Shown: piece by piece, positions 1 to 64,000 of the stretch
How the letters are laid out: the number at the start of each line of letters is the position of its first letter
Numbering within the stretch: position 1 is the first letter of the stretch
Assembly (NCBI RefSeq): GCF_014196965.1
Contig: NZ_JACIEQ010000001.1
Coordinates: forward strand, 1,634,986-1,698,985
DNA: 64,000 nt
Origin: Actibacterium naphthalenivorans
GTDB lineage: Bacteria; Pseudomonadota; Alphaproteobacteria; Rhodobacterales; Rhodobacteraceae
Direction of reading: 5' to 3'
The notes under the pieces: model-generated
What the model saw: the letters and a program-made list of their open reading frames with translations, nothing else
The model's database searches: none
Told to the model about the DNA's origin: nothing
Program-made: the position numbers and the translations under genes

Positions 1-374
1 CCCGGTGTGGCATCGGGCCAGTTGTGATCGGTCATCAGGATCAGGTTGTAGAGCGGGTCGGGGCGGCGCAGGCGTTCGTGGCTGAACGGGTGGCCGGATG
101 CGGTGAGCCCGTGGTTATAGGCCGGATCGGCGGGGTCGTCCGACCAGATATCACGCGGGCCGATGGCGCGCTGCGGGAGTATGCCGCCCGGGCGCGGCAG
201 CCGGTCGGCGCGGAAGGCGGCGGCGCAGAGACGCAGCGGGCCGGTCGGGGTGGCGCCGTCGCCTTCGCGTTTATTCGCTGTGAGGCCGCGCTTGCCGATG
301 GCGCAGGCCAGGCGGCGGCCGAGGAACCGGGCGCCCCAGCGCGTTACCACGAGGTCATCCGCGCGCGGGGTCAC
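1..374 (-). CDS. L,D-transpeptidase (YkuD-like) family protein, C-terminus cut by window edge
   Basis: Reading leftwards from a GTG at 374, 124 codons are visible before the window ends. The stretch KREGDGATPTGPLRL (about residues 35-49), followed by a W-S-D-D-P and Y-N segment near residues 77-87, is typical of the N-terminal half of periplasmic YkuD-fold proteins that form L,D-cross-links in peptidoglycan or attach proteins to it. The catalytic His/Cys motif would lie beyond the edge, so activity cannot be judged. The GTG overlaps the ribA stop by four bases (GTGA), which implies translational coupling. No signal peptide is seen at this start. Confidence 0.72.
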   Translation of the reverse strand, partial: MTPRADDLVVTRWGARFLGRRLACAIGKRGLTANKREGDGATPTGPLRLCAAAFRADRLPRPGGILPQRAIGPRDIWSDDPADPAYNHGLTASGHPFSHERLRRPDPLYNLILMTDHNWPDATP

Positions 375-1462
375 AGCAGGTGGCCCGACTTTGCCGCCTT
401 GGTGGCCAGGTAATGGGCATTATGCCCGGTTTCGCCGACTTTCAGCGGAACGCGTTCGGTGACGGTGAGACCGTTGGCGGCCAGCATGGCCAGCTTGGCG
501 GGATTGTTCGTCATCAGCCGCACCTGCGAAAAGCCCATCTGTTTGAGGATCGAGGCGCCGAGGCGGAAATCACGCTCATCATCCTCGAACCCCAGCCGGT
601 GATTGGCCTCGACCGTGTCAAAGCCCTGATCCTGAAGCGAATAGGCACGCATCTTGTTGGCCAGGCCGATGCCGCGCCCCTCCTGATTGAGATAGAGCAG
701 GACGCCCGCGCCTTCGCGCCCCATCTGGGCCAGCGCGCCGCGCAACTGCGGGCCGCAATCGCATTTCAGCGAGCCCAGCAGATCGCCGGTGAAACAGGCG
801 GAGTGCAGGCGGGCCAGAACCGGCGTGTTGCGGGCGGGGGCGCCGATTTCGATGGCGTAATGTTCTTCGCCCCCGTCTTCGGGACGGAAGACATGCACGC
901 GCCCGGCCTCTGACACGTCCAGCGGGACGCGGGCGCTGACGACCGGGTTCAGCGGGCTGGACGCCTGGATCGCGGTTTCGGCTTCGGCCAGAAGCACCAT
1001 GGTCAGGCCATGTTCGGCGGCGAAGGCGGCGGGATCGGACAGTTCCATCGTCAGCACCGCAGGCAGAAGACGCGCGGATTTGGTGATGGCGATGGCGGCG
1101 CGATGCGGGGCGGCATCGCCGCCGCGCAGGCTTTGGAACGGGCCTTTCATCGGGGATTTCAGGTCGTCCGCCGGGTTGGCCACTGCATGGACCCAGCCGG
1201 GGGAGGCATCGGCAGGCACGCGCAGCCGGGCGATATCTCCGTCATAGGCGCGGGCCTTGAGCGTGGCGGCGCGGCGGGTGGTGATGACCAGCGTCAGGTG
1301 CGCGGCCATCGCCGTGAGCTGTGCCAGGCGCGCGGGATCCAGCGTTTCGGCGGCCAGAAACACCAGCCCGCCAGAGGGCCCGCCCAGCACGACGGGCACC
1401 CCCATGCGCAGATCGGCGCGGGCGCGGGCAAGGCGTTCGACGGGGGTGGGGCCAAGGCGCAT
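371..1462 (-). CDS. ribA: GTP cyclohydrolase II
   Basis: This enzyme opens GTP to 2,5-diamino-6-ribosylamino-pyrimidinone phosphate, the first step of riboflavin synthesis. The C-terminal half (about residues 205-363) has the zinc cysteines Cys223, Cys234 and Cys236 in HSACFTGDLLGSLKCDCG, and the GTP-binding run NQEGRGIGLANK. The first about 190 residues look like a degenerate relative of RibB and lack a convincing active site, as in many long alphaproteobacterial RibA proteins (363 residues here against about 200 in E. coli). The ATG at 1462 was chosen because GAGG lies upstream; an in-frame extension to 1567 lacks family similarity. It is divergent from the response regulator gene. No FMN riboswitch was recognised in the 164-base leader. 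Confidence 0.93.
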   Translation of the reverse strand: MRLGPTPVERLARARADLRMGVPVVLGGPSGGLVFLAAETLDPARLAQLTAMAAHLTLVITTRRAATLKARAYDGDIARLRVPADASPGWVHAVANPADDLKSPMKGPFQSLRGGDAAPHRAAIAITKSARLLPAVLTMELSDPAAFAAEHGLTMVLLAEAETAIQASSPLNPVVSARVPLDVSEAGRVHVFRPEDGGEEHYAIEIGAPARNTPVLARLHSACFTGDLLGSLKCDCGPQLRGALAQMGREGAGVLLYLNQEGRGIGLANKMRAYSLQDQGFDTVEANHRLGFEDDERDFRLGASILKQMGFSQVRLMTNNPAKLAMLAANGLTVTERVPLKVGETGHNAHYLATKAAKSGHLL

Positions 1463-1626
1463 CGGCCGTCCTCTTTCGGTTTTTCTGCGACAGGGTGTAA
1501 CCTGTTTGCCTGAAATATGAAACAAAGGCGGCAATTGCGACACGGTTGCGTGAGAATGTTGCAGCAAATCTTGCCGAACCCCGTGGTGCCGAACATCTGT
1601 GTTCAGGAAAAACGAGGAGTAGCGGC

Positions 1627-2313
1627 ATGGGAAATCTGAAGAAAATCCTGCTTGTCGATGACGAGGACGACCTGCGCGAGGCGCTGAGCGAACAATTGGT
1701 GATGACCGAGGATTTCGACGTTTTCGAAGCCGGCAGCGGCGCCGAGGCGATGGAGAAGGCCAGGGAAGCGATTTATGATCTGGTGATCCTGGACGTAGGC
1801 CTGCCCGACACCGACGGGCGCGAGTTGTGCCGGCTGATGCGCAAGCAGGGGGTCAAATGCCCGATCCTGATGCTGACCGGGCATGACAGCGATGCCGACA
1901 CCATTCTGGGGCTGGACGCGGGCGCGAATGACTACGTGACCAAGCCGTTCAAGTTTCCGGTGCTTCTGGCCCGCATCCGGGCGCAGCTGCGCCAGCATGA
2001 GCAATCCGAAGACGCGGTGTTTCAGCTTGGGCCCTATACGTTCAAGCCGGCGATGAAGATGCTGGTGGATGAGGACGACAGGAAAATCCGGCTGACAGAG
2101 AAAGAGACCAACATCCTGAAGTTCCTTTACCGCGCCTCCGAGGGTGTGGTGGCGCGCGATGTGCTGCTGCACGAGGTCTGGGGCTATAACGCCGGGGTGA
2201 CCACGCATACGCTGGAGACCCACATCTATCGGCTGCGCCAGAAGATCGAGCCCGACCCGTCGAATGCGCGGCTTCTGGTGACGGAAAGCGGCGGCTACCG
2301 TCTGGTGGCGTGA
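1627..2313 (+). CDS. OmpR/PhoB-family response regulator
   Basis: A 228-residue two-domain DNA-binding regulator. The receiver domain covers residues 1-120, with acidic pair Asp11/Asp12, phospho-acceptor Asp56 (LVILDVGLP), Thr84 and Lys106. The C-terminal winged helix covers about residues 130-228 (LTEKETNILKFLY ... THTLETHIYRLRQKIE). The start follows GAGGAG at good spacing. No histidine kinase lies next to it, so it is an orphan in this window. It resembles the CenR-type envelope regulators of alphaproteobacteria, but that assignment is an inference. It is followed by a structured 3' region ending in a strong terminator. Confidence 0.92.
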   Translation: MGNLKKILLVDDEDDLREALSEQLVMTEDFDVFEAGSGAEAMEKAREAIYDLVILDVGLPDTDGRELCRLMRKQGVKCPILMLTGHDSDADTILGLDAGANDYVTKPFKFPVLLARIRAQLRQHEQSEDAVFQLGPYTFKPAMKMLVDEDDRKIRLTEKETNILKFLYRASEGVVARDVLLHEVWGYNAGVTTHTLETHIYRLRQKIEPDPSNARLLVTESGGYRLVA

Positions 2314-2319
2314 GGTCAC

Positions 2320-2455
2320 AGTGTTGCCTGAATCGGCGGGTATGAAGCGTTGAGGGCAGGATTGTAGTGCAGGCATCCCTTGGCCAGGTCGGGGTAATGA
2401 CGTGGCAACCTCCCTGTTGGACTGGCCCGGGCTTTCGCGTCCGGGCCCTTTTTTT
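2320..2455 (+). ncRNA. candidate small RNA or 3'-UTR-derived RNA with CUCCCU loop
   Basis: The 249 bases between the response regulator and the transporter contain no convincing gene. They hold a small hairpin CAAC-CTCCCT-GTTG (2406-2419) whose loop is complementary to Shine-Dalgarno sequences, enclosed by a longer pairing (CCAGGTC at about 2385-2391 with GACTGG at 2420-2425). It runs directly into the terminator at 2424-2455. Rhodobacterales are known to make small RNAs with anti-SD loops followed by intrinsic terminators. No clear promoter was found, so it may be processed from the regulator mRNA. The 5' boundary is a guess. Confidence 0.3.
2424..2455 (+). terminator. intrinsic terminator after response regulator
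   Basis: Seven-base stem GGCCCGG (2424-2430) and CCGGGCC (2441-2447) around a ten-base loop, followed by seven T residues. It sits about 110 bases after the regulator stop and before the ABC transporter genes, so it separates the two units. Confidence 0.85.
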
Positions 2456-2562
2456 GTGCGTCGCGTCAATTCGACGCATCTGCATTGTGCAGCGCTGTGC
2501 TGAGCGCGGGTGCGGGGCGTCGCGGGGTTTAGGCGCCGGGGCCAAGCCGCTTAGCTGCGCGG

Positions 2563-3240
2563 ATGGAATTGCGCTTTTTCGAGATCTACCGGAACCCCGA
2601 GTATCTGGAACTTCTGTTCCGGGGCGCGATGACGAGCGCCGGGCTGACGGCGCTGTCTGGGCTTCTGGGGTTTCTCGCCGCGCTGCTTCTGGCTGGCGCG
2701 CGCTATCGCCGGATGCCGGTGTTGCGCCACGTGGCGGCGGCCTATGTCGAGTTTATCCGCAACACGCCGCTGATCGTGCAGCTTTTCTTTGTGGCATTCG
2801 GGCTGCCGCTGTTGCTGGGGTATCAGTGGCCGTTCTGGGGCCATGCGATCCTGGCGCTGACGCTGAATTTCTCGGCCTATTTCTCCGAGATCTTGCGGGC
2901 GGGGTTCACCACCGTCGGTGAGGGACAGCTGGAGGCCGCGCGGGCGCTGGGGGTGCGGCCGCTGACCGCGTTCCGAAAGATCGTGCTGCCGCAGGCGATC
3001 GCTCGCATGTACCCCTCATTGAACAGCCAGTTCATCTTTCTGTTCCTGACCACCGGCGTGATGTCGGAAATCGGGGTGCGCGACCTGACAGAGGCGGGCA
3101 TGTATATCGACAGCCGCACCTTTCGCTCGTTCGAGGTGTTCTTCACCCTGACGGTGATCTACATCCTGCTGTCGCTCGTTTTCAAAACCGTGCTGGCGCT
3201 GGTGCAAAGATGGCTGTTCGCCTGGCAGGTCGCGCGTTGA
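2563..3240 (+). CDS. polar amino-acid ABC transporter permease (HisM/GlnP type)
   Basis: A 225-residue inner-membrane permease with about five hydrophobic segments. The cytoplasmic EAA loop, EAARALGVRPLTAFRKIVLP (about 124-143), docks to the ATPase. The motif EFIRNTPLIVQLFF (about 63-76) is characteristic of the polar amino-acid uptake family. It forms a heterodimer with the next permease, whose start overlaps its 3' end. Substrate cannot be read from sequence. No ATP-binding subunit is encoded beside it. Confidence 0.9.
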   Translation: MELRFFEIYRNPEYLELLFRGAMTSAGLTALSGLLGFLAALLLAGARYRRMPVLRHVAAAYVEFIRNTPLIVQLFFVAFGLPLLLGYQWPFWGHAILALTLNFSAYFSEILRAGFTTVGEGQLEAARALGVRPLTAFRKIVLPQAIARMYPSLNSQFIFLFLTTGVMSEIGVRDLTEAGMYIDSRTFRSFEVFFTLTVIYILLSLVFKTVLALVQRWLFAWQVAR

Positions 3241-3944
3241 AGGATCTGTTCGTCACCCTGTTCGGCAAGCCCGAAGGCATCGTGCTGTTTCAGCTGATCG
3301 AGGCGACTCAATACACGATCTATCTGTCGCTGATCGCGTTTCTGGGGGGCGGGTTCGTCGGGGCGCTGATCACGCTGTTGCGGGTGTCGCCGTCGAAGGC
3401 GGCCAAGCGGATCGCGATCGGCTATATCTGGCTGTTCCAGTCGGCGCCGCTTTTGATGCTGTTATTCCTGTTCGGGCTGGGCGTGCCGCGTTTGCTGAAC
3501 CTGGATATCAGCCCGTGGTTCGCCGCTTCGGCGGCGCTGACGCTCTATTCCAGCGCCTATCTGTCGGATGTGTGGCGCGGCGCGCTGGAAAGCCTGCCGC
3601 GCGGTCAGTGGGAGGGGGGCCATGCGCTGGGCCTGCGGTTTGTGCCGACGCTGCGGCTGATCATTCTGCCGCAGGCGCTGCGGGTCGCGCTGGCGCCCAC
3701 GGTCGGGTTCATGGTGCAGATCATCAAGGGCACGTCGCTGGCCTATATCATCGGGTTTCACGATCTGATGAGCATCGGCAAGCGCTGGGCCAATGCGCCG
3801 GTCGACGGCACCGAGCCGTTCATCATCTTCCCGCTGATGGCGCTGATCTATTTCAGCCTGTGTTTTCCATTGTCGCTTTACGCCCGTTGGCTGGAGCGGC
3901 GCCTCGGCACGTTCGGGAACGTGCCCAAACCCACCGCTGCCTGA
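3210..3944 (+). CDS. polar amino-acid ABC transporter permease, second subunit
   Basis: A 244-residue membrane permease, partner of the preceding one, with the EAA-type loop in GHALGLRFVPTLRLIILPQA and several transmembrane helices. The ATG at 3210 overlaps the upstream gene by 31 bases. A TTG at 3237, giving a four-base TTGA overlap and a protein starting near KDLFVTLFGKP, is a credible alternative; neither has a strong ribosome site. Gene order permease-permease-binding protein is usual for the family, but the ATPase gene is missing here. Confidence 0.88.
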   Translation: MAVRLAGRALKDLFVTLFGKPEGIVLFQLIEATQYTIYLSLIAFLGGGFVGALITLLRVSPSKAAKRIAIGYIWLFQSAPLLMLLFLFGLGVPRLLNLDISPWFAASAALTLYSSAYLSDVWRGALESLPRGQWEGGHALGLRFVPTLRLIILPQALRVALAPTVGFMVQIIKGTSLAYIIGFHDLMSIGKRWANAPVDGTEPFIIFPLMALIYFSLCFPLSLYARWLERRLGTFGNVPKPTAA

Positions 3945-3969
3945 GTTGATAACCAAGAGGGAGACCATC

Positions 3970-4749
3970 ATGAAACTGTTCAAGACACTGATCGCCGCCG
4001 CGCTTGTCGCGGCTGCCAGCCCGGCGCTTGCCGATCTGTCGGACATCCTGTCCGCCGGCAAGGTCAAGATCGCCGTACCCGAAAGCTTCCCGCCCTTCGG
4101 CGCGCTGGGCGCCGAGGGCGAGCATGAGGGCTATGACGTGGACGTGGCCAAGCTGATCGCGGAAAACCTGGGCGTCGAGCTGGAGCTGGTGCCGGTCGTG
4201 TCGAAGCAGCGTATCCCGTTTCTGGAAACCGACAGGGTTGATCTTGTGGTTTCGGTGATGGGCGCCAACCCCGAGCGGGCCAAGTCGATCTGGTTTTCAG
4301 CCGCCTATGCGCCGTTCTATTCCGGCGCCTTCGCTTCGGCCGACAAGGCGATTGCGGGGCCTGCCGATCTGGCCGGCTTCAAGGTCGGCCTGACCGGTGG
4401 CACGCTGGAGGATCTGGAACTGACCAAGCTGACCGAAGGCACGGACGTGGAGATCATTCGGTTCGGCGATAACGCGGCCACCCTGTCTGCCTTCATCTCG
4501 GGGCAGGTGGATGTGCTGGTTTCGGGCAATACCGCCGCGGCCGAGATTTCCGAAAAGAACCCCGATATGTCGCTGGAGCGCAAGTTCATCATCAAGGACA
4601 GCCCGGCCTTCATCGGTGTGAAGAAGGGCAATTACGACCTGCTTCAGTGGGTCAACGTCTTCATCCTGCACAAGAAGCTGGGCGGAGAGCTGAACGCGAT
4701 CTCGGAAAAATGGCTGGGTCAGGCGCTGCCGCCGCTGCCCACGTTCTGA
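3970..4749 (+). CDS. periplasmic amino-acid-binding protein of ABC importer
   Basis: A 259-residue family 3 solute-binding protein. The first 21 residues form a Sec signal peptide ending ALA before DLSD. The mature part shows the family run IAVPESFPPFG and GYDVDVAKLIAENLG in lobe 1 and FIGVKKGNYDLLQWVN near the C-terminus. It would deliver a polar amino acid to the two upstream permeases. The ATG at 3970 is preceded by AAGAGGGA. A terminator follows directly, so it is the last gene of the unit. The ligand is unknown. Confidence 0.92.
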   Translation: MKLFKTLIAAALVAAASPALADLSDILSAGKVKIAVPESFPPFGALGAEGEHEGYDVDVAKLIAENLGVELELVPVVSKQRIPFLETDRVDLVVSVMGANPERAKSIWFSAAYAPFYSGAFASADKAIAGPADLAGFKVGLTGGTLEDLELTKLTEGTDVEIIRFGDNAATLSAFISGQVDVLVSGNTAAAEISEKNPDMSLERKFIIKDSPAFIGVKKGNYDLLQWVNVFILHKKLGGELNAISEKWLGQALPPLPTF

Positions 4750-4770
4750 ACCCGGCGCGAGTTTTGCAAG

Positions 4771-4797
4771 AGGCCCGGTTTCGCCGGGCCTTTTTGT
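4771..4797 (+). terminator. intrinsic terminator of ABC importer operon
   Basis: Stem AGGCCCGG (4771-4778) and CCGGGCCT (4784-4791), loop TTTCG, then a T-rich tail, 22 bases after the binding-protein stop. Confidence 0.88.
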
Positions 4798-4871
4798 TGT
4801 CGCGAATGCGTGGCTTGAGCCGGGCCGGCCAAGGCCCTAGGTTTGCGCGACCCTGCAACCGGAGCCTGCCC

Positions 4872-5660
4872 ATGCCCTTCACCGTCGCCACCTGGAACAT
4901 CAACTCCGTCCGGCTGCGCGAGCCAATCGTGCTGAAGCTGCTGGCCGAGGAAGCGCCGGATGTGCTGTGCCTGCAGGAATGCAAGAGCCCGGTCGACAAG
5001 ATCCCGCTGGAGGGGTTCCGGGCACTGGGCTACGGCCATGTGGTGGCGCGGGGGCAGAAGGGCTATAACGGGGTGGCGATCCTGTCGAAGCTGCCCATCG
5101 CCGATGTCGGAGAGATGGATTTCGCCGGGCTGGGCCACGCGCGGCATGTGGCTGCGAGGCTGGAAAACGGCGTGACCATCCACAATTTCTACGTGCCCGC
5201 CGGCGGCGATGTGCCGGATCGCATGGTGAATGAGAAATTTGGCCAGAAGCTGGATTACCTGACTGAAATGCGCGACTGGTTTCATGGCGACGCGCCCGAG
5301 AAATCGATTCTGGTGGGCGATCTGAACATCGCCCCGCGCGAGGATGACGTCTGGAACCACAAGCAGTTGCTGAAGATCGTCAGCCATACCCCGATCGAGG
5401 TGGAGCATCTGGGCCAGGCGCAGGAGGCGGGCAGATGGGTGGATGTCACGCGGGCCGATATTCCCCAGGGGCTGCTTTACAGCTGGTGGTCCTATCGCGC
5501 GAGGGATTGGGACGCCGCGGACAAGGGCCGCAGGCTCGATCACATCTGGGCCACGCCGGATATCTCGAACGCCGCGCATGGCTCGCGCATTCTGCGCGCG
5601 GCACGGGGCTGGGAAAAGCCGAGCGACCATGCGCCGGTCTTTGCGAGCTTCGATCTGTGA
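4872..5660 (+). CDS. xth: exodeoxyribonuclease III
   Basis: A 262-residue member of the exonuclease-endonuclease-phosphatase family, acting as AP endonuclease and 3' repair exonuclease in base-excision repair. Visible active-site motifs are ATWNINSVR (6-14), the metal ligand Glu36 in LQECK, GDLNIAPREDDVWN in the middle, RRLDHIWA and SDHAPVF near the end. The ATG at 4872 is the start that matches the family N-terminus. Single gene between two terminator-bounded units. Confidence 0.95.
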   Translation: MPFTVATWNINSVRLREPIVLKLLAEEAPDVLCLQECKSPVDKIPLEGFRALGYGHVVARGQKGYNGVAILSKLPIADVGEMDFAGLGHARHVAARLENGVTIHNFYVPAGGDVPDRMVNEKFGQKLDYLTEMRDWFHGDAPEKSILVGDLNIAPREDDVWNHKQLLKIVSHTPIEVEHLGQAQEAGRWVDVTRADIPQGLLYSWWSYRARDWDAADKGRRLDHIWATPDISNAAHGSRILRAARGWEKPSDHAPVFASFDL

Positions 5661-5730
5661 CATTGGGTCTTGGGTTTTTCGCCCAAGGCGCACATATAAG
5701 GGCAAACGCGCCTGAAACCCGAGGACGGAT

Positions 5731-6648
5731 ATGCTTGAACTTGGTGGAACCCCGAATGCGGCCCCGGCCGATGACCTGATCAAGGACAGCTCGGAAGCGA
5801 CCTTCATGCAGGATGTCGTCGAGACCAGTAAGCAAGTGCCGGTCATCGTCGATTTCTGGGCGCCGTGGTGCGGCCCCTGCAAATCGCTTGGCCCGGCGCT
5901 GGAAAAAGCGGTGACCGAGGCGGGCGGCAAGGTGCGCATGGTCAAGGTCAACGTCGACGAGAACCAGCAGATCGCGGCGCAGCTGCGCATCCAGTCGATC
6001 CCGACGGTTTATGCCTTTTTCGACGGTCAGCCGATCGACGGTTTTCAGGGCGCGGTGCCCCCGGCCGAGATCGCGGCCTTCATCGAACGGGTGGTCGCGG
6101 CAGGCGGCGGCGCGGGTGATGGCGGCCTGGCCGAAGCGGTCGAGGCCGCAGAGCAGATGCTGGCCGAAGGGGCCGTGGTCGATGCGGCGCAGACCTTTGC
6201 CGCGATCCTGGGCGAAGAGCCCGAGAATGCCGCCGCCTATGGCGGGATGATCCGCGCGCATCTGGCACTGGGGGAGGTCGATCAGGCCGAGGCGCTGCTG
6301 AATGCCGCGCCCAAGGCTGTGGCAGCCACCCCGGAAGTAGAGGCGGCGGGCGCGCAGGTGGCGCTGGCCCGTCAGGCCGCCAAGGCCGGGCCGGTGGCCG
6401 AACTGCGCGCGGCGGTGGATGCCGATCCCGACAACCTTCAGGCGCGGTTCGATCTGGCGCAGGCGCTGCATGCGGCGGGCGAGGTCGAGGCGGCCGTGGA
6501 TGAATTGCTGGATCTGTTCCGCCGCGACCGTGAATGGAACGACGGCGCCGCCAAGGCGCAGCTTTTCACGATCTTCGATGCGCTGAAACCGCAGGATCCG
6601 ATCGCGCTGGCGGGCCGGCGCAAGCTGTCATCCATTATATTTGCCTGA
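5731..6648 (+). CDS. thioredoxin-domain chaperone, CnoX/YbbN type
   Basis: A 305-residue protein with a thioredoxin fold (about 20-125) and a C-terminal tetratricopeptide-like helical part (about 130-300). The redox motif WCGPC is intact at 46-50, unlike E. coli CnoX which has lost the first cysteine of CXXC, so it may also work as an oxidoreductase. CnoX proteins hold oxidised clients and pass them to GroEL/DnaK. The start follows GAGGACGG. It is close to the Lon-N protein and Trm112 gene downstream (18-base gap), probably one operon. Confidence 0.88.
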   Translation: MLELGGTPNAAPADDLIKDSSEATFMQDVVETSKQVPVIVDFWAPWCGPCKSLGPALEKAVTEAGGKVRMVKVNVDENQQIAAQLRIQSIPTVYAFFDGQPIDGFQGAVPPAEIAAFIERVVAAGGGAGDGGLAEAVEAAEQMLAEGAVVDAAQTFAAILGEEPENAAAYGGMIRAHLALGEVDQAEALLNAAPKAVAATPEVEAAGAQVALARQAAKAGPVAELRAAVDADPDNLQARFDLAQALHAAGEVEAAVDELLDLFRRDREWNDGAAKAQLFTIFDALKPQDPIALAGRRKLSSIIFA

Positions 6649-6666
6649 CCGTCGGGAAGAGCTACC

Positions 6667-7320
6667 TTGATCGGTATGTTCTCATCCGCTGATCTGCCGA
6701 AGGCGATTCCCGTCTTCCCCTTGCCGGGCGCGCTGCTGCTGCCCCGGGCGCGGCTGCCGCTGAATATCTTCGAGCCGCGCTACCTTGCGATGCTCGATGA
6801 CACGCTGAAGACGCCGCACCGGCTGATCGGCATGGTGCAGCCCCGGCAAGTGCCGGGCGGCGACGCGAAAAAGCTGCATGCGATCGGCTGCGCCGGGCGC
6901 GTCACCGCGTTTTCTGAAACGGAGGACGGGCGCTACATGATCACCCTGTCCGGCATCTCGCGCTATCGCATCCGGCAGGAGGTTTCGGGCTTCTGCCCCT
7001 ATCTGCGCGCCGATGTCAGCTGGGCCGGGTTCGACAGGGATCTGGGCCATGCGGAACAGGACAATGGGTTCGACCGGGCCTGTTTCATGGATCTGCTGAG
7101 GCGCTATTTCCATGACCGCAGCCTCTCGACCGATTGGGAAAGCCTGAAGGCGGCGGATGATGAATTGCTGATCAACTCTCTGTCGATGCTGTGCCCCTTC
7201 GCGCCGGAAGACAAGCAGGCCCTGCTGGAGGCGCCGACGCTGACCAATCGGCGCGAAACCCTTTCGACCTTGCTGGAATTCGCCCTGCGTGGCGGCAATA
7301 ACGAAGAGATGATGCAATGA
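6667..7320 (+). CDS. Lon N-terminal (LON substrate-binding) domain protein
   Basis: A stand-alone 217-residue copy of the Lon substrate-binding domain with the family opening [20 protein letters not shown] and [11 protein letters not shown]. No ATPase or protease domain is present. Function in bacteria is uncertain; a role in recognising misfolded substrates is inferred. The TTG at 6667 is preferred because GGAAGAG ends five bases upstream; an ATG at 6676 is possible but poorly spaced. It overlaps the next gene by four bases (ATGA). Confidence 0.88.
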
Positions 7321-7499
7321 CCGACGAACCCAAGGCCGACCGCCGCATGCTGGAGGCGCTGGTGTGCCCGGTGTCGCAGGGTGTGCTGAGCTATGACGCG
7401 GAAAAGCAGGAGCTGGTGTCGAAAGCGGCGCATCTGGCCTTTCCGATCCGCAACGGAATCCCGATCATGCTGGTCGATGAGGCGCGCGAGATCGCATAG
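7317..7499 (+). CDS. Trm112 family protein
   Basis: A 60-residue protein with the Trm112/YcaR pattern: [15 protein letters not shown], then [21 protein letters not shown]. In other organisms such proteins stabilise methyltransferases. It keeps only one cysteine (Cys17) of the usual zinc set, which is normal for proteobacterial members. Translation is coupled to the upstream Lon-N gene through ATGA. The convergent hydroxylase gene ends 13 bases further on. Confidence 0.9.
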
Positions 7500-7512
7500 C
7501 CTGCGCGCGGCG

Positions 7513-8739
7513 TCAGATCGGGCGGCCCTTCATCAGGCGCGGCAGTTCCCCGTTCAGCCCAGCGGCTTCGCGGATGAAGCGGCGGCGCAGGCCGGGCATG
7601 GCGTTCACGGCGCCCAGCCCGATGTCGCGCACCGCACGCAGCAGGGGGTTGTCGTTCGAAAACAGCCGGTTGAACCCGTCCGTCGCAAGCGCAAGGGTTG
7701 CCGTGTCCCAGCGGCGCCAGCGCTGATACCGCTCCAGCACATCGCGCGCGCCGATCTCTTCGCCGCGGCGGCAGGCGTCTACCAGCACCTCGGCCAGGGC
7801 GGCGACATCGCGCAGGCCAAGGTTCAGCCCCTGTCCGGCAATCGGATGCACCCCATGCGCGGCATCACCGACCAGCGCCAGACGATCGCCGATCAGCGCA
7901 TTGGCGAGGGTCAGGCTCAGCGGATAGGTGAAGCGGGTGCCGGCAAGGTGAATCTCGCCCAGAAAATCGCCGAAGCGCGGGCGTAGCGCGGCAAGATAGC
8001 CGACGTCGTCCAGCGCCTGAATGGCGGCGGCCTGTTCATGGGTCTCGCTCCAGACAATCGAACAGCGGTTGCCCGGCAGTGGCAGGATGGCCAACGGCCC
8101 CGGCGGCATGAAAAACTGATGCGCGATGCCATGGTGCGGCTTTTCGTGGCCGATGGCGCAGACCAGCGCGGTTTGCCCGTAGTCCCAGCCGGTGCGCGCG
8201 ATCCCCGCGCGATCCGCCGTGCCGCTGCGCCGCCCGTCGCACCCGACCAGAAGCCGGGCGGTGCGGGTGCCGCCAGAAGCAAGCGTCACGGTCACGCCGG
8301 CGGACTGCACATCCTGCGCCACGACGGTTGTACCGGCAAGGTGGGTGATGCGCGGTTCGGCGGCCATCGCGCTCAGAAGGGCGCGGCGCAGAAAGCGATC
8401 CTCGATCATGAAGCCCATCGGGCCTTCCTCGATCTCGGCATGGTCGAACTCCAGCACGAAAGGCGCGGGGCCTTCTCCGGCATGACCGTCAGAGACCTTG
8501 ATCTCAAGGATGGGCTGCGCATCCGCGGCAAGGCCCGCCCACAGGCCGATCGCCGATAACAGCCGCTGCGAGGCAAGCGCCAGCGCGTAGCTGCGCCCGT
8601 CGAACCCCGAGGTGCCGCGGGTGTCGGCAGGAATGGCATCAACCACCGTCACGCTCAGCCCGCCCTGGGCCAGGGCCAGCGCCAGGGCAGAGCCGTTCAG
8701 CCCGCCCCCCACGATCAGCACGTCGGAATCATATGTCAT
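7513..8739 (-). CDS. FAD-dependent ubiquinone-biosynthesis hydroxylase, UbiH/UbiF/VisC family
   Basis: A 408-residue flavin monooxygenase. The dinucleotide-binding motif DVLIVGGGLNGSALALALA lies at about 6-24, the DG-type motif VGCDGRRSGTADRAG near 160, and the FAD ribityl-binding motif LVGDAAHGVHPIAGQGLNLG near 285. It would hydroxylate the aromatic ring of a ubiquinone precursor at the inner membrane. The ring position (C1, C5 or C6) cannot be assigned from sequence alone. The ATG at 8739 matches the family start. It is divergent from the amidase gene, with start codons about 80 bases apart. Confidence 0.9.
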   Translation of the reverse strand: MTYDSDVLIVGGGLNGSALALALAQGGLSVTVVDAIPADTRGTSGFDGRSYALALASQRLLSAIGLWAGLAADAQPILEIKVSDGHAGEGPAPFVLEFDHAEIEEGPMGFMIEDRFLRRALLSAMAAEPRITHLAGTTVVAQDVQSAGVTVTLASGGTRTARLLVGCDGRRSGTADRAGIARTGWDYGQTALVCAIGHEKPHHGIAHQFFMPPGPLAILPLPGNRCSIVWSETHEQAAAIQALDDVGYLAALRPRFGDFLGEIHLAGTRFTYPLSLTLANALIGDRLALVGDAAHGVHPIAGQGLNLGLRDVAALAEVLVDACRRGEEIGARDVLERYQRWRRWDTATLALATDGFNRLFSNDNPLLRAVRDIGLGAVNAMPGLRRRFIREAAGLNGELPRLMKGRPI

Positions 8740-8822
8740 GCCCCGCACTATGCGCGGCCGCGCGGGATTGTCCATGCGCCGCGAGGCCGCTACCGTCATT
8801 CCGGCAAAGCGGGGAGAGCGAA

Positions 8823-10154
8823 ATGCGCAGGCAATGGCTGACCATGAGCGCGGGTGCGCTGGGGCGCGGAATCGCGGCGGGGCAGATCGACCCGCTGGAA
8901 CTGACCGGCGCCTATCTGGATGCGATCGCGGCGCATCCGATGACCCCGCGCATCTATGCCCGGGTCACCGCTGAACGTGCCCTGGCCGAGGCGGAAGCCG
9001 CGCGCAAACGGGCGGGATCCGGTCACCGGCGGGGCCCGCTGGACGGCGTGCCGATCTCGTGGAAAGACCTGTTTGACACTGCCGGCATCGCGACGGAGGC
9101 GGGATCGGCCCTGTTGCAGGGCCGGGTGCCCGAAGCGGATGCCGAAGTTCTGCGCAATGCCACCGCCGCCGGGGCGGTCTGCCTGGGCAAGACGCATATG
9201 TCGGAACTGGCGTTTTCCGGCCTGGGGCTGAATCCGGTGACGCAAACACCACCCTGCCTGAACGATGCTGATGCGGTTCCGGGCGGTTCGTCTTCGGGCG
9301 CGGCCGCGTCGGTCGCCTTTGGGCTGGCGGCCTGCGGCATCGGTTCGGACACGGGCGGATCGGTGCGTATCCCGGCGGCGTGGAATGATCTCGTGGGGCT
9401 GAAGACCACGGCGGGGCGGCTGTCGCTGAAGGGCGTGGTGCCGCTGGCCGAAAGCTTTGATACCGTGGGGCCGCTGTGCCGCACGGTCGAGGATGCGGCG
9501 CTGATGCTTGCGATGCTCGAAGGTGGGCGCGCCGCCGATCTGCGCGGCGCCAGCCTGACCGGGGTGCGCCTGATGGTGCTCGACACCATCGCGATGGACG
9601 GGCTGCGCGGCGCCCCGCGCGCCGGCTTCCGAAGCGCGGTGGAGAGGTTGCAGGCCGCCGGGGCAACCGTTGCCCACCGCGAAATCCCCGAGGTGGAACA
9701 GGCGATGGAGCTTGCCGGCGTGCTGTTCACGACAGAGGCCTATGCCACCTGGAAAGATGTGATCGAAGCCGCGCCGGAAAAGATGTTCCCGGCGATACTC
9801 GAACGGTTCCGCGCGGGCCGCGATTATGGCGGGGTGGCGTTCGTGTCCGCCTGGCAGAAACTGCGCCGCCTGCGCCGGGTCTGGGCGGAAAAGACCGCCG
9901 GGTTCGACGCTGTAATCATCCCGACCGCGGCAAACCTGCCGCCGGATGCCAAGCGGCTGATGGCGGATACAGAGTATTACGTTACCGAAAACCTGCTGAC
10001 CCTGCGCAACACCCGCATCGGCAACCTGATGGGCGGCGCGGCGCTGAGCCTGCCGACCGGCCTGCCGTCCACCGGCATCATGTTCCTGACCCCGCCGCAC
10101 AGCGAAGAGCGGTTGTTGCGGCTGGGGGCCGCGGCCGAGGCGGCGCTGGCGTAA
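8823..10154 (+). CDS. amidase signature family amidase
   Basis: A 443-residue hydrolase of the amidase-signature family. The Ser-cisSer-Lys triad is visible as Lys81 (SWKDLFDTAG), Ser156 (GGSSSGAAAS) and Ser180 (GSDTGGSVRIPA). Substrate is unknown. It does not sit with gatB or gatC, so it is not read as a glutamyl-tRNA amidotransferase subunit. The ATG at 8823 follows GGGGAGAG. The next gene, an aminotransferase, starts 128 bases later on the same strand. Confidence 0.9.
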   Translation: MRRQWLTMSAGALGRGIAAGQIDPLELTGAYLDAIAAHPMTPRIYARVTAERALAEAEAARKRAGSGHRRGPLDGVPISWKDLFDTAGIATEAGSALLQGRVPEADAEVLRNATAAGAVCLGKTHMSELAFSGLGLNPVTQTPPCLNDADAVPGGSSSGAAASVAFGLAACGIGSDTGGSVRIPAAWNDLVGLKTTAGRLSLKGVVPLAESFDTVGPLCRTVEDAALMLAMLEGGRAADLRGASLTGVRLMVLDTIAMDGLRGAPRAGFRSAVERLQAAGATVAHREIPEVEQAMELAGVLFTTEAYATWKDVIEAAPEKMFPAILERFRAGRDYGGVAFVSAWQKLRRLRRVWAEKTAGFDAVIIPTAANLPPDAKRLMADTEYYVTENLLTLRNTRIGNLMGGAALSLPTGLPSTGIMFLTPPHSEERLLRLGAAAEAALA

Positions 10155-10282
10155 AAGACACATCTTTGCGCGGCAGGGTCCGAAATATCCGGGCTTTTTC
10201 TGGACCGGGCGCAAATCTGTGGGTATTCTTTGTGCAAACGGGGCGATATGACCCCGATCCCTTGAGGCAGTACAGTGGTCCT

Positions 10283-11458
10283 ATGACCTTTCCGGAGCGG
10301 TTTTCGAACCTGCCAGATTACGCGTTTCCGCGCTTGCGCGGCCTTCTCGACGTGCATGCGCCGGGGGGCGACGTGCTGCATATGACCATTGGCGAGCCAA
10401 AACACGCGTTTCCGCCCTGGGTGGGCCAGATCATCGCCGAAAATGTCGCCGGCTTCGGGAAATACCCGCCCAACGATGGCACGCCGGAGCTGTGCGCCGC
10501 GATCGCAGGCTGGATCGGGCGCCGCTACGGCGTTTCGGTCGATCCCGGCACGCAGGTGATGGCGCTGAACGGCACGCGAGAGGGGTTGTTCAACGCCGCG
10601 CTCGCCCTTTGCCCCGAAACGGTGCGCGGCAAGCGACCGGTCGTTCTGATGCCCAACCCGTTCTATCAGGTCTATGCCGTGGCCGCGCTGGCCGTTGGGG
10701 CCGAGCCTGTCTATGTGCCCGCCGGGCCGGAAACGGGGTTTCTGCCCGATTACGGCGCACTGGGCGCGGATGTGCTGAACCGGGTGGCGATTGCCTATCT
10801 GTGCTCGCCCTCCAACCCGCAGGGGGCCGTGGCGACGGCGGAGTATTGGCAAGACCTGATCGCGCTGGCCGAAAAGCATGATTTCCAGATCTTCGCCGAC
10901 GAATGCTATTCCGAGATCTACCGCGATGCGGCACCCGTGGGCGCGTTGCAGGCGGCCAGGCAAGCCGATCCCGAGCGTGTGGTGGCGTTCAATTCCTTGT
11001 CCAAACGCTCCAACCTGCCGGGGTTGCGCTCTGGCTTTGTGGCGGGCGGGGCGCAGAGCGTCGCGCGGATCAGGCAACTGCGCGCCTATGCCGGGGCGCC
11101 GCTGCCGCTGCCGCTGCAACGGGTGGCGGAACAGATCTGGGCCGACGAGGCGCATGTCGATGAAAACCGTGCGCTCTATCGCCGCAAATTCACTGCCGCC
11201 GATGCGATTTTCGCCGATGTGCCGGGCTATGTTCCGCCGCAGGCCGGGTTTTTCCTGTGGCTGCCGGTGGAGGATGGCGAGGCCGCGGCGCTGACGCTGT
11301 GGCAGGAAACCGGCGTCAGGGTTCTGCCCGGCGCCTATCTCGCCCGCGACGTGGGCGGGCATAATCCGGGCAAGGATTTTATCCGGGTCGCGATGGTGGC
11401 CCCAATCACAGAAATGCAGCACGGGCTTAGCAAGCTTCGTGACTGTCTCTACAGGTAA
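10283..11458 (+). CDS. dapC: class I/II aminotransferase, probable N-succinyldiaminopimelate aminotransferase
   Basis: A 391-residue PLP-dependent enzyme. It has the PLP-binding lysine Lys241 in FNSLSKRSNLPGLRSGF, Asp206 in FADECYSEIY, and SPSNPQGA near 175-182. Best match by pattern is the DapC group that transaminates N-succinyl-LL-2,6-diaminopimelate in lysine and peptidoglycan-precursor synthesis. Other branches of the family are possible. It ends ten bases before ftsK, consistent with joint transcription. Confidence 0.85.
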   Translation: MTFPERFSNLPDYAFPRLRGLLDVHAPGGDVLHMTIGEPKHAFPPWVGQIIAENVAGFGKYPPNDGTPELCAAIAGWIGRRYGVSVDPGTQVMALNGTREGLFNAALALCPETVRGKRPVVLMPNPFYQVYAVAALAVGAEPVYVPAGPETGFLPDYGALGADVLNRVAIAYLCSPSNPQGAVATAEYWQDLIALAEKHDFQIFADECYSEIYRDAAPVGALQAARQADPERVVAFNSLSKRSNLPGLRSGFVAGGAQSVARIRQLRAYAGAPLPLPLQRVAEQIWADEAHVDENRALYRRKFTAADAIFADVPGYVPPQAGFFLWLPVEDGEAAALTLWQETGVRVLPGAYLARDVGGHNPGKDFIRVAMVAPITEMQHGLSKLRDCLYR

Positions 11459-11467
11459 GGACGAGGG

Positions 11468-14317
11468 ATGGCTTCGTATCAGATGAAACAGCGCGATCCG
11501 CTTTTTGATGCCAACATGCAGGCTGCGATCGAACGGCGGGGCAAGGAACTGCTGGGCATTGCGCTGATCGTGCTGGCGGTGATGACGGCGATGCTGATCG
11601 CCTCTTACGTGCCGGAAGATCCAAGCTGGCTCTCGGCCACCGATGCGCCTGCCGCCAACCTGCTGGGCCGGTTCGGGGCCTCGATCGCCTCGCCGCTGCA
11701 TGTGATCGTGGGGCTGGGTGGCTGGGGTCTGGCACTGGTGTTCGGCGTCTGGGGCGTCCGCTTCGTGCTGCACCGGGGTGAGGAACGCGCGATGGGCCGG
11801 GTGATCTTCGCGCCGATCGCCATCGCGCTGGCGTCGGTCTATGCCGCGTCCCTGGTTCCGACACCGGGCTGGACCCATGATTTCGGTATGGGTGGGCTGT
11901 TTGGCGAAACCATTCTGGGCGCATTGGTGAACATTGTTCCGGTTTCGGCCACGCTGGGCCTGAAGCTGATGGCGGCGGTGGTGTTCCTGGCCATGATCGG
12001 CATGGCGCTGTTCGTGCTGGGCTTTGACCGGGCAGAGCTTGCGGCGCTGGGCCGGTTCATGCTGGTCGGGGCGATCATGGCCTACGCCAGCCTGATGACG
12101 CTGCTGGGACGCGGAGCCAGCGGTGCGGTGCATGGCGCACGGGCGTTGCAGGCCCGCCATCATGCCCGCAAGCAGGAACAGGCCGCGCTGCGCATGGCCC
12201 ATGCGGCAGAGCCGGTGGTTCACCGCGCGCCGATGCCCCAAGCCCCGGCGCCGATCGCCGGGCCGCGCGAAAAGACCGGCCTGCTGGCGCGGGTGCCCAG
12301 CCTGCTCAAACGCGCGCCGGATCCCGAGCCGGAACTCGTGGAGCCGATCTTGCCCGAAGGCGCGGAGGGGGCCGAGCCGATGTCGGAAGAGCGTATCAAG
12401 GCGCGCATCGCCGATGTGATCCGCAGCCGTGTGCGTCAGGCGCCGCCTCTTCACGCCGCGCGGGCCGAGCCGCCGGTGCAGGCGCCGCGCATCGAGCCGG
12501 TGCTGCAGGGCGCATCGAACCCGGCCGCCGCCGCCATCGCGCGCCGCCGCGGGCCGCAGCCGCTGATCATCGACACGCCGTCGCGCATGCCGCCGCCGCC
12601 GCAGGCCCTGACGGTGGCGCCGGAGCCGGAGCTGGAGCCCGAGATTTTCGATGACGAACCGGCATATGATGCCGCCGCCTATGATCTGCCGGTGGCGCAG
12701 CCGCGCAAGGTTGTGCAGCATCCGCCGAAAAAGCCTGCCCAGCCGTCGCGTCAGGCCCGGGCCGAGGCGCAGCCCGCGCTGCGTTTCGATGATCAGGCGG
12801 GCACTGAATATGAGCATCCGCCGCTGTCGCTTCTGACCAACCCGGTCAGTGTCGAGCGTCATCACCTGAGCGACGAGGCGCTGGAAGAGAACGCGCGGAT
12901 GCTTGAAAACGTGCTGGATGATTATGGCGTGAAGGGCGAAATCGTCAGCGTGCGCCCCGGCCCCGTTGTCACGATGTACGAGCTGGAGCCGGCGCCGGGC
13001 CTGAAGGCCAGCCGCGTGATCGGCCTTGCCGATGACATCGCGCGCAGCATGTCGGCGCTGTCGGCGCGGGTGTCCACCGTGCCGGGGCGGTCGGTGATCG
13101 GCATCGAACTGCCGAATGTGAATCGCGAAAAGGTGGTGCTGCGCGAAATCCTTTCGGCCCGCGATTTCGGCGACAGCAACATGCGCCTGCCGCTGGCCCT
13201 GGGCAAGGATATCGGCGGCGACCCGGTTGTGGCCAACCTGGCGAAGATGCCCCACCTTCTGATCGCCGGGACCACCGGCTCGGGTAAATCGGTGGCGATC
13301 AACACCATGATCCTGAGCCTGCTTTACAAGCTCAGCCCCGAGGAATGCCGGCTGATCATGATTGATCCCAAGATGCTGGAATTGTCCGTCTATGACGGTA
13401 TCCCGCATCTTCTGTCGCCCGTTGTGACCGACCCGAAAAAGGCGGTCGTGGCTCTCAAGTGGGTCGTGGGCGAGATGGAAGAGCGCTATCGCAAGATGTC
13501 GAAGATGGGCGTGCGCAATATCGACGGGTATAACGGCCGGGTGCGCGACGCGCTGGCCAAGGGCGAGATGTTCAACCGCACCGTCCAGACCGGGTTTGAC
13601 GACGAAACCGGCGATCCGATCTTCGAGACCGAGGAATTCGCGCCCGAGGCGATCCCCTATATCGTGGTGATCGTCGATGAGATGGCAGATCTGATGATGG
13701 TTGCGGGCAAAGAGATCGAGGCCTGCATTCAGCGGCTGGCGCAGATGGCGCGGGCCTCGGGCATTCATCTGATCATGGCCACGCAACGGCCCTCGGTCGA
13801 TGTGATCACCGGCACGATCAAGGCCAACTTCCCCACACGGATCTCGTTCCAGGTGACGTCGAAGATCGACAGCCGCACCATTCTGGGCGAGCAGGGGGCG
13901 GAGCAGCTTCTGGGTATGGGCGACATGCTCTACATGGCGGGCGGGTCAAAGATCACGCGCGTTCACGGGCCCTTTGTTTCGGATGAAGAGGTCGAAGAAA
14001 TCGTCACCTATCTGAAATCCTACGGCCCGCCGGAATACATGAGTGGCGTTGTCGATGGCCCGGATGAGGGCAAGGAAAGCGATATCGACATGGTGCTGGG
14101 CCTTGGTGGCGGCAACGATCTGGAAGATGCGCTTTACGATACCGCTGTCGCGATCGTGCTGAAGGACCGCAAATGCTCGACCTCCTACATCCAGCGCAAG
14201 CTGGCCATCGGCTATAACAAGGCCGCCCGCCTTGTAGAGCAGATGGAGGAAGAGGGCGTCGTATCCCCCGCCAACCATGTGGGCAAGCGCGAGATCCTAG
14301 TGCCGGAACAGCAGTAA
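11468..14317 (+). CDS. ftsK: DNA translocase FtsK
   Basis: A 949-residue septal DNA pump for chromosome segregation. The N-terminal 210 residues contain about four to five transmembrane helices, followed by a Pro/Ala-rich linker (about 215-450) and the RecA-like motor with Walker A GTTGSGKS (601-608) and Walker [15 protein letters not shown]. The C-terminal gamma winged helix (about 885-949, [20 protein letters not shown]) reads KOPS-like polar sequences. The start is four bases after an ACGAGGG ribosome site. It is followed by lolA on the same strand. Confidence 0.96.
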
Positions 14318-14385
14318 TCCGCCGCTCGCCATTTCGTGAGGGCGCGGCAGGTGAAACGCCGCGGGAAAGTGCCTAGATCAGCCCT

Positions 14386-14991
14386 ATGAAAAAACTGCGC
14401 ATGACACTGATGGCGCTTGCCGCCTCCTTTATCGCCCTTCCGGCCGTGGCCGCGGAAATTCCGCTGTCGCGGCTTTCGGCCTATCTGAACGGGCTGACCA
14501 CGGCGCAGGGCGATTTCAGACAGATCAACACGGATGGCTCGGTGTCCGGCGGCCGGCTTTATATCCAGCGGCCGGGGCGCGCCCGGTTTGAATATGCCGC
14601 GCCGAATGATGCGCTGGTGATGGCCGGCGGCGGGCAGGTCGCGGTTTTCGATCCCAAGTCGAACCAGCCGCCCGAGCAATACCCGCTGGCACGAACACCA
14701 CTGAACCTGATCCTGGCGCGCAACATCAATCTGGACGATGCCCGCATGGTGGTGGGACACATGGCCGAAGGCGATATGACGGCCGTTGTCGCGCAGGACC
14801 CGGAGCATCCGGAATACGGCACCATCAGGCTGGTGTTTGCCGACAACCCCGTGCGCCTGCGGAAATGGGTGATCACCGACGAGGCCGGCGGCATCACCAC
14901 GGTGGAGCTGGGCGCGTTCGAGACAGGGATGAAGCTCGCGCCGAGCCTGTTCAACATCGTCCTCGAGGCACGGAACAGGGCCGGAGACTAG
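14386..14991 (+). CDS. lolA: outer-membrane lipoprotein carrier protein LolA
   Basis: A 201-residue periplasmic shuttle that takes lipoproteins from LolCDE to the outer membrane. The signal peptide (1-22) ends VAA before EIPLS. The body has the LolA features DFRQINTDG, GGRLYIQRPGRARFEY and VAVFDPKSNQ. Its position after ftsK is the conserved proteobacterial order ftsK-lolA. Its stop codon overlaps the stop of the convergent lipoprotein gene within a shared CTAG. Confidence 0.93.
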   Translation: MKKLRMTLMALAASFIALPAVAAEIPLSRLSAYLNGLTTAQGDFRQINTDGSVSGGRLYIQRPGRARFEYAAPNDALVMAGGGQVAVFDPKSNQPPEQYPLARTPLNLILARNINLDDARMVVGHMAEGDMTAVVAQDPEHPEYGTIRLVFADNPVRLRKWVITDEAGGITTVELGAFETGMKLAPSLFNIVLEARNRAGD

Positions 14992-15563
14992 CGGCAGCGC
15001 GCCAGTTGCACACGATAGGTCGTCGCCCGCGACGCGACCTCATCCGCCACCCGGATCAGCCAGCTTTTGCTGCGATAGCTGCCACGGGCATAGCCGGTGT
15101 GGCCCTCGTGATAAGCCAGATACTGATTGCGCGCGTCCGACAGGGAGATCCCGTTGCGCGTGCGCGTCTTGTTCATGTACCAGCCCATGAAATCGGTGGC
15201 GTCATCGATCCGGTCGCGCCTGGCGCGGCGGTTGCCCGTCGCGTGCCGGTATTCATCCCATGTGCCGTCGAGCGCCTGGGCATAGCCATAGGCAGAGCTT
15301 TGGCGGCCCATCGGGATGATGCCGAGCGCATAGCTCACTGGGGTGCGGGCATCACCGTCGAATTTGCTTTCCTGATAGATCGTGGCCATCTGCACATGTA
15401 CCGGCACGCCCCAGCGGCGTTCTGTCCTGTTCATGGCGCGCAGGTATTTCGGGCGCTGGCTGACAATGCTGCAAGCGTCATCAAGATTGCGCGGAGGGCT
15501 GTCATACCCTCCGCCGCAACCGGCCAGAAGGGCCAGTACGGCTACGCGAAGAAGTCTGCTCAT
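14988..15563 (-). CDS. lytic transglycosylase (SLT domain) lipoprotein
   Basis: A 191-residue lipoprotein. The lipobox LLAGC puts the lipidated cysteine at 16. The SLT-type domain follows, with catalytic Glu65 in ATIYQESKFDG and AYGYAQALDGTWDEY near 101-115. It would cleave peptidoglycan glycan strands with 1,6-anhydro product formation, from the periplasmic face of a membrane. It is convergent with lolA, sharing stop-codon bases. Confidence 0.88.
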   Translation of the reverse strand: MSRLLRVAVLALLAGCGGGYDSPPRNLDDACSIVSQRPKYLRAMNRTERRWGVPVHVQMATIYQESKFDGDARTPVSYALGIIPMGRQSSAYGYAQALDGTWDEYRHATGNRRARRDRIDDATDFMGWYMNKTRTRNGISLSDARNQYLAYHEGHTGYARGSYRSKSWLIRVADEVASRATTYRVQLARCR

Positions 15564-15636
15564 CTGCCTCTCGCATTCTTTGTTTTTTGGCAGAATACGT
15601 AAAATGCCGCCCGTTTGGAACGGGCAACATGCCGGG

Positions 15637-16518
15637 TCAGATCAAAAATGCGAGGGTGAGAGGTATTGTCGCAACCGACAGCAGCGTCGAAACGACGACA
15701 AGCCCGGCCACCGCATCCGCGTCGGCCCCGTATTTCTCGGCCAGCAGATAGGACGTGACGGCGACAGGCGTCGAGATCTGAAGCACCAGAACCGCGAAGG
15801 GTTCCGGCGCCAGACCGAACAGCCGGCCGACGATCCAGGCCGCCGCGATGCACAGCACGACCTTGGCCAGCGACAGCCACAGCGACAGGGGCACATGGCT
15901 GGGCCGAAGCCGCGCGACGGCCACGCCAAGCGTGATCAGCATGATCGGGATCGCCATCTGCCCGGCGAGTTCGAGCGTGTTGGTCAGAAAACGCGGCGTG
16001 TGCCAGCCCTGCCACAGGAACACCCCGCCCAGAACGGTTGCGCCCACCAGCGGCTCCTTGATCACCTTCAGCGGCGAGCCATCGCCGGACACCATCCAAA
16101 TCCCTGCGGTAAAAGAGAAAATCGCCATCACCGCGAACACGACCACGGCATAGCCAAGCCCGGTTTCGCCAAAGGCGAACAAAGCCAGCGGCAGGCCCAT
16201 ATTGCCGGTATTGCCGAAGATCAGGGGCGCGAGATAGGTGCGCCGATCCAGCCCCCCGAGGGAAACGAGCGCCAGACACAGCACGGTGACCGCGCCATAG
16301 GCGGCGAGCGCGGCAAGTGAAAGCGTGGTCAGCGCCTGCGGCTCGATCTCGGTTCTCATCAGCGAAGTGAAGATCAGGCAAGGCACCGAAAGGGTCATGG
16401 CCAGGCGGGTCACGAACTCCACCCGGTACTCAAACCCCATGCGGACCCAGAAAAATCCGATCGCCGCCAGCAGGAAAACCGGGGCCACAATCTCGAGCAC
16501 TGTCAGGACGATGTTCAC
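15637..16518 (-). CDS. AEC family transporter (auxin efflux carrier type)
   Basis: A 293-residue membrane protein with about ten hydrophobic helices in the two five-helix bundles of the AEC/BART fold, including LIFGNTGNMGLPLALFAFG (about 101-119) and STPVAVTSYLLAEKYGAD in the second half. Members export or import small organic anions; the substrate is unknown. Translation starts at GTG 16518, preceded by AAGGAAAC. Upstream and divergent is hspQ. Confidence 0.88.
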   Translation of the reverse strand: MNIVLTVLEIVAPVFLLAAIGFFWVRMGFEYRVEFVTRLAMTLSVPCLIFTSLMRTEIEPQALTTLSLAALAAYGAVTVLCLALVSLGGLDRRTYLAPLIFGNTGNMGLPLALFAFGETGLGYAVVVFAVMAIFSFTAGIWMVSGDGSPLKVIKEPLVGATVLGGVFLWQGWHTPRFLTNTLELAGQMAIPIMLITLGVAVARLRPSHVPLSLWLSLAKVVLCIAAAWIVGRLFGLAPEPFAVLVLQISTPVAVTSYLLAEKYGADADAVAGLVVVSTLLSVATIPLTLAFLI

Positions 16519-16602
16519 ACACTGTTTCCTTATTCTGCGGGGGCCTGCATGGACATTGCGCCAAACGAGGGGTAACTACAAAGTGGTGGGGGTTGCAACG
16601 GC

Positions 16603-16929
16603 ATGCTGAAGTCGCAGGCTAAATATCATCTTGGGCAGGTGGTCCGCCATCGGAAACACCCCTTTCGGGGTGTCGTTTTCGACGTGGACGCGATGTTCTC
16701 GAACACCGAGGATTGGTATGACGCCATCCCCGAAGACAGCCGGCCGTCCAAGGATCAGCCGTTTTACCACCTGCTGGCCGAGAATGACCAAAGCTATTAC
16801 GTGGCCTATGTCTCGGAGCAGAACCTGCTGCCCGACGAAACCGGAGAGCCGGTGGACCACCCCGATCTTCCCGACCTGTTCGGCGATTTCGAGGATGGCC
16901 ATTACCCGCTTCAGTTTCAGCTCAACTGA
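16603..16929 (+). CDS. hspQ: heat-shock protein HspQ
   Basis: A 108-residue HspQ/YccV-family protein with the family pattern KYHLGQVVRHRKHPFRGVVFDVD, then YDAIPEDSRPSKDQPFYHLL and AYVSEQNLLPD. In enterobacteria HspQ promotes degradation of DnaA variants and acts as a Lon specificity factor. The gene is complete. It is convergent with the gamma-glutamyltransferase gene, with three bases between stops. Confidence 0.93.
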   Translation: MLKSQAKYHLGQVVRHRKHPFRGVVFDVDAMFSNTEDWYDAIPEDSRPSKDQPFYHLLAENDQSYYVAYVSEQNLLPDETGEPVDHPDLPDLFGDFEDGHYPLQFQLN

Positions 16930-16932
16930 CCG

Positions 16933-18537
16933 CTAGTATCCCAGCGCGCAGCCATCCTTTCGCGGGTCCGACGCGCCCTGAAGCACACCGTTTTCATCGT
17001 CAATCAGAATAGCCTGCGCGCCGCCGATCGGCACCTCGGGGGTGCCGACCTTATGGCCCATCTCGGCCAGTTCGGCGCGCACCTTGTCAGGATAACCGCG
17101 CTCCACCATCATCTGGCCGGCGTCGGAAAAACTGCGCGGGGCATCGATGGCGGCCTGGGGGTGAAGGCCGAAATCGACGATATTGGTGATCAGCCTGGAA
17201 TGCCCGTTGGGCTGATAGGCGCCGCCCATCACGCCGAAGGGCATGATCACCTTGCCGCTCTTTTTCAGCATGCCGGGGATGATCGTGTGCATCGGCCGCT
17301 TGCCACCGCCCGCCTCGTTCGGGTGGCCCGGCTCCAGCGAAAAGCCGAAACCGCGGTTCTGGAACAGCACCCCGAATTTCGATGATGCGATGCCGGAGCC
17401 GAAGCTGTGGAAGATCGAATAGATCAGCGATACCGCCATCCTGTCCTTGTCGATCACGGTCAGGTAGATGGTTTCGCGGTGCACCCTGTCCGACGCGGCG
17501 CGCGGGTCGGGCATCGCCGATTTCGGATCGATCAGCGCGGCGAGATCCGCGCCCAGTTCGGGCGAGAGCATATGCGGCAGCCGCGTCATATAGTCGGGGT
17601 CGGCCAGAAACCGGTCGCGGGCGTCATAGGCCAGCTTGGCGGCCTCCGCCTCGATATGCGCGCGCGCGGTGCCGAAGGGATCCATCCCGGCGACGTCGAA
17701 ATGAGACAGGATGTTGTTGAGCAGGATCGCGGTCGCGCCCTGGCCGTTTGGCGGATGCTCCACCATTTCGACATCCTTGTAGGCGCCGCTGACCGGATCG
17801 GTATAGTCGCAGGCCGTCGCCGCGAAATCATCCAGCGTGTGAACCCCGCCAAGGGCACGCAACGCGGCGACCATGTCTTCGGCAACCTCGCCCTCATAGA
17901 ACCCGGCCCGGCCTTCCAGGGCGACGCGGCGCAGAACCTCGGCCTGTTGCGGATGGCGAAAGACCTGGCCCGCCACCGGGGCCTTGCCCGCCAGCAGATA
18001 GTGATCGCGCGCGTCTCCCTGCAGGGTGGATGCGGCTATGCGCCAGTCCATCGCGGTACGCGGGGCAACCGGTACGCCCGCCTCGGCATAGTGGATCGCG
18101 GGGGCGAGCGCGGCCTTGAGCCCGATCCGGCCCCAGTCTTTCGACAGTCGGCAGAAGGCGTCGATGGCGCCGGGGATGGTCACGGCCTCGGGCCCGCCGG
18201 AGGAGATGCCGGACATCGGCGCACCTGGGGTTTTTGCCTGCCCGGCGACGCGCAGCTTTTCGGCTGACAGGGCCGCAGGGGCGCGGCCGGATCCGTTCAG
18301 CGCGATGATCTTTTCGTCGCCGGCCGGTTTCAGAAGCACGAAACAGTCGCCCCCGATACCGGTCATCTGTGGTTCGCAGATGCCAAGCAGCACGGCGCCG
18401 GCAATCGCGGCATCCACGGCGTTTCCGCCCGCTTCGAGGATCTGCACCGCGACCTTGGCCGCCAGCGGATGCGATGTGGCGCAAATCCCGTTCTGTGCGA
18501 ACACGGGCGACCGGCCCGGAAGATGAAAATCACGCAT
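16933..18537 (-). CDS. gamma-glutamyltransferase family protein
   Basis: A 534-residue Ntn-hydrolase. The opening ATSHPLAAKVAVQILEAGGNAVDAA is characteristic. The expected autoprocessing threonine is Thr356 (HRETIYLTVIDKD), followed by FHSFGSGI and GGGKRPMHTIIPGM. It may cleave or transfer gamma-glutamyl groups, or act on a related amide (YwrD-like). No clear signal peptide is present at the ATG 18537, so it could be cytoplasmic. The in-frame extension to 18678 does not resemble the family. Confidence 0.9.
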   Translation of the reverse strand: MRDFHLPGRSPVFAQNGICATSHPLAAKVAVQILEAGGNAVDAAIAGAVLLGICEPQMTGIGGDCFVLLKPAGDEKIIALNGSGRAPAALSAEKLRVAGQAKTPGAPMSGISSGGPEAVTIPGAIDAFCRLSKDWGRIGLKAALAPAIHYAEAGVPVAPRTAMDWRIAASTLQGDARDHYLLAGKAPVAGQVFRHPQQAEVLRRVALEGRAGFYEGEVAEDMVAALRALGGVHTLDDFAATACDYTDPVSGAYKDVEMVEHPPNGQGATAILLNNILSHFDVAGMDPFGTARAHIEAEAAKLAYDARDRFLADPDYMTRLPHMLSPELGADLAALIDPKSAMPDPRAASDRVHRETIYLTVIDKDRMAVSLIYSIFHSFGSGIASSKFGVLFQNRGFGFSLEPGHPNEAGGGKRPMHTIIPGMLKKSGKVIMPFGVMGGAYQPNGHSRLITNIVDFGLHPQAAIDAPRSFSDAGQMMVERGYPDKVRAELAEMGHKVGTPEVPIGGAQAILIDDENGVLQGASDPRKDGCALGY

Positions 18538-18730
18538 GCTTTCCGTCCCTTGAGTTGTTGCGAACCTTAGGGCTGCGCTGCGGGAATTCCAAACGGATTT
18601 CGTGGGAAAAGTCGATGCATAAGACCTCGACGCCACGCACTGGGTGGGGGCTGTTGACGCAGCGCCGAGGGAAGCCATATGCAGCTACACTTGCACCATC
18701 ACCGGACATTCGGGCTGCGATGTGGATTCA

Positions 18731-19192
18731 TTATGGCTGTTTTGAGGCGGGGCCATCTCCGTGGCAATCAAGGCCCATCAGGAAGCTGAGCCGGTTCAGG
18801 CCACCATCCCGGCAATAGGTCAGCTCGCGGGTCAGGGTCCGGATGATGTGCCAGCCGAACCCGCCTTCGGGCAGATCGTCGAGGGTGGGATCGGGGTTCA
18901 CCGCCCGGCCTTCGGGAAGCTGGCCGCCGGGCATCGCGCGCCCTGTGTCCATCAAGGTCAGCTTCAGCTCGGGCGGCCGGTGCTGAAGCTCCAGGTCGAC
19001 GGGGCCGGGGGCGCCTTCGCCATAAGCGTGTTCGGCGATGTTGTTGAGCGCCTCCGCCAGAACCAGTTCGACGGAGCCGCAAAACTCTTCATCGATGCCG
19101 GCGGATCTTATCCAGGAGGTCACCTCGCCCAGGGCCAGACGCACGGCCATCGGTTCGCCGGGGAAGGAGAGTTTGAAATCGGCGGTATTCAT
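18731..19192 (-). CDS. anti-sigma factor serine kinase (RsbW/SpoIIAB-like HATPase)
   Basis: A 153-residue GHKL-fold kinase. The N-box is ELVLAEALNNIAEHAYGEG (about 42-60), the G1 box is DTGRAMPGG and the G2 region is GGFGWHIIRTL. It would bind a sigma factor or other target and phosphorylate the STAS protein encoded 61 bases upstream. No sigma factor or PP2C phosphatase is nearby. The ATG at 19192 has a poor ribosome site; a start at 19246 closer to the upstream gene is possible. Confidence 0.85.
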   Translation of the reverse strand: MNTADFKLSFPGEPMAVRLALGEVTSWIRSAGIDEEFCGSVELVLAEALNNIAEHAYGEGAPGPVDLELQHRPPELKLTLMDTGRAMPGGQLPEGRAVNPDPTLDDLPEGGFGWHIIRTLTRELTYCRDGGLNRLSFLMGLDCHGDGPASKQP

Positions 19193-19253
19193 GGTGTCAG
19201 TCTGTTCTTTCCGCGTGACGTCAGGGGGGCTGCGATCACGGTCCATCCCCCGG

Positions 19254-19598
19254 TCAGGCGGCGGTTGCGCCGGGGGCGACGGCCCCGTTGATGCTGTCAT
19301 GCAGGGTAAAGACCGAATCCATCCGGGTCAGGCGGAAAACCTTGGCAACCGTGGGCGTCAGCCCGGCAAGTTCCAGCCGCCGCTCGGGCCCGAGGTATTT
19401 CATGAACGACACCACCGCGCCGAGCCCGCTGCTGTCGAGAAAATCGACGCGTGACATATCGACGACGACGCGCTGATGCGGAGTTTCCGAGATTTCGCGC
19501 ATCCTGTCCTTGAACTGGATCGCCACGGCGGCGTCGATTCGGTCGTCGATCACCGTCACGACCAGCGCATCGCCGTGCTCCTTAGCCTGAAGTTCCAT
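19254..19598 (-). CDS. anti-anti-sigma factor (STAS domain)
   Basis: A 114-residue SpoIIAA/RsbV-type STAS protein. The phosphorylation loop MSRVDFLDSSGLGAVVSF carries Ser56-Ser57; by analogy with SpoIIAA the second serine is the target. Its kinase partner is the next gene. A good AGGAG site precedes the ATG at 19598. Together they form a partner-switch module whose output is not visible here. Confidence 0.9.
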   Translation of the reverse strand: MELQAKEHGDALVVTVIDDRIDAAVAIQFKDRMREISETPHQRVVVDMSRVDFLDSSGLGAVVSFMKYLGPERRLELAGLTPTVAKVFRLTRMDSVFTLHDSINGAVAPGATAA

Positions 19599-19724
19599 CT
19601 GCCACTCCTGATGTTGCCGTCACGGGCAGGCTAGACGGCAATCCTTACCAACCGGTATCCATCGGATGAGAGTCGCAAAGCGGCAGAAGCTGCGGCGCCG
19701 GGCACCTCGGGAAAGGGCAGAGGC

Positions 19725-20180
19725 ATGGATTACACCGAACTTGCGAAAACCGTCGCCGCACTGGTGGAGGGCGAGCGTGACACCATCGCTCTGATGGCCA
19801 CGCTTGCCTGCGAAATTCACCATGCCGACGACCGGTTCGACTGGACCGGGTTCTATCGCAACATGGGCGATGACGTGCTGAAGATCGGCCCCTACCAGGG
19901 CGGGCACGGCTGCCTGGTGATCCCTTTTTCGCGCGGCGTCTGCGGCGCGGCGGCGCGCACCGGCGCGGTGCAGCTGGTCGATGATGTCGAGGCTTTCCCG
20001 GGCCATATCGCCTGCGCCGCCTCGACCCGGTCCGAGATCGTGCTGCCGGTGCGCGGCGGGCGGGGCGAATTGCTGGGCGTGCTCGACATCGACAGCAATC
20101 AGCCCGCCGCCTTCAATCAGGAGGATGCGAAAGGGCTGCAGGCGATTTTGGATGCGACCTTCGGCGTGGTCGAAGGCTGA
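19725..20180 (+). CDS. msrC: free methionine-(R)-sulfoxide reductase (GAF domain, fRMsr)
   Basis: A 151-residue single-GAF-domain enzyme that reduces free L-methionine-R-sulfoxide in the cytoplasm. The three redox cysteines are Cys63 (GCLVIPF), Cys73 (GVCGAA) and Cys97 (FPGHIACAAS). Their spacing of 10 and 24 residues equals that of E. coli MsrC. It stands alone, divergent from the STAS/kinase genes. Confidence 0.92.
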   Translation: MDYTELAKTVAALVEGERDTIALMATLACEIHHADDRFDWTGFYRNMGDDVLKIGPYQGGHGCLVIPFSRGVCGAAARTGAVQLVDDVEAFPGHIACAASTRSEIVLPVRGGRGELLGVLDIDSNQPAAFNQEDAKGLQAILDATFGVVEG

Positions 20181-20245
20181 CCCGTGCACCGGAGTTTCCG
20201 GCCGGGGGCTGGCGGCGCGGCGGTTGCTCGACTAAGTGATGGCGC

Positions 20246-20893
20246 ATGACCGACGCCTATAGCCCGCCCGACACCCCGCTGGACATCCTGTACCAGGATC
20301 ATGAGCTGCTGATCGCGAACAAGCCCGCCGGGCTGTTGTCTGTTCCCGGCAAGGGCGCGCATCTGGCCGATTGCCTGTTGTCGCGGGTTCAGGCCGCGTT
20401 CCCCGAGGCGCTTCTGGTGCACCGGCTGGATCGCGACACCTCTGGCGTGATGGTCTTTGCCCTGACGCCGAATGCGCAGCGCCACCTCGGCCTGCAATTC
20501 GAGAAACGCATGGTAAAGAAAACCTACGTGGCGCAGGTCTGGGGCCGGCTGGCGCCAAAGACCGGCACCGTGGATCTACCGCTGATCGTTGACTGGCCGA
20601 ACCGGCCGAAACAGATGGTCGATCATGAAAACGGCAGGGCGGCGGTCACCGACTGGCGCGTGGTGCGCAGTGACGAGACCACGACGCGGGTCAGGCTCTA
20701 TCCCAAGACCGGGCGCAGCCATCAGCTGCGGGTGCATATGCTGGCGCTGGGGCATCCCATCCTGGGAGATCCGTTCTACGCCGAAGGCGCGGCGCGCGCG
20801 GCCGAGCGGCTGATGCTGCATGCCGAAAACCTGCGGCTGCGCCACCCCGATGGCGGCCGGGGCATGAGCTTCAGCGTCAAATGCCCGTTCTGA
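20246..20893 (+). CDS. RluA-family RNA pseudouridine synthase
   Basis: A 215-residue catalytic domain without an S4 domain. The motif LLVHRLDRDTSGVMVFA has the catalytic aspartate at about 62, and GRSHQLRVHMLALGHPILGDPFY is the conserved C-terminal block. The target (23S rRNA or tRNA) cannot be assigned: it is short like RluA itself. Starts 66 bases after the fRMsr gene, on the same strand. Confidence 0.9.
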   Translation: MTDAYSPPDTPLDILYQDHELLIANKPAGLLSVPGKGAHLADCLLSRVQAAFPEALLVHRLDRDTSGVMVFALTPNAQRHLGLQFEKRMVKKTYVAQVWGRLAPKTGTVDLPLIVDWPNRPKQMVDHENGRAAVTDWRVVRSDETTTRVRLYPKTGRSHQLRVHMLALGHPILGDPFYAEGAARAAERLMLHAENLRLRHPDGGRGMSFSVKCPF

Positions 20894-20936
20894 CGGCACC
20901 GGGCCGGCGCGAACCGCCCGCCCCGGCACGATGGGC

Positions 20937-22376
20937 CTATTCGGCGGCCCAGCCCGACACAGCCTTGACCTCCAGAAAATCCTCAAGGCCCCAGACACCG
21001 CCTTCGCGCCCGTTGCCCGAATGTTTCGTGCCGCCGAACGGGCTGCCCGCGGCGCGGCTTTTGCCGTTCACCTCGACCATGCCCGAGCGAAGCCGCCGGA
21101 CCACGCGGTTGGTGCGCGCGCCATCCTGCGATTGCACATAGTTGGTCAGGCCGTATTCGGTGTCATTGGCGATGCGGATCGCCTCTTCCTCGGTCTCGAA
21201 GGGGATGATCGACAGGACCGGCCCGAAAATCTCCTGCCGCGCAATGGTCATGTCGTTGTGCACGTCTGCAAAGACCGTGGGGCGCACGAAATAGCCGCGA
21301 TTGAACCCCTCGGGCCGGCCAAGCCCGCCCGCGACCAGCCGCGCGCCTTCGGCGATGCCGGTTTCGATCATGCCCTGCACCTTGTCGAACTGCGCCTGGC
21401 TGACCACCGGGCCGATGTGCCGCCCCCTGTCATGGCCGGAGCCGACAGCAAGGCCCGTCGCCACCCCGGCCGCCGTTTCCACGGCGTCGTCATAGATGTC
21501 GCGCTGCACCAGCATCCGTGTGGGGGCGTTGCACGACTGGCCGGTGTTGTTGAAACAGTGCTGGGCACCGCGCTGAACCGCTTTTTCATCGGCATCGGCG
21601 AAGATGATGTTGGCGCCCTTGCCGCCCAGTTCCAGATGCACGCGCTTCAGCGTGTCGGCGGCGTTTTTGGAAATCGCGATGCCCGCGCGGGTCGATCCGG
21701 TGAACGAGATCATGTCGACATCCGGATGGCCCGAAAGCTGTGTGCCGACGCCGGCACCATCGCCGTTGACCAGGTTGAACACGCCCGCCGGCACGCCGGC
21801 CTCGTCGAGGATCTCGGCGAACAGCAGCGATGACAGCGGCGCGATTTCCGAAGGCTTCAGCACCATGGTGCAGCCGGTCGCCAGGGCCGGAATCACCTTC
21901 AGCGTGACCTGATTCATCGGCCAGTTCCACGGGGTGATCATGCCGATCACGCCGATCGGCTCCATCAGGATACGGTCATGCGGGGCGTGCGCGCCCAGCA
22001 GGCGCTCAAACTCGAAATCCTTCATCGCACGGATGAAGTTCTTGATGTGCCAGCTGCCTGTGGTGGCCTGCGATGATTTCGCGAAATCGATCGGCGCGCC
22101 CATCTCCAGGCTGATGGCTTCGGCCATGTCGTCCGAGCGGCGATTGTAGATGTCGAGGATTCGCTCGATCAGCGCAAGACGCTCGGCCTTGTCCGAAAAA
22201 GCCCAGCTTTCAAAGGCCGCGCGGGCGGCGGCGACGGCGGCATTCGTGTCGGCCTCGGCCCCCAGAGAGATCACCGCACAGGTGTCTTCGGTCGAGGGGT
22301 CTATAACGCCGAAATCATTGGCGGCGCTGGGATCAACCCATTGCCCGTTGATATAGAACTGGCGTTTTTCGATCAT
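20937..22376 (-). CDS. NAD(P)-dependent aldehyde dehydrogenase family protein
   Basis: A 479-residue enzyme. Catalytic Cys282 lies in NNTGQSCNAPTRM, the general base Glu249 in HLELGGKGANII, and the cofactor region includes ITPWNWPMNQ and FTGSTRAG. EIFGPVLSIIPF is the conserved dimer/NAD region. It would oxidise an aldehyde to the carboxylate in the cytoplasm; substrate unknown. The ATG follows GGGAG. Single gene, divergent from the peroxiredoxin gene. Confidence 0.92.
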   Translation of the reverse strand: MIEKRQFYINGQWVDPSAANDFGVIDPSTEDTCAVISLGAEADTNAAVAAARAAFESWAFSDKAERLALIERILDIYNRRSDDMAEAISLEMGAPIDFAKSSQATTGSWHIKNFIRAMKDFEFERLLGAHAPHDRILMEPIGVIGMITPWNWPMNQVTLKVIPALATGCTMVLKPSEIAPLSSLLFAEILDEAGVPAGVFNLVNGDGAGVGTQLSGHPDVDMISFTGSTRAGIAISKNAADTLKRVHLELGGKGANIIFADADEKAVQRGAQHCFNNTGQSCNAPTRMLVQRDIYDDAVETAAGVATGLAVGSGHDRGRHIGPVVSQAQFDKVQGMIETGIAEGARLVAGGLGRPEGFNRGYFVRPTVFADVHNDMTIARQEIFGPVLSIIPFETEEEAIRIANDTEYGLTNYVQSQDGARTNRVVRRLRSGMVEVNGKSRAAGSPFGGTKHSGNGREGGVWGLEDFLEVKAVSGWAAE

Positions 22377-22511
22377 GGGACGCTCCCTTGGAATTTGCGC
22401 GACACTCTGTCACCGGCCCGATTTCTGTGCAAGTTTGGGATGAACTCGCACGATTTGGAATCTATCTAGAATACGGAAGCTAGTTCCGCCAGACAGGAAA
22501 GGAAGACCTCC

Positions 22512-23165
22512 ATGGCACTTCGCATCAATGATACGGCCCCGAATTTTTCCGCCGACACCACCGAAGGCATGATCGATTTTCACGAGTGGATCGGCGACAG
22601 CTATGCAATCCTGTTTTCCCACCCCAAAGACTTCACCCCGGTCTGCACCACCGAATTCGGCGCGGCCGCCCAATTGGCCGACGAGTTTGCCAAGCGCAAC
22701 ACCAAGGTGATCGGCATTTCCGTGGACAGTGTGGAAGAGCACAAGAAGTGGAAGGCCGATGTCGAAAGCTTTTCCGGCGCCAAGATGGGCTTTCCGATCA
22801 TCGCCGATGACGAGCTGAAGATCGCCAAGCTCTATGACATGCTGCCGGCCGAGGCCTATCTGCCCGATGGCCGCACCCCCGCTGATACTGCGACGGTGCG
22901 CACCACCTTCATCATCAACCCGCAAAAGAAGATCGAGCTGATGCTGATCTATCCGATGTCGGTCGGCCGCAACTTCGACGAGATCCTGCGCGCGCTGGAT
23001 GCGATCCAGATCGCCAAGGACACGCCGATTGCCACGCCGGCCAACTGGCGCCCGGGCGACGATGTGATCGTGGCGCTGTCGCTGACCACCGATCAGGCGA
23101 AAGAGAAGTTCGGCGAGGTGAAGGAAGTCTTCTCCTATCTGCGCACGGTCAAAGCGCCCGAGTAA
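22512..23165 (+). CDS. 1-Cys peroxiredoxin (Prx6 type)
   Basis: A 217-residue peroxidase. The peroxidatic Cys45 sits in HPKDFTPVCTTEF, and no second cysteine is visible, which fits the Prx6/1-Cys group with its long C-terminal extension (NWRPGDDVIVA ... FSYLRTVK). It reduces hydrogen peroxide and organic peroxides. An AGGAAAGGAAG site precedes the ATG. It is bounded downstream by a terminator shared with pnp. Confidence 0.94.
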   Translation: MALRINDTAPNFSADTTEGMIDFHEWIGDSYAILFSHPKDFTPVCTTEFGAAAQLADEFAKRNTKVIGISVDSVEEHKKWKADVESFSGAKMGFPIIADDELKIAKLYDMLPAEAYLPDGRTPADTATVRTTFIINPQKKIELMLIYPMSVGRNFDEILRALDAIQIAKDTPIATPANWRPGDDVIVALSLTTDQAKEKFGEVKEVFSYLRTVKAPE

Positions 23166-23189
23166 CCACCCGGCATCGTCGGAATGAAA

Positions 23190-23217
23190 AAGGCCCCGGT
23201 GTTTCCACCGGGGCCTT
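23190..23217. terminator. bidirectional intrinsic terminator between peroxiredoxin and pnp
   Basis: Perfect twelve-base inverted repeat AAGGCCCCGGTG (23190-23201) and CACCGGGGCCTT (23206-23217) with loop TTTC, A-rich on the left and T-rich on the right. It can stop transcription from both convergent genes. Confidence 0.88.
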
Positions 23218-23239
23218 TCCTTGTTCATGCAGGGCTGGC

Positions 23240-25372
23240 TCAGCCTTCTGCTTTTTCTTCCGCCATCTCTTCGCCGGTGCTCTGGTCGATCATCTTCATC
23301 GACAGGCGCACCTTGCCGCGATCGTCAAAGCCCAGAAGCTTGACGTAAACCTCCTGGCCTTCCTTCAGAACGTCCGAGGGGTGGTTCAGGCGGCGGTTTT
23401 CGATCTGGCTGACATGCACAAGGCCGTCACGCTTGCCGAAGAAGTTCACGAAGGCGCCGAAATCGACGATCTTCACGACCTTGCCCTTGTAGATCTTGCC
23501 CTCTTCCGGCTCGGCCACGATCGAATAGATCATGTCATAGGCCTTCTGGATGGCGTCGGCATTGGCCGAGGCGATCTTGATCACGCCGTCGTCGTTGATA
23601 TCGACCTTGGCGCCCGACACTTCCACGATCTCGCGGATGACCTTGCCGCCCGAGCCGATCACTTCACGGATCTTGTCGGTGGGCACGGTCATGGTTTCGA
23701 TCCGCGGCGCATGGGCCGAGAATTCGCCGGCTTCGGTCAGCGCCTTGGCCATTTCACCCAGAATGTGCAGGCGGCCTGCCTTGGCCTGGGCCAGGGCTTT
23801 TTCCATGATCTCGGGCGTGATGCCCGCGACCTTGATGTCCATCTGCAGCGAGGTGATGCCGTTTTCAGTACCGGCCACCTTGAAGTCCATGTCGCCGAGG
23901 TGATCCTCGTCGCCCAGGATGTCTGTCAGGATGGCATAGCGGCCGTCATCTTCCAGGATCAGGCCCATGGCCACACCGGCAACCGGCGCCTTCAGCGGAA
24001 CGCCCGCATCCATCATCGACAGCGAACCGCCGCAGACAGACGCCATCGAGCTGGAGCCGTTGGATTCGGTGATCTCCGACACGATGCGGATCGTGTAGGG
24101 GAAATCGGTCGCGGCGGGCAGAACGGCCTGAAGGGCGCGCCATGCCAGTTTGCCATGGCCGATTTCGCGGCGGCCGGGCGAGCCCACGCGGCCAACTTCG
24201 CCCACCGAGTAGGGGGGGAAGTTGTAGTGCAGCAGGAAGTTGGATTTGAAGTTGCCGTGCAGCGCGTCGATGAACTGTTCATCGTCGCCCGTGCCCAGCG
24301 TGGTCACGACCAAACCTTGCGTTTCGCCGCGGGTGAACAGGGCAGAGCCATGGGTGCGCGGCAGCAGGCCGGTTTCGCAGACGATCGGGCGCACGGTATC
24401 CAGCGCGCGGCCGTCGATCCGCTTGCCGTTGGTCACCACATCGCCCCGCAGAACCGAGCTCTCCAGCTTCTTGAAGGCGGACCCGAGGTTCGGATCTTCA
24501 AGCTGCTCCTCGGTCAGGGCGGCCTTGACCGTCTCGCGCGCGGCGGCAACGGTGGCGGTCCGCTCCTGCTTGTCGGTGATCGCGAAGGCGGCGTGCATTG
24601 CGGCCTCGCCGGCGGCTTTCACCGCGTCATACAGCGCCGAGTAATCCGGCGACTGGAAATCGAACGGCTCTTTCGCCGAGGCTTCGGCCAGGCTGATGAT
24701 CAGGTCGATCACCGGCTGGATCTGCTGATGCGCGAAGTTTACGGCGCCCAGCATTTCGGCCTCGGAAAGCTCATAGGCTTCCGATTCCACCATCATCACC
24801 GCGTCTTTGGTGCCGGCAACAACCAGATCGAGCCGCTGCTCGGGGTTGTTCCGCAGATCCTGCATATCGTCGACGTCGGGGTTCAGGATGTATTCCCCAT
24901 CCACGAAACCAACGCGGCAACCGGCGATCGGGCCCATGAAGGGCGCGCCGGAAATGGTCAGCGCGGCCGAGGCGGCGATCATCGCAACGATATCGGGGTC
25001 ATTGACCAGATCGTGGCTCAGCACGGTGCACATCACCAGCACTTCGTTCTTGAAGCCGGGCACGAACAGCGGGCGGATCGGACGGTCGATCAGGCGCGCG
25101 GTCAGCGTTTCCTTTTCGGTCGGGCGCGCCTCGCGCTTGAAGAAACCGCCCGGGATTTTACCGGCGGCATAGTATTTTTCCTGATAGTGAACCGTCAGCG
25201 GGAAGAAATCCTGCCCCGGTTTGGGTTCCTTGGCGAAGGTCACGTTGGCCATGACCGAGGTTTCGCCGAGGGTGGCGATGACAGAGCCATCGGCCTGGCG
25301 GGCAACCTTGCCCGTTTCAAGTGTGAGGGTCTCGTCGCCCCACTGCATCGATTTCGTCGTAACGTTAAACAT
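23240..25372 (-). CDS. pnp: polyribonucleotide nucleotidyltransferase (PNPase)
   Basis: A 710-residue 3'-5' phosphorolytic exoribonuclease of the RNA degradosome. Two RNase PH domains are present; the first contains [11 protein letters not shown], the second [15 protein letters not shown] and [21 protein letters not shown]. They are followed by a KH domain ([17 protein letters not shown], about 560-620) and an S1 domain ([21 protein letters not shown]). The ATG at 25372 has an AGGAAACGAG ribosome site. It follows rpsO in the conserved rpsO-pnp order. Confidence 0.96.
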
Positions 25373-25513
25373 CTCGTTTCCTATGTTGGGGGCGGGACCC
25401 TCCCGTTCCCCCGATTGCGTACGGGGCTGATTGCCCCGTGGCCCATCTGTGTTTTGCTGCCCTGCCCCACTGAGCCCGAAGGGGAGGCCCCGAACCATGC
25501 CCGGGATAGCAAA

Positions 25514-25534
25514 GACGCGCCACAAGGGCGCGTC
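25514..25534 (-). other. hairpin in the rpsO-pnp intergenic region
   Basis: Eight-base perfect stem GACGCGCC (25514-25521) and GGCGCGTC (25527-25534), starting a few bases after the rpsO stop on the minus strand, followed by a short TTTGCT. It could be a weak terminator/attenuator or an RNase III-type processing hairpin, as known between rpsO and pnp in E. coli. It is not a strong terminator because the T-run is short. Confidence 0.5.
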
Positions 25535-25542
25535 CTTCGAAT

Positions 25543-25812
25543 TTAGCGGCGGATGCCGAGGCGCTTGATGAGGTCGGTATACCGCGCCTCTTCCTTGCCT
25601 TTGAGGTAATCCAGAAGTTTCCGGCGCTGCGCGACCATCATCAAGAGGCCACGGCGGGAATGGTTATCCTTCTTGTGGGTCTTGAAGTGTTCGGTCAGCG
25701 TGTTGATGCGCGAGGTCAGGATGGCGATCTGCACTTCGGGCGAACCGGTGTCGCCTTCCTTGGTGGCGAATTCCTTGACTAGGCGGTTCTTTTCTTCAGC
25801 CGTAATCGACAT
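25543..25812 (-). CDS. rpsO: 30S ribosomal protein S15
   Basis: An 89-residue protein of standard S15 length, binding 16S rRNA helices in the central domain. Typical runs are [20 protein letters not shown] and [20 protein letters not shown]. The ATG at 25812 follows AAAAGGAGA. Upstream genes with which it is normally grouped (truB, rbfA) lie about 5 kb away, behind inserted genes. Confidence 0.97.
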
Positions 25813-26025
25813 CGGGGTCTCCTTTTCTGAAAAGGGTTGATGGCGCAAGCCGGGATGTCGTCCAGCAGGGCCCATGGAGAGTGTGCCGCCGGCTTCACCA
25901 GCGGATGCGCGCGTATAGGGGATTTCGGCGGGAAAGGGAAGGGGAATGAACGGGCACCCGGCGCCCCGGCGCAGCGTCTTCATTCCCGTCTGCTGGAAAA
26001 CGCTGCTCTCGATGCTTGTGCGCGG

Positions 26026-26325
26026 CTACTGCACCGGCTCCATCCGGTTCATCTGAATCTCCTGTGCGATGATCTTGGCCCAGTCGCCGATGATCGGGAT
26101 GAAGTCGATCTGCGCCAGGAAATAAGCGGCCACCGATACCAGCATCGTGGCGCCGACCACCGTGCCCAGCCCGACCGCAAGGCCGCGCAGGAAATTGTAG
26201 CCCATCATGCGAAAGGCATTGTCATGCGCGCGCAGGAAGCGGTGTTTGTTGAGCTTGTCGACCTCTTCGCGCAGGGCAGAGAGTTCTGCGATCAGCCGGT
26301 CGGTGTCGGAGGTGTTTTCGGTCAC
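26026..26325 (-). CDS. DUF5665 domain membrane protein
   Basis: A 99-residue protein, probably DUF5665. An N-terminal charged helix (DRLIAELSALREEVDKLNKHRFLR), likely coiled-coil, precedes one long hydrophobic segment (about 48-73, GLAVGLGTVVGATMLVSVAAYF). The C-terminus has IPIIGDWAKIIAQEIQ. Function unknown; a single-pass inner-membrane protein is inferred. GTG 26325 is chosen because AAAGGG lies upstream; a longer GTG start at 26361 lacks a ribosome site. Confidence 0.7.
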   Translation of the reverse strand: MTENTSDTDRLIAELSALREEVDKLNKHRFLRAHDNAFRMMGYNFLRGLAVGLGTVVGATMLVSVAAYFLAQIDFIPIIGDWAKIIAQEIQMNRMEPVQ

Positions 26326-26393
26326 GCGCGCTGCCCTTTGCAGGATCGTCCGCCCCGACACTAACGGCCCCGCCCGCCGCCGCCAAGCCGGGA

Positions 26394-27341
26394 TCAGGCG
26401 GCGGCGCGCATCGCTTCGGCCACGGCGCTTTTGGGCACCAGTGTTACCTGCGACAGATCCAGCCCCGCCGCCCCGGCCACCTCTGCCAGCGGCAGCCCGT
26501 CAAGCAGCAGCAGCGCGTTGTCCGGCGCCTCATCCGAGGCTTCGACCGTCAGCATGGGCGCGGGGTGGGTCTCGTCGTCATAGACCACGGCGAGCGTGTC
26601 TTCGGATGCGTCGTAATCCTCGATCAGCGCGGGGCCGCCATCGTCGATCCAGTCGCCCAGGATGAAATCATCGGCCCCTTCGCCGCCGTTCACGTTATCC
26701 CCGGCTCCGGCAAACAGCATGTCGTCGCCTTCGCCGCCATTGAGATAATCGCGAAGGCCGTCATCCTCCCATTCCTCATCGGGGGTGATGCCGAGGATCG
26801 TGTCATCGCCGGCATTGCCGTTCAGCACATCCGCGCCGCCGCCGCCAAGAACGATGTCATCGCCTTCGCCGCCCATCAGCCCGTCGTTGCCCTCGCCGCC
26901 CGACAGGATGTCGTCGCCCGGCCCGCCGATCATCTGGTCATCGCCGCCGCCGCCGTTCAGAATGTCGTCCCCGGCCTGGCCGAGAAGCATGTCATCGCCT
27001 TCGCCGCCCGCGGCCTGGTCATCGCCGAGGCCGCCGGGCAGATCGTCATCGCCGGTGGCGCCGATCAGCGTGTCATCGCCCTCTGCGCCGATCAGCAGGT
27101 CGTCGCCCGCGCCGCCGTCCAGCATATCATCCCCGGCCCCGCCATAGACGACATCGTCGCCCATATGCGCCAGGATGGAGTCGCCTTCATCGCCCCCCTC
27201 GATCGTGTCGTTTTCATTCGTGCCCTCTGCAAACGGGCCGTCGCCGTTGTTTTCGCCGTCTTCTTCGGCCGGGCCTTCTGTCGGGAAAACCCCCGACACG
27301 CCGACCACCAGAAGACCCAGCAAACCTGCCAAGCCAAACAT
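26394..27341 (-). CDS. RTX-repeat calcium-binding protein with N-terminal membrane segment
   Basis: A 315-residue very acidic protein. A hydrophobic N-terminus (about 2-19) is followed by an acidic linker. About fifteen consecutive nonapeptides of the GGxGxDxLx type run over residues 49-185, with three more near 200-225, forming calcium-loaded beta-rolls. A C-terminal domain (about 230-315) includes VVYDDETHPAPML. Such repeats usually mark type I-secreted proteins, but no ABC/MFP secretion genes are near and the N-terminal hydrophobic stretch suggests Sec export or anchoring instead. The start at 27341 has AAGGG upstream. Biological role unknown. Confidence 0.82.
   Translation of the reverse strand: MFGLAGLLGLLVVGVSGVFPTEGPAEEDGENNGDGPFAEGTNENDTIEGGDEGDSILAHMGDDVVYGGAGDDMLDGGAGDDLLIGAEGDDTLIGATGDDDLPGGLGDDQAAGGEGDDMLLGQAGDDILNGGGGDDQMIGGPGDDILSGGEGNDGLMGGEGDDIVLGGGGADVLNGNAGDDTILGITPDEEWEDDGLRDYLNGGEGDDMLFAGAGDNVNGGEGADDFILGDWIDDGGPALIEDYDASEDTLAVVYDDETHPAPMLTVEASDEAPDNALLLLDGLPLAEVAGAAGLDLSQVTLVPKSAVAEAMRAAA
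26787..27197 (-). repeat. tandem 27-bp units encoding RTX nonapeptides
   Basis: About fifteen in-frame, degenerate 27-base units, each coding for GGxGxDxLx. On the plus strand they appear as recurrent ATCGCC-rich blocks. The periodicity is protein-driven, not a CRISPR or minisatellite. Confidence 0.85.
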
Positions 27342-27459
27342 CACCCTTACCCTTCCCGAAACCACCCGCCCGCGATCGCGCGACGGGAACCACCACGTTC
27401 AGGTTACACGTCAATCGCCCCGCCACCTGCGGATTTCTGACCGGATGGTTAGCCGGAGG

Positions 27460-27966
27460 TTAGCGCCAGGCTTCGGGGTGCTGGGTGTAGGCGATGTAGA
27501 GCGGGTGCTTGGGATGCCCGGCCTGGGTCAGCCCCAGATGAAACAGCTGCAGGCCCGTGGCACGCAACAGCCGCTCTACCGCCGGGCCACGCTGCAGATG
27601 TGCGCCATGCGTGCCCCAGGCGCAGATGATCCGATCGGCCCAGGGGGCGCTTTCGGCGATGGCGATGTCATTCTCGGGCCCCACCGGATCGGCCGCCGTG
27701 CGCATCTTTTTGGGGTCGGTATCGCGCCAGGCGAAGATGTTGGTCACCCGGAACCCGCCAAAGCCAAGTGCACGCGCGCGGCGTTCGCAGCGTTCGACGG
27801 TGGGGTCGTTCTGCACCTCTGTCGCGGTGGAGGGGTTGAGCATGACGAACAGCGCCTTGTCCCCTTCCGGTGCCCAGATCCGGGTCAGGGTATAGCGGTA
27901 CCGCTCGCAGTCGGAATAAACGGCGGTCGAGGCGGCATCGCCCTTCAGATGGGTGCGCGTGATCAT
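27460..27966 (-). CDS. DUF1643 domain protein
   Basis: A 168-residue protein of the DUF1643 family, recognised by RYTLTRIWAPEGDKALFVMLNPSTATEVQNDPTVERC near residues 24-60, then GFRVTNIFAWRDTDP and IICAWGTHG. Function is not established. The ATG at 27966 gives the usual family length. It is divergent from the E1/lipoyl operon, with about 160 bases between starts, so the two could share regulatory sequence; no operator was recognised. Confidence 0.85.
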   Translation of the reverse strand: MITRTHLKGDAASTAVYSDCERYRYTLTRIWAPEGDKALFVMLNPSTATEVQNDPTVERCERRARALGFGGFRVTNIFAWRDTDPKKMRTAADPVGPENDIAIAESAPWADRIICAWGTHGAHLQRGPAVERLLRATGLQLFHLGLTQAGHPKHPLYIAYTQHPEAWR

Positions 27967-28128
27967 GCCCCGTGTTGTGAAACGTTTGGCCCGTGGTTTC
28001 AAGCGGGCCGCGCCCATGATCCACATCAATGCGGCACGGTGGGGTTTGCCCTACCCCGGTTTCACGGGTCGCACGGCCCCGCCCTTCTGTCGTGCAACAG
28101 CAGTTCAAACCATTGGGGGGACGAACGT

Positions 28129-29112
28129 ATGCCAGATAAATCGCAAATCCTGTGGATGTACGAGACCATGGAGAAGGCGCGCTATTACGAAGACACGATG
28201 GCCGCCGTCTACATGGAAGGAAAATCACCCAAGTTCGACATCGGCGCCGGTACCATCCCCGGCGAGATGCACCTTGCCGCCGGGCAGGAACCCTGCGCCG
28301 CCGGCGTCTGTGTTCACCTGAAAACCGAGGATGCGGTGACGGCAACACACCGGCCGCACCATGTGGCCATCGCCAAGGGCGTGGACCTCAAGAAGATGAC
28401 GGCCGAGATTTTCGGCAAGGCTGACGGCCTTGCCGGCGGGCGCGGCGGGCATATGCACCTGCTCGATCCGGCGGTGAATTTCTCGTGCAGCGGCATTATC
28501 GCCGAAGGCACCAGCCCCGCCGTCGGCGCGGCCCTAGCCGCCAAGCTCAAGGGCACGGATGCGGTGGCGGTTTCCTACCTTGGCGATGGCGCGGCCAACC
28601 AGGGCGGGTTCCACGAGGCGCTGAACCTCGCCGCGCTGTGGAACCTTCCGGTGATTTTCGTGATCGAGGATAACGGTTGGGGCATTTCGGTGTCCAAGGC
28701 GAAATCCACCGCCGTGCCGGACAACAGCGTGCGGGCGGCGGGCTATGGCATGCCGGGCTTTCACGTGGCCGACAATGACACGCTGAAACTGTTCGAAGTG
28801 GCGGGCGAAGCGGTCGCGCGCGCCCGCAGGGGCGAAGGCCCGACGCTGATCGAGGTCGAGACCTACCGCTACTACGGCCACTTCCAGGGCGACCCCGAGA
28901 TGTACCGCCCGAAGGATGAGGTTGCCGAGCTGAAGGCGAAGGACCCGATCAGGCGTCTGCGCGATGCGGCCATCGCCGACGGCACGATCACCGAGGCCGA
29001 GGCCGACGCGGCCCGCACCCGGGCCCATGCCGAAGTGGATGAGGCCTTCGCCTTTGCCCGCGCCTCTGCCTATCCCGCCCCCGAAGACGCGCTGACAGCC
29101 GTTTTCGCGTGA
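28129..29112 (+). CDS. thiamine-diphosphate dehydrogenase E1 component, alpha subunit (acetoin/2-oxo acid type)
   Basis: A 327-residue E1-alpha. The thiamine-diphosphate motif GDGAANQ...EDN spans 152-182, and GKADGLAGGRGGHMHLLD (96-113) resembles acetoin-dehydrogenase-type E1. The conserved active-site loop usually written RGHGH or RDHGH reads HRPHHVAIAKG (74-84) here. With E1-beta it would decarboxylate a 2-oxo acid or cleave acetoin and hand a hydroxyalkyl/acyl group to lipoate. The substrate is unknown. First gene of a four-gene plus-strand operon without E2 or E3. Confidence 0.9.
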   Translation: MPDKSQILWMYETMEKARYYEDTMAAVYMEGKSPKFDIGAGTIPGEMHLAAGQEPCAAGVCVHLKTEDAVTATHRPHHVAIAKGVDLKKMTAEIFGKADGLAGGRGGHMHLLDPAVNFSCSGIIAEGTSPAVGAALAAKLKGTDAVAVSYLGDGAANQGGFHEALNLAALWNLPVIFVIEDNGWGISVSKAKSTAVPDNSVRAAGYGMPGFHVADNDTLKLFEVAGEAVARARRGEGPTLIEVETYRYYGHFQGDPEMYRPKDEVAELKAKDPIRRLRDAAIADGTITEAEADAARTRAHAEVDEAFAFARASAYPAPEDALTAVFA

Positions 29113-29134
29113 CATCAGTTCGAGGAGTCAGATC

Positions 29135-30154
29135 ATGACCAGCAATCGTATTCTTCCCATGTCGCGCGCCATTTCCGAAGCCATCGCCCAGGAAATGCGC
29201 GCCGATCCGTCCGTTTTCGTGATGGGCGAGGATGTCGGCACCTATGGCGGCATCTTCGGGGCCACAACCGGCCTGCTTGACGAGTTCGGTGAAGCACGCG
29301 TGCGCGACACGCCGATTTCGGAAACCGGGTTCATCGGCGCGGGCGTTGGCGCGGCCATGTCCGGCATGCGCCCGATCGTCGAGCTGATGTTCGTCGATTT
29401 CTTCGGCGTCTGCATGGATGCCATCTATAACCTGGCGGCCAAGAACACCTATTTCTCTGGCGGCAACTTCAAGGTGCCCATGGTGATCATGACGGCCACC
29501 GGCGGCGGGTATTCCGACGCGGGCCAGCATTCGCAAACGCTGCACGGCATGTTCGCCCATCTGCCGGGGCTCAAGGTCGTGGCGCCGTCGAACGCCTATG
29601 ACGCCAAGGGGCTGATGAAAACCGCGATCCGTGACGACAGCCCGGTGATGTTCATGTTCCACAAGGGGTTGCAGGGCCTTGCCTGGATGGCCTCGCCCGA
29701 TGCCGCGGCGACGGTCGTGCCGGAAGAGGATTACGCCATCCCCTTTGGTCAGGCCAAGGTGGTGCGCGAAGGCAAGGATGTGACCATCGTGACCCTGTCG
29801 ATGATGGTGCACAAGGCGCTCGACGCGGCGGATGCGCTGGCGAAAGACGGGATCGAGGCCGAGGTGATCGACCTGCGGACCGTCGTGCCGCTGGATCGCG
29901 ACACGATCCTGAAATCGGTCGCCAAGACCGGCCGGCTGATCGTGGTGGACGAGGATTACAAGAGCTTCGGGCTGAGCGGCGAGATCATCGCCACCGTGGC
30001 CGAGCGTGATCCGGCCTGCCTGAAATCCGCGCCGCGCCGTCTGGCCGTGCCGGATGTGCCGATCCCCTATAGCCGGCCGATGGAACAGTTCGTTCTGCCC
30101 AGCGCCGACAAGATTGCCGCCGCCGCGCGCGAAAGCCTTGGCAAGGCCGCGTGA
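29135..30154 (+). CDS. thiamine-diphosphate dehydrogenase E1 component, beta subunit
   Basis: A 339-residue E1-beta with the expected blocks: FVMGEDVGTYGGIFGATTGL, RVRDTPISETGFIGAGVGAA, GGGYSDAGQHSQTLHGMFAHLPG (active-site histidine region), and the C-terminal transketolase-like domain with EVIDLRTVVPLDRDTI. It pairs with the alpha subunit encoded 22 bases upstream. A GAGGAG site precedes the ATG. It ends one base before the lipoyl gene. Confidence 0.92.
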   Translation: MTSNRILPMSRAISEAIAQEMRADPSVFVMGEDVGTYGGIFGATTGLLDEFGEARVRDTPISETGFIGAGVGAAMSGMRPIVELMFVDFFGVCMDAIYNLAAKNTYFSGGNFKVPMVIMTATGGGYSDAGQHSQTLHGMFAHLPGLKVVAPSNAYDAKGLMKTAIRDDSPVMFMFHKGLQGLAWMASPDAAATVVPEEDYAIPFGQAKVVREGKDVTIVTLSMMVHKALDAADALAKDGIEAEVIDLRTVVPLDRDTILKSVAKTGRLIVVDEDYKSFGLSGEIIATVAERDPACLKSAPRRLAVPDVPIPYSRPMEQFVLPSADKIAAAARESLGKAA

Positions 30155-30155
30155 C

Positions 30156-30398
30156 ATGGCCGACATTCTGATACCCGCCGGTCTTTGGGATACAGACCTC
30201 AACCCCGAGGGCATCGTCGCCAACTGGTTCTTCGGCGAGGGCGCGGCGGTTGCCAAGGGCGATGTGGTGGCCGAGATCATGGTCGAGAAATCGACCTTCG
30301 ATATCGAGGCCCCGGAGGCCGGAGTTCTGCACCGCGTGATTCCCAAGGACGGCGTGGTGCGCCCCGGTGTGGCGATCGGAACGGTGGATGCCGCCTGA
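30156..30398 (+). CDS. free-standing lipoyl-domain carrier protein
   Basis: An 80-residue protein that is only a lipoyl/biotinyl-attachment domain. The modified lysine should be Lys45 in IMVEKSTFDIEAPEAG, with the downstream GVVRPGVAIGTV completing the beta-sandwich. No subunit-binding or acyltransferase domain is attached, unlike normal E2 proteins. Lipoyl rather than biotinyl modification is inferred from the E1 genes before it and the lipoate-ligase family gene after it, and from the absence of the AMKM biotin motif. The start is one base after the E1-beta stop, implying coupled translation. Confidence 0.88.
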   Translation: MADILIPAGLWDTDLNPEGIVANWFFGEGAAVAKGDVVAEIMVEKSTFDIEAPEAGVLHRVIPKDGVVRPGVAIGTVDAA

Positions 30399-31092
30399 CA
30401 CGGCGGCGCCCGCCACATACGCGCGGCAGCTGAAGCGCTTTGCCTCGGCAGAGGAAGCGCTTCGGCGGCAGGACGGTTTTGACACCAGCCCCTTTACGCC
30501 GGATCAGCCTTCGCTGCTGGTCTGGCAGTCGCCCCGCGGGTTGCTCGCGGCGCCGTCCGATTCCCGCCTTGCGGGGTTCGGTGACGCGGCGCGGGCCTGT
30601 GCCGCGGCGGGATGGCCTGTCGCGGTTCGTCGCGCGGGCGGGGGGCTGTGCCCGGTATCGCCCGGCACGTTGCAGTTTGCCATAAGCCGCCCGGTCGCGG
30701 GGGGGCTGACCATCGAAGCGGCCTATGCCGAGATGGTTGCGCTGATCGAAAGGCTGCTGGGCCGGTTCGGCCTTTCGGCGCAGGTCGGCACCTGCGAGAC
30801 GGCGTTCTGCCCGGGCCGCTACGACATCGCGGTCGCGGGCCGCAAGATCGCAGGGATGGCGCAGACATGGCGCAGCCGCGCCGGGGTCAGAACCGCGACC
30901 ACCGGCGCCTCGCTCATTCTGAACGAAGATCCAGAGGTTCTGGCCGATGCCGTCAACCTGTTTTACAGCACCGCGCAAAGCCCCCTGCGTTGTGACGCCG
31001 GCGCCATCGGTTCGCTGAGCGGTACCCTGGCGCGCGACGTGCCGGTGGCCGAGGTGCTGGCCGCGCTGGAACCGGGCCCGGCGCCGCGGTAA
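30388..31092 (+). CDS. lipoate-protein ligase A family protein
   Basis: A 234-residue protein of the BPL/LplA/LipB fold. It has VRRAGGGLCPVSPGTLQFAI (about 80-99), matching the RRxSGG loop of LplA, and the catalytic-type lysine Lys153 in DIAVAGRKIAGMAQTWR. It should attach lipoate (or octanoate) to a lysine, most simply the carrier encoded just upstream. Its ATG lies inside the end of the lipoyl gene (11-base overlap). At 234 residues it lacks most of the C-terminal accessory domain of E. coli LplA. It could alternatively be an amidotransferase of the LipM/LipL kind. Confidence 0.85.
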   Translation: MPPDTAAPATYARQLKRFASAEEALRRQDGFDTSPFTPDQPSLLVWQSPRGLLAAPSDSRLAGFGDAARACAAAGWPVAVRRAGGGLCPVSPGTLQFAISRPVAGGLTIEAAYAEMVALIERLLGRFGLSAQVGTCETAFCPGRYDIAVAGRKIAGMAQTWRSRAGVRTATTGASLILNEDPEVLADAVNLFYSTAQSPLRCDAGAIGSLSGTLARDVPVAEVLAALEPGPAPR

Positions 31093-31102
31093 CGCGCGCC
31101 GG

Positions 31103-32020
31103 TCAGGTCGCGGGCGGGCGGTTGAACACGCGGCTCGGGTGCAGCACTCCGGCCCGGTAGATGCCCACGGCCACGGCCTCGCCATTCAACGAGGCCCAGG
31201 CTTCGTCGCCATATTCGACATCCGAGGTCAGAACCATGCCGGGGTTGCCGTTGCGCAGCTTCGCCGCCCCTTCGGGGGTGCAGCGCAGTTCGGGCAGATC
31301 GGCCAGCCCTTCCTCCAGCGGCAACAAAAGATCATCCAGCGCAGGGGTTTTCGCCAGCTCTTCGATCCGTTCCAGCGTCACCCCGTCTTCGGCGTCGAAC
31401 GGGCCCGACCACAGGCGCCGCAGATCGCGCACATGGCCATGGCAGCCCAGAACCTGCCCCAGATCGCGGGCGATGGCGCGCACATAGCCGCCCTTGCCGC
31501 AGACCATCTCCAGCGTCACGTGATCGGCATCGGGCCGCGCCACCATTTCAAGACTGTCCACATAGAGCGGGCGGGCGGCGATCTCGAATTCCTCGTCGTC
31601 GCGGGCCAGTTTATAGGCGCGCTCGCCGTCGATCTTCACGGCCGAGAATTTCGGCGGAACCTGCATGATGTCGCCGGTAAAGCGGGGCAGGGCGGCGCGG
31701 ATTTCTTCATCGGTGGGGCGGTCGCTGCTTTCGGCGATCACCTCGCCCTCGGCATCATCGGTGTTGGTGGCCTGACCCAGCCGCACGGTAAAGCGATAGG
31801 CCTTCAGCGCGTCGGTGATATAGGGCACGGTCTTTGTCGCCTCGCCTAGGGCGATGGCCAGAACACCCGTCGCGTCGGGGTCCAGCGTGCCGGCGTGGCC
31901 GGCCTTTTTGGCGCCGAACGCCCAGCGGACCTTGTTCACCACCGCGCTGGAGGTGATCCCGGCAGGCTTGTCGACCACCAGCCATCCTGAAATGTCGCGT
32001 CCCTTGCGGCTGCGGCCCAT
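31103..32020 (-). CDS. truB: tRNA pseudouridine-55 synthase
   Basis: A 305-residue enzyme making pseudouridine 55 in the T-loop of tRNAs. The catalytic Asp47 is in [16 protein letters not shown]; the opening [17 protein letters not shown] and [22 protein letters not shown] are also characteristic. A GGGAGG site precedes the ATG. It is downstream of rbfA and the DUF2233 gene on the minus strand and convergent with the lipoate-ligase gene (10 bases apart). Confidence 0.96.
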
Positions 32021-32075
32021 GTTCTGCCTCCCGTGCGAAGTAAGGTGCGCGTGCTACCCAAGCGCGGGGCCCGCG

Positions 32076-32819
32076 TCAACGGGGCAGTGGCGCGACGGTG
32101 CCCACGATCGGCCCCAGCGGGAAACCGCCGTCGTTGCGCCCCAGCTCCGGCGCATAGAGGCGCGAGATATTGCCATCCAGGAACAGCGCCTCGGGTGTGC
32201 CCAGCGCATCTCGAAACAGCCGCCCGAATTCATGGAAGGTGACCGGCCGTTCGGAGATGGCGAAATAGGCAGTGCCGTCAGGGGCAATGCCAACCCCGTT
32301 GCGGATATAGCGCGATGTGCTGTCGATCAGGAACCGCGGGTGCAGCGCGCCGCCTGTCACCAGCATCGGCCCCGATTGGGTGGCATGGTCGCATTCCGTC
32401 TGATCGGCCAGATAGCGGCGGGTCTCGATCACCCGCGCGCGGCCCTGCGTGAGGCACAGCAACCCGTTGGGCAAAAGCCCGAAATTGCCCGGCCCGGCCG
32501 AGGCGACGGCGCCGCGCTGCTGCTCGCCATCCTCGATGTAAAGCCCCACCGGCGAGCGGTCGGGGTGATACATGCCCGCGTTCATCGCAAAGGTCAGCGT
32601 CTCGCCGCCGGCGTTCAGCATGTTTTCGATGCGCCCGAAATTGCCCAGAACGCGCCCCTCCGGGTCCAGCCGGAACAGGCGCAACTCTTCGCGCGCCGGG
32701 TTGACGGCGCATACGGTATAGGGAGTTCCGTCATGGTCCATCGGCGCGCAGGTGGCGTTGGCCAGGGCCGGAAGGAACACAAACGGAAGAGCGGCAAAGA
32801 GGCGCCTAAGCCTCTTCAT
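32076..32819 (-). CDS. exported phosphodiester glycosidase-like (DUF2233) protein
   Basis: A 247-residue protein with a signal peptide (1-22, ending ANA). The DUF2233/NAGPA-like core shows [22 protein letters not shown] (about 77-98), [27 protein letters not shown] and [13 protein letters not shown]. Family members hydrolyse or bind sugar phosphodiesters; the substrate here is unknown. The ATG at 32819 lies six bases after AGAGG and overlaps the end of rbfA, so translation is coupled. Confidence 0.85.
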
Positions 32820-33219
32820 CGTCATCCTCTTGCAGATCGCGGCGCACGCTTTCCTGCGAGAACAGGCGGCGCGTTTCATCCATCCGGTCGAATGTCTCGT
32901 CGATGGCAAAGCGGATCTCGGGCGAAAACTTCAGCGTCACCGCCTTGGACACCGCCCGCCGCAATTCGTGCCGGTTGCGGCGCAGCGCGGCAAGCGCATC
33001 CTCTGCCCCGTGCCCGCCCAACGGCAGCACATAGGCGGTGGCGATGCGCAGATCGGGCGAGGTGCGCACCTCGCCCACGGTGATCGACATGCGGTTCAGC
33101 TCGGGGTCGTGAATGTCACCGCGCGCCAGCACATCGGATAATGTGCGGCGTACCAGTTCGCCCACGCGAAGCTGGCGTTGCGACGGCCCGGGGCCGGTAT
33201 CGAACCTGTTCTTTGCCAT
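32806..33219 (-). CDS. rbfA: 30S ribosome-binding factor A
   Basis: A 137-residue KH-fold assembly factor for 30S subunit maturation and cold adaptation. Typical runs are [47 protein letters not shown] and [21 protein letters not shown]. The ATG 33219 was taken as start; an ATG at 33228 is in frame and also possible. It overlaps the following DUF2233 gene and heads the rbfA-DUF2233-truB unit. Confidence 0.94.
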
Positions 33220-33318
33220 GCAGAGCATCTAGGCGATGCCGGCGCCTCGTGCAAGGCAGGCTTTGCCAACTCCGGGCGGCTGGTCTAAACCGGGCCGAAG
33301 TTTGCGAAGGAGAATGCG

Positions 33319-34128
33319 ATGACGGATCGGCCGGGGATTGTGGTGACCGGCGCGTCGGGCCGGATGGGGCGGATGCTGATCCGCACCGTGCTGGAAAGCG
33401 ACGCGGCGCGGCTGGTCGGCGCGGTGGAGCGCGCGGGCAACGAATGGATCGGGCGCGACGCGGGCGCGCTGGTGGGCGAACCGGAGACGGGGGTTGCCGT
33501 CACCGACGATCTGCTGTCGGCAATGGCGCAGGCGCAGGCGGTGATCGACTTTACCACACCCGCCGCGACGGTGGAGGTGGCCATGCTGGCCGCGCAGGCC
33601 CGCGCGGTGCATGTGATCGGCACCACCGGGCTGACGGCGGGCGATCTGAAAAAGATCGCCGCCGCCGCCCGCCACGCGATTGTGGTGCGGGCCGGGAACA
33701 TGAGCCTCGGGGTCAACCTTCTTGTCGAGATCACCAGGAAGGTCGCCGCCGCGCTGGACGAGGATTTCGACATCGAGGTGATCGAGGCGCATCACCGCCA
33801 CAAGGTCGATGCGCCGTCGGGCACCGCGCTGATGCTGGGCGAGGCCGCCGCCGAGGGGCGCGGCGTGGATCACGCGGCAATGGCCGTGCGCGGGCGCGAC
33901 GGCATCACCGGTGCGCGCGCGCCGGGCACGATCGGCTATTCCGCAGTCCGGGGCGGCGATATCGTGGGCGAGCATGACGTGCTGTTCGCGGGCGAGGGCG
34001 AGCGGGTGATCCTGCGCCACGTGGCCACAGACCGGCGCATCTTCGCGCGTGGGGCGCTGAAGGCCGCGCTCTGGGGTCAGGGCCGGCATCCGGGTGAATA
34101 CAGCATGGCGGATGTGCTGGGCTTCTGA
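33319..34128 (+). CDS. dapB: 4-hydroxy-tetrahydrodipicolinate reductase
   Basis: A 269-residue NAD(P)H-dependent reductase of lysine/diaminopimelate synthesis. It has the nucleotide loop [13 protein letters not shown] (8-20), [22 protein letters not shown] and the catalytic/substrate block [16 protein letters not shown]. The ATG follows AAGGAGAA. It is divergent from rbfA. Works in the same pathway as the DapC-like aminotransferase at 10283. Confidence 0.96.
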
Positions 34129-34140
34129 CCCGGCGCCGGG

Positions 34141-34320
34141 TCAGAAATCTATCGCCAGGCCCTTCTTTTCCCAGTCGCCATAGCGCACCGGTTCGGGGCC
34201 GTCGCGGCCGCCAAGCTCTTTGGGCAGCGTCTGTGCGGCGGCGGTCTTGCGGCGTTCCTCGGCCTCGGCCAAAGCGCGGATCGCCTCGGGGGGCAGGTCT
34301 TTTTTCGTGTCGTCGGGCAT
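34141..34320 (-). CDS. DUF1674 protein, probable succinate dehydrogenase assembly factor 4
   Basis: A 59-residue protein whose C-terminus KELGGRDGPEPVRYGDWEKK matches the DUF1674/SdhAF4 signature. The mitochondrial homologue binds flavinylated SdhA and protects it before complex II assembly. The AAGGAGG site upstream of 34320 defines the start. It lies between dapB (convergent, 12 bases apart) and rsmB (divergent). Confidence 0.9.
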   Translation of the reverse strand: MPDDTKKDLPPEAIRALAEAEERRKTAAAQTLPKELGGRDGPEPVRYGDWEKKGLAIDF

Positions 34321-34398
34321 CGCGGCGCCTCCTTGTGGGCTTCCTTGCGTTGATATACCTGCGGGCGGATCGGCGGCAAGCGCAGAGAAGGGCACCGG

Positions 34399-35679
34399 AT
34401 GGCGGAAGGTTTCGACAAGGCGCGGGGAACGGCGGTGCTGCTGCTGACCCTGGTGCTGGAAGAGCATCGGCAGATGGCGGAAATTTCGGGCGAGGATGGC
34501 CCGCTTGCCGATCTGGAACCGGCCGAACGGGCGCGGGCGCAGCGGCTGGCGCTTTCGGTGCTGCGGCACATGGGGCGGGCCGATGCCCTGCTCAAGCCGC
34601 TGCTGCGCAAACCGCCACCGCCTGCGGTGCTGAACGTGCTGCGGCTTGCCACCGTCGAGATGATGGAAGACGGCGCCGCCGCCTATGGCGCGGTGAATGC
34701 GGCCGTGGCGAACCTGCGGCGCGGCCAGAAGACGCGGCACATGGCCGGGCTTGCCAATGCGGTGTTGCGCAAGGTGGCCGAGACGGCACCCGAAGACTGG
34801 GCTGCGCTGCCGCCGCAGCGCATGCCGGGCTGGCTGCGCGGGCGGCTGGAAAGCAGCTATGGCCGGGCCGTCGTCACGGCGATGGAGGCGGCGCATGCCA
34901 GGGGCGCACCGCTGGATCTGACGCCGAGGGATGGCGATGGCGCCGCGCTGGCCGCCACGGTTGGCGGGGCGCTGCTGCCCACGGGCAGTGTCCGGCTGAC
35001 AGGGCCGGTGCAGGTGTCGGCGCTGCCAGGCTATGGCGAGGGCGCGTGGTGGGTGCAGGATGCCGCCGCCGCGCTTCCGGCAAAGCTGTTGAACGCGCGG
35101 CCGGGCGAACGGGTGCTGGATCTTTGCGCCGCGCCGGGCGGCAAGACGATGCAGATGGCCGCCGCCGGGGCCACGGTGACGGCGCTGGATATCTCCGCGC
35201 AGCGGCTCGCGCGGCTGGAGGAGAACCTCGCCCGGACGGAACTGGAGGCGAAGATCGTGGTGGCCGACGCGCTGGAATGGCAGCCCGATGCGCCGTTCGA
35301 TGCGGTGCTGCTCGATGCGCCCTGTTCCGCGACCGGCACGATCCGCCGCCACCCCGACCTGCCGTTCACGCGCACCGGCAAGGACATCAAGCCGCTGTTC
35401 GCGCTTCAGGCGCAGATGATCGACCGGGCGGTCGCACTGCTGAAACCGGGCGGGCGGCTGGTGTTCTGCACCTGCTCGCTGCTGCCCGAAGAGGGCGAGG
35501 ATCAGCTTGCCGCGGCGCTTGGGCGCCATCCGGGGCTGCGGGTGGAAAAGCCCGCCGCGCCCTGGATCGAAGCCGGCTGGCGCGAGGCGCGGGGCGGGCT
35601 GCGCCTGCGCCCCGATATGTGGTCCGATCGCGGCGGGCTGGATGGCTTTTACATGGCGGCTTTGCACAAGGCGGCCTGA
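34399..35679 (+). CDS. rsmB: 16S rRNA (cytosine-967-C5)-methyltransferase-type RsmB/NOP family protein
   Basis: A 426-residue methyltransferase. The N-terminal NusB-like RNA-binding domain covers about 1-140. The SAM-binding catalytic domain has VLDLCAAPGGKTMQMA, Cys309 in DAPCSATGTIRRHPD and the catalytic Cys359 in FCTCSLLPEEGE. It methylates C967 in 16S rRNA if it is a true RsmB. It is followed by the heparinase-like gene and purH, an order common in Rhodobacteraceae as far as I know. Confidence 0.9.
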   Translation: MAEGFDKARGTAVLLLTLVLEEHRQMAEISGEDGPLADLEPAERARAQRLALSVLRHMGRADALLKPLLRKPPPPAVLNVLRLATVEMMEDGAAAYGAVNAAVANLRRGQKTRHMAGLANAVLRKVAETAPEDWAALPPQRMPGWLRGRLESSYGRAVVTAMEAAHARGAPLDLTPRDGDGAALAATVGGALLPTGSVRLTGPVQVSALPGYGEGAWWVQDAAAALPAKLLNARPGERVLDLCAAPGGKTMQMAAAGATVTALDISAQRLARLEENLARTELEAKIVVADALEWQPDAPFDAVLLDAPCSATGTIRRHPDLPFTRTGKDIKPLFALQAQMIDRAVALLKPGGRLVFCTCSLLPEEGEDQLAAALGRHPGLRVEKPAAPWIEAGWREARGGLRLRPDMWSDRGGLDGFYMAALHKAA

Positions 35680-35813
35680 TCCGGCGCGGCCGTGGGCGGT
35701 TTTTCGGGCCCATGCCGGCCGCGAAGGCTTTTCGTCGGTGACAGGTCGGCGTCCGAAATGTATTGTTCCGCCAAGAGCAGGTTCAGCCGCCCGACAGAGC
35801 AGTACCCGACACG

Positions 35814-37574
35814 ATGGCAGGCGTTTCGCACCCCGAAAGCTGGCAAGCCCGGCATTGCCGTTGGATGAACGGCATTCACGCGCGGATCGCCACGATGGCG
35901 AAGCCGGCGGCGGCCTTTACCTCGCAGCCGGAGCCGCGCACGATCGGGTCTTTCGCCAAGGGGCGGCAGCTGATCGGCGGCAACTTCCTGTTCGCCGGCT
36001 ATCTGGTGGAGGCGCCGGGCCGCTCGATCTGGGATCTGCCGATGCCCTCGCCCGCGTTCGAGGAAGAGCTGCACGGTTTCGCATGGCTCGATGATCTGGC
36101 CGCGGTCGGTGATGGCCCCGCCCGGATCCGCGCGCAGGGCTGGACGGCGGACTGGATCGCAAGGCACGGGCGCGGGCGCGGCGCCGGCTGGTCGCCCGAT
36201 CTGACGGGGCGGCGGCTGATCCGCTGGATCAACCACGCGCTGTTCCTGCTGAACGGGCAGAAAAAGGTCGGGTCCGACGCTTATTTCCGCTCGCTCGCGC
36301 AGCAGACCATATTCCTGAGCCGGCGCTGGAAGACCGCCGCGCCCGGCCTGCCGCGCTTTGAGGCGCTGACGGGGCTGATCTATGCCGGGCTGGCGCTGGA
36401 AGGGATGGAGCGGCACGTTGCCCCCGCCGCAAAGGCATTGGCGCGCGAATGCCGGGAACAGATCGACGCCGAAGGCGGCATTCCCACCCGCAACCCCGAA
36501 GAGCTGCTGGAGGTGTTCACATTGCTGACATGGGCCGCCTCGGCCCTGTCGGGCGCGGGCATGATGACGCCGAAGGACCAGTTCGAAGCGATCGAGCGCA
36601 TCGCGCCCACGCTGCGCGCGCTGCGCCATGCCGATGGCGGGCTGGCGCGGTTTCACGGCGGTGGGCGCGGTGCCGAGGGGCGGCTGGATCAGGCGCTTGC
36701 CGCGGCCGGGGTGCGGGCCGTGGCCGCCGCCGGCCGGGCGATGGGCTATGCGCGGCTGTCGGCGGGGCGCACCAGCGTGATCGTCGACGCCGGCCCGCCG
36801 CCGGCCGAATCCGCATCGGTGAACGCCCATGCCTCGACCCTGGCGATGGAGCTGACCTCGGGGCGCAGGCCGCTGGTGGTCAGTTGCGGGTCGGGCGCGT
36901 CTTTCGGAGCCGAATGGCGGCGCGCGGGGCGGGCGACGCAATCCCATTCCACGCTGGCGATCGAAGGATGCTCCTCGGCCCGGCTGAAGGCCAGGGCGGG
37001 GCTGGGCCGGCGCATGACCGAGGTTCTGGTGGATGGCCCGCGCGAGGTCGGGCTGGAACGGCACAGCGGGCCCGACGGGATCAGCCTGGTGGCCTGGCAT
37101 GACGGCTATGTCCGCAGCCACGGCCTGACCCATGCGCGTCGGCTGGAACTGTCGGCCGACGGCCGGCAGCTTGGCGGCGAAGATACGCTGGGGGTGTTTT
37201 CGGACGCGCATCGCAAGACGTTCGACAAGGCGATGGACCGGGCAAAGCTGCAGGGGATCGCCTATGCGCTGCGGTTTCATCTGCACCCGGATGTGGATGC
37301 GGCGATCGACATGGGCGGGGCGGCGGTATCGCTCGCGCTCAAAAGCGGCGAGATCTGGGTGTTTCGCCACGATGGGCACGCGGAATTGCGGGTGGAGCCG
37401 AGCGTCTATCTTGAAAAAGGCCGGCTGAAGCCGCGCGCGACCCGCCAGATCCTTCTTTCTTCGCGTGTGCTGGACACGGCGACGCAGATCAACTGGACGC
37501 TCGCCAAGGCGCAGGATACACCGCAGGGCGTGCGGGACCTGGTTCAGGATGACGATGGCCCGCTGTCTGAGTGA
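35814..37574 (+). CDS. heparinase II/III-like family protein
   Basis: A 586-residue protein of the heparinase II/III family. It has an alpha-helical N-terminal part (with RTIGSFAKGRQLIGGNFLFAG) and a C-terminal beta-rich domain (NAHASTLAMELTSGRRPLVVSCGSG, THARRLELSADGRQLGGEDTL). Members are lyases of acidic polysaccharides, but no signal peptide is evident and the substrate is unknown. The start is uncertain: ATG 35814, TTG 35763 and ATG 35865 are all in frame without good ribosome sites. Lies between rsmB and purH on the same strand. Confidence 0.85.
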   Translation: MAGVSHPESWQARHCRWMNGIHARIATMAKPAAAFTSQPEPRTIGSFAKGRQLIGGNFLFAGYLVEAPGRSIWDLPMPSPAFEEELHGFAWLDDLAAVGDGPARIRAQGWTADWIARHGRGRGAGWSPDLTGRRLIRWINHALFLLNGQKKVGSDAYFRSLAQQTIFLSRRWKTAAPGLPRFEALTGLIYAGLALEGMERHVAPAAKALARECREQIDAEGGIPTRNPEELLEVFTLLTWAASALSGAGMMTPKDQFEAIERIAPTLRALRHADGGLARFHGGGRGAEGRLDQALAAAGVRAVAAAGRAMGYARLSAGRTSVIVDAGPPPAESASVNAHASTLAMELTSGRRPLVVSCGSGASFGAEWRRAGRATQSHSTLAIEGCSSARLKARAGLGRRMTEVLVDGPREVGLERHSGPDGISLVAWHDGYVRSHGLTHARRLELSADGRQLGGEDTLGVFSDAHRKTFDKAMDRAKLQGIAYALRFHLHPDVDAAIDMGGAAVSLALKSGEIWVFRHDGHAELRVEPSVYLEKGRLKPRATRQILLSSRVLDTATQINWTLAKAQDTPQGVRDLVQDDDGPLSE

Positions 37575-37597
37575 ACTGACCAAGGAACCCTTTGCAG

Positions 37598-39187
37598 ATG
37601 ACCGACCTCGTGCCCATTCGCCGCGCGCTGATTTCCGTTTCCGACAAGACAGGGCTGCTTGATTTCGCGCGCGCGCTTGATGCCCGCGGGGTGAAGCTGT
37701 TGTCTACAGGCGGAACGGCGAAGGCGCTGCGCGAGGCGGGGCTGAGCGTGCGTGACGTGGCCGATGTGACCGGCTTTCCCGAAATGATGGACGGGCGGGT
37801 CAAGACGCTGCACCCGGCGGTGCATGGCGGGTTGCTGGCCCTGCGCGATGATCAGGAGCATCTGGCCGCGATGGAGGCGCACGGCATCGCGCCGATCGAC
37901 CTGCTGGTGGTCAACCTTTATCCGTTCGAGGAAACCGTGGCCAAGGGCGCGGCCTATGACGACTGCATCGAGAATATCGATATCGGCGGCCCGGCGATGA
38001 TCCGCGCGGCGGCCAAGAACCACGCCTTTGTCAACGTGGTGGTGGATGTGGCGGACTATCACGCGCTGCTGGCCGAGCTGGACGCGAATGACGACCGCAC
38101 CACGCTTGCCTTCCGCCAGCGTCTGGCGCAGGCGGCCTATGCGCGCACGGCGGCCTATGACGCGGCCGTTTCCACCTGGATGGCGGCCGCGATCGGCGAG
38201 ACGACCCCGCGCCGCCGGGCCTTTGCCGGGACGCTGGCCCAGAGCCTGCGCTATGGCGAGAACCCGCATCAGAAGGCCGCGTTCTATACCGACGGGTCAG
38301 CCCGGCCCGGTGTCGCCACCGCGAAGCAGTGGCAGGGCAAGGAACTGTCTTACAACAACATCAACGACACCGACGCTGCGTTCGAGCTGGTGGCGGAATT
38401 CGGGGCGGGCTCCGGCCCCGCCTGTGCGATCATCAAACATGCCAACCCCTGCGGTGTGGCGCGCGGCGCGACGCTGGCCGAGGCCTATGGCCGCGCTTTC
38501 GATTGTGACCGTACCTCGGCCTTCGGCGGGATCATCGCGCTGAACCAGCCGCTGGACGGCGCGACGGCGGCGGAGATTTCCAACATCTTCACCGAGGTCG
38601 TCATCGCCCCCGGCGCCGACGAGGCCGCGCGCGAGATCTTTGCCAAGAAGAAGAACCTGCGCCTGCTGACCACCGATGGCCTGCCCGATCCGTCCGTGGC
38701 GTCGCTGGCGTTCAGGCAGGTGTCGGGCGGCTTTCTGGTGCAGGACAAGGACAATGGCGCGATCGGCGCCGCCGATCTGAAGGTGGTGACCAAACGCGCG
38801 CCCACCGAGCAGGAGATCGCGGATCTGCTGTTTGCCTGGACCGTGGCCAAGCATGTGAAATCCAACGCCATCGTCTATGTGAAGGATGGCGCCACCGTCG
38901 GCGTCGGCGCCGGGCAGATGAGCCGGGTCGACAGTACCCGCATCGCCGCCCGCAAGGCCCAGGACATGGCCGAGGCGCTGGGCCTGGCCGCGCCGCTGAC
39001 CCAGGGCTCGGTCGTGGCGTCGGATGCGTTCTTCCCCTTCTCCGACGGTTTGCTGACGGCGGCCGAGGCGGGCGCCACGGCGGTTGTCCAGCCCGGCGGA
39101 TCGGTGCGGGATGAAGAGGTGATCGCGGCGGCGGACGAGGCCGGGCTGGCCATGGTCTTTACCGGCATGCGCCATTTCCGGCACTGA
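37598..39187 (+). CDS. purH: bifunctional AICAR transformylase/IMP cyclohydrolase
   Basis: A 529-residue enzyme of the last two steps of IMP synthesis. The N-terminal MGS-like cyclohydrolase domain (about 1-145) shows [18 protein letters not shown] and STGGTAKAL. The C-terminal transformylase domain has [33 protein letters not shown] and [25 protein letters not shown], plus the end block GMRHFRH. ATG 37598 follows AAGGA. It ends five bases before lspA. Confidence 0.97.
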
Positions 39188-39192
39188 TCGGG

Positions 39193-39663
39193 ATGCGCCT
39201 TCTTGCCCTTACCGCGCTTCTGGTTTTCGTGGCCGATCAGGCCACGAAATACCTTGTGGTGTTCGGGCTGAACCTGCGCGAGCGGCTGTCAGTCGATGTC
39301 TGGCCGCCCTATCTGAACTTTCGCATGGCGTGGAATCAGGGGGTCAATTTCGGCCTGCTTTCCAACAGCGCGGAAATCATGCGCTGGGTGCTGGTGGCGG
39401 TCGCGCTGGTGATCTCGGGCTGGGTGATCCGCTGGGCCGCACGCGCCGCGCTGGCACCGGTGGCACAGATCGCGGCGGGGTGCCTTGTGGGGGGCGCGCT
39501 GGGCAATGTGGTGGACCGTGTACTTTACGGCGCGGTGGCGGATTTCCTGAACATGTCCTGCTGCGGCTTCGACAATCCCTATTCGTTCAACATCGCCGAT
39601 ATCGCGATCTTCGCCGGGGCGCTCGGGCTGGTGCTTTTCGCCGACGCGAAGAAGACCCCGTGA
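39193..39663 (+). CDS. lspA: lipoprotein signal peptidase II
   Basis: A 156-residue inner-membrane aspartyl peptidase with four hydrophobic helices. The catalytic aspartates are Asp117 (GAVADFLNM) and Asp136 (NIADIAIF); the conserved NQGVNFGLL and [10 protein letters not shown] are present. It removes signal peptides from lipidated prolipoproteins such as the DUF3035 product encoded next and the SLT lipoprotein at 14988. Confidence 0.95.
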
Positions 39664-39716
39664 CGCGCCCGCGGCCTTGCGCTAAACAAACCCGAAGACC
39701 GGAGAAGGAGGCCTTC

Positions 39717-40253
39717 ATGCGTGCCATGCGCGTTTTCGCAGCAATCCCTCTGGCCACGGTTGTGGCCCTGTCGGGCTGTTCCGGCGGCAAGGAGCCGAGC
39801 CTGATGGAAATCCGTTCCTCCAGCTCCACGCCCGATGAATTTGCGATCCTGCCGAACAAGCCGCTGGAGGTTCCGCAAGACCTTGCCGCGCTGCCGCCGC
39901 CCACGCCGGGCGGGGCCAACCGGGTGGATCCGACGCCGATCGCCGATGCGGTTCTGGCGCTTGGCGGCAATCCGGCGCGGCTGTCGGGCGCTGAAGTTCC
40001 CGGGCGCGAGGCGGCGCTGGTGGCGCAGACCACGCGGTTCGGCATGGATGGCAGCATCCGCCAGACGCTGGCAGCCGAGGATCTGGAGTTTCGCAGCGCG
40101 CACAGGGGCCGCCTGCTGGAGCGGCTGGTCGGCACGACGCGTTATTTCAAGGTCTACCGCCCCCAGGCGATCGACCAGGATGCCGAGCTTTCCCGCTGGC
40201 GGCGGGCGGGTGTGCGCACGGTTGGCGCGCCGCCGCCACTGGCCGACCAATAG
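39717..40253 (+). CDS. DUF3035 lipoprotein
   Basis: A 178-residue DUF3035 protein. A signal peptide with lipobox VALSGC gives a lipidated Cys21. The conserved part is PDEFAILPNKPLEVPQDLAALPPPTPG, and the C-terminal half is charged. Function unknown; known mainly from alphaproteobacteria next to lspA and M16 peptidases. A GGAGAAGGAG site marks the ATG 39717. Part of the purH-lspA-DUF3035-M16-M16 run on one strand. Confidence 0.88.
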   Translation: MRAMRVFAAIPLATVVALSGCSGGKEPSLMEIRSSSSTPDEFAILPNKPLEVPQDLAALPPPTPGGANRVDPTPIADAVLALGGNPARLSGAEVPGREAALVAQTTRFGMDGSIRQTLAAEDLEFRSAHRGRLLERLVGTTRYFKVYRPQAIDQDAELSRWRRAGVRTVGAPPPLADQ

Positions 40254-40335
40254 GCGCCTCTCACATCCGCGTTTGCCGGTCTTGAACCGGCGGCGCATCG
40301 GCGTAGCTTGGATATATCGTTGATCGGAGTTTGCC

Positions 40336-41679
40336 ATGCCTCGCCTGCCCGGCCTTTTGCTGTTCACCCTTTCCCTTCTGGCCGCGCCCGCGCATGCCGA
40401 CGAGGTAACGAGCTTTGCCCTCGACAACGGCATGGATGTCGTGGTGATCGAGGATCACCGCGCGCCGGTCGTGGTTCACATGGTGTGGTACAAGGTCGGC
40501 GCGGCGGATGAGCCGCCGGGCCGGTCGGGCATCGCCCATTTCACCGAGCATCTGATGTTCAAGGGGACCGACGCCTATCCGGGCAAGGCCGTGTCTGAAA
40601 TCGTCGAGGCCAACGGCGGCTCCGACAACGCGTTCACATCCTATGACTACACCGCGTATTTTCAGCGCGTCGCGGCCGACCGGCTGGATCTGATGATGGC
40701 GCTGGAGGCGGACCGGATGGTCAACCTGACCCTCAGCGAGGCCGACGTGCTGACAGAGCGCGACGTGATTCTGGAAGAGCGCAACCAGCGCACCGAAAAC
40801 AGCGCCAGCGCCCTGTTCGGCGAACAGCGCAGCGCGGCGCAATATCTGAACCACCCCTACGGCATTCCGATCATCGGCTGGCGGGCCGAGATGGAGACGC
40901 TGTCGCGCCAGGACGCGCTGGATTTCTACAAGGCCAACTACACGCCCGACAACGCCATTCTGGTGGTGGCCGGCGATGTAACGCCCGACGCGGTGCGCGC
41001 GCTGGCGCAGGAGCGTTACGGGCCGCTGGCCCCCAGCGGCGCGCGGGCCGCCCGCGCCCGCCCGCAGGAGCCGCCGCAACTGGCCGAACGGCGAATCGCC
41101 TTTGCCGATCCGCGCGTGGCGCAGCCCTATGTGATCCGCAGCTATCTGGCGCCCGAACGCGATGCGGGCGACCAGGACGAGGCGGCGGCGCTGGTCTATC
41201 TGGCCAACCTGCTGGGCGGCGATGGCGCGACATCGCTGCTGGGCCAGAAGCTGCAATTCGAGACCCGGACGGCTGTCTATGCCTCGGCCTTTTACAGCGG
41301 AACCTCGCTGGATGACACGACCTTCGGGCTGATCGTGGTGCCCGCCGAGGGGGTCGGCCTGCAGCAGGCCGAAGATGCGATGGACGGGGTTCTCGCCGAG
41401 TTTCTCCAAACCGGCGTCGATCCCGAGATGTTCGCGAGCCTGAAGATGCAGCTTCGCGCGTCGAACATCTATGCCAAGGACGATGTCGAGGGGCTGGCCC
41501 GGATGTATGGCGAGGCACTGGCCTCGGGCCTGACGGTGCAGGACGTGCAGGACTGGCCCGATGTGCTGGATCAGGTGACGCCCGAGGATGTGATGGCGGC
41601 CGCGCATGCGGTGCTTGATCGCAAGAAGGCGGTGACCGGATGGCTGATGCGCGAAGATGTTCCGGAGGTGACCCAATGA
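40336..41679 (+). CDS. M16 family zinc metallopeptidase, catalytic subunit
   Basis: A 447-residue exported M16 peptidase. The signal peptide (about 1-22) ends AHA. The inverted zinc motif HFTEH (68-72) is intact, with downstream acidic ligands expected in TERDVILEERNQR. The second domain contains RVAQPYVIRSYLAP and LGQKLQFETRTAVYASAFYS. It probably works in the periplasm with the inactive-type partner encoded next, like mitochondrial processing peptidase or PqqF/YmxG-type pairs. Overlaps the next gene by ATGA. Confidence 0.93.
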   Translation: MPRLPGLLLFTLSLLAAPAHADEVTSFALDNGMDVVVIEDHRAPVVVHMVWYKVGAADEPPGRSGIAHFTEHLMFKGTDAYPGKAVSEIVEANGGSDNAFTSYDYTAYFQRVAADRLDLMMALEADRMVNLTLSEADVLTERDVILEERNQRTENSASALFGEQRSAAQYLNHPYGIPIIGWRAEMETLSRQDALDFYKANYTPDNAILVVAGDVTPDAVRALAQERYGPLAPSGARAARARPQEPPQLAERRIAFADPRVAQPYVIRSYLAPERDAGDQDEAAALVYLANLLGGDGATSLLGQKLQFETRTAVYASAFYSGTSLDDTTFGLIVVPAEGVGLQQAEDAMDGVLAEFLQTGVDPEMFASLKMQLRASNIYAKDDVEGLARMYGEALASGLTVQDVQDWPDVLDQVTPEDVMAAAHAVLDRKKAVTGWLMREDVPEVTQ

Positions 41680-42989
41680 TCCGCTTTGCATGCGCCTGTA
41701 TTCTGGCCCTCGTGGCCGCGCTGCCGGTTCGGGCGGCTGTTGATATTCAGGAAGTGACATCCCCGGGCGGCATCGACGCCTGGCTGGTCGAAAGCCACGA
41801 AATTCCGTTCGTGGCGCTGGAAATCCGGTTTCAGGGCGGCGCCAGCCTGGACGCGCCGGGCAAGCGCGGGGCGATCAATCTGATGACCGGTCTTCTGGAA
41901 GAGGGCGCGGGCGAGATGGACGCGCGGGCCTTTGCCACCGCCCGCGACGCGCTGGCCGCGAGCTTTGAGTTCGACGTCTACAACGATGCGCTGTCGGTTT
42001 CGGCGCAGTTCCTGACCGAAAACAGGGCGGCGGCGGTCGATCTTCTGCGCCTTGCGCTGACCGAGCCGCGGTTTGACCAAGACGCGGTGGAGCGTGTGCG
42101 CGCGCAGGTCGTTTCAGCGATCCGTTCGGATGCCAAGGATCCCGACAAGATCGCCTCTCACACATTCAACGAACTGGCCTTCGGCGATCATCCCTATGGC
42201 ACGCCGGTGAATGGGCGCGAGGAGGATGTGACCGCGTTGACCCGCGCCGATGTGATCGAGGCGAAATCGCGTGTCATGACGCGCGACCGGCTGTTCGTCA
42301 GCGCGGTGGGCGACATCACCGCGCAGGAGCTTGGCGTGTTGCTGGACGATCTGCTGGCCGGGCTGCCGGAGCGCGGCGCGCCGATGCCCGGCAAGGCCGA
42401 ATACCGGCTTTCGGGCGGGGTGACGGTGGTGCCTTTCGACACGCCGCAATCGGTTGCCGTGTTCGGGCATGAGGGGATCGACCGGGACGACCCGGATTTC
42501 TTTGCCGCCTATGTGCTGAACGGGGTGCTGGGCTCTGGCGGGTTCAGCTCGCGCCTGATGGAAGAGGTGCGCGAAAAGCGCGGGCTGACCTATGGGGTGT
42601 ATTCCTATCTCTACCCGATGGACCATGCCGCGCTGATGCTGGGGCAGGTGGCCTCGGCCAACAACCGTGTGGCCGAGGCGATCGATGTGATCCGGGCCGA
42701 ATGGGCCAGTGTCGCGCAGGAGGGCATCACCCAGGCCGAGCTGGACGCGGTGAAGACCTATCTGACCGGCGCCTATCCGCTGCGGTTCGACGGGAACGGG
42801 CCGATCGCCAACATCATGGTGGGCATGCAGATGCAGGGTCAGGGCGTGGATTACATCGCCACCCGCAACGACAAGATCAACGCGGTGACGCTGAGCGATA
42901 TCCGGCGGGTGGCGGCGCGGCTTCTGGATGCCGATGCGCTGCATTTCGTGGTGGTGGGGCAGCCGGTGGGCCTCGAGACGACGAACTGA
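41676..42989 (+). CDS. M16 family peptidase-like protein lacking zinc motif
   Basis: A 437-residue exported M16 homologue with signal peptide (about 1-20). At the position of HxxEH it reads RGAINLMTGLLEEGAG, so the zinc ligands are absent. The C-terminal lobe is conserved (GSGGFSSRLMEEVREKRGLTYGVYSYL). It is expected to be the regulatory partner of the upstream peptidase. Start ATG 41676 overlaps the upstream stop, implying coupled equimolar synthesis. Confidence 0.92.
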   Translation: MIRFACACILALVAALPVRAAVDIQEVTSPGGIDAWLVESHEIPFVALEIRFQGGASLDAPGKRGAINLMTGLLEEGAGEMDARAFATARDALAASFEFDVYNDALSVSAQFLTENRAAAVDLLRLALTEPRFDQDAVERVRAQVVSAIRSDAKDPDKIASHTFNELAFGDHPYGTPVNGREEDVTALTRADVIEAKSRVMTRDRLFVSAVGDITAQELGVLLDDLLAGLPERGAPMPGKAEYRLSGGVTVVPFDTPQSVAVFGHEGIDRDDPDFFAAYVLNGVLGSGGFSSRLMEEVREKRGLTYGVYSYLYPMDHAALMLGQVASANNRVAEAIDVIRAEWASVAQEGITQAELDAVKTYLTGAYPLRFDGNGPIANIMVGMQMQGQGVDYIATRNDKINAVTLSDIRRVAARLLDADALHFVVVGQPVGLETTN

Positions 42990-43003
42990 GCCTGTGGTTG
43001 TGG

Positions 43004-43056
43004 CCGGGGGCTGTCTGCCCCCGGACCCCCGAGGATATTTCCGGAAAGATGAAAGA
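43004..43056. repeat. REP-like intergenic element with perfect hairpin
   Basis: After the M16 pair there is an eight-base perfect hairpin CCGGGGGC (43004-43011) / GCCCCCGG (43017-43024), then ACCCCCGAGGATATTTCCGG and AAAGATGAAAG. This composite of a GGGGGC/GCCCCC hairpin, a CCCCCGAGGATATTT-like block and a GATGAA tail looks like an intergenic element I recall as recurrent in Rhodobacteraceae genomes. Only one copy was noticed in this window. It may also end transcription. Confidence 0.45.
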
Positions 43057-43126
43057 TGCGGGCGACGGGTTTCCGGTGTGAAACGGACATGGGCGAATCG
43101 GGCCGGGCCATGCTATGGCTTGTGGT

Positions 43127-44947
43127 ATGAATTCGTATAACCCCAACATAGGCGTTGAGCGGCCGGCAATCCGGCAGCTGGATGAGGCTGCAATCAACCG
43201 GATCGCCGCAGGCGAGGTGGTGGAGCGGCCGGCCTCTGCGGTGAAGGAGCTGGTGGAGAACGCGCTGGATGCCGGGGCGCGGCGGGTGGATGTGGCGGTT
43301 GCGGCTGGCGGCAAGACGCTGATCCGGGTGGCGGATGACGGGCACGGGATCGCGGCGGCGGATCTGCCGCTGGCCCTGTCGCGCCATGCGACATCGAAGA
43401 TCGACGGATCTGATCTTTTGAACATTCACAGTTTCGGGTTCCGGGGCGAGGCGCTGCCGTCGCTCGGGGCCGTGGGGCGGCTGAAGATCACGTCGCGCGC
43501 GGGGGCGGAAGCCGCGGAGATTTTGGTGGCCGGCGGGCAGATGGGCGCGGTGAAGCCCGCGGCCCTGAACCAGGGCACCGTGGTGGAGTTGCGGGATCTG
43601 TTTTTCGCGACGCCGGCGCGGCTGAAGTTTCTGCGTTCGGACCGGGCCGAGATGCAGGCGATTTCCGAGGTGGTGAAGCGGCTGGCGATGGCCGAGCCGT
43701 TTGTCAGCTTTACCCTGCGCGACATGTCGGGCGGGGGCGAGGGACGGGTGACGTTTCGCGCCGACGCCGAGACCGGCGATATGTTCGACGCGCTGCACGG
43801 GCGCCTGGCGCGGGTGATGGGGGCGGAGTTTGCCGAGAATGCGCTGCGGATCGACGCCGGGCGCGAGGGGCTGCATCTGACCGGCTATGCCGCGTTGCCG
43901 ACCTATTCGCGCGGCTCTGCGGTGGCGCAGTATCTGTTCGTCAACGGCCGGCCGGTGCGCGACAAGCTGCTGGTGGGCGCGTTGCGCGGGGCCTATGCGG
44001 ATTTCCTGAGCCGGGATCGGCATCCGGCCGCGGCGCTGTTTCTGGACTGTGACCCGCATCTGGTGGATGTGAATGTGCATCCGGCCAAGGCCGAGGTGCG
44101 GTTCCGGGAGCCCGGCGTTGCGCGGGGGCTGATCGTTTCGGCCCTGCGCCATGCGCTGGCCGGGGCGGGGCACAGGGCCTCGAGCACCGTGGCAGGGGCG
44201 GTTCTGGGGGCGATGCGGGCCGAACCTGCCGGGCCGGCGCGGGTTTATCAGATGGACCGGCCTTCGCCTGGGGTGCTGGCGGCGAGCCATGCCGCGCAGG
44301 CGCCGGGTTTTGCCGAGGCGGCCGTACCATCGGCGCGCGTGGAGGAGCCACTCGTGGAACCGGCGGATCTGCCGCTGGGAGCGGCGCGGGCGCAGGTGCA
44401 TGAAAACTATGTCATCGCCCAGACATCGGATGGCATCGTGATCGTGGACCAGCACGCCGCGCATGAGCGGCTGGTGTATGAAAAGCTGAAGCGGCAGATG
44501 GCCGAGAACGGCGTGGCGGCGCAGGCGCTGCTGATCCCCGAGATCGTCGAGTTGTCCGAGGGCGATTGCGCGCGGTTGCTGGAGGTTGCCGGGGATCTGG
44601 CGCGGATTGGGCTGGTGATCGAGCCGTTCGGCGGCGGCGCCGTAGCGGTGCGCGAGACGCCCGCGATTCTGGGCGAGGTGAATGCGCAGGCCATGCTGCG
44701 CGACATTCTGGACGAGCTGGATGATCTGGGCGACAGCCAGATGGTGAAGGCGCGGATGGAGGCGATTCTGAGCCGGATGGCCTGTCACGGCTCGATCCGC
44801 TCGGGGCGCCGGATGCGCGGCGAAGAGATGAACGCGCTGCTGCGCGAGATGGAGGCCACGCCGCATTCGGGGCAGTGCAACCATGGGCGGCCCACCTATG
44901 TGGAGCTGAAGCTGAGCGATATCGAAAGGCTGTTCGGGCGCACATGA
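43127..44947 (+). CDS. mutL: DNA mismatch repair protein MutL
   Basis: A protein of about 606 residues. The GHKL ATPase domain has [37 protein letters not shown] and [13 protein letters not shown]. The C-terminal domain keeps the endonuclease motif [12 protein letters not shown] (DQHA-x2-E-x4-E) as well as ACHGSIRSG and CNHGRPT. It therefore should be a nicking, MutH-independent MutL. ATG 43127 is chosen; ATG 43115 is equally possible because neither has a ribosome site. It overlaps rmuC by four bases. Confidence 0.96.
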
Positions 44948-46113
44948 TCCAGATCGGCGATACGACCTATGTTCTGACTGATCCGCCTGTTCTGGCCGCC
45001 TTGGCCGGGGCGGCGGTGCTGTTGCTGGTGCTGATCCTTCTGGTGATGGCGGTGCGCCGGGCCGGGCGTTCGGCGCAGATGAGCGCGCCGCTGATCTATC
45101 AGATGGATCAGCTGGGCCGCCATGTGCAGATGCTGTCGGACGGGCAGCAGCAGCTTGCCGGCGGGCTGACCCATGTGTCGGAGGCGCAGGCGGCCAGCCA
45201 GACCAATATGCTGCATCTGATGGAGCAGCGCCTGGCCGAGGTCAGCCGGGCGATGGGCGAGAACCTGCAGGGCACGGCAACCCGCACCGCGCGATCCCTG
45301 GGTGATCTGCAGCAGCGGCTGGAGACGATCGACAAGGCGCAGGCGAATATCGAGAAACTGTCGGGGGATGTCTTGTCGCTGCAGGACATTCTGTCGAACA
45401 AGCAGACCCGCGGCGCATTCGGGGAGATCCAGCTGAACGATATCGTCAGCAAGGCCCTGCCGAAAGACAGCTATACGCTTCAGGCGACGCTTTCGAACGG
45501 CAAGCGGGCGGATTGCCTGATCCACCTGCCGAACCCGCCGGGCCCCATCGTGGTGGACAGCAAGTTCCCGCTCGAGGCTTACGAGGCGCTGCGCCGCGCC
45601 GATACCAAGTGGGAGCTGAACGAGGCCGCCAAGCTTTTGCGGGCATCGGTCAAGGGGCACATAAAGGCGATCTCCGAGCGTTATATCATCGAGGGTGAGA
45701 CCGCCGATGGCGCGCTGATGTTCCTGCCGTCCGAGGCGGTGTATGCCGAGCTGCATTCGAACTTCCCCGAACTGGTGCGCGAGGGGTTCGATGCGCGGGT
45801 CTGGATCGTGTCGCCCACCACCTGCATGGCCACGCTGCACACGATGCGCGCGATCCTGAAGGATGCACGGATGCGCGAACAGGCCGGCGCGATCCGCAAG
45901 ACGCTGAAAATGCTGCACCGGGATGTCGAGATCGTGGTGGAGCGTGTAGGCAAGCTGAATACCCATTTCGCGCAGGCCCGCGGCGATCTGGAAGGGATCG
46001 GCACCGCGGCCGAGCGCGCGGGTAAACGGGCCGCCAAGCTGGACAATTTCGATTTCGAGGAACTGGCCCCCGAAGAAGACGCCCGCGTGGTGCCCTTGCC
46101 GCAGCGCGATTAG
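44944..46113 (+). CDS. rmuC: DNA recombination protein RmuC
   Basis: A 389-residue membrane-anchored RmuC-family protein. An N-terminal transmembrane helix (about 16-38), a coiled-coil stretch (about 45-140) and a PD-(D/E)xK-like nuclease-fold core containing [27 protein letters not shown] and [12 protein letters not shown] are visible. RmuC limits inversion of short repeats and may cut aberrant DNA. Start ATG 44944 overlaps the mutL stop (ATGA), so repair genes mutL and rmuC are translationally coupled. Confidence 0.94.
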
Positions 46114-46202
46114 GCGGCGGCGGGCCGATCGCGCCGGTTCCCCCTTGTGCATCACGGCAAGACGAAGGACACTTGCCGTCAACTCGGAAGGAGGGGACTC
46201 GG

Positions 46203-46595
46203 ATGCTTGAAATTAGCCCCAACAAAGTGGCCCATGTGATCGTGCGTGCCCGCGAAATCGATGCCAAGGTCGGGCGCTGGGACAGCCCCGGCGATGTGGC
46301 CGATGCGGATACGATTCTCGAAGCGCGCGCCGGCGATGCGACGGAGAAAGAGCTGCGGGCCTTTATCAACGGCCTCAACGCGGATGAGCAGGCGAGCCTG
46401 GTTGCCGTGATGTGGATCGGCCGGGATACGTTTGGTGCCGATGATCTGGAAGAGGCAATCCAGACCGCCCGCGACGAGGCCGATACGCCGACCGCCGATT
46501 ACCTTCTCGGGGTGCCGCTACTGTCGGACTATCTGGAAAGCGGGCTCGAGGCGCTGAACTATGACGTGACCGATCTGGAAGAGGATCTTTACTGA
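46203..46595 (+). CDS. DUF3775 domain protein
   Basis: A 130-residue acidic protein of the DUF3775 family, with EISPNKVAHVIVRAREIDAK at the N-terminus and the conserved middle ELRAFINGLNADEQASLVAVMWIGR. No signal peptide or membrane helix. Function unknown. GAAGGAGGGG precedes ATG 46203. It is ended by the terminator at 46645. Confidence 0.87.
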   Translation: MLEISPNKVAHVIVRAREIDAKVGRWDSPGDVADADTILEARAGDATEKELRAFINGLNADEQASLVAVMWIGRDTFGADDLEEAIQTARDEADTPTADYLLGVPLLSDYLESGLEALNYDVTDLEEDLY

Positions 46596-46644
46596 TCCGC
46601 GGGCGCCGCGCGCCGTAACGGGCCCGCCCACAGCCAGATGCATC

Positions 46645-46672
46645 AAGGCCGGTCTTTCGACCGGCCTTTTTA
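46645..46672 (+). terminator. intrinsic terminator after DUF3775 gene
   Basis: Perfect ten-base stem AAGGCCGGTC (46645-46654) and GACCGGCCTT (46659-46668) with loop TTTC and a T-run. It separates the plus-strand run from the convergent phaC. Confidence 0.9.
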
Positions 46673-46703
46673 CTGGCGCCCTGGCTTGCCTGCCGGGGCT
46701 GCG

Positions 46704-48542
46704 TTAGGACTGAAAGATATAGGTGCCCGGCGCCGCGACCAGCGGCGAAAGCCCTTCGTCCGGGGCGCCCATTGCGGGAGGCGCCACCATCTCGGGGCTG
46801 CTCTTTTCACGCAGCCAGTTGCCCCATTCGACCCACCAGGAACCTTCCTTGGGGGGATGCCGCTCGGCCCAGGTATCGGGGTCGAGGTACAGCTTTTCGG
46901 GGGTCCGGTGGCCGATGCGGTAATGCCGCCCCCGGTGGCCGGGCTCGCTGAGAATGCCGCCGTTGTGGCCGCCTTTCGTCAGCACGAAGGTCAATTCGCT
47001 GTCGGTGAACAGCGTGGTTTTGTAGACCGAGCGCCAGGGGGCGATGTGATCCATCTCTGTGCCGATGATGAAGAAGGGCGCGTTGATGTCTTTCAGCGCG
47101 ATTACCCGGCCTTCCACAGCGAACCGGCCCGAGGTCAGGCGGTTTTCGAGGAACAGCCCGCGCAGATATTCCGAATGCATCCGGTAGGGCATCCGGGTGG
47201 AATCGGAATTCCAGACGGAAATGTCGAACTCTTCTTCGTCCTGGCCCAGCAGGTACCGGCGCACCGCGCGGGTCCAGATCAGGTCTTCGGCCCGCAGGGC
47301 GCGGAAGGCGCCCGCCATCTGTTCCTGATCCAGATAGCCCTGATCCCACATCATGTCTTCCAGAAAGGCCAGCTGGCTTTCGTCGAGAAACAGCATCAGC
47401 TCGCCGGCCTCGGTGAAATCGGTCTGCGCGGCAAGAAGCGTGACAGAGGCGAGCCGATCATCATTGTCGCGCGCCATCGTGGCCGCCGCGATCGACAGGA
47501 TCGTGCCGCCGAGGCAATAGCCGCAGGCATGGATCTTGGTGCCCGGGAAGATCTTTGAAATCGCGTCGAGGGCGGCCATCACGCCCAGCCTGCGATAATC
47601 GTCGAGCGAAAGATCACGCTCGTCGGCAGAGGGGTTGTGCCAGGAAATGGTGAAAACCGTAAAGCCCTGGCTGACAAGATAGCGGATCAGCGAATTTTCG
47701 GGGCTGAGATCGAGGATATAGTATTTCATGATCCAGGCCGGCACGATCAGGATCGGCTCCGCCTGCACCTTGTCCGTCTGCGGGCTGTACTGGATCAGCT
47801 CGCACAGCTCGTTGCGATAGATCACCTGTCCCGGCGTGCAGGCCAGGTTCCGCCCGACCTCATATTCGGCGGACGGTTCCGCCCGGGTGTGGGTGAACTG
47901 GCGCATGATGTCATCGGCGAAATGGCGGGAGCCTTCATAGAGGTTCATGCCCCCTGTCTCCATCGTCTTCGCCAGGATTTCCGGATTCAGGAAGGGCGAG
48001 TTTGACGGCGACATCACGTCGAGCATCTGCCGGGTTATGAACCCGACGCGGTCTGTGCTCCGGCGGCGGGTGCCGCGCACCTCTTCGGTGGCCGTATCCC
48101 ACCAATCCTGCGAGGCCAGGAAATATTGCTTGAACAGGCTGAAGGGCGGTTTTTGCCAGCCTTCATGGTCGAACCGGCGATCGCCGGGCTTCGGTTCGAA
48201 AGGCGGCCTGTTCTCGATGGTGCTGGTCAGGCCGGTTGCGTGCAGGAAAAGCTTGATCAAATTCTGTTGAGCGCGCTCGGCCAGTTCAATCTGACGGCCC
48301 GGTGCGCGTGACAGGTGCAGCATGAAATCGCTGAAGGCCGCGCCCGCCGCATTGGGGGAAACGCCATTGGTCAGCCGCGCCGTGAGCGCCCGGCTGGCCC
48401 GGTCGAGCGTTTCATAGGAATGTTGATGCGACCGGTGCCCGTTGGGCGGGGCGGAAGCAGGCTCGATAATGGCGGGAACATTGGGCGTGCCGGCCCTGGT
48501 CGTGGGCGTTTGCGCGGTTTCCGAGGATTTGGGAGCAGTCAT
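46704..48542 (-). CDS. phaC: class I poly(3-hydroxyalkanoate) polymerase
   Basis: A 612-residue PHA synthase. The lipase-like box GYCLGG contains nucleophile Cys343. ILIVPAWIMKYYILDLSPENSLIRYLV, FTISWHNPSADERDL and TKGGHNGGI (with the catalytic histidine) are conserved. It polymerises 3-hydroxyacyl-CoA into storage granules. Length fits class I enzymes that act without PhaE/PhaR subunits. No phaA, phaB, phaZ or phasin gene is adjacent. A hairpin lies in its upstream region. Confidence 0.95.
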   Translation of the reverse strand: MTAPKSSETAQTPTTRAGTPNVPAIIEPASAPPNGHRSHQHSYETLDRASRALTARLTNGVSPNAAGAAFSDFMLHLSRAPGRQIELAERAQQNLIKLFLHATGLTSTIENRPPFEPKPGDRRFDHEGWQKPPFSLFKQYFLASQDWWDTATEEVRGTRRRSTDRVGFITRQMLDVMSPSNSPFLNPEILAKTMETGGMNLYEGSRHFADDIMRQFTHTRAEPSAEYEVGRNLACTPGQVIYRNELCELIQYSPQTDKVQAEPILIVPAWIMKYYILDLSPENSLIRYLVSQGFTVFTISWHNPSADERDLSLDDYRRLGVMAALDAISKIFPGTKIHACGYCLGGTILSIAAATMARDNDDRLASVTLLAAQTDFTEAGELMLFLDESQLAFLEDMMWDQGYLDQEQMAGAFRALRAEDLIWTRAVRRYLLGQDEEEFDISVWNSDSTRMPYRMHSEYLRGLFLENRLTSGRFAVEGRVIALKDINAPFFIIGTEMDHIAPWRSVYKTTLFTDSELTFVLTKGGHNGGILSEPGHRGRHYRIGHRTPEKLYLDPDTWAERHPPKEGSWWVEWGNWLREKSSPEMVAPPAMGAPDEGLSPLVAAPGTYIFQS

Positions 48543-48613
48543 CAGGCCCTCATGGCATCGCTGAACGTTGCGGGTTTCATACTATGACACGATAGATATG
48601 TCAGATTTTCGAA

Positions 48614-48647
48614 GCCCCCACCTTGAGATGGCGCAAATTGTGGGGGC
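48614..48647. other. hairpin upstream of phaC
   Basis: Perfect eight-base inverted repeat GCCCCCAC (48614-48621) and GTGGGGGC (48640-48647) with an 18-base spacer, about 70 bases upstream of the phaC start. On the plus strand it is followed by CTTT. It could be a leader structure, a weak terminator or an operator; nothing decides between these. Confidence 0.4.
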
Positions 48648-48667
48648 CTTTGCCGCACGTTGAACAG

Positions 48668-48704
48668 AAAAAAGGCCGCCCCGGGATACGGGACGGCCTT
48701 TTTT
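48668..48704. terminator. intrinsic terminator downstream of rpmJ
   Basis: Six A residues, a stem GGCCGCCCC / GGGACGGCC (48674-48682 with 48690-48698, one mismatch) and six T residues, symmetric on both strands. On the minus strand it follows the rpmJ stop by about 20 bases. Confidence 0.88.
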
Positions 48705-48720
48705 CAGCTTTTCTGCTTGC

Positions 48721-48846
48721 TCAGCCCTGACGGGCTTTGAAGCGGGGCTGCGTCTTGTTAATCACATAGACGCGGCCCTTGCGGCGCACGATGCGGCAGT
48801 CGCGGTGACGCTGCTTCAGCGAGCGGAGCGAGTTCCTGACCTTCAT
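48721..48846 (-). CDS. rpmJ: 50S ribosomal protein L36
   Basis: A 41-residue protein, the longer variant of L36, starting [20 protein letters not shown] and ending [10 protein letters not shown]. Only one cysteine (Cys17) of the zinc-binding set remains, so it is the zinc-independent (C-minus) paralogue type. A TTGAGGAGA ribosome site precedes the ATG at 48846. It stands alone between phaC and the tRNA gene. Confidence 0.93.
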
Positions 48847-48915
48847 GGGTCTTCTCCTCAATCGCGGCGCGGCGTGCGCCTAGGTTACATTGCTGCCTGA
48901 ACGGCAGAGAATTCA

Positions 48916-48990
48916 TGGTGGGCGGTACTGGGATCGAACCAGTGGCCACTACGATGTCAACGTAGTGCTCTACCGCTGAGCTAACCGCCC
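48916..48990 (-). tRNA. tRNA-Val(GAC)
   Basis: A 75-base cloverleaf reads on the minus strand from GGGCGGT to ACCGCCC plus encoded ACCA. The D arm is GCTC/GAGC, the anticodon arm CTACG-TTGACAT-CGTAG with anticodon GAC, and the T arm ACTGG-TTCGATC-CCAGT. All stems are fully paired. Confidence 0.96.
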
Positions 48991-49138
48991 ATGACCGCCC
49001 GATCCCGCCTGTCCCAAACAAATAGGACGCGGAGGGGCCGCGTCGGTTCGCAGGTCTATAAAAGGAGTCGGAAAATGGTTCAAGGGCTTTTGGCAACTTC
49101 GTAAATGTCGTTATACAGATGGGGAAGAGGGAGCGTAA

Positions 49139-50002
49139 ATGCCGAAACCGCCGTTCAAACTCTTGCTGCCAGGGACCCGCACGACCAGCGTCGTGTTTTC
49201 CTCGCCGCACAGCGGGCGGGATTACCCTTGGGCTTTTCTGCGAAAGTCGGTGCTTGACGAGATGGCCGTGCGCTCGTCCGAGGATGCCTTTGTCGATCTG
49301 CTTTTCGCGGATGCACCCACGCTCGGGGCGCCGTTGCTGGCGGCAACGGTGCCGCGCGCCTATGTCGATCTGAACCGCAGCGCCGACGAACTGGACCCGG
49401 CGTTGATCGAAGGGGTGCGCAAGACGGCGCATAACCCGCGCATCAGCTCTGGCCTGGGGGTGATTCCCCGCGTCGTGGCCAACGGCCGGGCGATTCAGTC
49501 CGGCAAGATCTCGCTGCACGAGGCCCGCGCGCGGCTGGATACGCACTGGCACCCTTATCATGCGCGGCTGCAGGCGCTGCTGGATGAAAGCCATGCTGCG
49601 TTTGGCGAGGCGATTCTGATCGACTGTCATTCGATGCCGCATGAGGCGATCGACAGCATCACCCGCATCGGCCATCCGCGCCCCGAGGTTGTTCTGGGCG
49701 ATCGTTTCGGCGCGGCGGCGCATCGCGACATCATCGAACGAATCGAAGCGGCCTTTGTGAGCGCGGGGCTGAAGGTGGGCCGCAATGCGCCTTTCGCCGG
49801 GGCCTACATCACGCAGCACTATGGCCTGCCTTCGCGCGGGCAGCACGCCGTGCAGATCGAGATTGACCGGTCGCTTTACATGAATGAACAGATGATCCGG
49901 CCCAACGGTAATTTTCACGGTTTCCGGAGGCTGCTGGCCGGTGTCATGGCCGAGATCGCCGACATCGGCCGGGGCGACGAATTGCCGATGGCCGCCGAAT
50001 AG
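49139..50002 (+). CDS. N-formylglutamate amidohydrolase family protein
   Basis: A 287-residue protein of the N-formylglutamate deformylase/HutG family. It shows VFSSPHSGRDYP (about 19-30), EDAFVDLLF, VPRAYVDLNRSADELDP, LIDCHSMP (metal-ligand block) and VQIEIDRSLYM. Such enzymes release glutamate and formate at the end of histidine degradation, but no hut genes are near, so the true substrate may differ. GAAGAGGGAG precedes the ATG. Confidence 0.88.
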   Translation: MPKPPFKLLLPGTRTTSVVFSSPHSGRDYPWAFLRKSVLDEMAVRSSEDAFVDLLFADAPTLGAPLLAATVPRAYVDLNRSADELDPALIEGVRKTAHNPRISSGLGVIPRVVANGRAIQSGKISLHEARARLDTHWHPYHARLQALLDESHAAFGEAILIDCHSMPHEAIDSITRIGHPRPEVVLGDRFGAAAHRDIIERIEAAFVSAGLKVGRNAPFAGAYITQHYGLPSRGQHAVQIEIDRSLYMNEQMIRPNGNFHGFRRLLAGVMAEIADIGRGDELPMAAE

Positions 50003-50005
50003 GCG

Positions 50006-51259
50006 CTAGCGCAGGGCGCGCCCTTTCACGATCGCATCGCTGCCGAACTTGCGGCGAATTTCATCGGTCGCGCGTTCGGCGCCTGCCCGTTTTCCGGCAA
50101 GCGGGTCCAGCAGATCGCCCGACAGATCGGCCGTGTCGGCGGGGTGCAGATCCGACAGGCCGACGCCCAGCAGGCGATAGGGGCCCTGATCGCCCACCTG
50201 ATCGAACAGATCGCGCGCGGTGCGGTACAGGCGGTCGGCCATCTGGGTGGCGTCATGCAGCGATACGCGGCGGGTGATCAGGCTGTGATTGGCGCGCTTC
50301 AGCTTCAGCACCACCACGCGCCCGGCCTTGCCCTTGGCCTTGGCGCGGTCGGCCACCTTTTCGGACATCCGCCACAGATGCCCGTCCAGAATGTCGGGGT
50401 CCGAGGTGTCTTCGAAAAACGTGGTTTCGTTGGAGATGCTTTTCATCGGGGCGTTGGCGGAGACGCGGCGGTGATCTTCGCCCCGGGCCAGATGCCACAG
50501 CCGCTCGCCGAAGCTGCCGAAACGCGCCTCCAGATCGCGCTGCTCCCACCGGCGCAGATCGGCGAAGGTGCGGATGCCCGCGCGTTCCAGCGATACCTGC
50601 GCCGCCGCGCCCACGCCCCAGATCATGCGGACGGGTCTGGGGGCGAGAAAATCCAGCGTCTCCGCCCGGCCGATCACCGAAAATCCGCGCGGCTTGTCCA
50701 GATCAGAGGCGAGCTTGGCCAGAAACTTGTTATGGCTGAGCCCGATGGAGCCGGAAAGCCGCAGCTCTGTCTCCATCCGCTTGACCAGCCGGGCCAGCAT
50801 CACCGCAGGCGGCATCCCGTGCAGCTTTTCGGTGCCTGTCATGTCAAGAAACGCCTCGTCCAGCGACAGCGGTTCGATGGCCGGCGTCATCTCGTCCATC
50901 ATCGCGCGGATCTCGCGCGAGGCGGCGGCATAGACATCGCCGCGCGGCTTGATCACGACCGCCTCGGGGCAAAGCTTCAGCGCCTGGAACATCGGCATCG
51001 CCGAGCGCACACCCTTGATCCGGGCGATGTAACAGGCGGTGGACACCACGCCGCGCCGACCGCCGCCGATGATCACCGGCTTGTCGGCCAGCACGGGGTT
51101 GTCGCGCTTTTCGACGCTGGCATAGAAGGCGTCGCAATCCATATGCGCGATCGACAGATCGAACAGCTCGGGATGCGCGATGACCCGCGGGCCGCGGCAG
51201 GAAGGGCAGCGCGGCATGTGTTCAAAAACGGCAAGGCAATCGCGGCACAGGGCTTGCAT
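50006..51259 (-). CDS. dinB: DNA polymerase IV with N-terminal zinc ribbon
   Basis: A 417-residue Y-family translesion polymerase. The palm has metal ligands Asp41/Asp43 (HMDCDAFYASVEK) and SLDEAFLD further on; the fingers contain VVSTACYIARIKGVRSAMP. Residues 1-25 form an added zinc ribbon with Cys5, Cys8, Cys18 and Cys21 (CRDCLAVFEHMPRCPSCRG), absent from E. coli DinB. No LexA-type operator was identified upstream. It is divergent from the SPFH gene. Confidence 0.94.
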   Translation of the reverse strand: MQALCRDCLAVFEHMPRCPSCRGPRVIAHPELFDLSIAHMDCDAFYASVEKRDNPVLADKPVIIGGGRRGVVSTACYIARIKGVRSAMPMFQALKLCPEAVVIKPRGDVYAAASREIRAMMDEMTPAIEPLSLDEAFLDMTGTEKLHGMPPAVMLARLVKRMETELRLSGSIGLSHNKFLAKLASDLDKPRGFSVIGRAETLDFLAPRPVRMIWGVGAAAQVSLERAGIRTFADLRRWEQRDLEARFGSFGERLWHLARGEDHRRVSANAPMKSISNETTFFEDTSDPDILDGHLWRMSEKVADRAKAKGKAGRVVVLKLKRANHSLITRRVSLHDATQMADRLYRTARDLFDQVGDQGPYRLLGVGLSDLHPADTADLSGDLLDPLAGKRAGAERATDEIRRKFGSDAIVKGRALR

Positions 51260-51378
51260 CGGGGGATCCGGGTAAGACGCAGGTTACAGATATACCCGGC
51301 ATGGCACCGGCAAAAGGGATTTCGTTTTGGCCTTGGGCCGGGCATAGTCGCGGCGCGTAAATTTGGGAATTTCGGATT

Positions 51379-52272
51379 ATGGACACTACTTCGGTGATTG
51401 GCGATCTGCTGGGCGGAAACATCGTGCTGTTGCTTCTGGCAGGTTTCATCATCCTTTGCATCGTGCTGGGCGTGCGGATCGTGCCGCAATCCGAAAAGCA
51501 TGTGGTCGAACGTTTCGGGCGGCTGCGTGCGGTGCTGGGGCCGGGGATCAACCTGATCGTGCCGTTCCTGGATCGGGTGGCGCATCGGATTTCGATCCTC
51601 GAACGCCAGCTTCCCACCGCCAGCCAGGATGCCATCACCTCTGACAACGTGCTGGTGCAGGTGGATACCAGCGTGTTCTACCGGATCACCGAGCCGGAAA
51701 AAACCGTGTATCGCATCCGCGATGTGGATGGGGCGATCGCCACCACGGTGGCCGGCATCGTGCGGGCAGAGATCGGCAAGATGGAACTGGACGAGGTGCA
51801 ATCGAACCGCTCCAACCTGATCTCGACGATCAAGGCCTCGGTCGAGGATGCGGTGGATGATTGGGGCATAGAGGTAACGCGGGCCGAGATCCTGGATGTG
51901 AACCTTGATCAGCAGACGCGGGACGCGATGCTGCAGCAGCTCAACGCCGAACGCGCGCGCCGCGCCCAGGTGACAGAGGCCGAGGGGCGCAAGCGGGCGG
52001 TTGAGCTGGCCGCCGACGCACAGCTTTACGCCGCCGAGCAGGAGGCAAAGGCGCGGCGCATCACCGCCGAGGCAGAGGCTTTCGCGACAGAGGTCGTGGC
52101 CAGGGCGATCGCCGATCACGGGATCGAGGCGGCGCAATATCAGGTGGCGCTGAAACAGGTCGAGGCGTTGACCGCCGTGGGCCAGGGCGCGGGCAAGCAG
52201 ACGATCGTGGTGCCCGCCCACGCGCTGGAGGCATTCGGCGACGCGTTCAACATGCTCAAGGGGCGCGGCTGA
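51379..52272 (+). CDS. SPFH/band 7 (stomatin-like) membrane protein
   Basis: A 297-residue protein. The N-terminal transmembrane helix is at about 14-33, followed by the SPFH domain (RIVPQSEKHVVERFGRLRAVLGPGINLIVPFLD) and an Ala/Glu-rich coiled coil (about 190-245). It resembles QmcA/stomatin proteins that organise membrane microdomains and bind FtsH. It overlaps the NfeD-like gene by one base (TGATG), the usual stomatin-NfeD pairing. Confidence 0.93.
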   Translation: MDTTSVIGDLLGGNIVLLLLAGFIILCIVLGVRIVPQSEKHVVERFGRLRAVLGPGINLIVPFLDRVAHRISILERQLPTASQDAITSDNVLVQVDTSVFYRITEPEKTVYRIRDVDGAIATTVAGIVRAEIGKMELDEVQSNRSNLISTIKASVEDAVDDWGIEVTRAEILDVNLDQQTRDAMLQQLNAERARRAQVTEAEGRKRAVELAADAQLYAAEQEAKARRITAEAEAFATEVVARAIADHGIEAAQYQVALKQVEALTAVGQGAGKQTIVVPAHALEAFGDAFNMLKGRG

Positions 52273-52538
52273 TGTGGGCGCTGTGGTGGGTCTGGCTGGC
52301 CGGGGCGGTGGTGCTGGCCATTCTGGAGGTTCTGGCGCCGGGCTATGTGTTTCTGGGCTTCGCCATCGGCGCGGCGGTGACGGGCGTGATGCTGGCGCTT
52401 GGCGTCACGCCCTCGGGGCCGGTGCTGGCGGTGATCTTCGCGCTGGTATCGCTGGCGGGCTGGCTGATCATGCGCAGGCTGTTCGGGCTGAAGGGCGGTC
52501 AGGTGAAAACCTTCGACCACGACATCAACGAAAACTAG
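52272..52538 (+). CDS. short NfeD-like membrane protein
   Basis: An 88-residue protein with two to three hydrophobic helices (about 4-68) and a short charged tail; it matches the membrane part of NfeD proteins without the soluble OB-fold domain being complete. The partner is the SPFH protein encoded immediately before it. Exact role unknown; membrane quality control is inferred from the pairing. Confidence 0.85.
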   Translation: MWALWWVWLAGAVVLAILEVLAPGYVFLGFAIGAAVTGVMLALGVTPSGPVLAVIFALVSLAGWLIMRRLFGLKGGQVKTFDHDINEN

Positions 52539-52918
52539 GTATCCGCGGCCACTGCCTCGCGCCGCCTGTCATAGGCCTGGCGCGCCGCGCGCACCGCGGT
52601 CTGGTTTTCGACGGCCCACTGGCGCATGATCTCGACCCGTTCGATCAGGCTGAAGCCCAGGGTGGTCAGTGAATATTCGACTTGCGGCGGGGTCAGGGGC
52701 AGTACCCTGCGGTTGACGAGCCCGTCGCGTTCCAGATGGCGCAGGGTTACCGACAGCATCCGTTGCGAAATCCCGTCGACGACGCGGCGCAGCGCGTTGA
52801 ACCTGCAGGGCCCGCGCGACAGCTCCAGCATCACCAGAAGGCTCCAGGCATCGCCCATCCGGTCGAGCACGTCGCGGATCGGGCAATCCAGATCGGTATT
52901 GGCGTTGACGCGTGGCAT
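52535..52918 (-). CDS. HxlR-family winged-helix transcriptional regulator
   Basis: A 127-residue MarR-like regulator of the HxlR group. CPIRDVLDRMGDAWSLLVMLEL (12-33) starts the domain with the conserved Cys12, followed by GISQRMLSVTLRHLERDGLV. HxlR proteins sense electrophiles or oxidants via that cysteine in several bacteria. It is divergent from the reductase gene at 53024, and paired GTAAC half-sites fill the shared promoter region. Confidence 0.92.
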   Translation of the reverse strand: MPRVNANTDLDCPIRDVLDRMGDAWSLLVMLELSRGPCRFNALRRVVDGISQRMLSVTLRHLERDGLVNRRVLPLTPPQVEYSLTTLGFSLIERVEIMRQWAVENQTAVRAARQAYDRRREAVAADT

Positions 52919-52932
52919 GGTGGTTCCCTTTT

Positions 52933-53003
52933 AGTAACCATGAGACTGAACAATGCGTATTCCGGCGAAATTCAATCATCCGTATCTGGTTACTTATCGT
53001 AAC
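52933..53003. promoter_or_regulatory. candidate HxlR operator region
   Basis: The 105-base divergent region has AGTAACCA (52933-52940) near the regulator start and its exact inverse TGGTTACT (52987-52994) near the reductase start. The latter is part of a second palindrome GTTAC-N5-GTAAC (52989-53003). Such repeated half-sites fit autoregulation and control of the reductase by the HxlR protein. Confidence 0.55.
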
Positions 53004-53023
53004 TTAATTCGGAGGCAAGACTG

Positions 53024-53650
53024 ATGAAGCTTTTTCTGATTGGCGCCAGCGGAATGATCGGATCGCGGATCCTGGCAGAGGCCGTTTCGCGCGGGCACGA
53101 GGTGATTGCGGGTGGTCGGTCGCCAGCGAAGATCGCCACCGGCGCGGGCATTACGCCGGTTGCCATCGACGCAACCGATGCCGCGTCGCTCGCCCCTTTT
53201 GCCGCGCAGGCGGACGTCATCCTTTCGGCGACCTCGCCACGGTTTTCCGGCGATGGGATCGCCGATGCCACGGCGCTGGGCAAGGCGCTGATCGCGGCCG
53301 CGACCGTGGCCGGAAAGCGGGTGGTCGTCGTGGGCGGCGCCGGTACGCTGAACCTGCCCGACGGAACCCCGGTGTTGAACGTCCTTCCGCCCGAGATCGT
53401 GCCCGAGGCCACCGGTATGAAAGCTGTGCGCGATATGCTTGCCGAAAGCGGGCTGGACTGGGCGTTCTTCGCCCCCGCCGCCATGATCCAGCCGGGCGCA
53501 CGCACCGGCAGCTTTCGGCTGGGTGGCACGGTTCTGGTCAGCGATGCCGACGGCAACAGCGCGATCAGCGCCGAAGACTATGCGGTCGCCTTGATGGATG
53601 AGGTAGAGACGCCGAAACACACCGGTCAGGTGTTTACCATCGGTTACTGA
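53024..53650 (+). CDS. NAD(P)-binding atypical SDR (NmrA/YwnB-like) oxidoreductase
   Basis: A 208-residue Rossmann-fold protein. It starts MKLFLIGASGMIGSRILAEA, with GGRSPAKI, and continues with VVVVGGAGTLNLPDGTP and DWAFFAPAAMIQPGARTG. It belongs to the extended/atypical short-chain reductases; substrate unknown, flavin or quinone-type reduction is possible. Probably controlled by the divergent HxlR regulator. Confidence 0.88.
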   Translation: MKLFLIGASGMIGSRILAEAVSRGHEVIAGGRSPAKIATGAGITPVAIDATDAASLAPFAAQADVILSATSPRFSGDGIADATALGKALIAAATVAGKRVVVVGGAGTLNLPDGTPVLNVLPPEIVPEATGMKAVRDMLAESGLDWAFFAPAAMIQPGARTGSFRLGGTVLVSDADGNSAISAEDYAVALMDEVETPKHTGQVFTIGY

Positions 53651-54382
53651 TCAACCCCGGTTGGGTCGCTGCGCCTGGGGCGAGGTAAGTTCCGCCCGCA
53701 GCGCCAGCGCAGCGGCGCGCGGATCTTCGGCACGCCAGACGGGGCGGCCCACCACGATGTGATCGGCCCCGTCGGCGATGGCCTGCGCCGGGGTCGCCAC
53801 GCGTTTCTGATCGCCCAGATCGGCGCCCGCCGGACGCACGCCGGGGGTGATGATCAGCCGGCCCTCGGCCTGCGGCAGCGCCCGGATCAGCGCCGCCTCG
53901 TGCGGCGATGCGATCAGCCCGTCGGCGCCGGCCTCCAGCGCGATGGCGGCGCGTTCCAGCACGATGTCGCGCAGCTCGCCGGGCTTGATCAGATTGGCGT
54001 CCAGATCGGCGCGGTCCATCGAGGTCAGGATCGTCACCGCCAGAATTTTCGTGGCCGATCCGCCCTTGCCCTCGGCGGCGGCGCGCACCACGTGCGGGTC
54101 GCCATGCACGGTCAGGAAATCCAGATCGAACCGCGCCAGCCCGCGCACCGCCGCCTCGACCGTGGCGGCGATGTCAAACAGCTTCATGTCCAGAAAGATG
54201 CGCTTGCCGTGCTCGTCCTTCAGCTCGCGCGCCAGGGCCAGCCCGCCGCCTGTCAGCATCCCCAGCCCGATCTTGTAGAACGACACGGCATCGCCGATCC
54301 GGTCGGCCAGCTCGAGCCCGGCATGGGCATCGGGCACGTCAAGCGCAACGATCAGGCGGTCATCGGCAGGGGGCTGGGTCAT
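53651..54382 (-). CDS. pyrF: orotidine-5'-phosphate decarboxylase
   Basis: A 243-residue (beta/alpha)8 enzyme making UMP. It has RLIVALDVPDA (9-19), FYKIGLGML, the catalytic array FLDMKLFDIAATVEAA, LDFLTVHGDP, ILAVTILTSM and IITPGVRPAGADLGDQKR. Length and all motifs are normal. A CGGAG ribosome site precedes ATG 54382. It is convergent with the reductase gene. Confidence 0.96.
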   Translation of the reverse strand: MTQPPADDRLIVALDVPDAHAGLELADRIGDAVSFYKIGLGMLTGGGLALARELKDEHGKRIFLDMKLFDIAATVEAAVRGLARFDLDFLTVHGDPHVVRAAAEGKGGSATKILAVTILTSMDRADLDANLIKPGELRDIVLERAAIALEAGADGLIASPHEAALIRALPQAEGRLIITPGVRPAGADLGDQKRVATPAQAIADGADHIVVGRPVWRAEDPRAAALALRAELTSPQAQRPNRG

Positions 54383-54574
54383 CGGCGGTCTCCGTTCCGG
54401 GGCTTCGATAGCGGGACAAAGGCGAAATGGCAAATCTTTCACATTCGCGTTTTCACGGGATTGCGAGTGCAAGTTCATTCGCCGGGGCACGGCACGGGTT
54501 CGATACTGCGCGGGGGGCCGGTGTTCAACGATGCGGTCCGCCACACCTGCTTTCATAAAGAATTGGAGAAGACC

Positions 54575-55420
54575 ATGTTCCAACACATTCCCCGCCGCGC
54601 CGGCGCATTCGGCGCTCTGGCGTTGACTGGCGCCGCGTTCGGTGCGCCGGCTTTCGCCACCACGCTGGAGATTTCCGTGACCAACACAGCCGCTTCGGGC
54701 GGTTTTTCGATCACGCCGCTGTTCGCCGCCTTCCATGATGGTTCGTACGACGCGTTCAATCTGGGCACCTCGGCCAGCGCCGCGGTCGAAGCGCTCGCCG
54801 AGGTCGGGGATGCGGCAGGGGTGACGGCCGAGCTTGCCGCTGCGGATGCCAAGGCGCAAAGCGTGGTGATCGCCGGAACCGAAACCGGCCCGCCCACGAT
54901 CGACCCGGGCGAAACCGCCTCCCGGCAGGTCACGCTGGATCCGTCCGGCAACCGTTACCTGAGCTTCCTGTCGATGCTGGTGCCATCGAATGACACGTTT
55001 CTGGGCACGGACGATCCGCGAGCGTTCGATCTGTTCGGCGCGGGCGGAGTATTCGCCGGGGATTTCACCATCGATGTCACCGCGAGCTATCTCTACGACG
55101 CCGGAACAGAGGTGAACGATCCGGCAAACGGCGCGGCATTTATCCTGGGTCAGGTGGGTACCGATGGCGCGGTCGAGGGGGGAACCGTGCAGCGGGCCTC
55201 GACCCTGTCGGCCTTTGCCGGGCTGGAAACGCCGCTTGGCCTGCTGGATGACGGGTTGATCGATTTCACCTCCGAGCCGGGCGCGTTCTCGGTGGCTTCG
55301 ATATCTATCCGCGAAGTGCCGCCGGCGCCGGTGCCACTGCCTGCCACGGCGCTGCTGGGGATTGGCGGTCTGGCCGCACTTGGCGCGGTGCGCGGCCGCA
55401 GGCGCGCGGCCCGGCCCTGA
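54575..55420 (+). CDS. secreted spondin-domain protein with VPLPA-CTERM sorting signal
   Basis: A 281-residue exported protein. A signal peptide (about 1-28, ending AFA) is followed by a spondin_N-like domain (EISVTNTAASGGFSITPLFAAF; SMLVPSNDTFLGTDDP; YLYDAGTEVNDPANGAAF). The C-terminus is a VPLPA-CTERM tripartite signal: VPLPATALLGIGGLAALGAV, then RGRRRAARP. Such tails are processed by a dedicated exosortase, not encoded here. GGAGAAG precedes ATG 54575. Possibly a surface or matrix protein. Confidence 0.88.
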   Translation: MFQHIPRRAGAFGALALTGAAFGAPAFATTLEISVTNTAASGGFSITPLFAAFHDGSYDAFNLGTSASAAVEALAEVGDAAGVTAELAAADAKAQSVVIAGTETGPPTIDPGETASRQVTLDPSGNRYLSFLSMLVPSNDTFLGTDDPRAFDLFGAGGVFAGDFTIDVTASYLYDAGTEVNDPANGAAFILGQVGTDGAVEGGTVQRASTLSAFAGLETPLGLLDDGLIDFTSEPGAFSVASISIREVPPAPVPLPATALLGIGGLAALGAVRGRRRAARP

Positions 55421-55522
55421 TTGCACAGGGGGGCGGGCACTGCCACCGGTCGGGGATGGTGCCCGCCCGCCGGCGGGGGCGGGGAAATCGGGATCCAAGC
55501 GTCGCGGAGTTGATCACGGAAC

Positions 55523-55551
55523 CTTGAAGACCGGCAGAGGGCTCTCCACAT
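55523..55551 (+). promoter_or_regulatory. possible heat-shock (RpoH) promoter of clpB
   Basis: CTTGAA (55523-55528) and CCACAT (55546-55551), 17 bases apart, lie about 80 bases upstream of the clpB start. The -35-like hexamer is a good RpoH match; the -10 and the spacing are only approximate. Inference from motif and the identity of the gene. Confidence 0.35.
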
Positions 55552-55631
55552 GGGCTGAGAGGCCTGCGATTGGGGCGTGCCGCTGAGCGGGCGTTTCAAA
55601 GGACAGGCGCTTGGCAAAAGGAGAATGCCCG

Positions 55632-58247
55632 ATGGACATGGAAAAGTTCACGGAACGGTCGCGTGGTTTTCTGCAGGCTGCTCAAACCATCGCGATGCGC
55701 GAAAATCACCAGCGGCTCGCGCCCGAACACCTTCTCAAAGCATTGATGGACGATGATCAGGGGCTTGCATCCAACCTGATCAAACGCGCGGGCGGTGCGC
55801 CCGAACGCGTGGTCGAAGCCGTGGATGTTGCCCTGTCGAAGATGCCCAAGGTGACAGGCGATGCCGGGCAGGTCTATCTGGACCAGTCCACCGCCAGGGT
55901 TCTTGACGAGGCCCAGAAGATCGCCACCAAGGCGGGCGACAGCTTTGTTCCCGTGGAACGGATCCTGACCGCGCTGGCGATGGTGAAATCAAAGGCCAAG
56001 GACGCGCTGGATGCCGGCGCGGTGACCGCGCAGAACCTGAACGCGGCGATCAATGACATCCGCAAGGGCCGCACCGCCGACAGCGCCTCGGCCGAAGAGG
56101 GCTATGACGCGCTGAAGAAATACGCGCGCGACCTGACCGAGGCCGCCGAGGAAGGCAAGATCGACCCGATCATCGGCCGCGACGAGGAAATTCGCCGCGC
56201 CATGCAGGTGCTCAGCCGCCGGACCAAGAACAACCCGGTTCTGATCGGCGAGCCCGGCGTGGGTAAAACCGCGATCGCCGAGGGGCTGGCCCTGCGCATC
56301 GTCAATGGCGATGTGCCCGAAAGCCTGAAGAACAAGCGCCTGATGGCGCTGGACATGGGCGCGCTGATTGCCGGCGCGAAATACCGGGGCGAGTTCGAGG
56401 AGCGGCTGAAATCCATCCTCAAGGAAATCGAGGCCGCCGCCGGCGAGATCGTCCTGTTCATCGACGAGATGCACACGCTGGTGGGCGCGGGCAAGTCCGA
56501 TGGCGCGATGGATGCCGCCAACCTGATCAAGCCCGCGCTGGCGCGGGGCGAGCTGCATTGCATCGGCGCGACCACGCTGGATGAATATCGCAAGCACGTT
56601 GAAAAAGACGCGGCTCTTGCCCGCCGGTTCCAGCCGGTGATGGTGGACGAGCCGACGGTGGAAGACACCATTTCCATCCTGCGCGGCATCAAGGAAAAGT
56701 ATGAGCTGCACCACGGCGTGCGGATCTCCGACAGTGCCCTTGTGGCGGCGGCGACGCTAAGCCACCGCTATATCACCGACCGTTTCCTGCCCGACAAGGC
56801 GATCGACCTGATGGACGAGGCCGCCAGCCGTCTGCGCATGGAAGTGGACAGCAAGCCCGAAGAGCTGGACGCGCTGGATCGCCAGATCCTGCAGCTTCAG
56901 ATCGAGGGTGAGGCGCTGAAGAAAGAGGATGACGCGGCATCCAAAGACCGGCTGGCCAAGCTCGAGGAAGAGCTTTCCAACCTGCAGCAACGCTCGGCCG
57001 CGATGACGGCCCAATGGCAGGCCGAACGCGACAAGCTGGAAGGCGCGCGCGAACTGAAAGAGCAACTCGACAAGGCCCGCGCCGAGCTGGACCATGCCAA
57101 GCGCGAGGGCAACCTGGCCAAGGCCGGCGAGCTTTCCTATGGCGTGATCCCCGGGCTTGAGAAAAAGCTGGCCGAGGCCGAGGCGCAGGAAGACGAGATG
57201 ATGGTCGAAGAGGCCGTGCGCCCCGAGCAGATCGCCCAGGTGGTGGAACGCTGGACCGGCATCCCGACCTCCAAGATGCTGGAGGGTGAGCGCGAGAAGC
57301 TGCTGAAGATGGAAGAGGAGCTTGGCAAGCGCGTGATCGGCCAGAAACAGGCTGTTACGGCGGTGGCCAACGCGGTGCGCCGGGCGCGCGCCGGGCTGAA
57401 CGATGAGAACCGGCCGCTTGGGTCGTTCCTGTTCCTCGGCCCCACCGGCGTCGGCAAGACCGAACTGACCAAGGCCGTGGCCGAGTATCTGTTCGACGAT
57501 GACAACGCGATGGTGCGCATCGACATGAGCGAGTTCATGGAGAAACACGCGGTCGCCCGTCTGATCGGCGCGCCTCCGGGCTATGTCGGTTACGACGAGG
57601 GTGGTGTGCTGACCGAGGCGGTACGGCGCCGGCCTTATCAGGTGGTGCTGTTCGACGAGGTCGAAAAGGCCCATCCGGATGTGTTCAACGTGCTGTTGCA
57701 GGTGCTTGATGACGGTGTGCTGACCGATGGACAGGGCCGCACGGTCGACTTCAAGCAGACGCTGATCGTGCTGACCTCGAACCTCGGGTCGCAGGCGCTG
57801 AGCCAGATGCCCGAAGGGGCCGACAGCGCGCAGGCGCGGCGCGACGTGATGGATGCGGTGCGGGCCCATTTCCGCCCCGAATTCCTGAACCGTCTGGACG
57901 AGACGATCATCTTCGACCGGCTCAGCCGGAAGGATATGGATGGCATCGTGACGATCCAGCTGCGGCGTCTGGCCAAACGACTGGCCGCGCGCAACATCAC
58001 GCTGGAGCTGGACGAGGGCGCCCGCAAGTGGCTGGCCGATGAAGGCTATGACCCGGTGTTCGGCGCCCGCCCGCTGAAGCGGGTGATCCAGCGCAGCCTG
58101 CAGGACCGTCTGGCAGAGCTGATCCTGTCTGGCGATGTGATGGATGGCGATACCATCCCGGTGACCGCCGGCGCCGAGGGGTTGTTGATCGGTGATCGCG
58201 TGGGCGCGTCGAACCGGCAGCCGCCGGAAGATGCCGTGGTTCACTGA
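55632..58247 (+). CDS. clpB: ATP-dependent disaggregase ClpB
   Basis: An 871-residue Hsp100 protein. The N-domain covers about 1-145, AAA-1 has Walker A GEPGVGKT and the arginine-finger region, the coiled-coil middle domain (about 405-525, [18 protein letters not shown]) binds DnaK, and AAA-2 has Walker A GPTGVGKT and [14 protein letters not shown]. It rescues aggregated proteins with DnaK. ATG 55632 follows AAAAGGAG; ATG 55638 is also in frame. Confidence 0.96.
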
Positions 58248-58259
58248 GCCTTGCCCGTT

Positions 58260-58278
58260 CCGCCGGATGCTCCGGCGG
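58260..58278. other. hairpin between convergent clpB and hypothetical gene
   Basis: Perfect stem CCGCCGGA (58260-58267) and TCCGGCGG (58271-58278), extended outward by CCCG/CGGG. It lacks a T-run on either strand, so it is a poor intrinsic terminator but could protect mRNA 3' ends. Confidence 0.45.
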
Positions 58279-58284
58279 GGCGGG

Positions 58285-58929
58285 TTACGCCTTGCGCGGT
58301 TTGAACAGGAAACGGCGCGGGCGTTTGGCGGGCTGTTCGCTTTCGGGCGCGGGCTGCGCCGGGGCGGTCAGCGCGGCCGGATCGACCACATGCTGGGCCT
58401 GCTTGCGCGAAAAGATGAATGTATCGTCGTGTGACGACAGCGACATACCGGCCTCTTCCAGAACACTGCGGACGGATTTCGCCTCTGGCGTGGTGTCATG
58501 CGCCAGCGCGAAGATGAATTCATCCATCAGGCCGGTCACATCCCGCTCCTTCAGCTGGCGCTTGCGCTGCGCCAGAATGCGCAGGACGGCGGTTTTGAAG
58601 CTCGGGTCGTCAAGCTGATCTGTCCCTGTTTCGCCAGTTGCCGCGATTCTGGAAAACACCTGGAACAGGCGCTCGTAGATGCGCGATTGTGCGGGCGTCA
58701 TGCGTTGGGTCGCGGCGGCGCCCGGCGGGAAGATCGCGGTGCGGCGGCCGCCCTCTTCCCTAACGGAGAGTTTCATGCGGCGCGGAACGATGGTTTTGCG
58801 CGGCTTCGCCGCCTGCGCATGGGTCGTGCCCGCCCCCTGAAACACGGTTGTCGTATTCAGTGAATACGACCTGTGGTCTGACTGCACCCCGCGCGACACA
58901 CGGGGAAGCTCTTGGCCTGCCTGCGGCAT
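58285..58929 (-). CDS. hypothetical protein, no family recognised
   Basis: A 214-residue basic, soluble-looking protein. No signal peptide or membrane helix. It has a polar N-terminus (about 1-60), a helical middle (PAQSRIYERLFQVFSRIA, then AVLRILAQRKRQLKERDVTG and LMDEFIFALAHDTTPEAKSV), and a Pro/Arg-rich tail ending RRFLFKPRKA. The start at 58929 is supported by GAGGGGC five bases upstream. Neighbours clpB and DUF302 give no functional clue. It is probably real because coding bias and ribosome site are good. Confidence 0.6.
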   Translation of the reverse strand: MPQAGQELPRVSRGVQSDHRSYSLNTTTVFQGAGTTHAQAAKPRKTIVPRRMKLSVREEGGRRTAIFPPGAAATQRMTPAQSRIYERLFQVFSRIAATGETGTDQLDDPSFKTAVLRILAQRKRQLKERDVTGLMDEFIFALAHDTTPEAKSVRSVLEEAGMSLSSHDDTFIFSRKQAQHVVDPAALTAPAQPAPESEQPAKRPRRFLFKPRKA

Positions 58930-59103
58930 TCTGCCCCTCGTCCGAAGTTCTGCATCCCGCCCATCGGTGCGGAATGACCTTCGGTTATGATTGTTTGCCT
59001 CAAATCTGTCCTTTTTTGGACTTGGAGAAGATTTTTGCCACGGGCAGGCCCCCCCGGCAAGCGGCCGGGCGGAACCCTTGTGTTTTCGGCGGAAACGCGC
59101 AGA

Positions 59104-59547
59104 TCAGTCGGCGCCGGCCGCCTCGCGCGCGATGGTGTCGAGCAGGGCCTGAACCTCTTGCATCGGACCTTCGGGAAAGGTGCTGAACCCCACCACCGTT
59201 TCATCGGGCTTGTCCGGCCTGACATAGACGAAGATGTCATAGGGGCAGAAGCGGACGTTCGTGTAATCCGCCTCCATCACCTTGCGTGACAGCGCGGCCG
59301 AGCAGAAGCTGAAGATGTCGGCCTTGGTGAAAATGGTCACGTCGGAGCCGACATCGGCCTTCGTCCGCTCCAGCATGTCGCCGGTGTGGCTGACGCTGTC
59401 GATCACCAGCCCCTGGCCCAGTACCGCGTTTTCCAGCGCGAAGACGACATCATCGAAACTGTCGCTCGTGGTGTAGGTGATCGCGTCCTGCGCCAGAACC
59501 GGCGTTGCCAGCAGCGCGATGGCTGCAACTGCGAGTGTCTTTTTCAT
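59104..59547 (-). CDS. exported DUF302 domain protein
   Basis: A 147-residue periplasmic protein. The signal peptide is 1-19 (LLATPVLA before QDAI). The DUF302 core includes SFDDVVFALENAVLGQGLVIDSVSHTG and KADIFSFCSAALSRKVMEAD; VRFCPYDIFVYV follows. Two cysteines (about 81 and 100) could form a disulfide or bind a ligand. Function unknown. GGGAGGAT precedes the ATG. Divergent from the glutamate-synthase-like gene. Confidence 0.9.
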   Translation of the reverse strand: MKKTLAVAAIALLATPVLAQDAITYTTSDSFDDVVFALENAVLGQGLVIDSVSHTGDMLERTKADVGSDVTIFTKADIFSFCSAALSRKVMEADYTNVRFCPYDIFVYVRPDKPDETVVGFSTFPEGPMQEVQALLDTIAREAAGAD

Positions 59548-59669
59548 TTTATCCTCCCGAACGCCTCTGGCTTGTTACAGAGGGTTGTTGAACTGTGTCA
59601 TGAGATAAACAGTAGGTTCAATCTGGCGCAGGGCCATGATTGAGGTCAAATCGAAGCAGGGGGCAGCTG

Positions 59670-61178
59670 ATGGATTGGGTCGGACGGGTTTTGGAGTGGT
59701 TGGCGCTGGGGTTCGTTCTGGTGCTGGGGGTGGTGGTGCTGGTTTCGCTGGTGCTGTTCGTCATCGACCGCACCCAGACGGGCGACGCGATCCGGCGCAA
59801 CTATCCCGTCATCGGGCGGTTCCGGCACATGTTCACATCGCTGGGCGAATTCTTTCGCCAGTATTTCTTTGCCATGGATCGCGAAGAGATGCCGTTCAAC
59901 CGGGCGCAGCGCGACTGGGTCGCCCGCGCCGGCGAGGGCAAGGGCAATACCGTTGCCTTCGGATCGACCCGAAACCTGAATATTCCCGGAACGCCGATCT
60001 TTGTGAACGCCGCCTTCCCGCCGCTGGACAATCAGTTCGCGGCGACCGCGCCGATGCTGATCGGGCCCTATGCGCGCGAACCTTACAACGCACCCTCGAT
60101 CTTCAATGTCTCGGGCATGAGCTATGGCGCGATTTCGCGGCCCGCCGTCGAGGCGCTGAGCCGTGGCGCAGCCGAGGCCGGCATCTGGCTGAACACCGGC
60201 GAAGGCGGGCTTTCGCCCTATCACCTGCTTGGAAATTGCGACATCGTCTATCAAATCGGCACCGCGAAATACGGGGTGCGCGATGAATTCGGGCGGATCT
60301 CGGATGAGAAGCTGAAGCAGGTCGCCGCCCATCCGCAGATCAGGATGTTCGAGATCAAGCTGGCCCAGGGCGCCAAGCCCGGAAAGGGTGGCATTCTGCC
60401 CGGCGCCAAGGTGAATGACGAGATCGCGCAGATCCGCGGCATTCCCGTCGGCGAAGACAGCTATTCCCCCAATCGCCATGTCGAGGTCGACAGCTTCGAG
60501 GACCTGCTGAATATGGTCGCCCATATCCGCGAGGTTTCGGGCAAACCCGTGGGCTTCAAGACCGTCGTTGGTGCGCCCGAACCGTTTCAGGAGCTGTTCG
60601 GCCTGATCCGCGAGCGGGGCGAGGAAAGCGCGCCGGATTTCATTACCATCGACGGTGGCGAGGGCGGCACCGGGGCCGCGCCCATGCCGCTGATCGATCT
60701 GGTGGGGATGCCGATCCGCGAGGCGATGCTGATCGTGTCGGACCTGCGCGATACCTACGGTTTGCACAACCGTATCCGCCTGATCGCCAGCGGCAAGCTG
60801 GTGAACCCGGCGGATGTGGCCTGGGCCATCACCGCGGGCGCGGATTTCGTGACCTCGGCGCGGGGCTTCATGTTTGCGCTGGGCTGCATTCAGGCGCTCA
60901 AGTGCAACCGCAACACCTGCCCCACGGGCATCACCACCCATGATCCGCGCCTGCAGAAGGGGCTGGTGGTCGAGCGGAAATACACCCGCGTCGCGCGCTA
61001 TGCCCGATCGGTGATCAACGAGGTGGAAACGATCGCGCATTCCGTCGGCGTCGCCGAACCGCGGCTGATGCGGCGGCGCCACGTGCGCATCGTGCAGCCG
61101 GACGGATCGTCAATTCCGATGAACCAGATCTACCGCCGCTCCGACCCGGCCGACCACGTTCTGGCAAACAAACACTAG
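59670..61178 (+). CDS. FMN/Fe-S glutamate synthase-like (GltB2-type) membrane-anchored protein
   Basis: A 502-residue protein. An N-terminal hydrophobic segment (about 8-35) is followed by the FMN-binding glutamate-synthase barrel: FNVSGMSYGAISRPAVEALS, GKGGILPGAKV, FITIDGGEGGTGAAP. The 3Fe-4S cysteines lie in GCIQALKCNRNTCPTGI (C-x6-C-x4-C). The glutaminase and C-terminal GXGXG domains of real GltB are absent. Such stand-alone proteins are widespread; the electron acceptor and substrate are unknown. AGGGGG precedes ATG 59670. Its stop overlaps the convergent sulfotransferase stop. Confidence 0.88.
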   Translation: MDWVGRVLEWLALGFVLVLGVVVLVSLVLFVIDRTQTGDAIRRNYPVIGRFRHMFTSLGEFFRQYFFAMDREEMPFNRAQRDWVARAGEGKGNTVAFGSTRNLNIPGTPIFVNAAFPPLDNQFAATAPMLIGPYAREPYNAPSIFNVSGMSYGAISRPAVEALSRGAAEAGIWLNTGEGGLSPYHLLGNCDIVYQIGTAKYGVRDEFGRISDEKLKQVAAHPQIRMFEIKLAQGAKPGKGGILPGAKVNDEIAQIRGIPVGEDSYSPNRHVEVDSFEDLLNMVAHIREVSGKPVGFKTVVGAPEPFQELFGLIRERGEESAPDFITIDGGEGGTGAAPMPLIDLVGMPIREAMLIVSDLRDTYGLHNRIRLIASGKLVNPADVAWAITAGADFVTSARGFMFALGCIQALKCNRNTCPTGITTHDPRLQKGLVVERKYTRVARYARSVINEVETIAHSVGVAEPRLMRRRHVRIVQPDGSSIPMNQIYRRSDPADHVLANKH

Positions 61179-61900
61179 AAATCGTGTTCGGTGTCATATC
61201 CGAAGACGCGGAAATCATCGGCGTAGATCTGATCCACCAGCCGCGCGGTTTCGTTCGAATAGAATTCCTTGTAGGGCGAGCGTGACACCGCGCGCTGGCG
61301 CTGGTTCTCGATCCCGAGGCCGGTGCGGGCGTTGATCTGTTCGATGTCGTCGGAAAAGGTTTCGGTCTTGCCGACGTAGTCGACCAGAACCCGGTTGCCG
61401 GCATCGCACAGGTAATAGGTCTGTGGCAGGAAATGCAGCCAGCCCAGCAGGCGGTTGCGTTCGCCCCGATGGCTCAGCGCCGCCATGAAGGCATAGAAAT
61501 CCGGGAATTGCGACAGGTTCCGGCGGCCCCATTCTCCGTCGCGCTTCGAGGTCTGATCGGAGCGCAGATAGTGAAAGGCCGATACCAGCCGGTCATAGGG
61601 GTTGCGCGTGATCCCGAAGGTGAAGCAACTGTCGAACAGCGCCGGGTCGCGCCATTTGAAGAATTCGGCCGAGCGGTGGCCATGGGTGATCGGCACCTGG
61701 CGCGCGATGGTCGTGCCGGCGCATTTGGGCACATGCACGAACAACGCGCCCCGCGCCCGGTTCTCCGACATGTCCAGCGTTTCGCGTTTGGCCCGTATAT
61801 ATTCGCGCGTGTCGAAATAGCGGCGCTGCATCCCGATCCAGCGCGCCCCGGCCTGAAGTCTGGCATCCGCCAGGGCGGCTTTCGTGGAAAACGTTGTCAC
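61175..61900 (-). CDS. sulfotransferase family 2-like protein
   Basis: A 241-residue protein with the PAPS-binding signatures of membrane-type carbohydrate sulfotransferases: 5' phosphosulfate loop HVPKCAGTT (56-64) and 3' phosphate motif ITRNPYDRLVSAFHYL (about 101-116). It would sulfate a cell-surface glycan or lipid; substrate unknown. The GTG at 61900 was chosen (GGGAC upstream); an in-frame extension reaches 62026. No glycan-synthesis genes are nearby. Confidence 0.85.
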   Translation of the reverse strand: MTTFSTKAALADARLQAGARWIGMQRRYFDTREYIRAKRETLDMSENRARGALFVHVPKCAGTTIARQVPITHGHRSAEFFKWRDPALFDSCFTFGITRNPYDRLVSAFHYLRSDQTSKRDGEWGRRNLSQFPDFYAFMAALSHRGERNRLLGWLHFLPQTYYLCDAGNRVLVDYVGKTETFSDDIEQINARTGLGIENQRQRAVSRSPYKEFYSNETARLVDQIYADDFRVFGYDTEHDF

Positions 61901-62099
61901 GCGTACTGTCCCGGCAATCTGGTGGTTGGACCCGCCAAATCTAAAGCAGATGGGTTTTTTTGAGTAAAGGGGCTTTTCTTGGCATAGGCCCGGTGTGGTC
62001 GATTGGGTTACAGTCGCCAACGACAATGTGAGCTTTCGTCAATCGGAAATTCGGGCGGAACCATGTAAAAGGGGCCGGAAACCGGTGGAGAGTTCCCTG

Positions 62100-63023
62100 A
62101 TGCGCAAGACCTTCAAGTCCGATCTGAAATGGTCCGATGTTACCCCCAGAACGGCATTCCTGAACCGTCGCCAGATCATCGCGGGTGCGGCGGCGCTTGG
62201 CGCCATGGCCACGCCTGCGCTGGCGGGCCTTGGCGCGGTCGAAAGCGCTTATTCCACCGATGACGATCCCAATACGTTCGAAGAGATCACCCGGTACAAC
62301 AATTTCTACGAATTCGGCACCGGCAAGGAAGATCCGGCCCGAAACGCCGGCGCGTTGACGACCGACCCCTGGGCGGTGCAGATCGACGGGCTGGTCGATC
62401 GCCCGGGCTCCTACGATCTTGGCGAGATCCTGTCGGGCGTCACGCTGGAGGAGCGCATCTATCGCTTCCGCTGTGTCGAGGCCTGGTCGATGGTCATCCC
62501 CTGGGTCGGGTTCGAGCTGAGCACGCTGCTGAACCGGGTCGGCGTGCAGCCCTCGGCAAAATATGTCGCCTTCGAAACGCTGGTTCGCCCCGAAGAGATG
62601 CCGGGCCAGCGCCGCCCGATCCTTGACTGGCCCTATCGCGAAGGCCTGAGGCTGGACGAGGCGATGCACCCGCTGACCATTCTGGCCAATGGCATCTATG
62701 ACGAACCGCTGCCCAATCAGAACGGCGCGCCGCTGCGCCTGGTGGTGCCGTGGAAATACGGGTTCAAGTCGATCAAGTCGATCGTGCGCATCACCCTGAC
62801 CGAGGAACAGCCGCTCGCGACGTGGAACATGGTCAATGCGCGGGAATACGGATTCTATTCAAACGTGAACCCGCAGGTCAGCCACCCGCGCTGGAGCCAG
62901 GCGACCGAACGGCGCATCGGCGGCGGGCTGCTGTCGCGGCGGCAGGAAACGCTGATGTTCAACGGTTATGGCGAAGATGTCGCCGGGCTTTACGCGGGCA
63001 TGGATCTGAAGAAACTCTTCTGA
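62100..63023 (+). CDS. msrP: protein-methionine-sulfoxide reductase catalytic subunit MsrP
   Basis: A 307-residue periplasmic molybdopterin enzyme (YedY). The twin-arginine signal is [23 protein letters not shown] (about 21-43). The Mo-ligating Cys125 lies in [15 protein letters not shown], and [16 protein letters not shown] is conserved. It repairs methionine sulfoxide in envelope proteins with electrons from MsrQ. GGAGAG precedes ATG 62100; msrQ overlaps by one base. Confidence 0.96.
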
Positions 63024-63625
63024 TGTCCGTTGATCGGGTGAATACCGCGCTGCGCCGGGTGCCGGCCTGGGTGCTCTATATCGTCGGGCCGCTGCCCGCG
63101 CTTTGGTTCCTGTGGCTGGGGCTGACCGGCGGGCTCGGGATCGAGCCGATCCGGGGGCTGGAGCATGAGCTGGGCCAGTTTGCGCTGAAACTGATGATCG
63201 CCGGGCTTGCCATCACGCCGCTGCGCCGTCTCGCGGGGCTCAACCTGATCCGGTATCGCCGGGCCATCGGGCTGCTGGCGTTCTTCTATGTGTTGCTCCA
63301 CCTTGCGGTGTGGCTGTTTCTGGATCTGCAGAACTGGGGGCTGATCCGCGCCGATATCCTGAAGCGCCCCTATATCACCATCGGCATGCTCGCCTTCGCC
63401 CTGATGATCCCGCTGGCGCTGACCTCGAACAACCGGTCGGTGCGAAAGCTGGGGCCATCATGGCGGCGGCTGCACCGGCTGACCTATCCGGCGGTGCTGT
63501 TGGGCGCGATTCACTTCGTGATGCTGGTGAAAGGCTGGCAGGCAGAGCCTTTGATCTATCTGGCCGTCATCCTCGGGCTTCTGGCCCTCAGATTGCGCCG
63601 CGCGCCGCGTCGGGCGGCGGCCTGA
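63023..63625 (+). CDS. msrQ: haem-binding membrane subunit MsrQ
   Basis: A 200-residue ferric-reductase-like membrane protein with five to six helices. Conserved histidines lie in FYVLLHLAVWLFLDL, WRRLHRLTYPAVLLGAIHFVML. It passes electrons from the quinone pool or flavin to MsrP in the periplasm. Start ATG 63023 shares a base with the msrP stop (TGATG). Confidence 0.95.
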   Translation: MSVDRVNTALRRVPAWVLYIVGPLPALWFLWLGLTGGLGIEPIRGLEHELGQFALKLMIAGLAITPLRRLAGLNLIRYRRAIGLLAFFYVLLHLAVWLFLDLQNWGLIRADILKRPYITIGMLAFALMIPLALTSNNRSVRKLGPSWRRLHRLTYPAVLLGAIHFVMLVKGWQAEPLIYLAVILGLLALRLRRAPRRAAA

Positions 63626-63660
63626 GGCGGGTCTTTCAGAGGGCAGCCTGTGAACGACTC

Positions 63661-63669
63661 TGTGGATAA
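63661..63669 (-). promoter_or_regulatory. single perfect DnaA-box sequence
   Basis: TGTGGATAA on the plus strand is TTATCCACA on the minus strand, the consensus DnaA box. It is the only perfect copy noticed in this intergenic region, so a chance match or a local DnaA target is as likely as an origin. Confidence 0.3.
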
Positions 63670-63815
63670 CTGCGAAGCCCGGCTTTTTCTGCCATTTGAA
63701 GGCTCCGAAAATCACGCGATAACCTGGCTCCTTTCGCTTGTAATTCCGCAAGCCATTGGAAATATTAAACAATCCACTTATTTCAAAAAATCTGTAATGA
63801 ATTTGTAAAAAGGGG

Positions 63816-63844
63816 TTGCGGGTGTTTGCTGTAATCCGTAAATA
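63816..63844 (+). promoter_or_regulatory. probable rRNA operon promoter
   Basis: TTGCGG (63816-63821) and TAAATA (63839-63844) are separated by 17 bases. The 60 bases before are strikingly AT-rich for this genome (about 63755-63810, runs of A and T), as expected for an UP element. A C-run follows, then a long leader without a gene. This architecture fits a strong, growth-regulated rrn promoter. Confidence 0.6.
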
Positions 63845-64000
63845 CCCCTTCACCGGCGGCGCAGAGATGCACGGCGGTGCGGCGGAAGGGCCTGACGGAG
63901 ACGGCAAGGCGCTGAAGTTGAGACTACTTGGAGATGAGGTTCGGGCGGGCGGCGCTTAGTAAGATTGGCGCCTCGGTCGGTTTTTTGTCTCCGCGCTCTT
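63845..64000 (+). other. probable rrn leader, continues past window edge
   Basis: The last 156 bases carry no credible protein gene on either strand. They are structured (for example CACCGGCGGCGC and several GGCGC repeats) and end in GCGCTCTT, which resembles the start of the antitermination boxA (GCTCTTTGACA-like). I therefore expect a 16S rRNA gene within a few hundred bases beyond the edge. Inference only. Confidence 0.5.

Follow-up and report, generated by a model that had tools for sequence, protein, structure and literature searches.

A split dehydrogenase operon with a free lipoyl protein and a candidate LipL-type enzyme in Actibacterium naphthalenivorans

Introduction

In textbook 2-oxo acid dehydrogenases, the lipoyl arm is tethered to a large E2 core and the intermediates are kept with the complex. 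An operon of Actibacterium naphthalenivorans that encodes two E1 subunits, a lipoyl protein and an LplA-fold protein, with neither E2 nor E3, raises the question of which enzyme modifies such a detached arm and which acceptor takes over its load. The operon was examined within the window (the whole 64,000-nucleotide stretch of DNA analysed, C1:1634986-1698985) and compared with related loci.

Results

Layout of the operon

Gene order and domain content were read directly from the DNA. Four intact genes, for E1-alpha, E1-beta, a lipoyl protein and an LplA-fold protein, lie on the + strand at 28129-31092 of the window (Table 1), and the start of the LplA-fold gene extends over the end of the lipoyl gene by 11 bases. 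The initial annotation, which had described a tight packing of these genes, a detached 80-residue carrier with Lys45 and an absence of E2 and E3, was borne out by the intact frames, by a lipoyl domain separate from any E2 core, and by the matches of the host genome to PF00198 (E2 core; three) and its above-cut-off matches to TIGR01350 (E3; two), all of which were located outside the window. A search of the 10 kb around the operon revealed no E2 core remnant. The identical gene order was found in Thalassovita (E1-beta 90% identical) and in an Afipia MAG and Aquibaculum (82-83%), so the operon is not a chance grouping. A Pyr_redox_2 flavoprotein is encoded upstream in Aquibaculum (G195) and in G706; by eye, none alike was seen beside the window operon.

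Table 1. Features of the operon (positions in the window)
Feature	Position	Strand	Basis
E1-alpha subunit, thiamine-diphosphate dehydrogenase, 327 aa	28129..29112	+	PF00676 258 bits; motif THRPHH
E1-beta subunit, 339 aa	29135..30154	+	PF02779 143 bits, PF02780 136 bits; QHSQ motif
Free lipoyl protein, 80 aa, single E2-type lipoyl domain	30156..30398	+	PF00364 38 bits, cut-off 22
Codons Lys45 (predicted lipoylation site) and Ser46	30288..30293	+	Lys45 = 30288-30290, in MVEKSTFDI
LipL-like lipoyl/octanoyl amidotransferase candidate, 234 aa	30388..31092	+	PF21948 54.5 bits, cut-off 27
Codon Cys141, candidate nucleophile	30808..30810	+	invariant; aligned with Cys of 2p0l, 2p5i
Codon Arg144 (Cys+3)	30817..30819	+	Arg in 16/16 E2-less homologues
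Codon Lys153, GRK motif	30844..30846	+	invariant in 32/32

The window E1 retains the TPP fold (Pfam) together with the motifs EMHL and QHSQ, which we take to have a catalytic role, and the nearest solved chains of E1-beta were those of PDH E1-beta. The E1-alpha motif was HRPHH in 40 of 42 aligned sequences, the two exceptions with HRGHG being Paraburkholderia and the second cluster of the host, and no E1 residue was found that fully divides the E2-less form from the form with an E2 core. For the lipoyl protein, PF00364 was the sole Pfam match and the PDB matches were mostly lipoyl domains of E2 or protein X; a role like that of GcvH or LbpA, which had been suggested for the carrier, is not indicated by this E2-type domain.

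The E2 core in related operons and elsewhere in the genomes

As judged from the sequences, the operon is part of a family with a split E2, in which a free lipoyl protein is usually accompanied by a separate acyltransferase core of about 225 residues. The family is spread over Alphaproteobacteria, Rhodococcus, Sphingomonas and haloarchaea. Among plasmid records with 60-80% E1-beta identity, 17 of 19 were included (H24 and H35 were left out), L124 duplicated the record of L060 and was omitted, and G645 and G421 were one genome (Thalassovita). A separate lipoyl-free E2 core was observed directly in the operon at 24 of the 44 loci and was absent at 19, the window included; E3 was found near the operon at only one of the 44 (G008, about 4 kb off) by tblastn with an E3 on stretches of 9-64 kb. 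The E1-alpha frame of G1129 was short.

One explanation of the E2-less form, considered unlikely, is that it uses no E2, the acyl- or aldehyde-loaded carrier giving up its group or electrons to a thioesterase, an alpha/beta-hydrolase-type acyltransferase or a redox partner and CoA transfer by an E2 core being abandoned. Consistent with this, several lineages lack the E2 core in the operon, and a lone core was absent in 10 of the 11 E2-less genomes tested, the eleventh being that of the host, in which it lies inside a second complete cluster; a dedicated lone core elsewhere in every E2-less genome was rejected on this count. In this search, which left out G1091, G1120, G1121, G1129 and the Haladaptatus genomes, a core was judged lone by open-frame length, the shortest non-lone frame being of 393 aa. 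The residue after the lipoyl Lys would likewise fit an altered partner: in bacteria, it is Ser/Thr at all 16 E2-less loci and at none of the 17 with a separate core, a signature that was noticed post hoc and represents few independent events; three E2-less Haladaptatus loci have Val at this position. The residue was read by script at 40 of 44 loci, and the remaining four (Val in three haloarchaea, Ile in Paraburkholderia) were read by eye and stood outside the pair tests, in which residue and E2 label agreed in four of five starred pairs over all loci (the fifth showing no difference) and in four of four in bacteria only (p 0.125 at best). A related operon of Paraburkholderia has an alpha/beta-hydrolase-type E2 (NF011457, 463 bits, cut-off 307), by which PF00198 is not the sole solution among these enzymes; PF00198 is blind to acetoin-type E2 of this kind, so a different kind of E2 may act in trans.

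Against an E2-free route, E2 cores with lipoyl domains were found in all 11 E2-less genomes tested, and neighbour clustering within the available stretches of the 44 loci gave no family common to the E2-less lineages beyond the operon genes, except a sigma-54 regulator at three loci. A shared neighbour gene replacing E2 was thus rejected, the neighbours of the E2-less loci belonging mainly to lineage-specific families, for example the gcv, Rieske and cupin genes found in a single family. The regulator family was found near 16 of 44 loci (13 with an E2 core and three E2-less, the window locus not among them), and both scanned members were sigma-54 activators. One PF00198 match of G201 contains an internal stop.

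The LplA-fold protein

The carrier had initially been credited with its own candidate ligase; a candidate modifying enzyme is present in the operon, but it looks, from its profile and fold matches, like a LipL-type amidotransferase rather than an ATP-dependent ligase. The best NCBIfam matches were LipL models, far under their curated cut-offs (54 versus 400 and 44 versus 450 bits), as compared with 17 bits for the ligase model, and the top fold matches, in a comparison limited to families on the VIA list, were the LipL-type structures 2p5i and 2p0l, five Z units over the best ligase. Cys141, at an SYCPG-type loop position, was invariant in 19 of 19 homologues and in 32 of 32 in a larger set; in both structures it aligns with a Cys that presumably corresponds to Cys150, the catalytic residue of B. 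subtilis LipL. The 234 aa gave only PF21948 and a sub-threshold PF03099 match, without any C-terminal domain of the ligase kind, and the ligase motif RRxTGGG...HD, as given in the available text of PMC3904984, is replaced by RRAGGGLCPVS, which lacks the His. Because of Cys141, the missing ligase C-terminal domain and the best matches to LipL models and 2p5i/2p0l, an amidotransferase fed from GcvH would be a better guess than a lipoate ligase. A true ATP-dependent ligase for the carrier is improbable on the same evidence, although the PF21948 fold is shared, the invariant Lys153 of the GRK motif is retained as in ligases, and some records bear the annotation 'lipoate--protein ligase'.

The Arg found at Cys+3 in the E2-less homologues occurs in 1 of 15 homologues with an E2 core and in the Paraburkholderia homologue beside the fused E2. 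On the tree of the LipL-like gene, the E2-less label required three changes, of which as few as one was forced. For the operons of haloarchaea, Rhodococcus and Sphingomonas, a same-strand search up to 5 kb away gave no LipL-like gene, and 6 of 22 places with such a gene had no E1-beta or lipoyl match in flanks of about 1.5 kb. In G1121, the LipL-like gene lies 2.4 kb away from the lipoyl gene.

Genes for GcvH, LipB, LipA and E3 are present elsewhere in the host genome. A GcvH gene was found in 14 of 14 genomes, the match of Thalassovita being listed with an internal stop. LipB is described in the available text of PMC10332631 as the all-purpose transferase of Proteobacteria, so the LipL-like enzyme is not obviously required.

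The second split cluster and the state of the operon

The second cluster of the host (L030, C3:303950-307444) encodes E1, a 103-aa lipoyl protein and a lone 253-aa E2 core; with this complete cluster, such a core is present in trans. That the window operon contributes an accessory E1/carrier pair to this core, the only lone one found in the host genome, is more improbable still: the ten other E2-less genomes tested were all without such a core, the E1-beta proteins of the two clusters are only 50% identical, and the second E1-alpha has HRGHG.

The initial annotation was to count as refuted if relatives regularly included E2 and E3 and this copy were just decayed. This holds in part: relatives do often include E2, but E3 almost never, and decay is not what the genes indicate: the E2-less/E2-core label switches at least five times on the E1-beta tree, E2-less loci contain no clear remnants of the core, and dN/dS of the operon genes is well under 1 (purifying selection). 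A functionless, decaying leftover of an E2-bearing ancestor, to which the E2 core gene of relatives and the LipL-like gene as the fastest-evolving of the operon might point, was rejected as very improbable in view of these results, the four intact frames and the recurrent arrangement.

Discussion

The operon is tentatively interpreted, with a probability of about 0.48, as a split dehydrogenase with a diffusible carrier, which the LipL-like enzyme would lipoylate and for which an acyltransferase core and E3 would be borrowed in trans. Lipoyl- or octanoyl-GcvH would be made by LipB and LipA, and the group would be passed onto Cys141 of the LipL-like protein and then to Lys45 of the carrier. The substrate cleaved by E1 would be a 2-oxo acid or a hydroxyketone resembling acetoin, with reductive acylation of the carrier; the acyl group might then be transferred to CoA by a resident E2 core (that of PDH or OGDH, or the lone one in the second cluster), and the carrier may be reoxidised by the housekeeping E3. 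A bolder proposal, which we regard as doubtful, is a lineage of thiamine-dependent dehydrogenases that has discarded E2 repeatedly and whose diffusible carrier gives its acyl group or electrons to a new non-E2 acceptor. Its marks in bacteria would be Ser/Thr beside the lipoyl Lys and Arg near the Cys of a private LipL-type amidotransferase, which would be the first relay enzyme of its kind in Proteobacteria with LipB.

With acetoin and 2-oxo acid dehydrogenase complexes, the system shares the E1 alpha-beta pair, the lipoyl carrier and, near 16 of 44 loci though not in the window, a sigma-54-type regulator; unlike in those complexes, the carrier is unfused to E2, the operon lacks an E2 core, and HRPHH stands instead of HRGHG. 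Among haloarchaeal 2-oxoacid dehydrogenase operons, those of Halobaculum, Natrialba and Natrinema likewise combine E1 and a free lipoyl protein with a separate E2 core, and the core is absent beside E1 and the lipoyl protein at three Haladaptatus loci; in contrast to the window, no LipL-like gene was found there, and at the three Haladaptatus loci the lipoyl Lys is followed by Val. In 2007, van Ooyen and Soppa reportedly described an operon of Haloferax volcanii in which the lipoyl domain is unattached and both E2 and E3 are missing. Literature searches, in which subscription journals were mostly uncovered, returned little on unattached or free-standing lipoyl proteins, namely the LbpA paper and a review on NMR (a weak result), nothing relevant to the operon for the Haloferax lipoyl domain or for acetoin dehydrogenase with lipoate-protein ligase in Rhodobacter/Roseobacter, and no match for LipL with Cys150.

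The LbpA/sHdr system with its sLpl(AB) ligase, as far as the available parts of PMC6067878 and PMC10332631 describe it, is similar in that its operon encodes both a free lipoyl protein of one domain and an enzyme that modifies it; LbpA is GcvH-like and is partnered by Hdr-like proteins and a true ligase, whereas an E2-type domain, E1 genes and a LipL-like enzyme are found here. LipL of the Bacillus/Staphylococcus lipoyl relay (GcvH to E2) gives the best model and fold match and agrees in Cys position and single domain; the window enzyme differs in falling far under the curated cut-offs, in occurring beside LipB in Proteobacteria and in having one dedicated free carrier. In the sources as available, LipL is stated to be known only from Firmicutes (PMC3904984), its listed demonstrations are from Firmicutes and Tenericutes (PMC10332631), and all 108 LipL counts in Table 4 of PMC3917532, a survey that includes no Proteobacteria, are from Firmicutes.

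The LipL relay is mirrored by human LIPT1, according to the available text of PMC7253636, and the operon suggests that it may have a dedicated counterpart in Proteobacteria that own LipB. With the detached-arm family and its core-less sub-lineages, the need for tethering and the acyltransferase that a free arm can use become directly testable.

Organization of the operon

The initial annotation had described two E1 subunits, a free lipoyl protein and an LplA-fold enzyme encoded together without E2 or E3, and this description holds: the genes are intact and lie on the same strand, with successive intergenic gaps of 22, 1 and -11 bases, and the window contains none of the three PF00198 matches and neither of the two above-cut-off E3 matches of the host genome. 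Lys45 of the lipoyl protein lies in the context MVEKSTFDI. Upstream of the operon is an acidic ORF with many GGAGDD-type repeats, which by eye resembles RTX calcium-binding proteins.

Coordinates of the operon genes and of other features mentioned in the text
Feature	Sequence	Position	Strand	Frame
E1-alpha	window	28129-29112	same for all four operon genes	intact
E1-beta	window	29135-30154	same for all four operon genes	intact
Lipoyl protein, 80 residues	window	30156-30398	same for all four operon genes	intact
LplA-fold (LipL-like) gene	window	30388-31092	same for all four operon genes	intact
Acidic repeat ORF	window	26394-27365	-	
Second cluster: E1-alpha, E1-beta, 103-aa free lipoyl protein, DUF6506 protein, lone 253-aa E2 core	L030 (C3:298000-316000), window genome	5951-9445		
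Pyr_redox_2 flavoprotein (Aquibaculum, G706)	L031; L094	3860-5227; 4330-6012		

Gene order and distribution in relatives

Using profiles built in this analysis, 44 loci were classified as having a separate lipoyl-free E2 core gene (24), no E2 (19) or a fused acetoin-type E2 (one, Paraburkholderia). The order in Phaeobacter, Gemmobacter, Paracoccus, Roseibium, Aminobacter and Mameliella was E1-alpha, E1-beta, lipoyl protein (77 aa), E2 core (210-230 aa) and LipL-like gene, the Aminobacter E1-alpha being a 103-aa fragment and the Mameliella E1-beta a short frame; the core was followed by LipA in Rhodococcus and by a hydrolase in Sphingomonas. The LipL-like gene was absent from the Halobaculum, Natrialba and Natrinema loci, and three Haladaptatus loci had neither core nor LipL-like gene.

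LipL-like homologues (E up to 1e-6) were uncommon, occurring in 5 of 385 class and 21 of 394 family genomes, the window's own included, and E1-beta relatives with 60-80% identity were located on 19 plasmid records, among them those of haloarchaea, Rhodococcus and Sphingomonas. A LipL-like gene was also observed in six Rhodobacteraceae genomes without an E1 or free lipoyl match in the close flanks (L096-L101), after the fused acetoin-type (alpha/beta-hydrolase) E2 of Paraburkholderia (L068), and several Caballeronia plasmids gave matches to the LipL-like protein and E1-beta about 1.4 kb from each other.

E3 does not belong to these operons: tblastn with one E3 query (1e-20) detected it in only one of the 44 stretches, that of genome G008, together with a second lipA about 3-4 kb from the operon. 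In G008, Rhodococcus opacus and Mameliella (L035, L066, L128), a gene for lipoyl synthase (lipA) was noted within the split operon or close to it.

Recurrent absence of the E2 core

On the E1-beta tree, the E2-less label required seven changes, at least five of them on well-supported branches. The bacterial E2-less loci fall into these lineages: the window with Thalassovita, an Afipia MAG and Aquibaculum; G201, G299, G376, G1120, G1121 and G1129; G537, G706 and G630; and a lineage of G703 and G1091. There, E1-beta and the lipoyl gene are separated by 70-71 bases, the spacing also seen in 13 of 15 relatives that have the core (67-75), as though the core gene had been excised without a trace. 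Apart from one marginal Thalassovita match (E 0.076), no E2-core remnant was found in E2-less loci, and dN/dS of the four operon genes was 0.03-0.42 (four pairs). PF00198 searches detected a lone E2 core in one of 11 E2-less genomes, that of the window, where it is part of the second complete cluster.

Residue signature

Only one lipoyl-protein column, the residue after the lipoyl Lys, showed no overlap between forms, being Ser/Thr in 16/16 bacterial E2-less loci and Val/Ile/Ala in 17/17 bacterial loci with a separate core. Residue 144 (Cys+3) of the LipL-like protein was Arg in 16/16 E2-less versus 1/15 core-bearing loci, and also in Paraburkholderia, where the gene stands beside a fused E2. 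This signature was spotted post hoc; independent pairs on the E1-beta tree agreed with it in 4/4 cases for bacteria (4/5 for all loci, one undecided), too few for significance (p 0.125), and Val in 3/3 E2-less Haladaptatus loci counts against it. On the LipL tree, moreover, fewer events suffice (three, minimum one). As a lead rather than proof, the signature suggests either mutual recognition between carrier and LipL-like enzyme or a switch of partner by the carrier.

Substrate, precedents and proposed mechanism

The E1-alpha motif was HRPHH in 40 of 42 aligned sequences and HRGHG in those of Paraburkholderia and the second cluster, a split that on sequence grounds makes the family an E1 subgroup of its own. 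A regulator family occurred near 16 of the 44 loci (13 core-bearing); the member scanned at the G703 locus was a sigma-54/Fis activator, and for that of Phaeobacter the best model was DhaR (118 bits, under the cut-off of 551). These regulators hint at a hydroxyketone as a possible substrate, but the window lies outside the 16 loci.

Among haloarchaea, an E1 operon whose lipoyl domain is unattached has reportedly been described. Free lipoyl proteins as such are already known, e.g. LbpA, and single-domain archaeal ones are mentioned in PMC3904984; no description of the E2-less, LipL-coupled bacterial form was found in the literature searched, which took in few subscription journals.

In G201, G299 and G376, three genomes of one family (L032, L033, L034), only a few kilobases separate the E2-less operon from gcvH (TIGR00527), which encodes the proposed lipoyl donor and is adjoined by gcvT and gcvP (named by eye). 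Cupin and Rieske genes are common to several loci of this family, and in Aquibaculum and G706 the E2-less operon is preceded by a gene for a Pyr_redox_2 flavoprotein, followed in G706 by one for a DUF5368 protein. The main rival explanation, that the carrier hands over to a non-E2 acceptor, is considered rather unlikely. The best reading, held at a probability slightly below one half (about 0.48), is that the LipL-like enzyme would transfer GcvH-borne lipoate onto Lys45, and that E1 would reductively acylate the free carrier, for which an excised lipoyl domain offers a precedent (PMC6270654); the carrier would then bring the acyl group to an E2 core encoded in trans and be reoxidised by E3.
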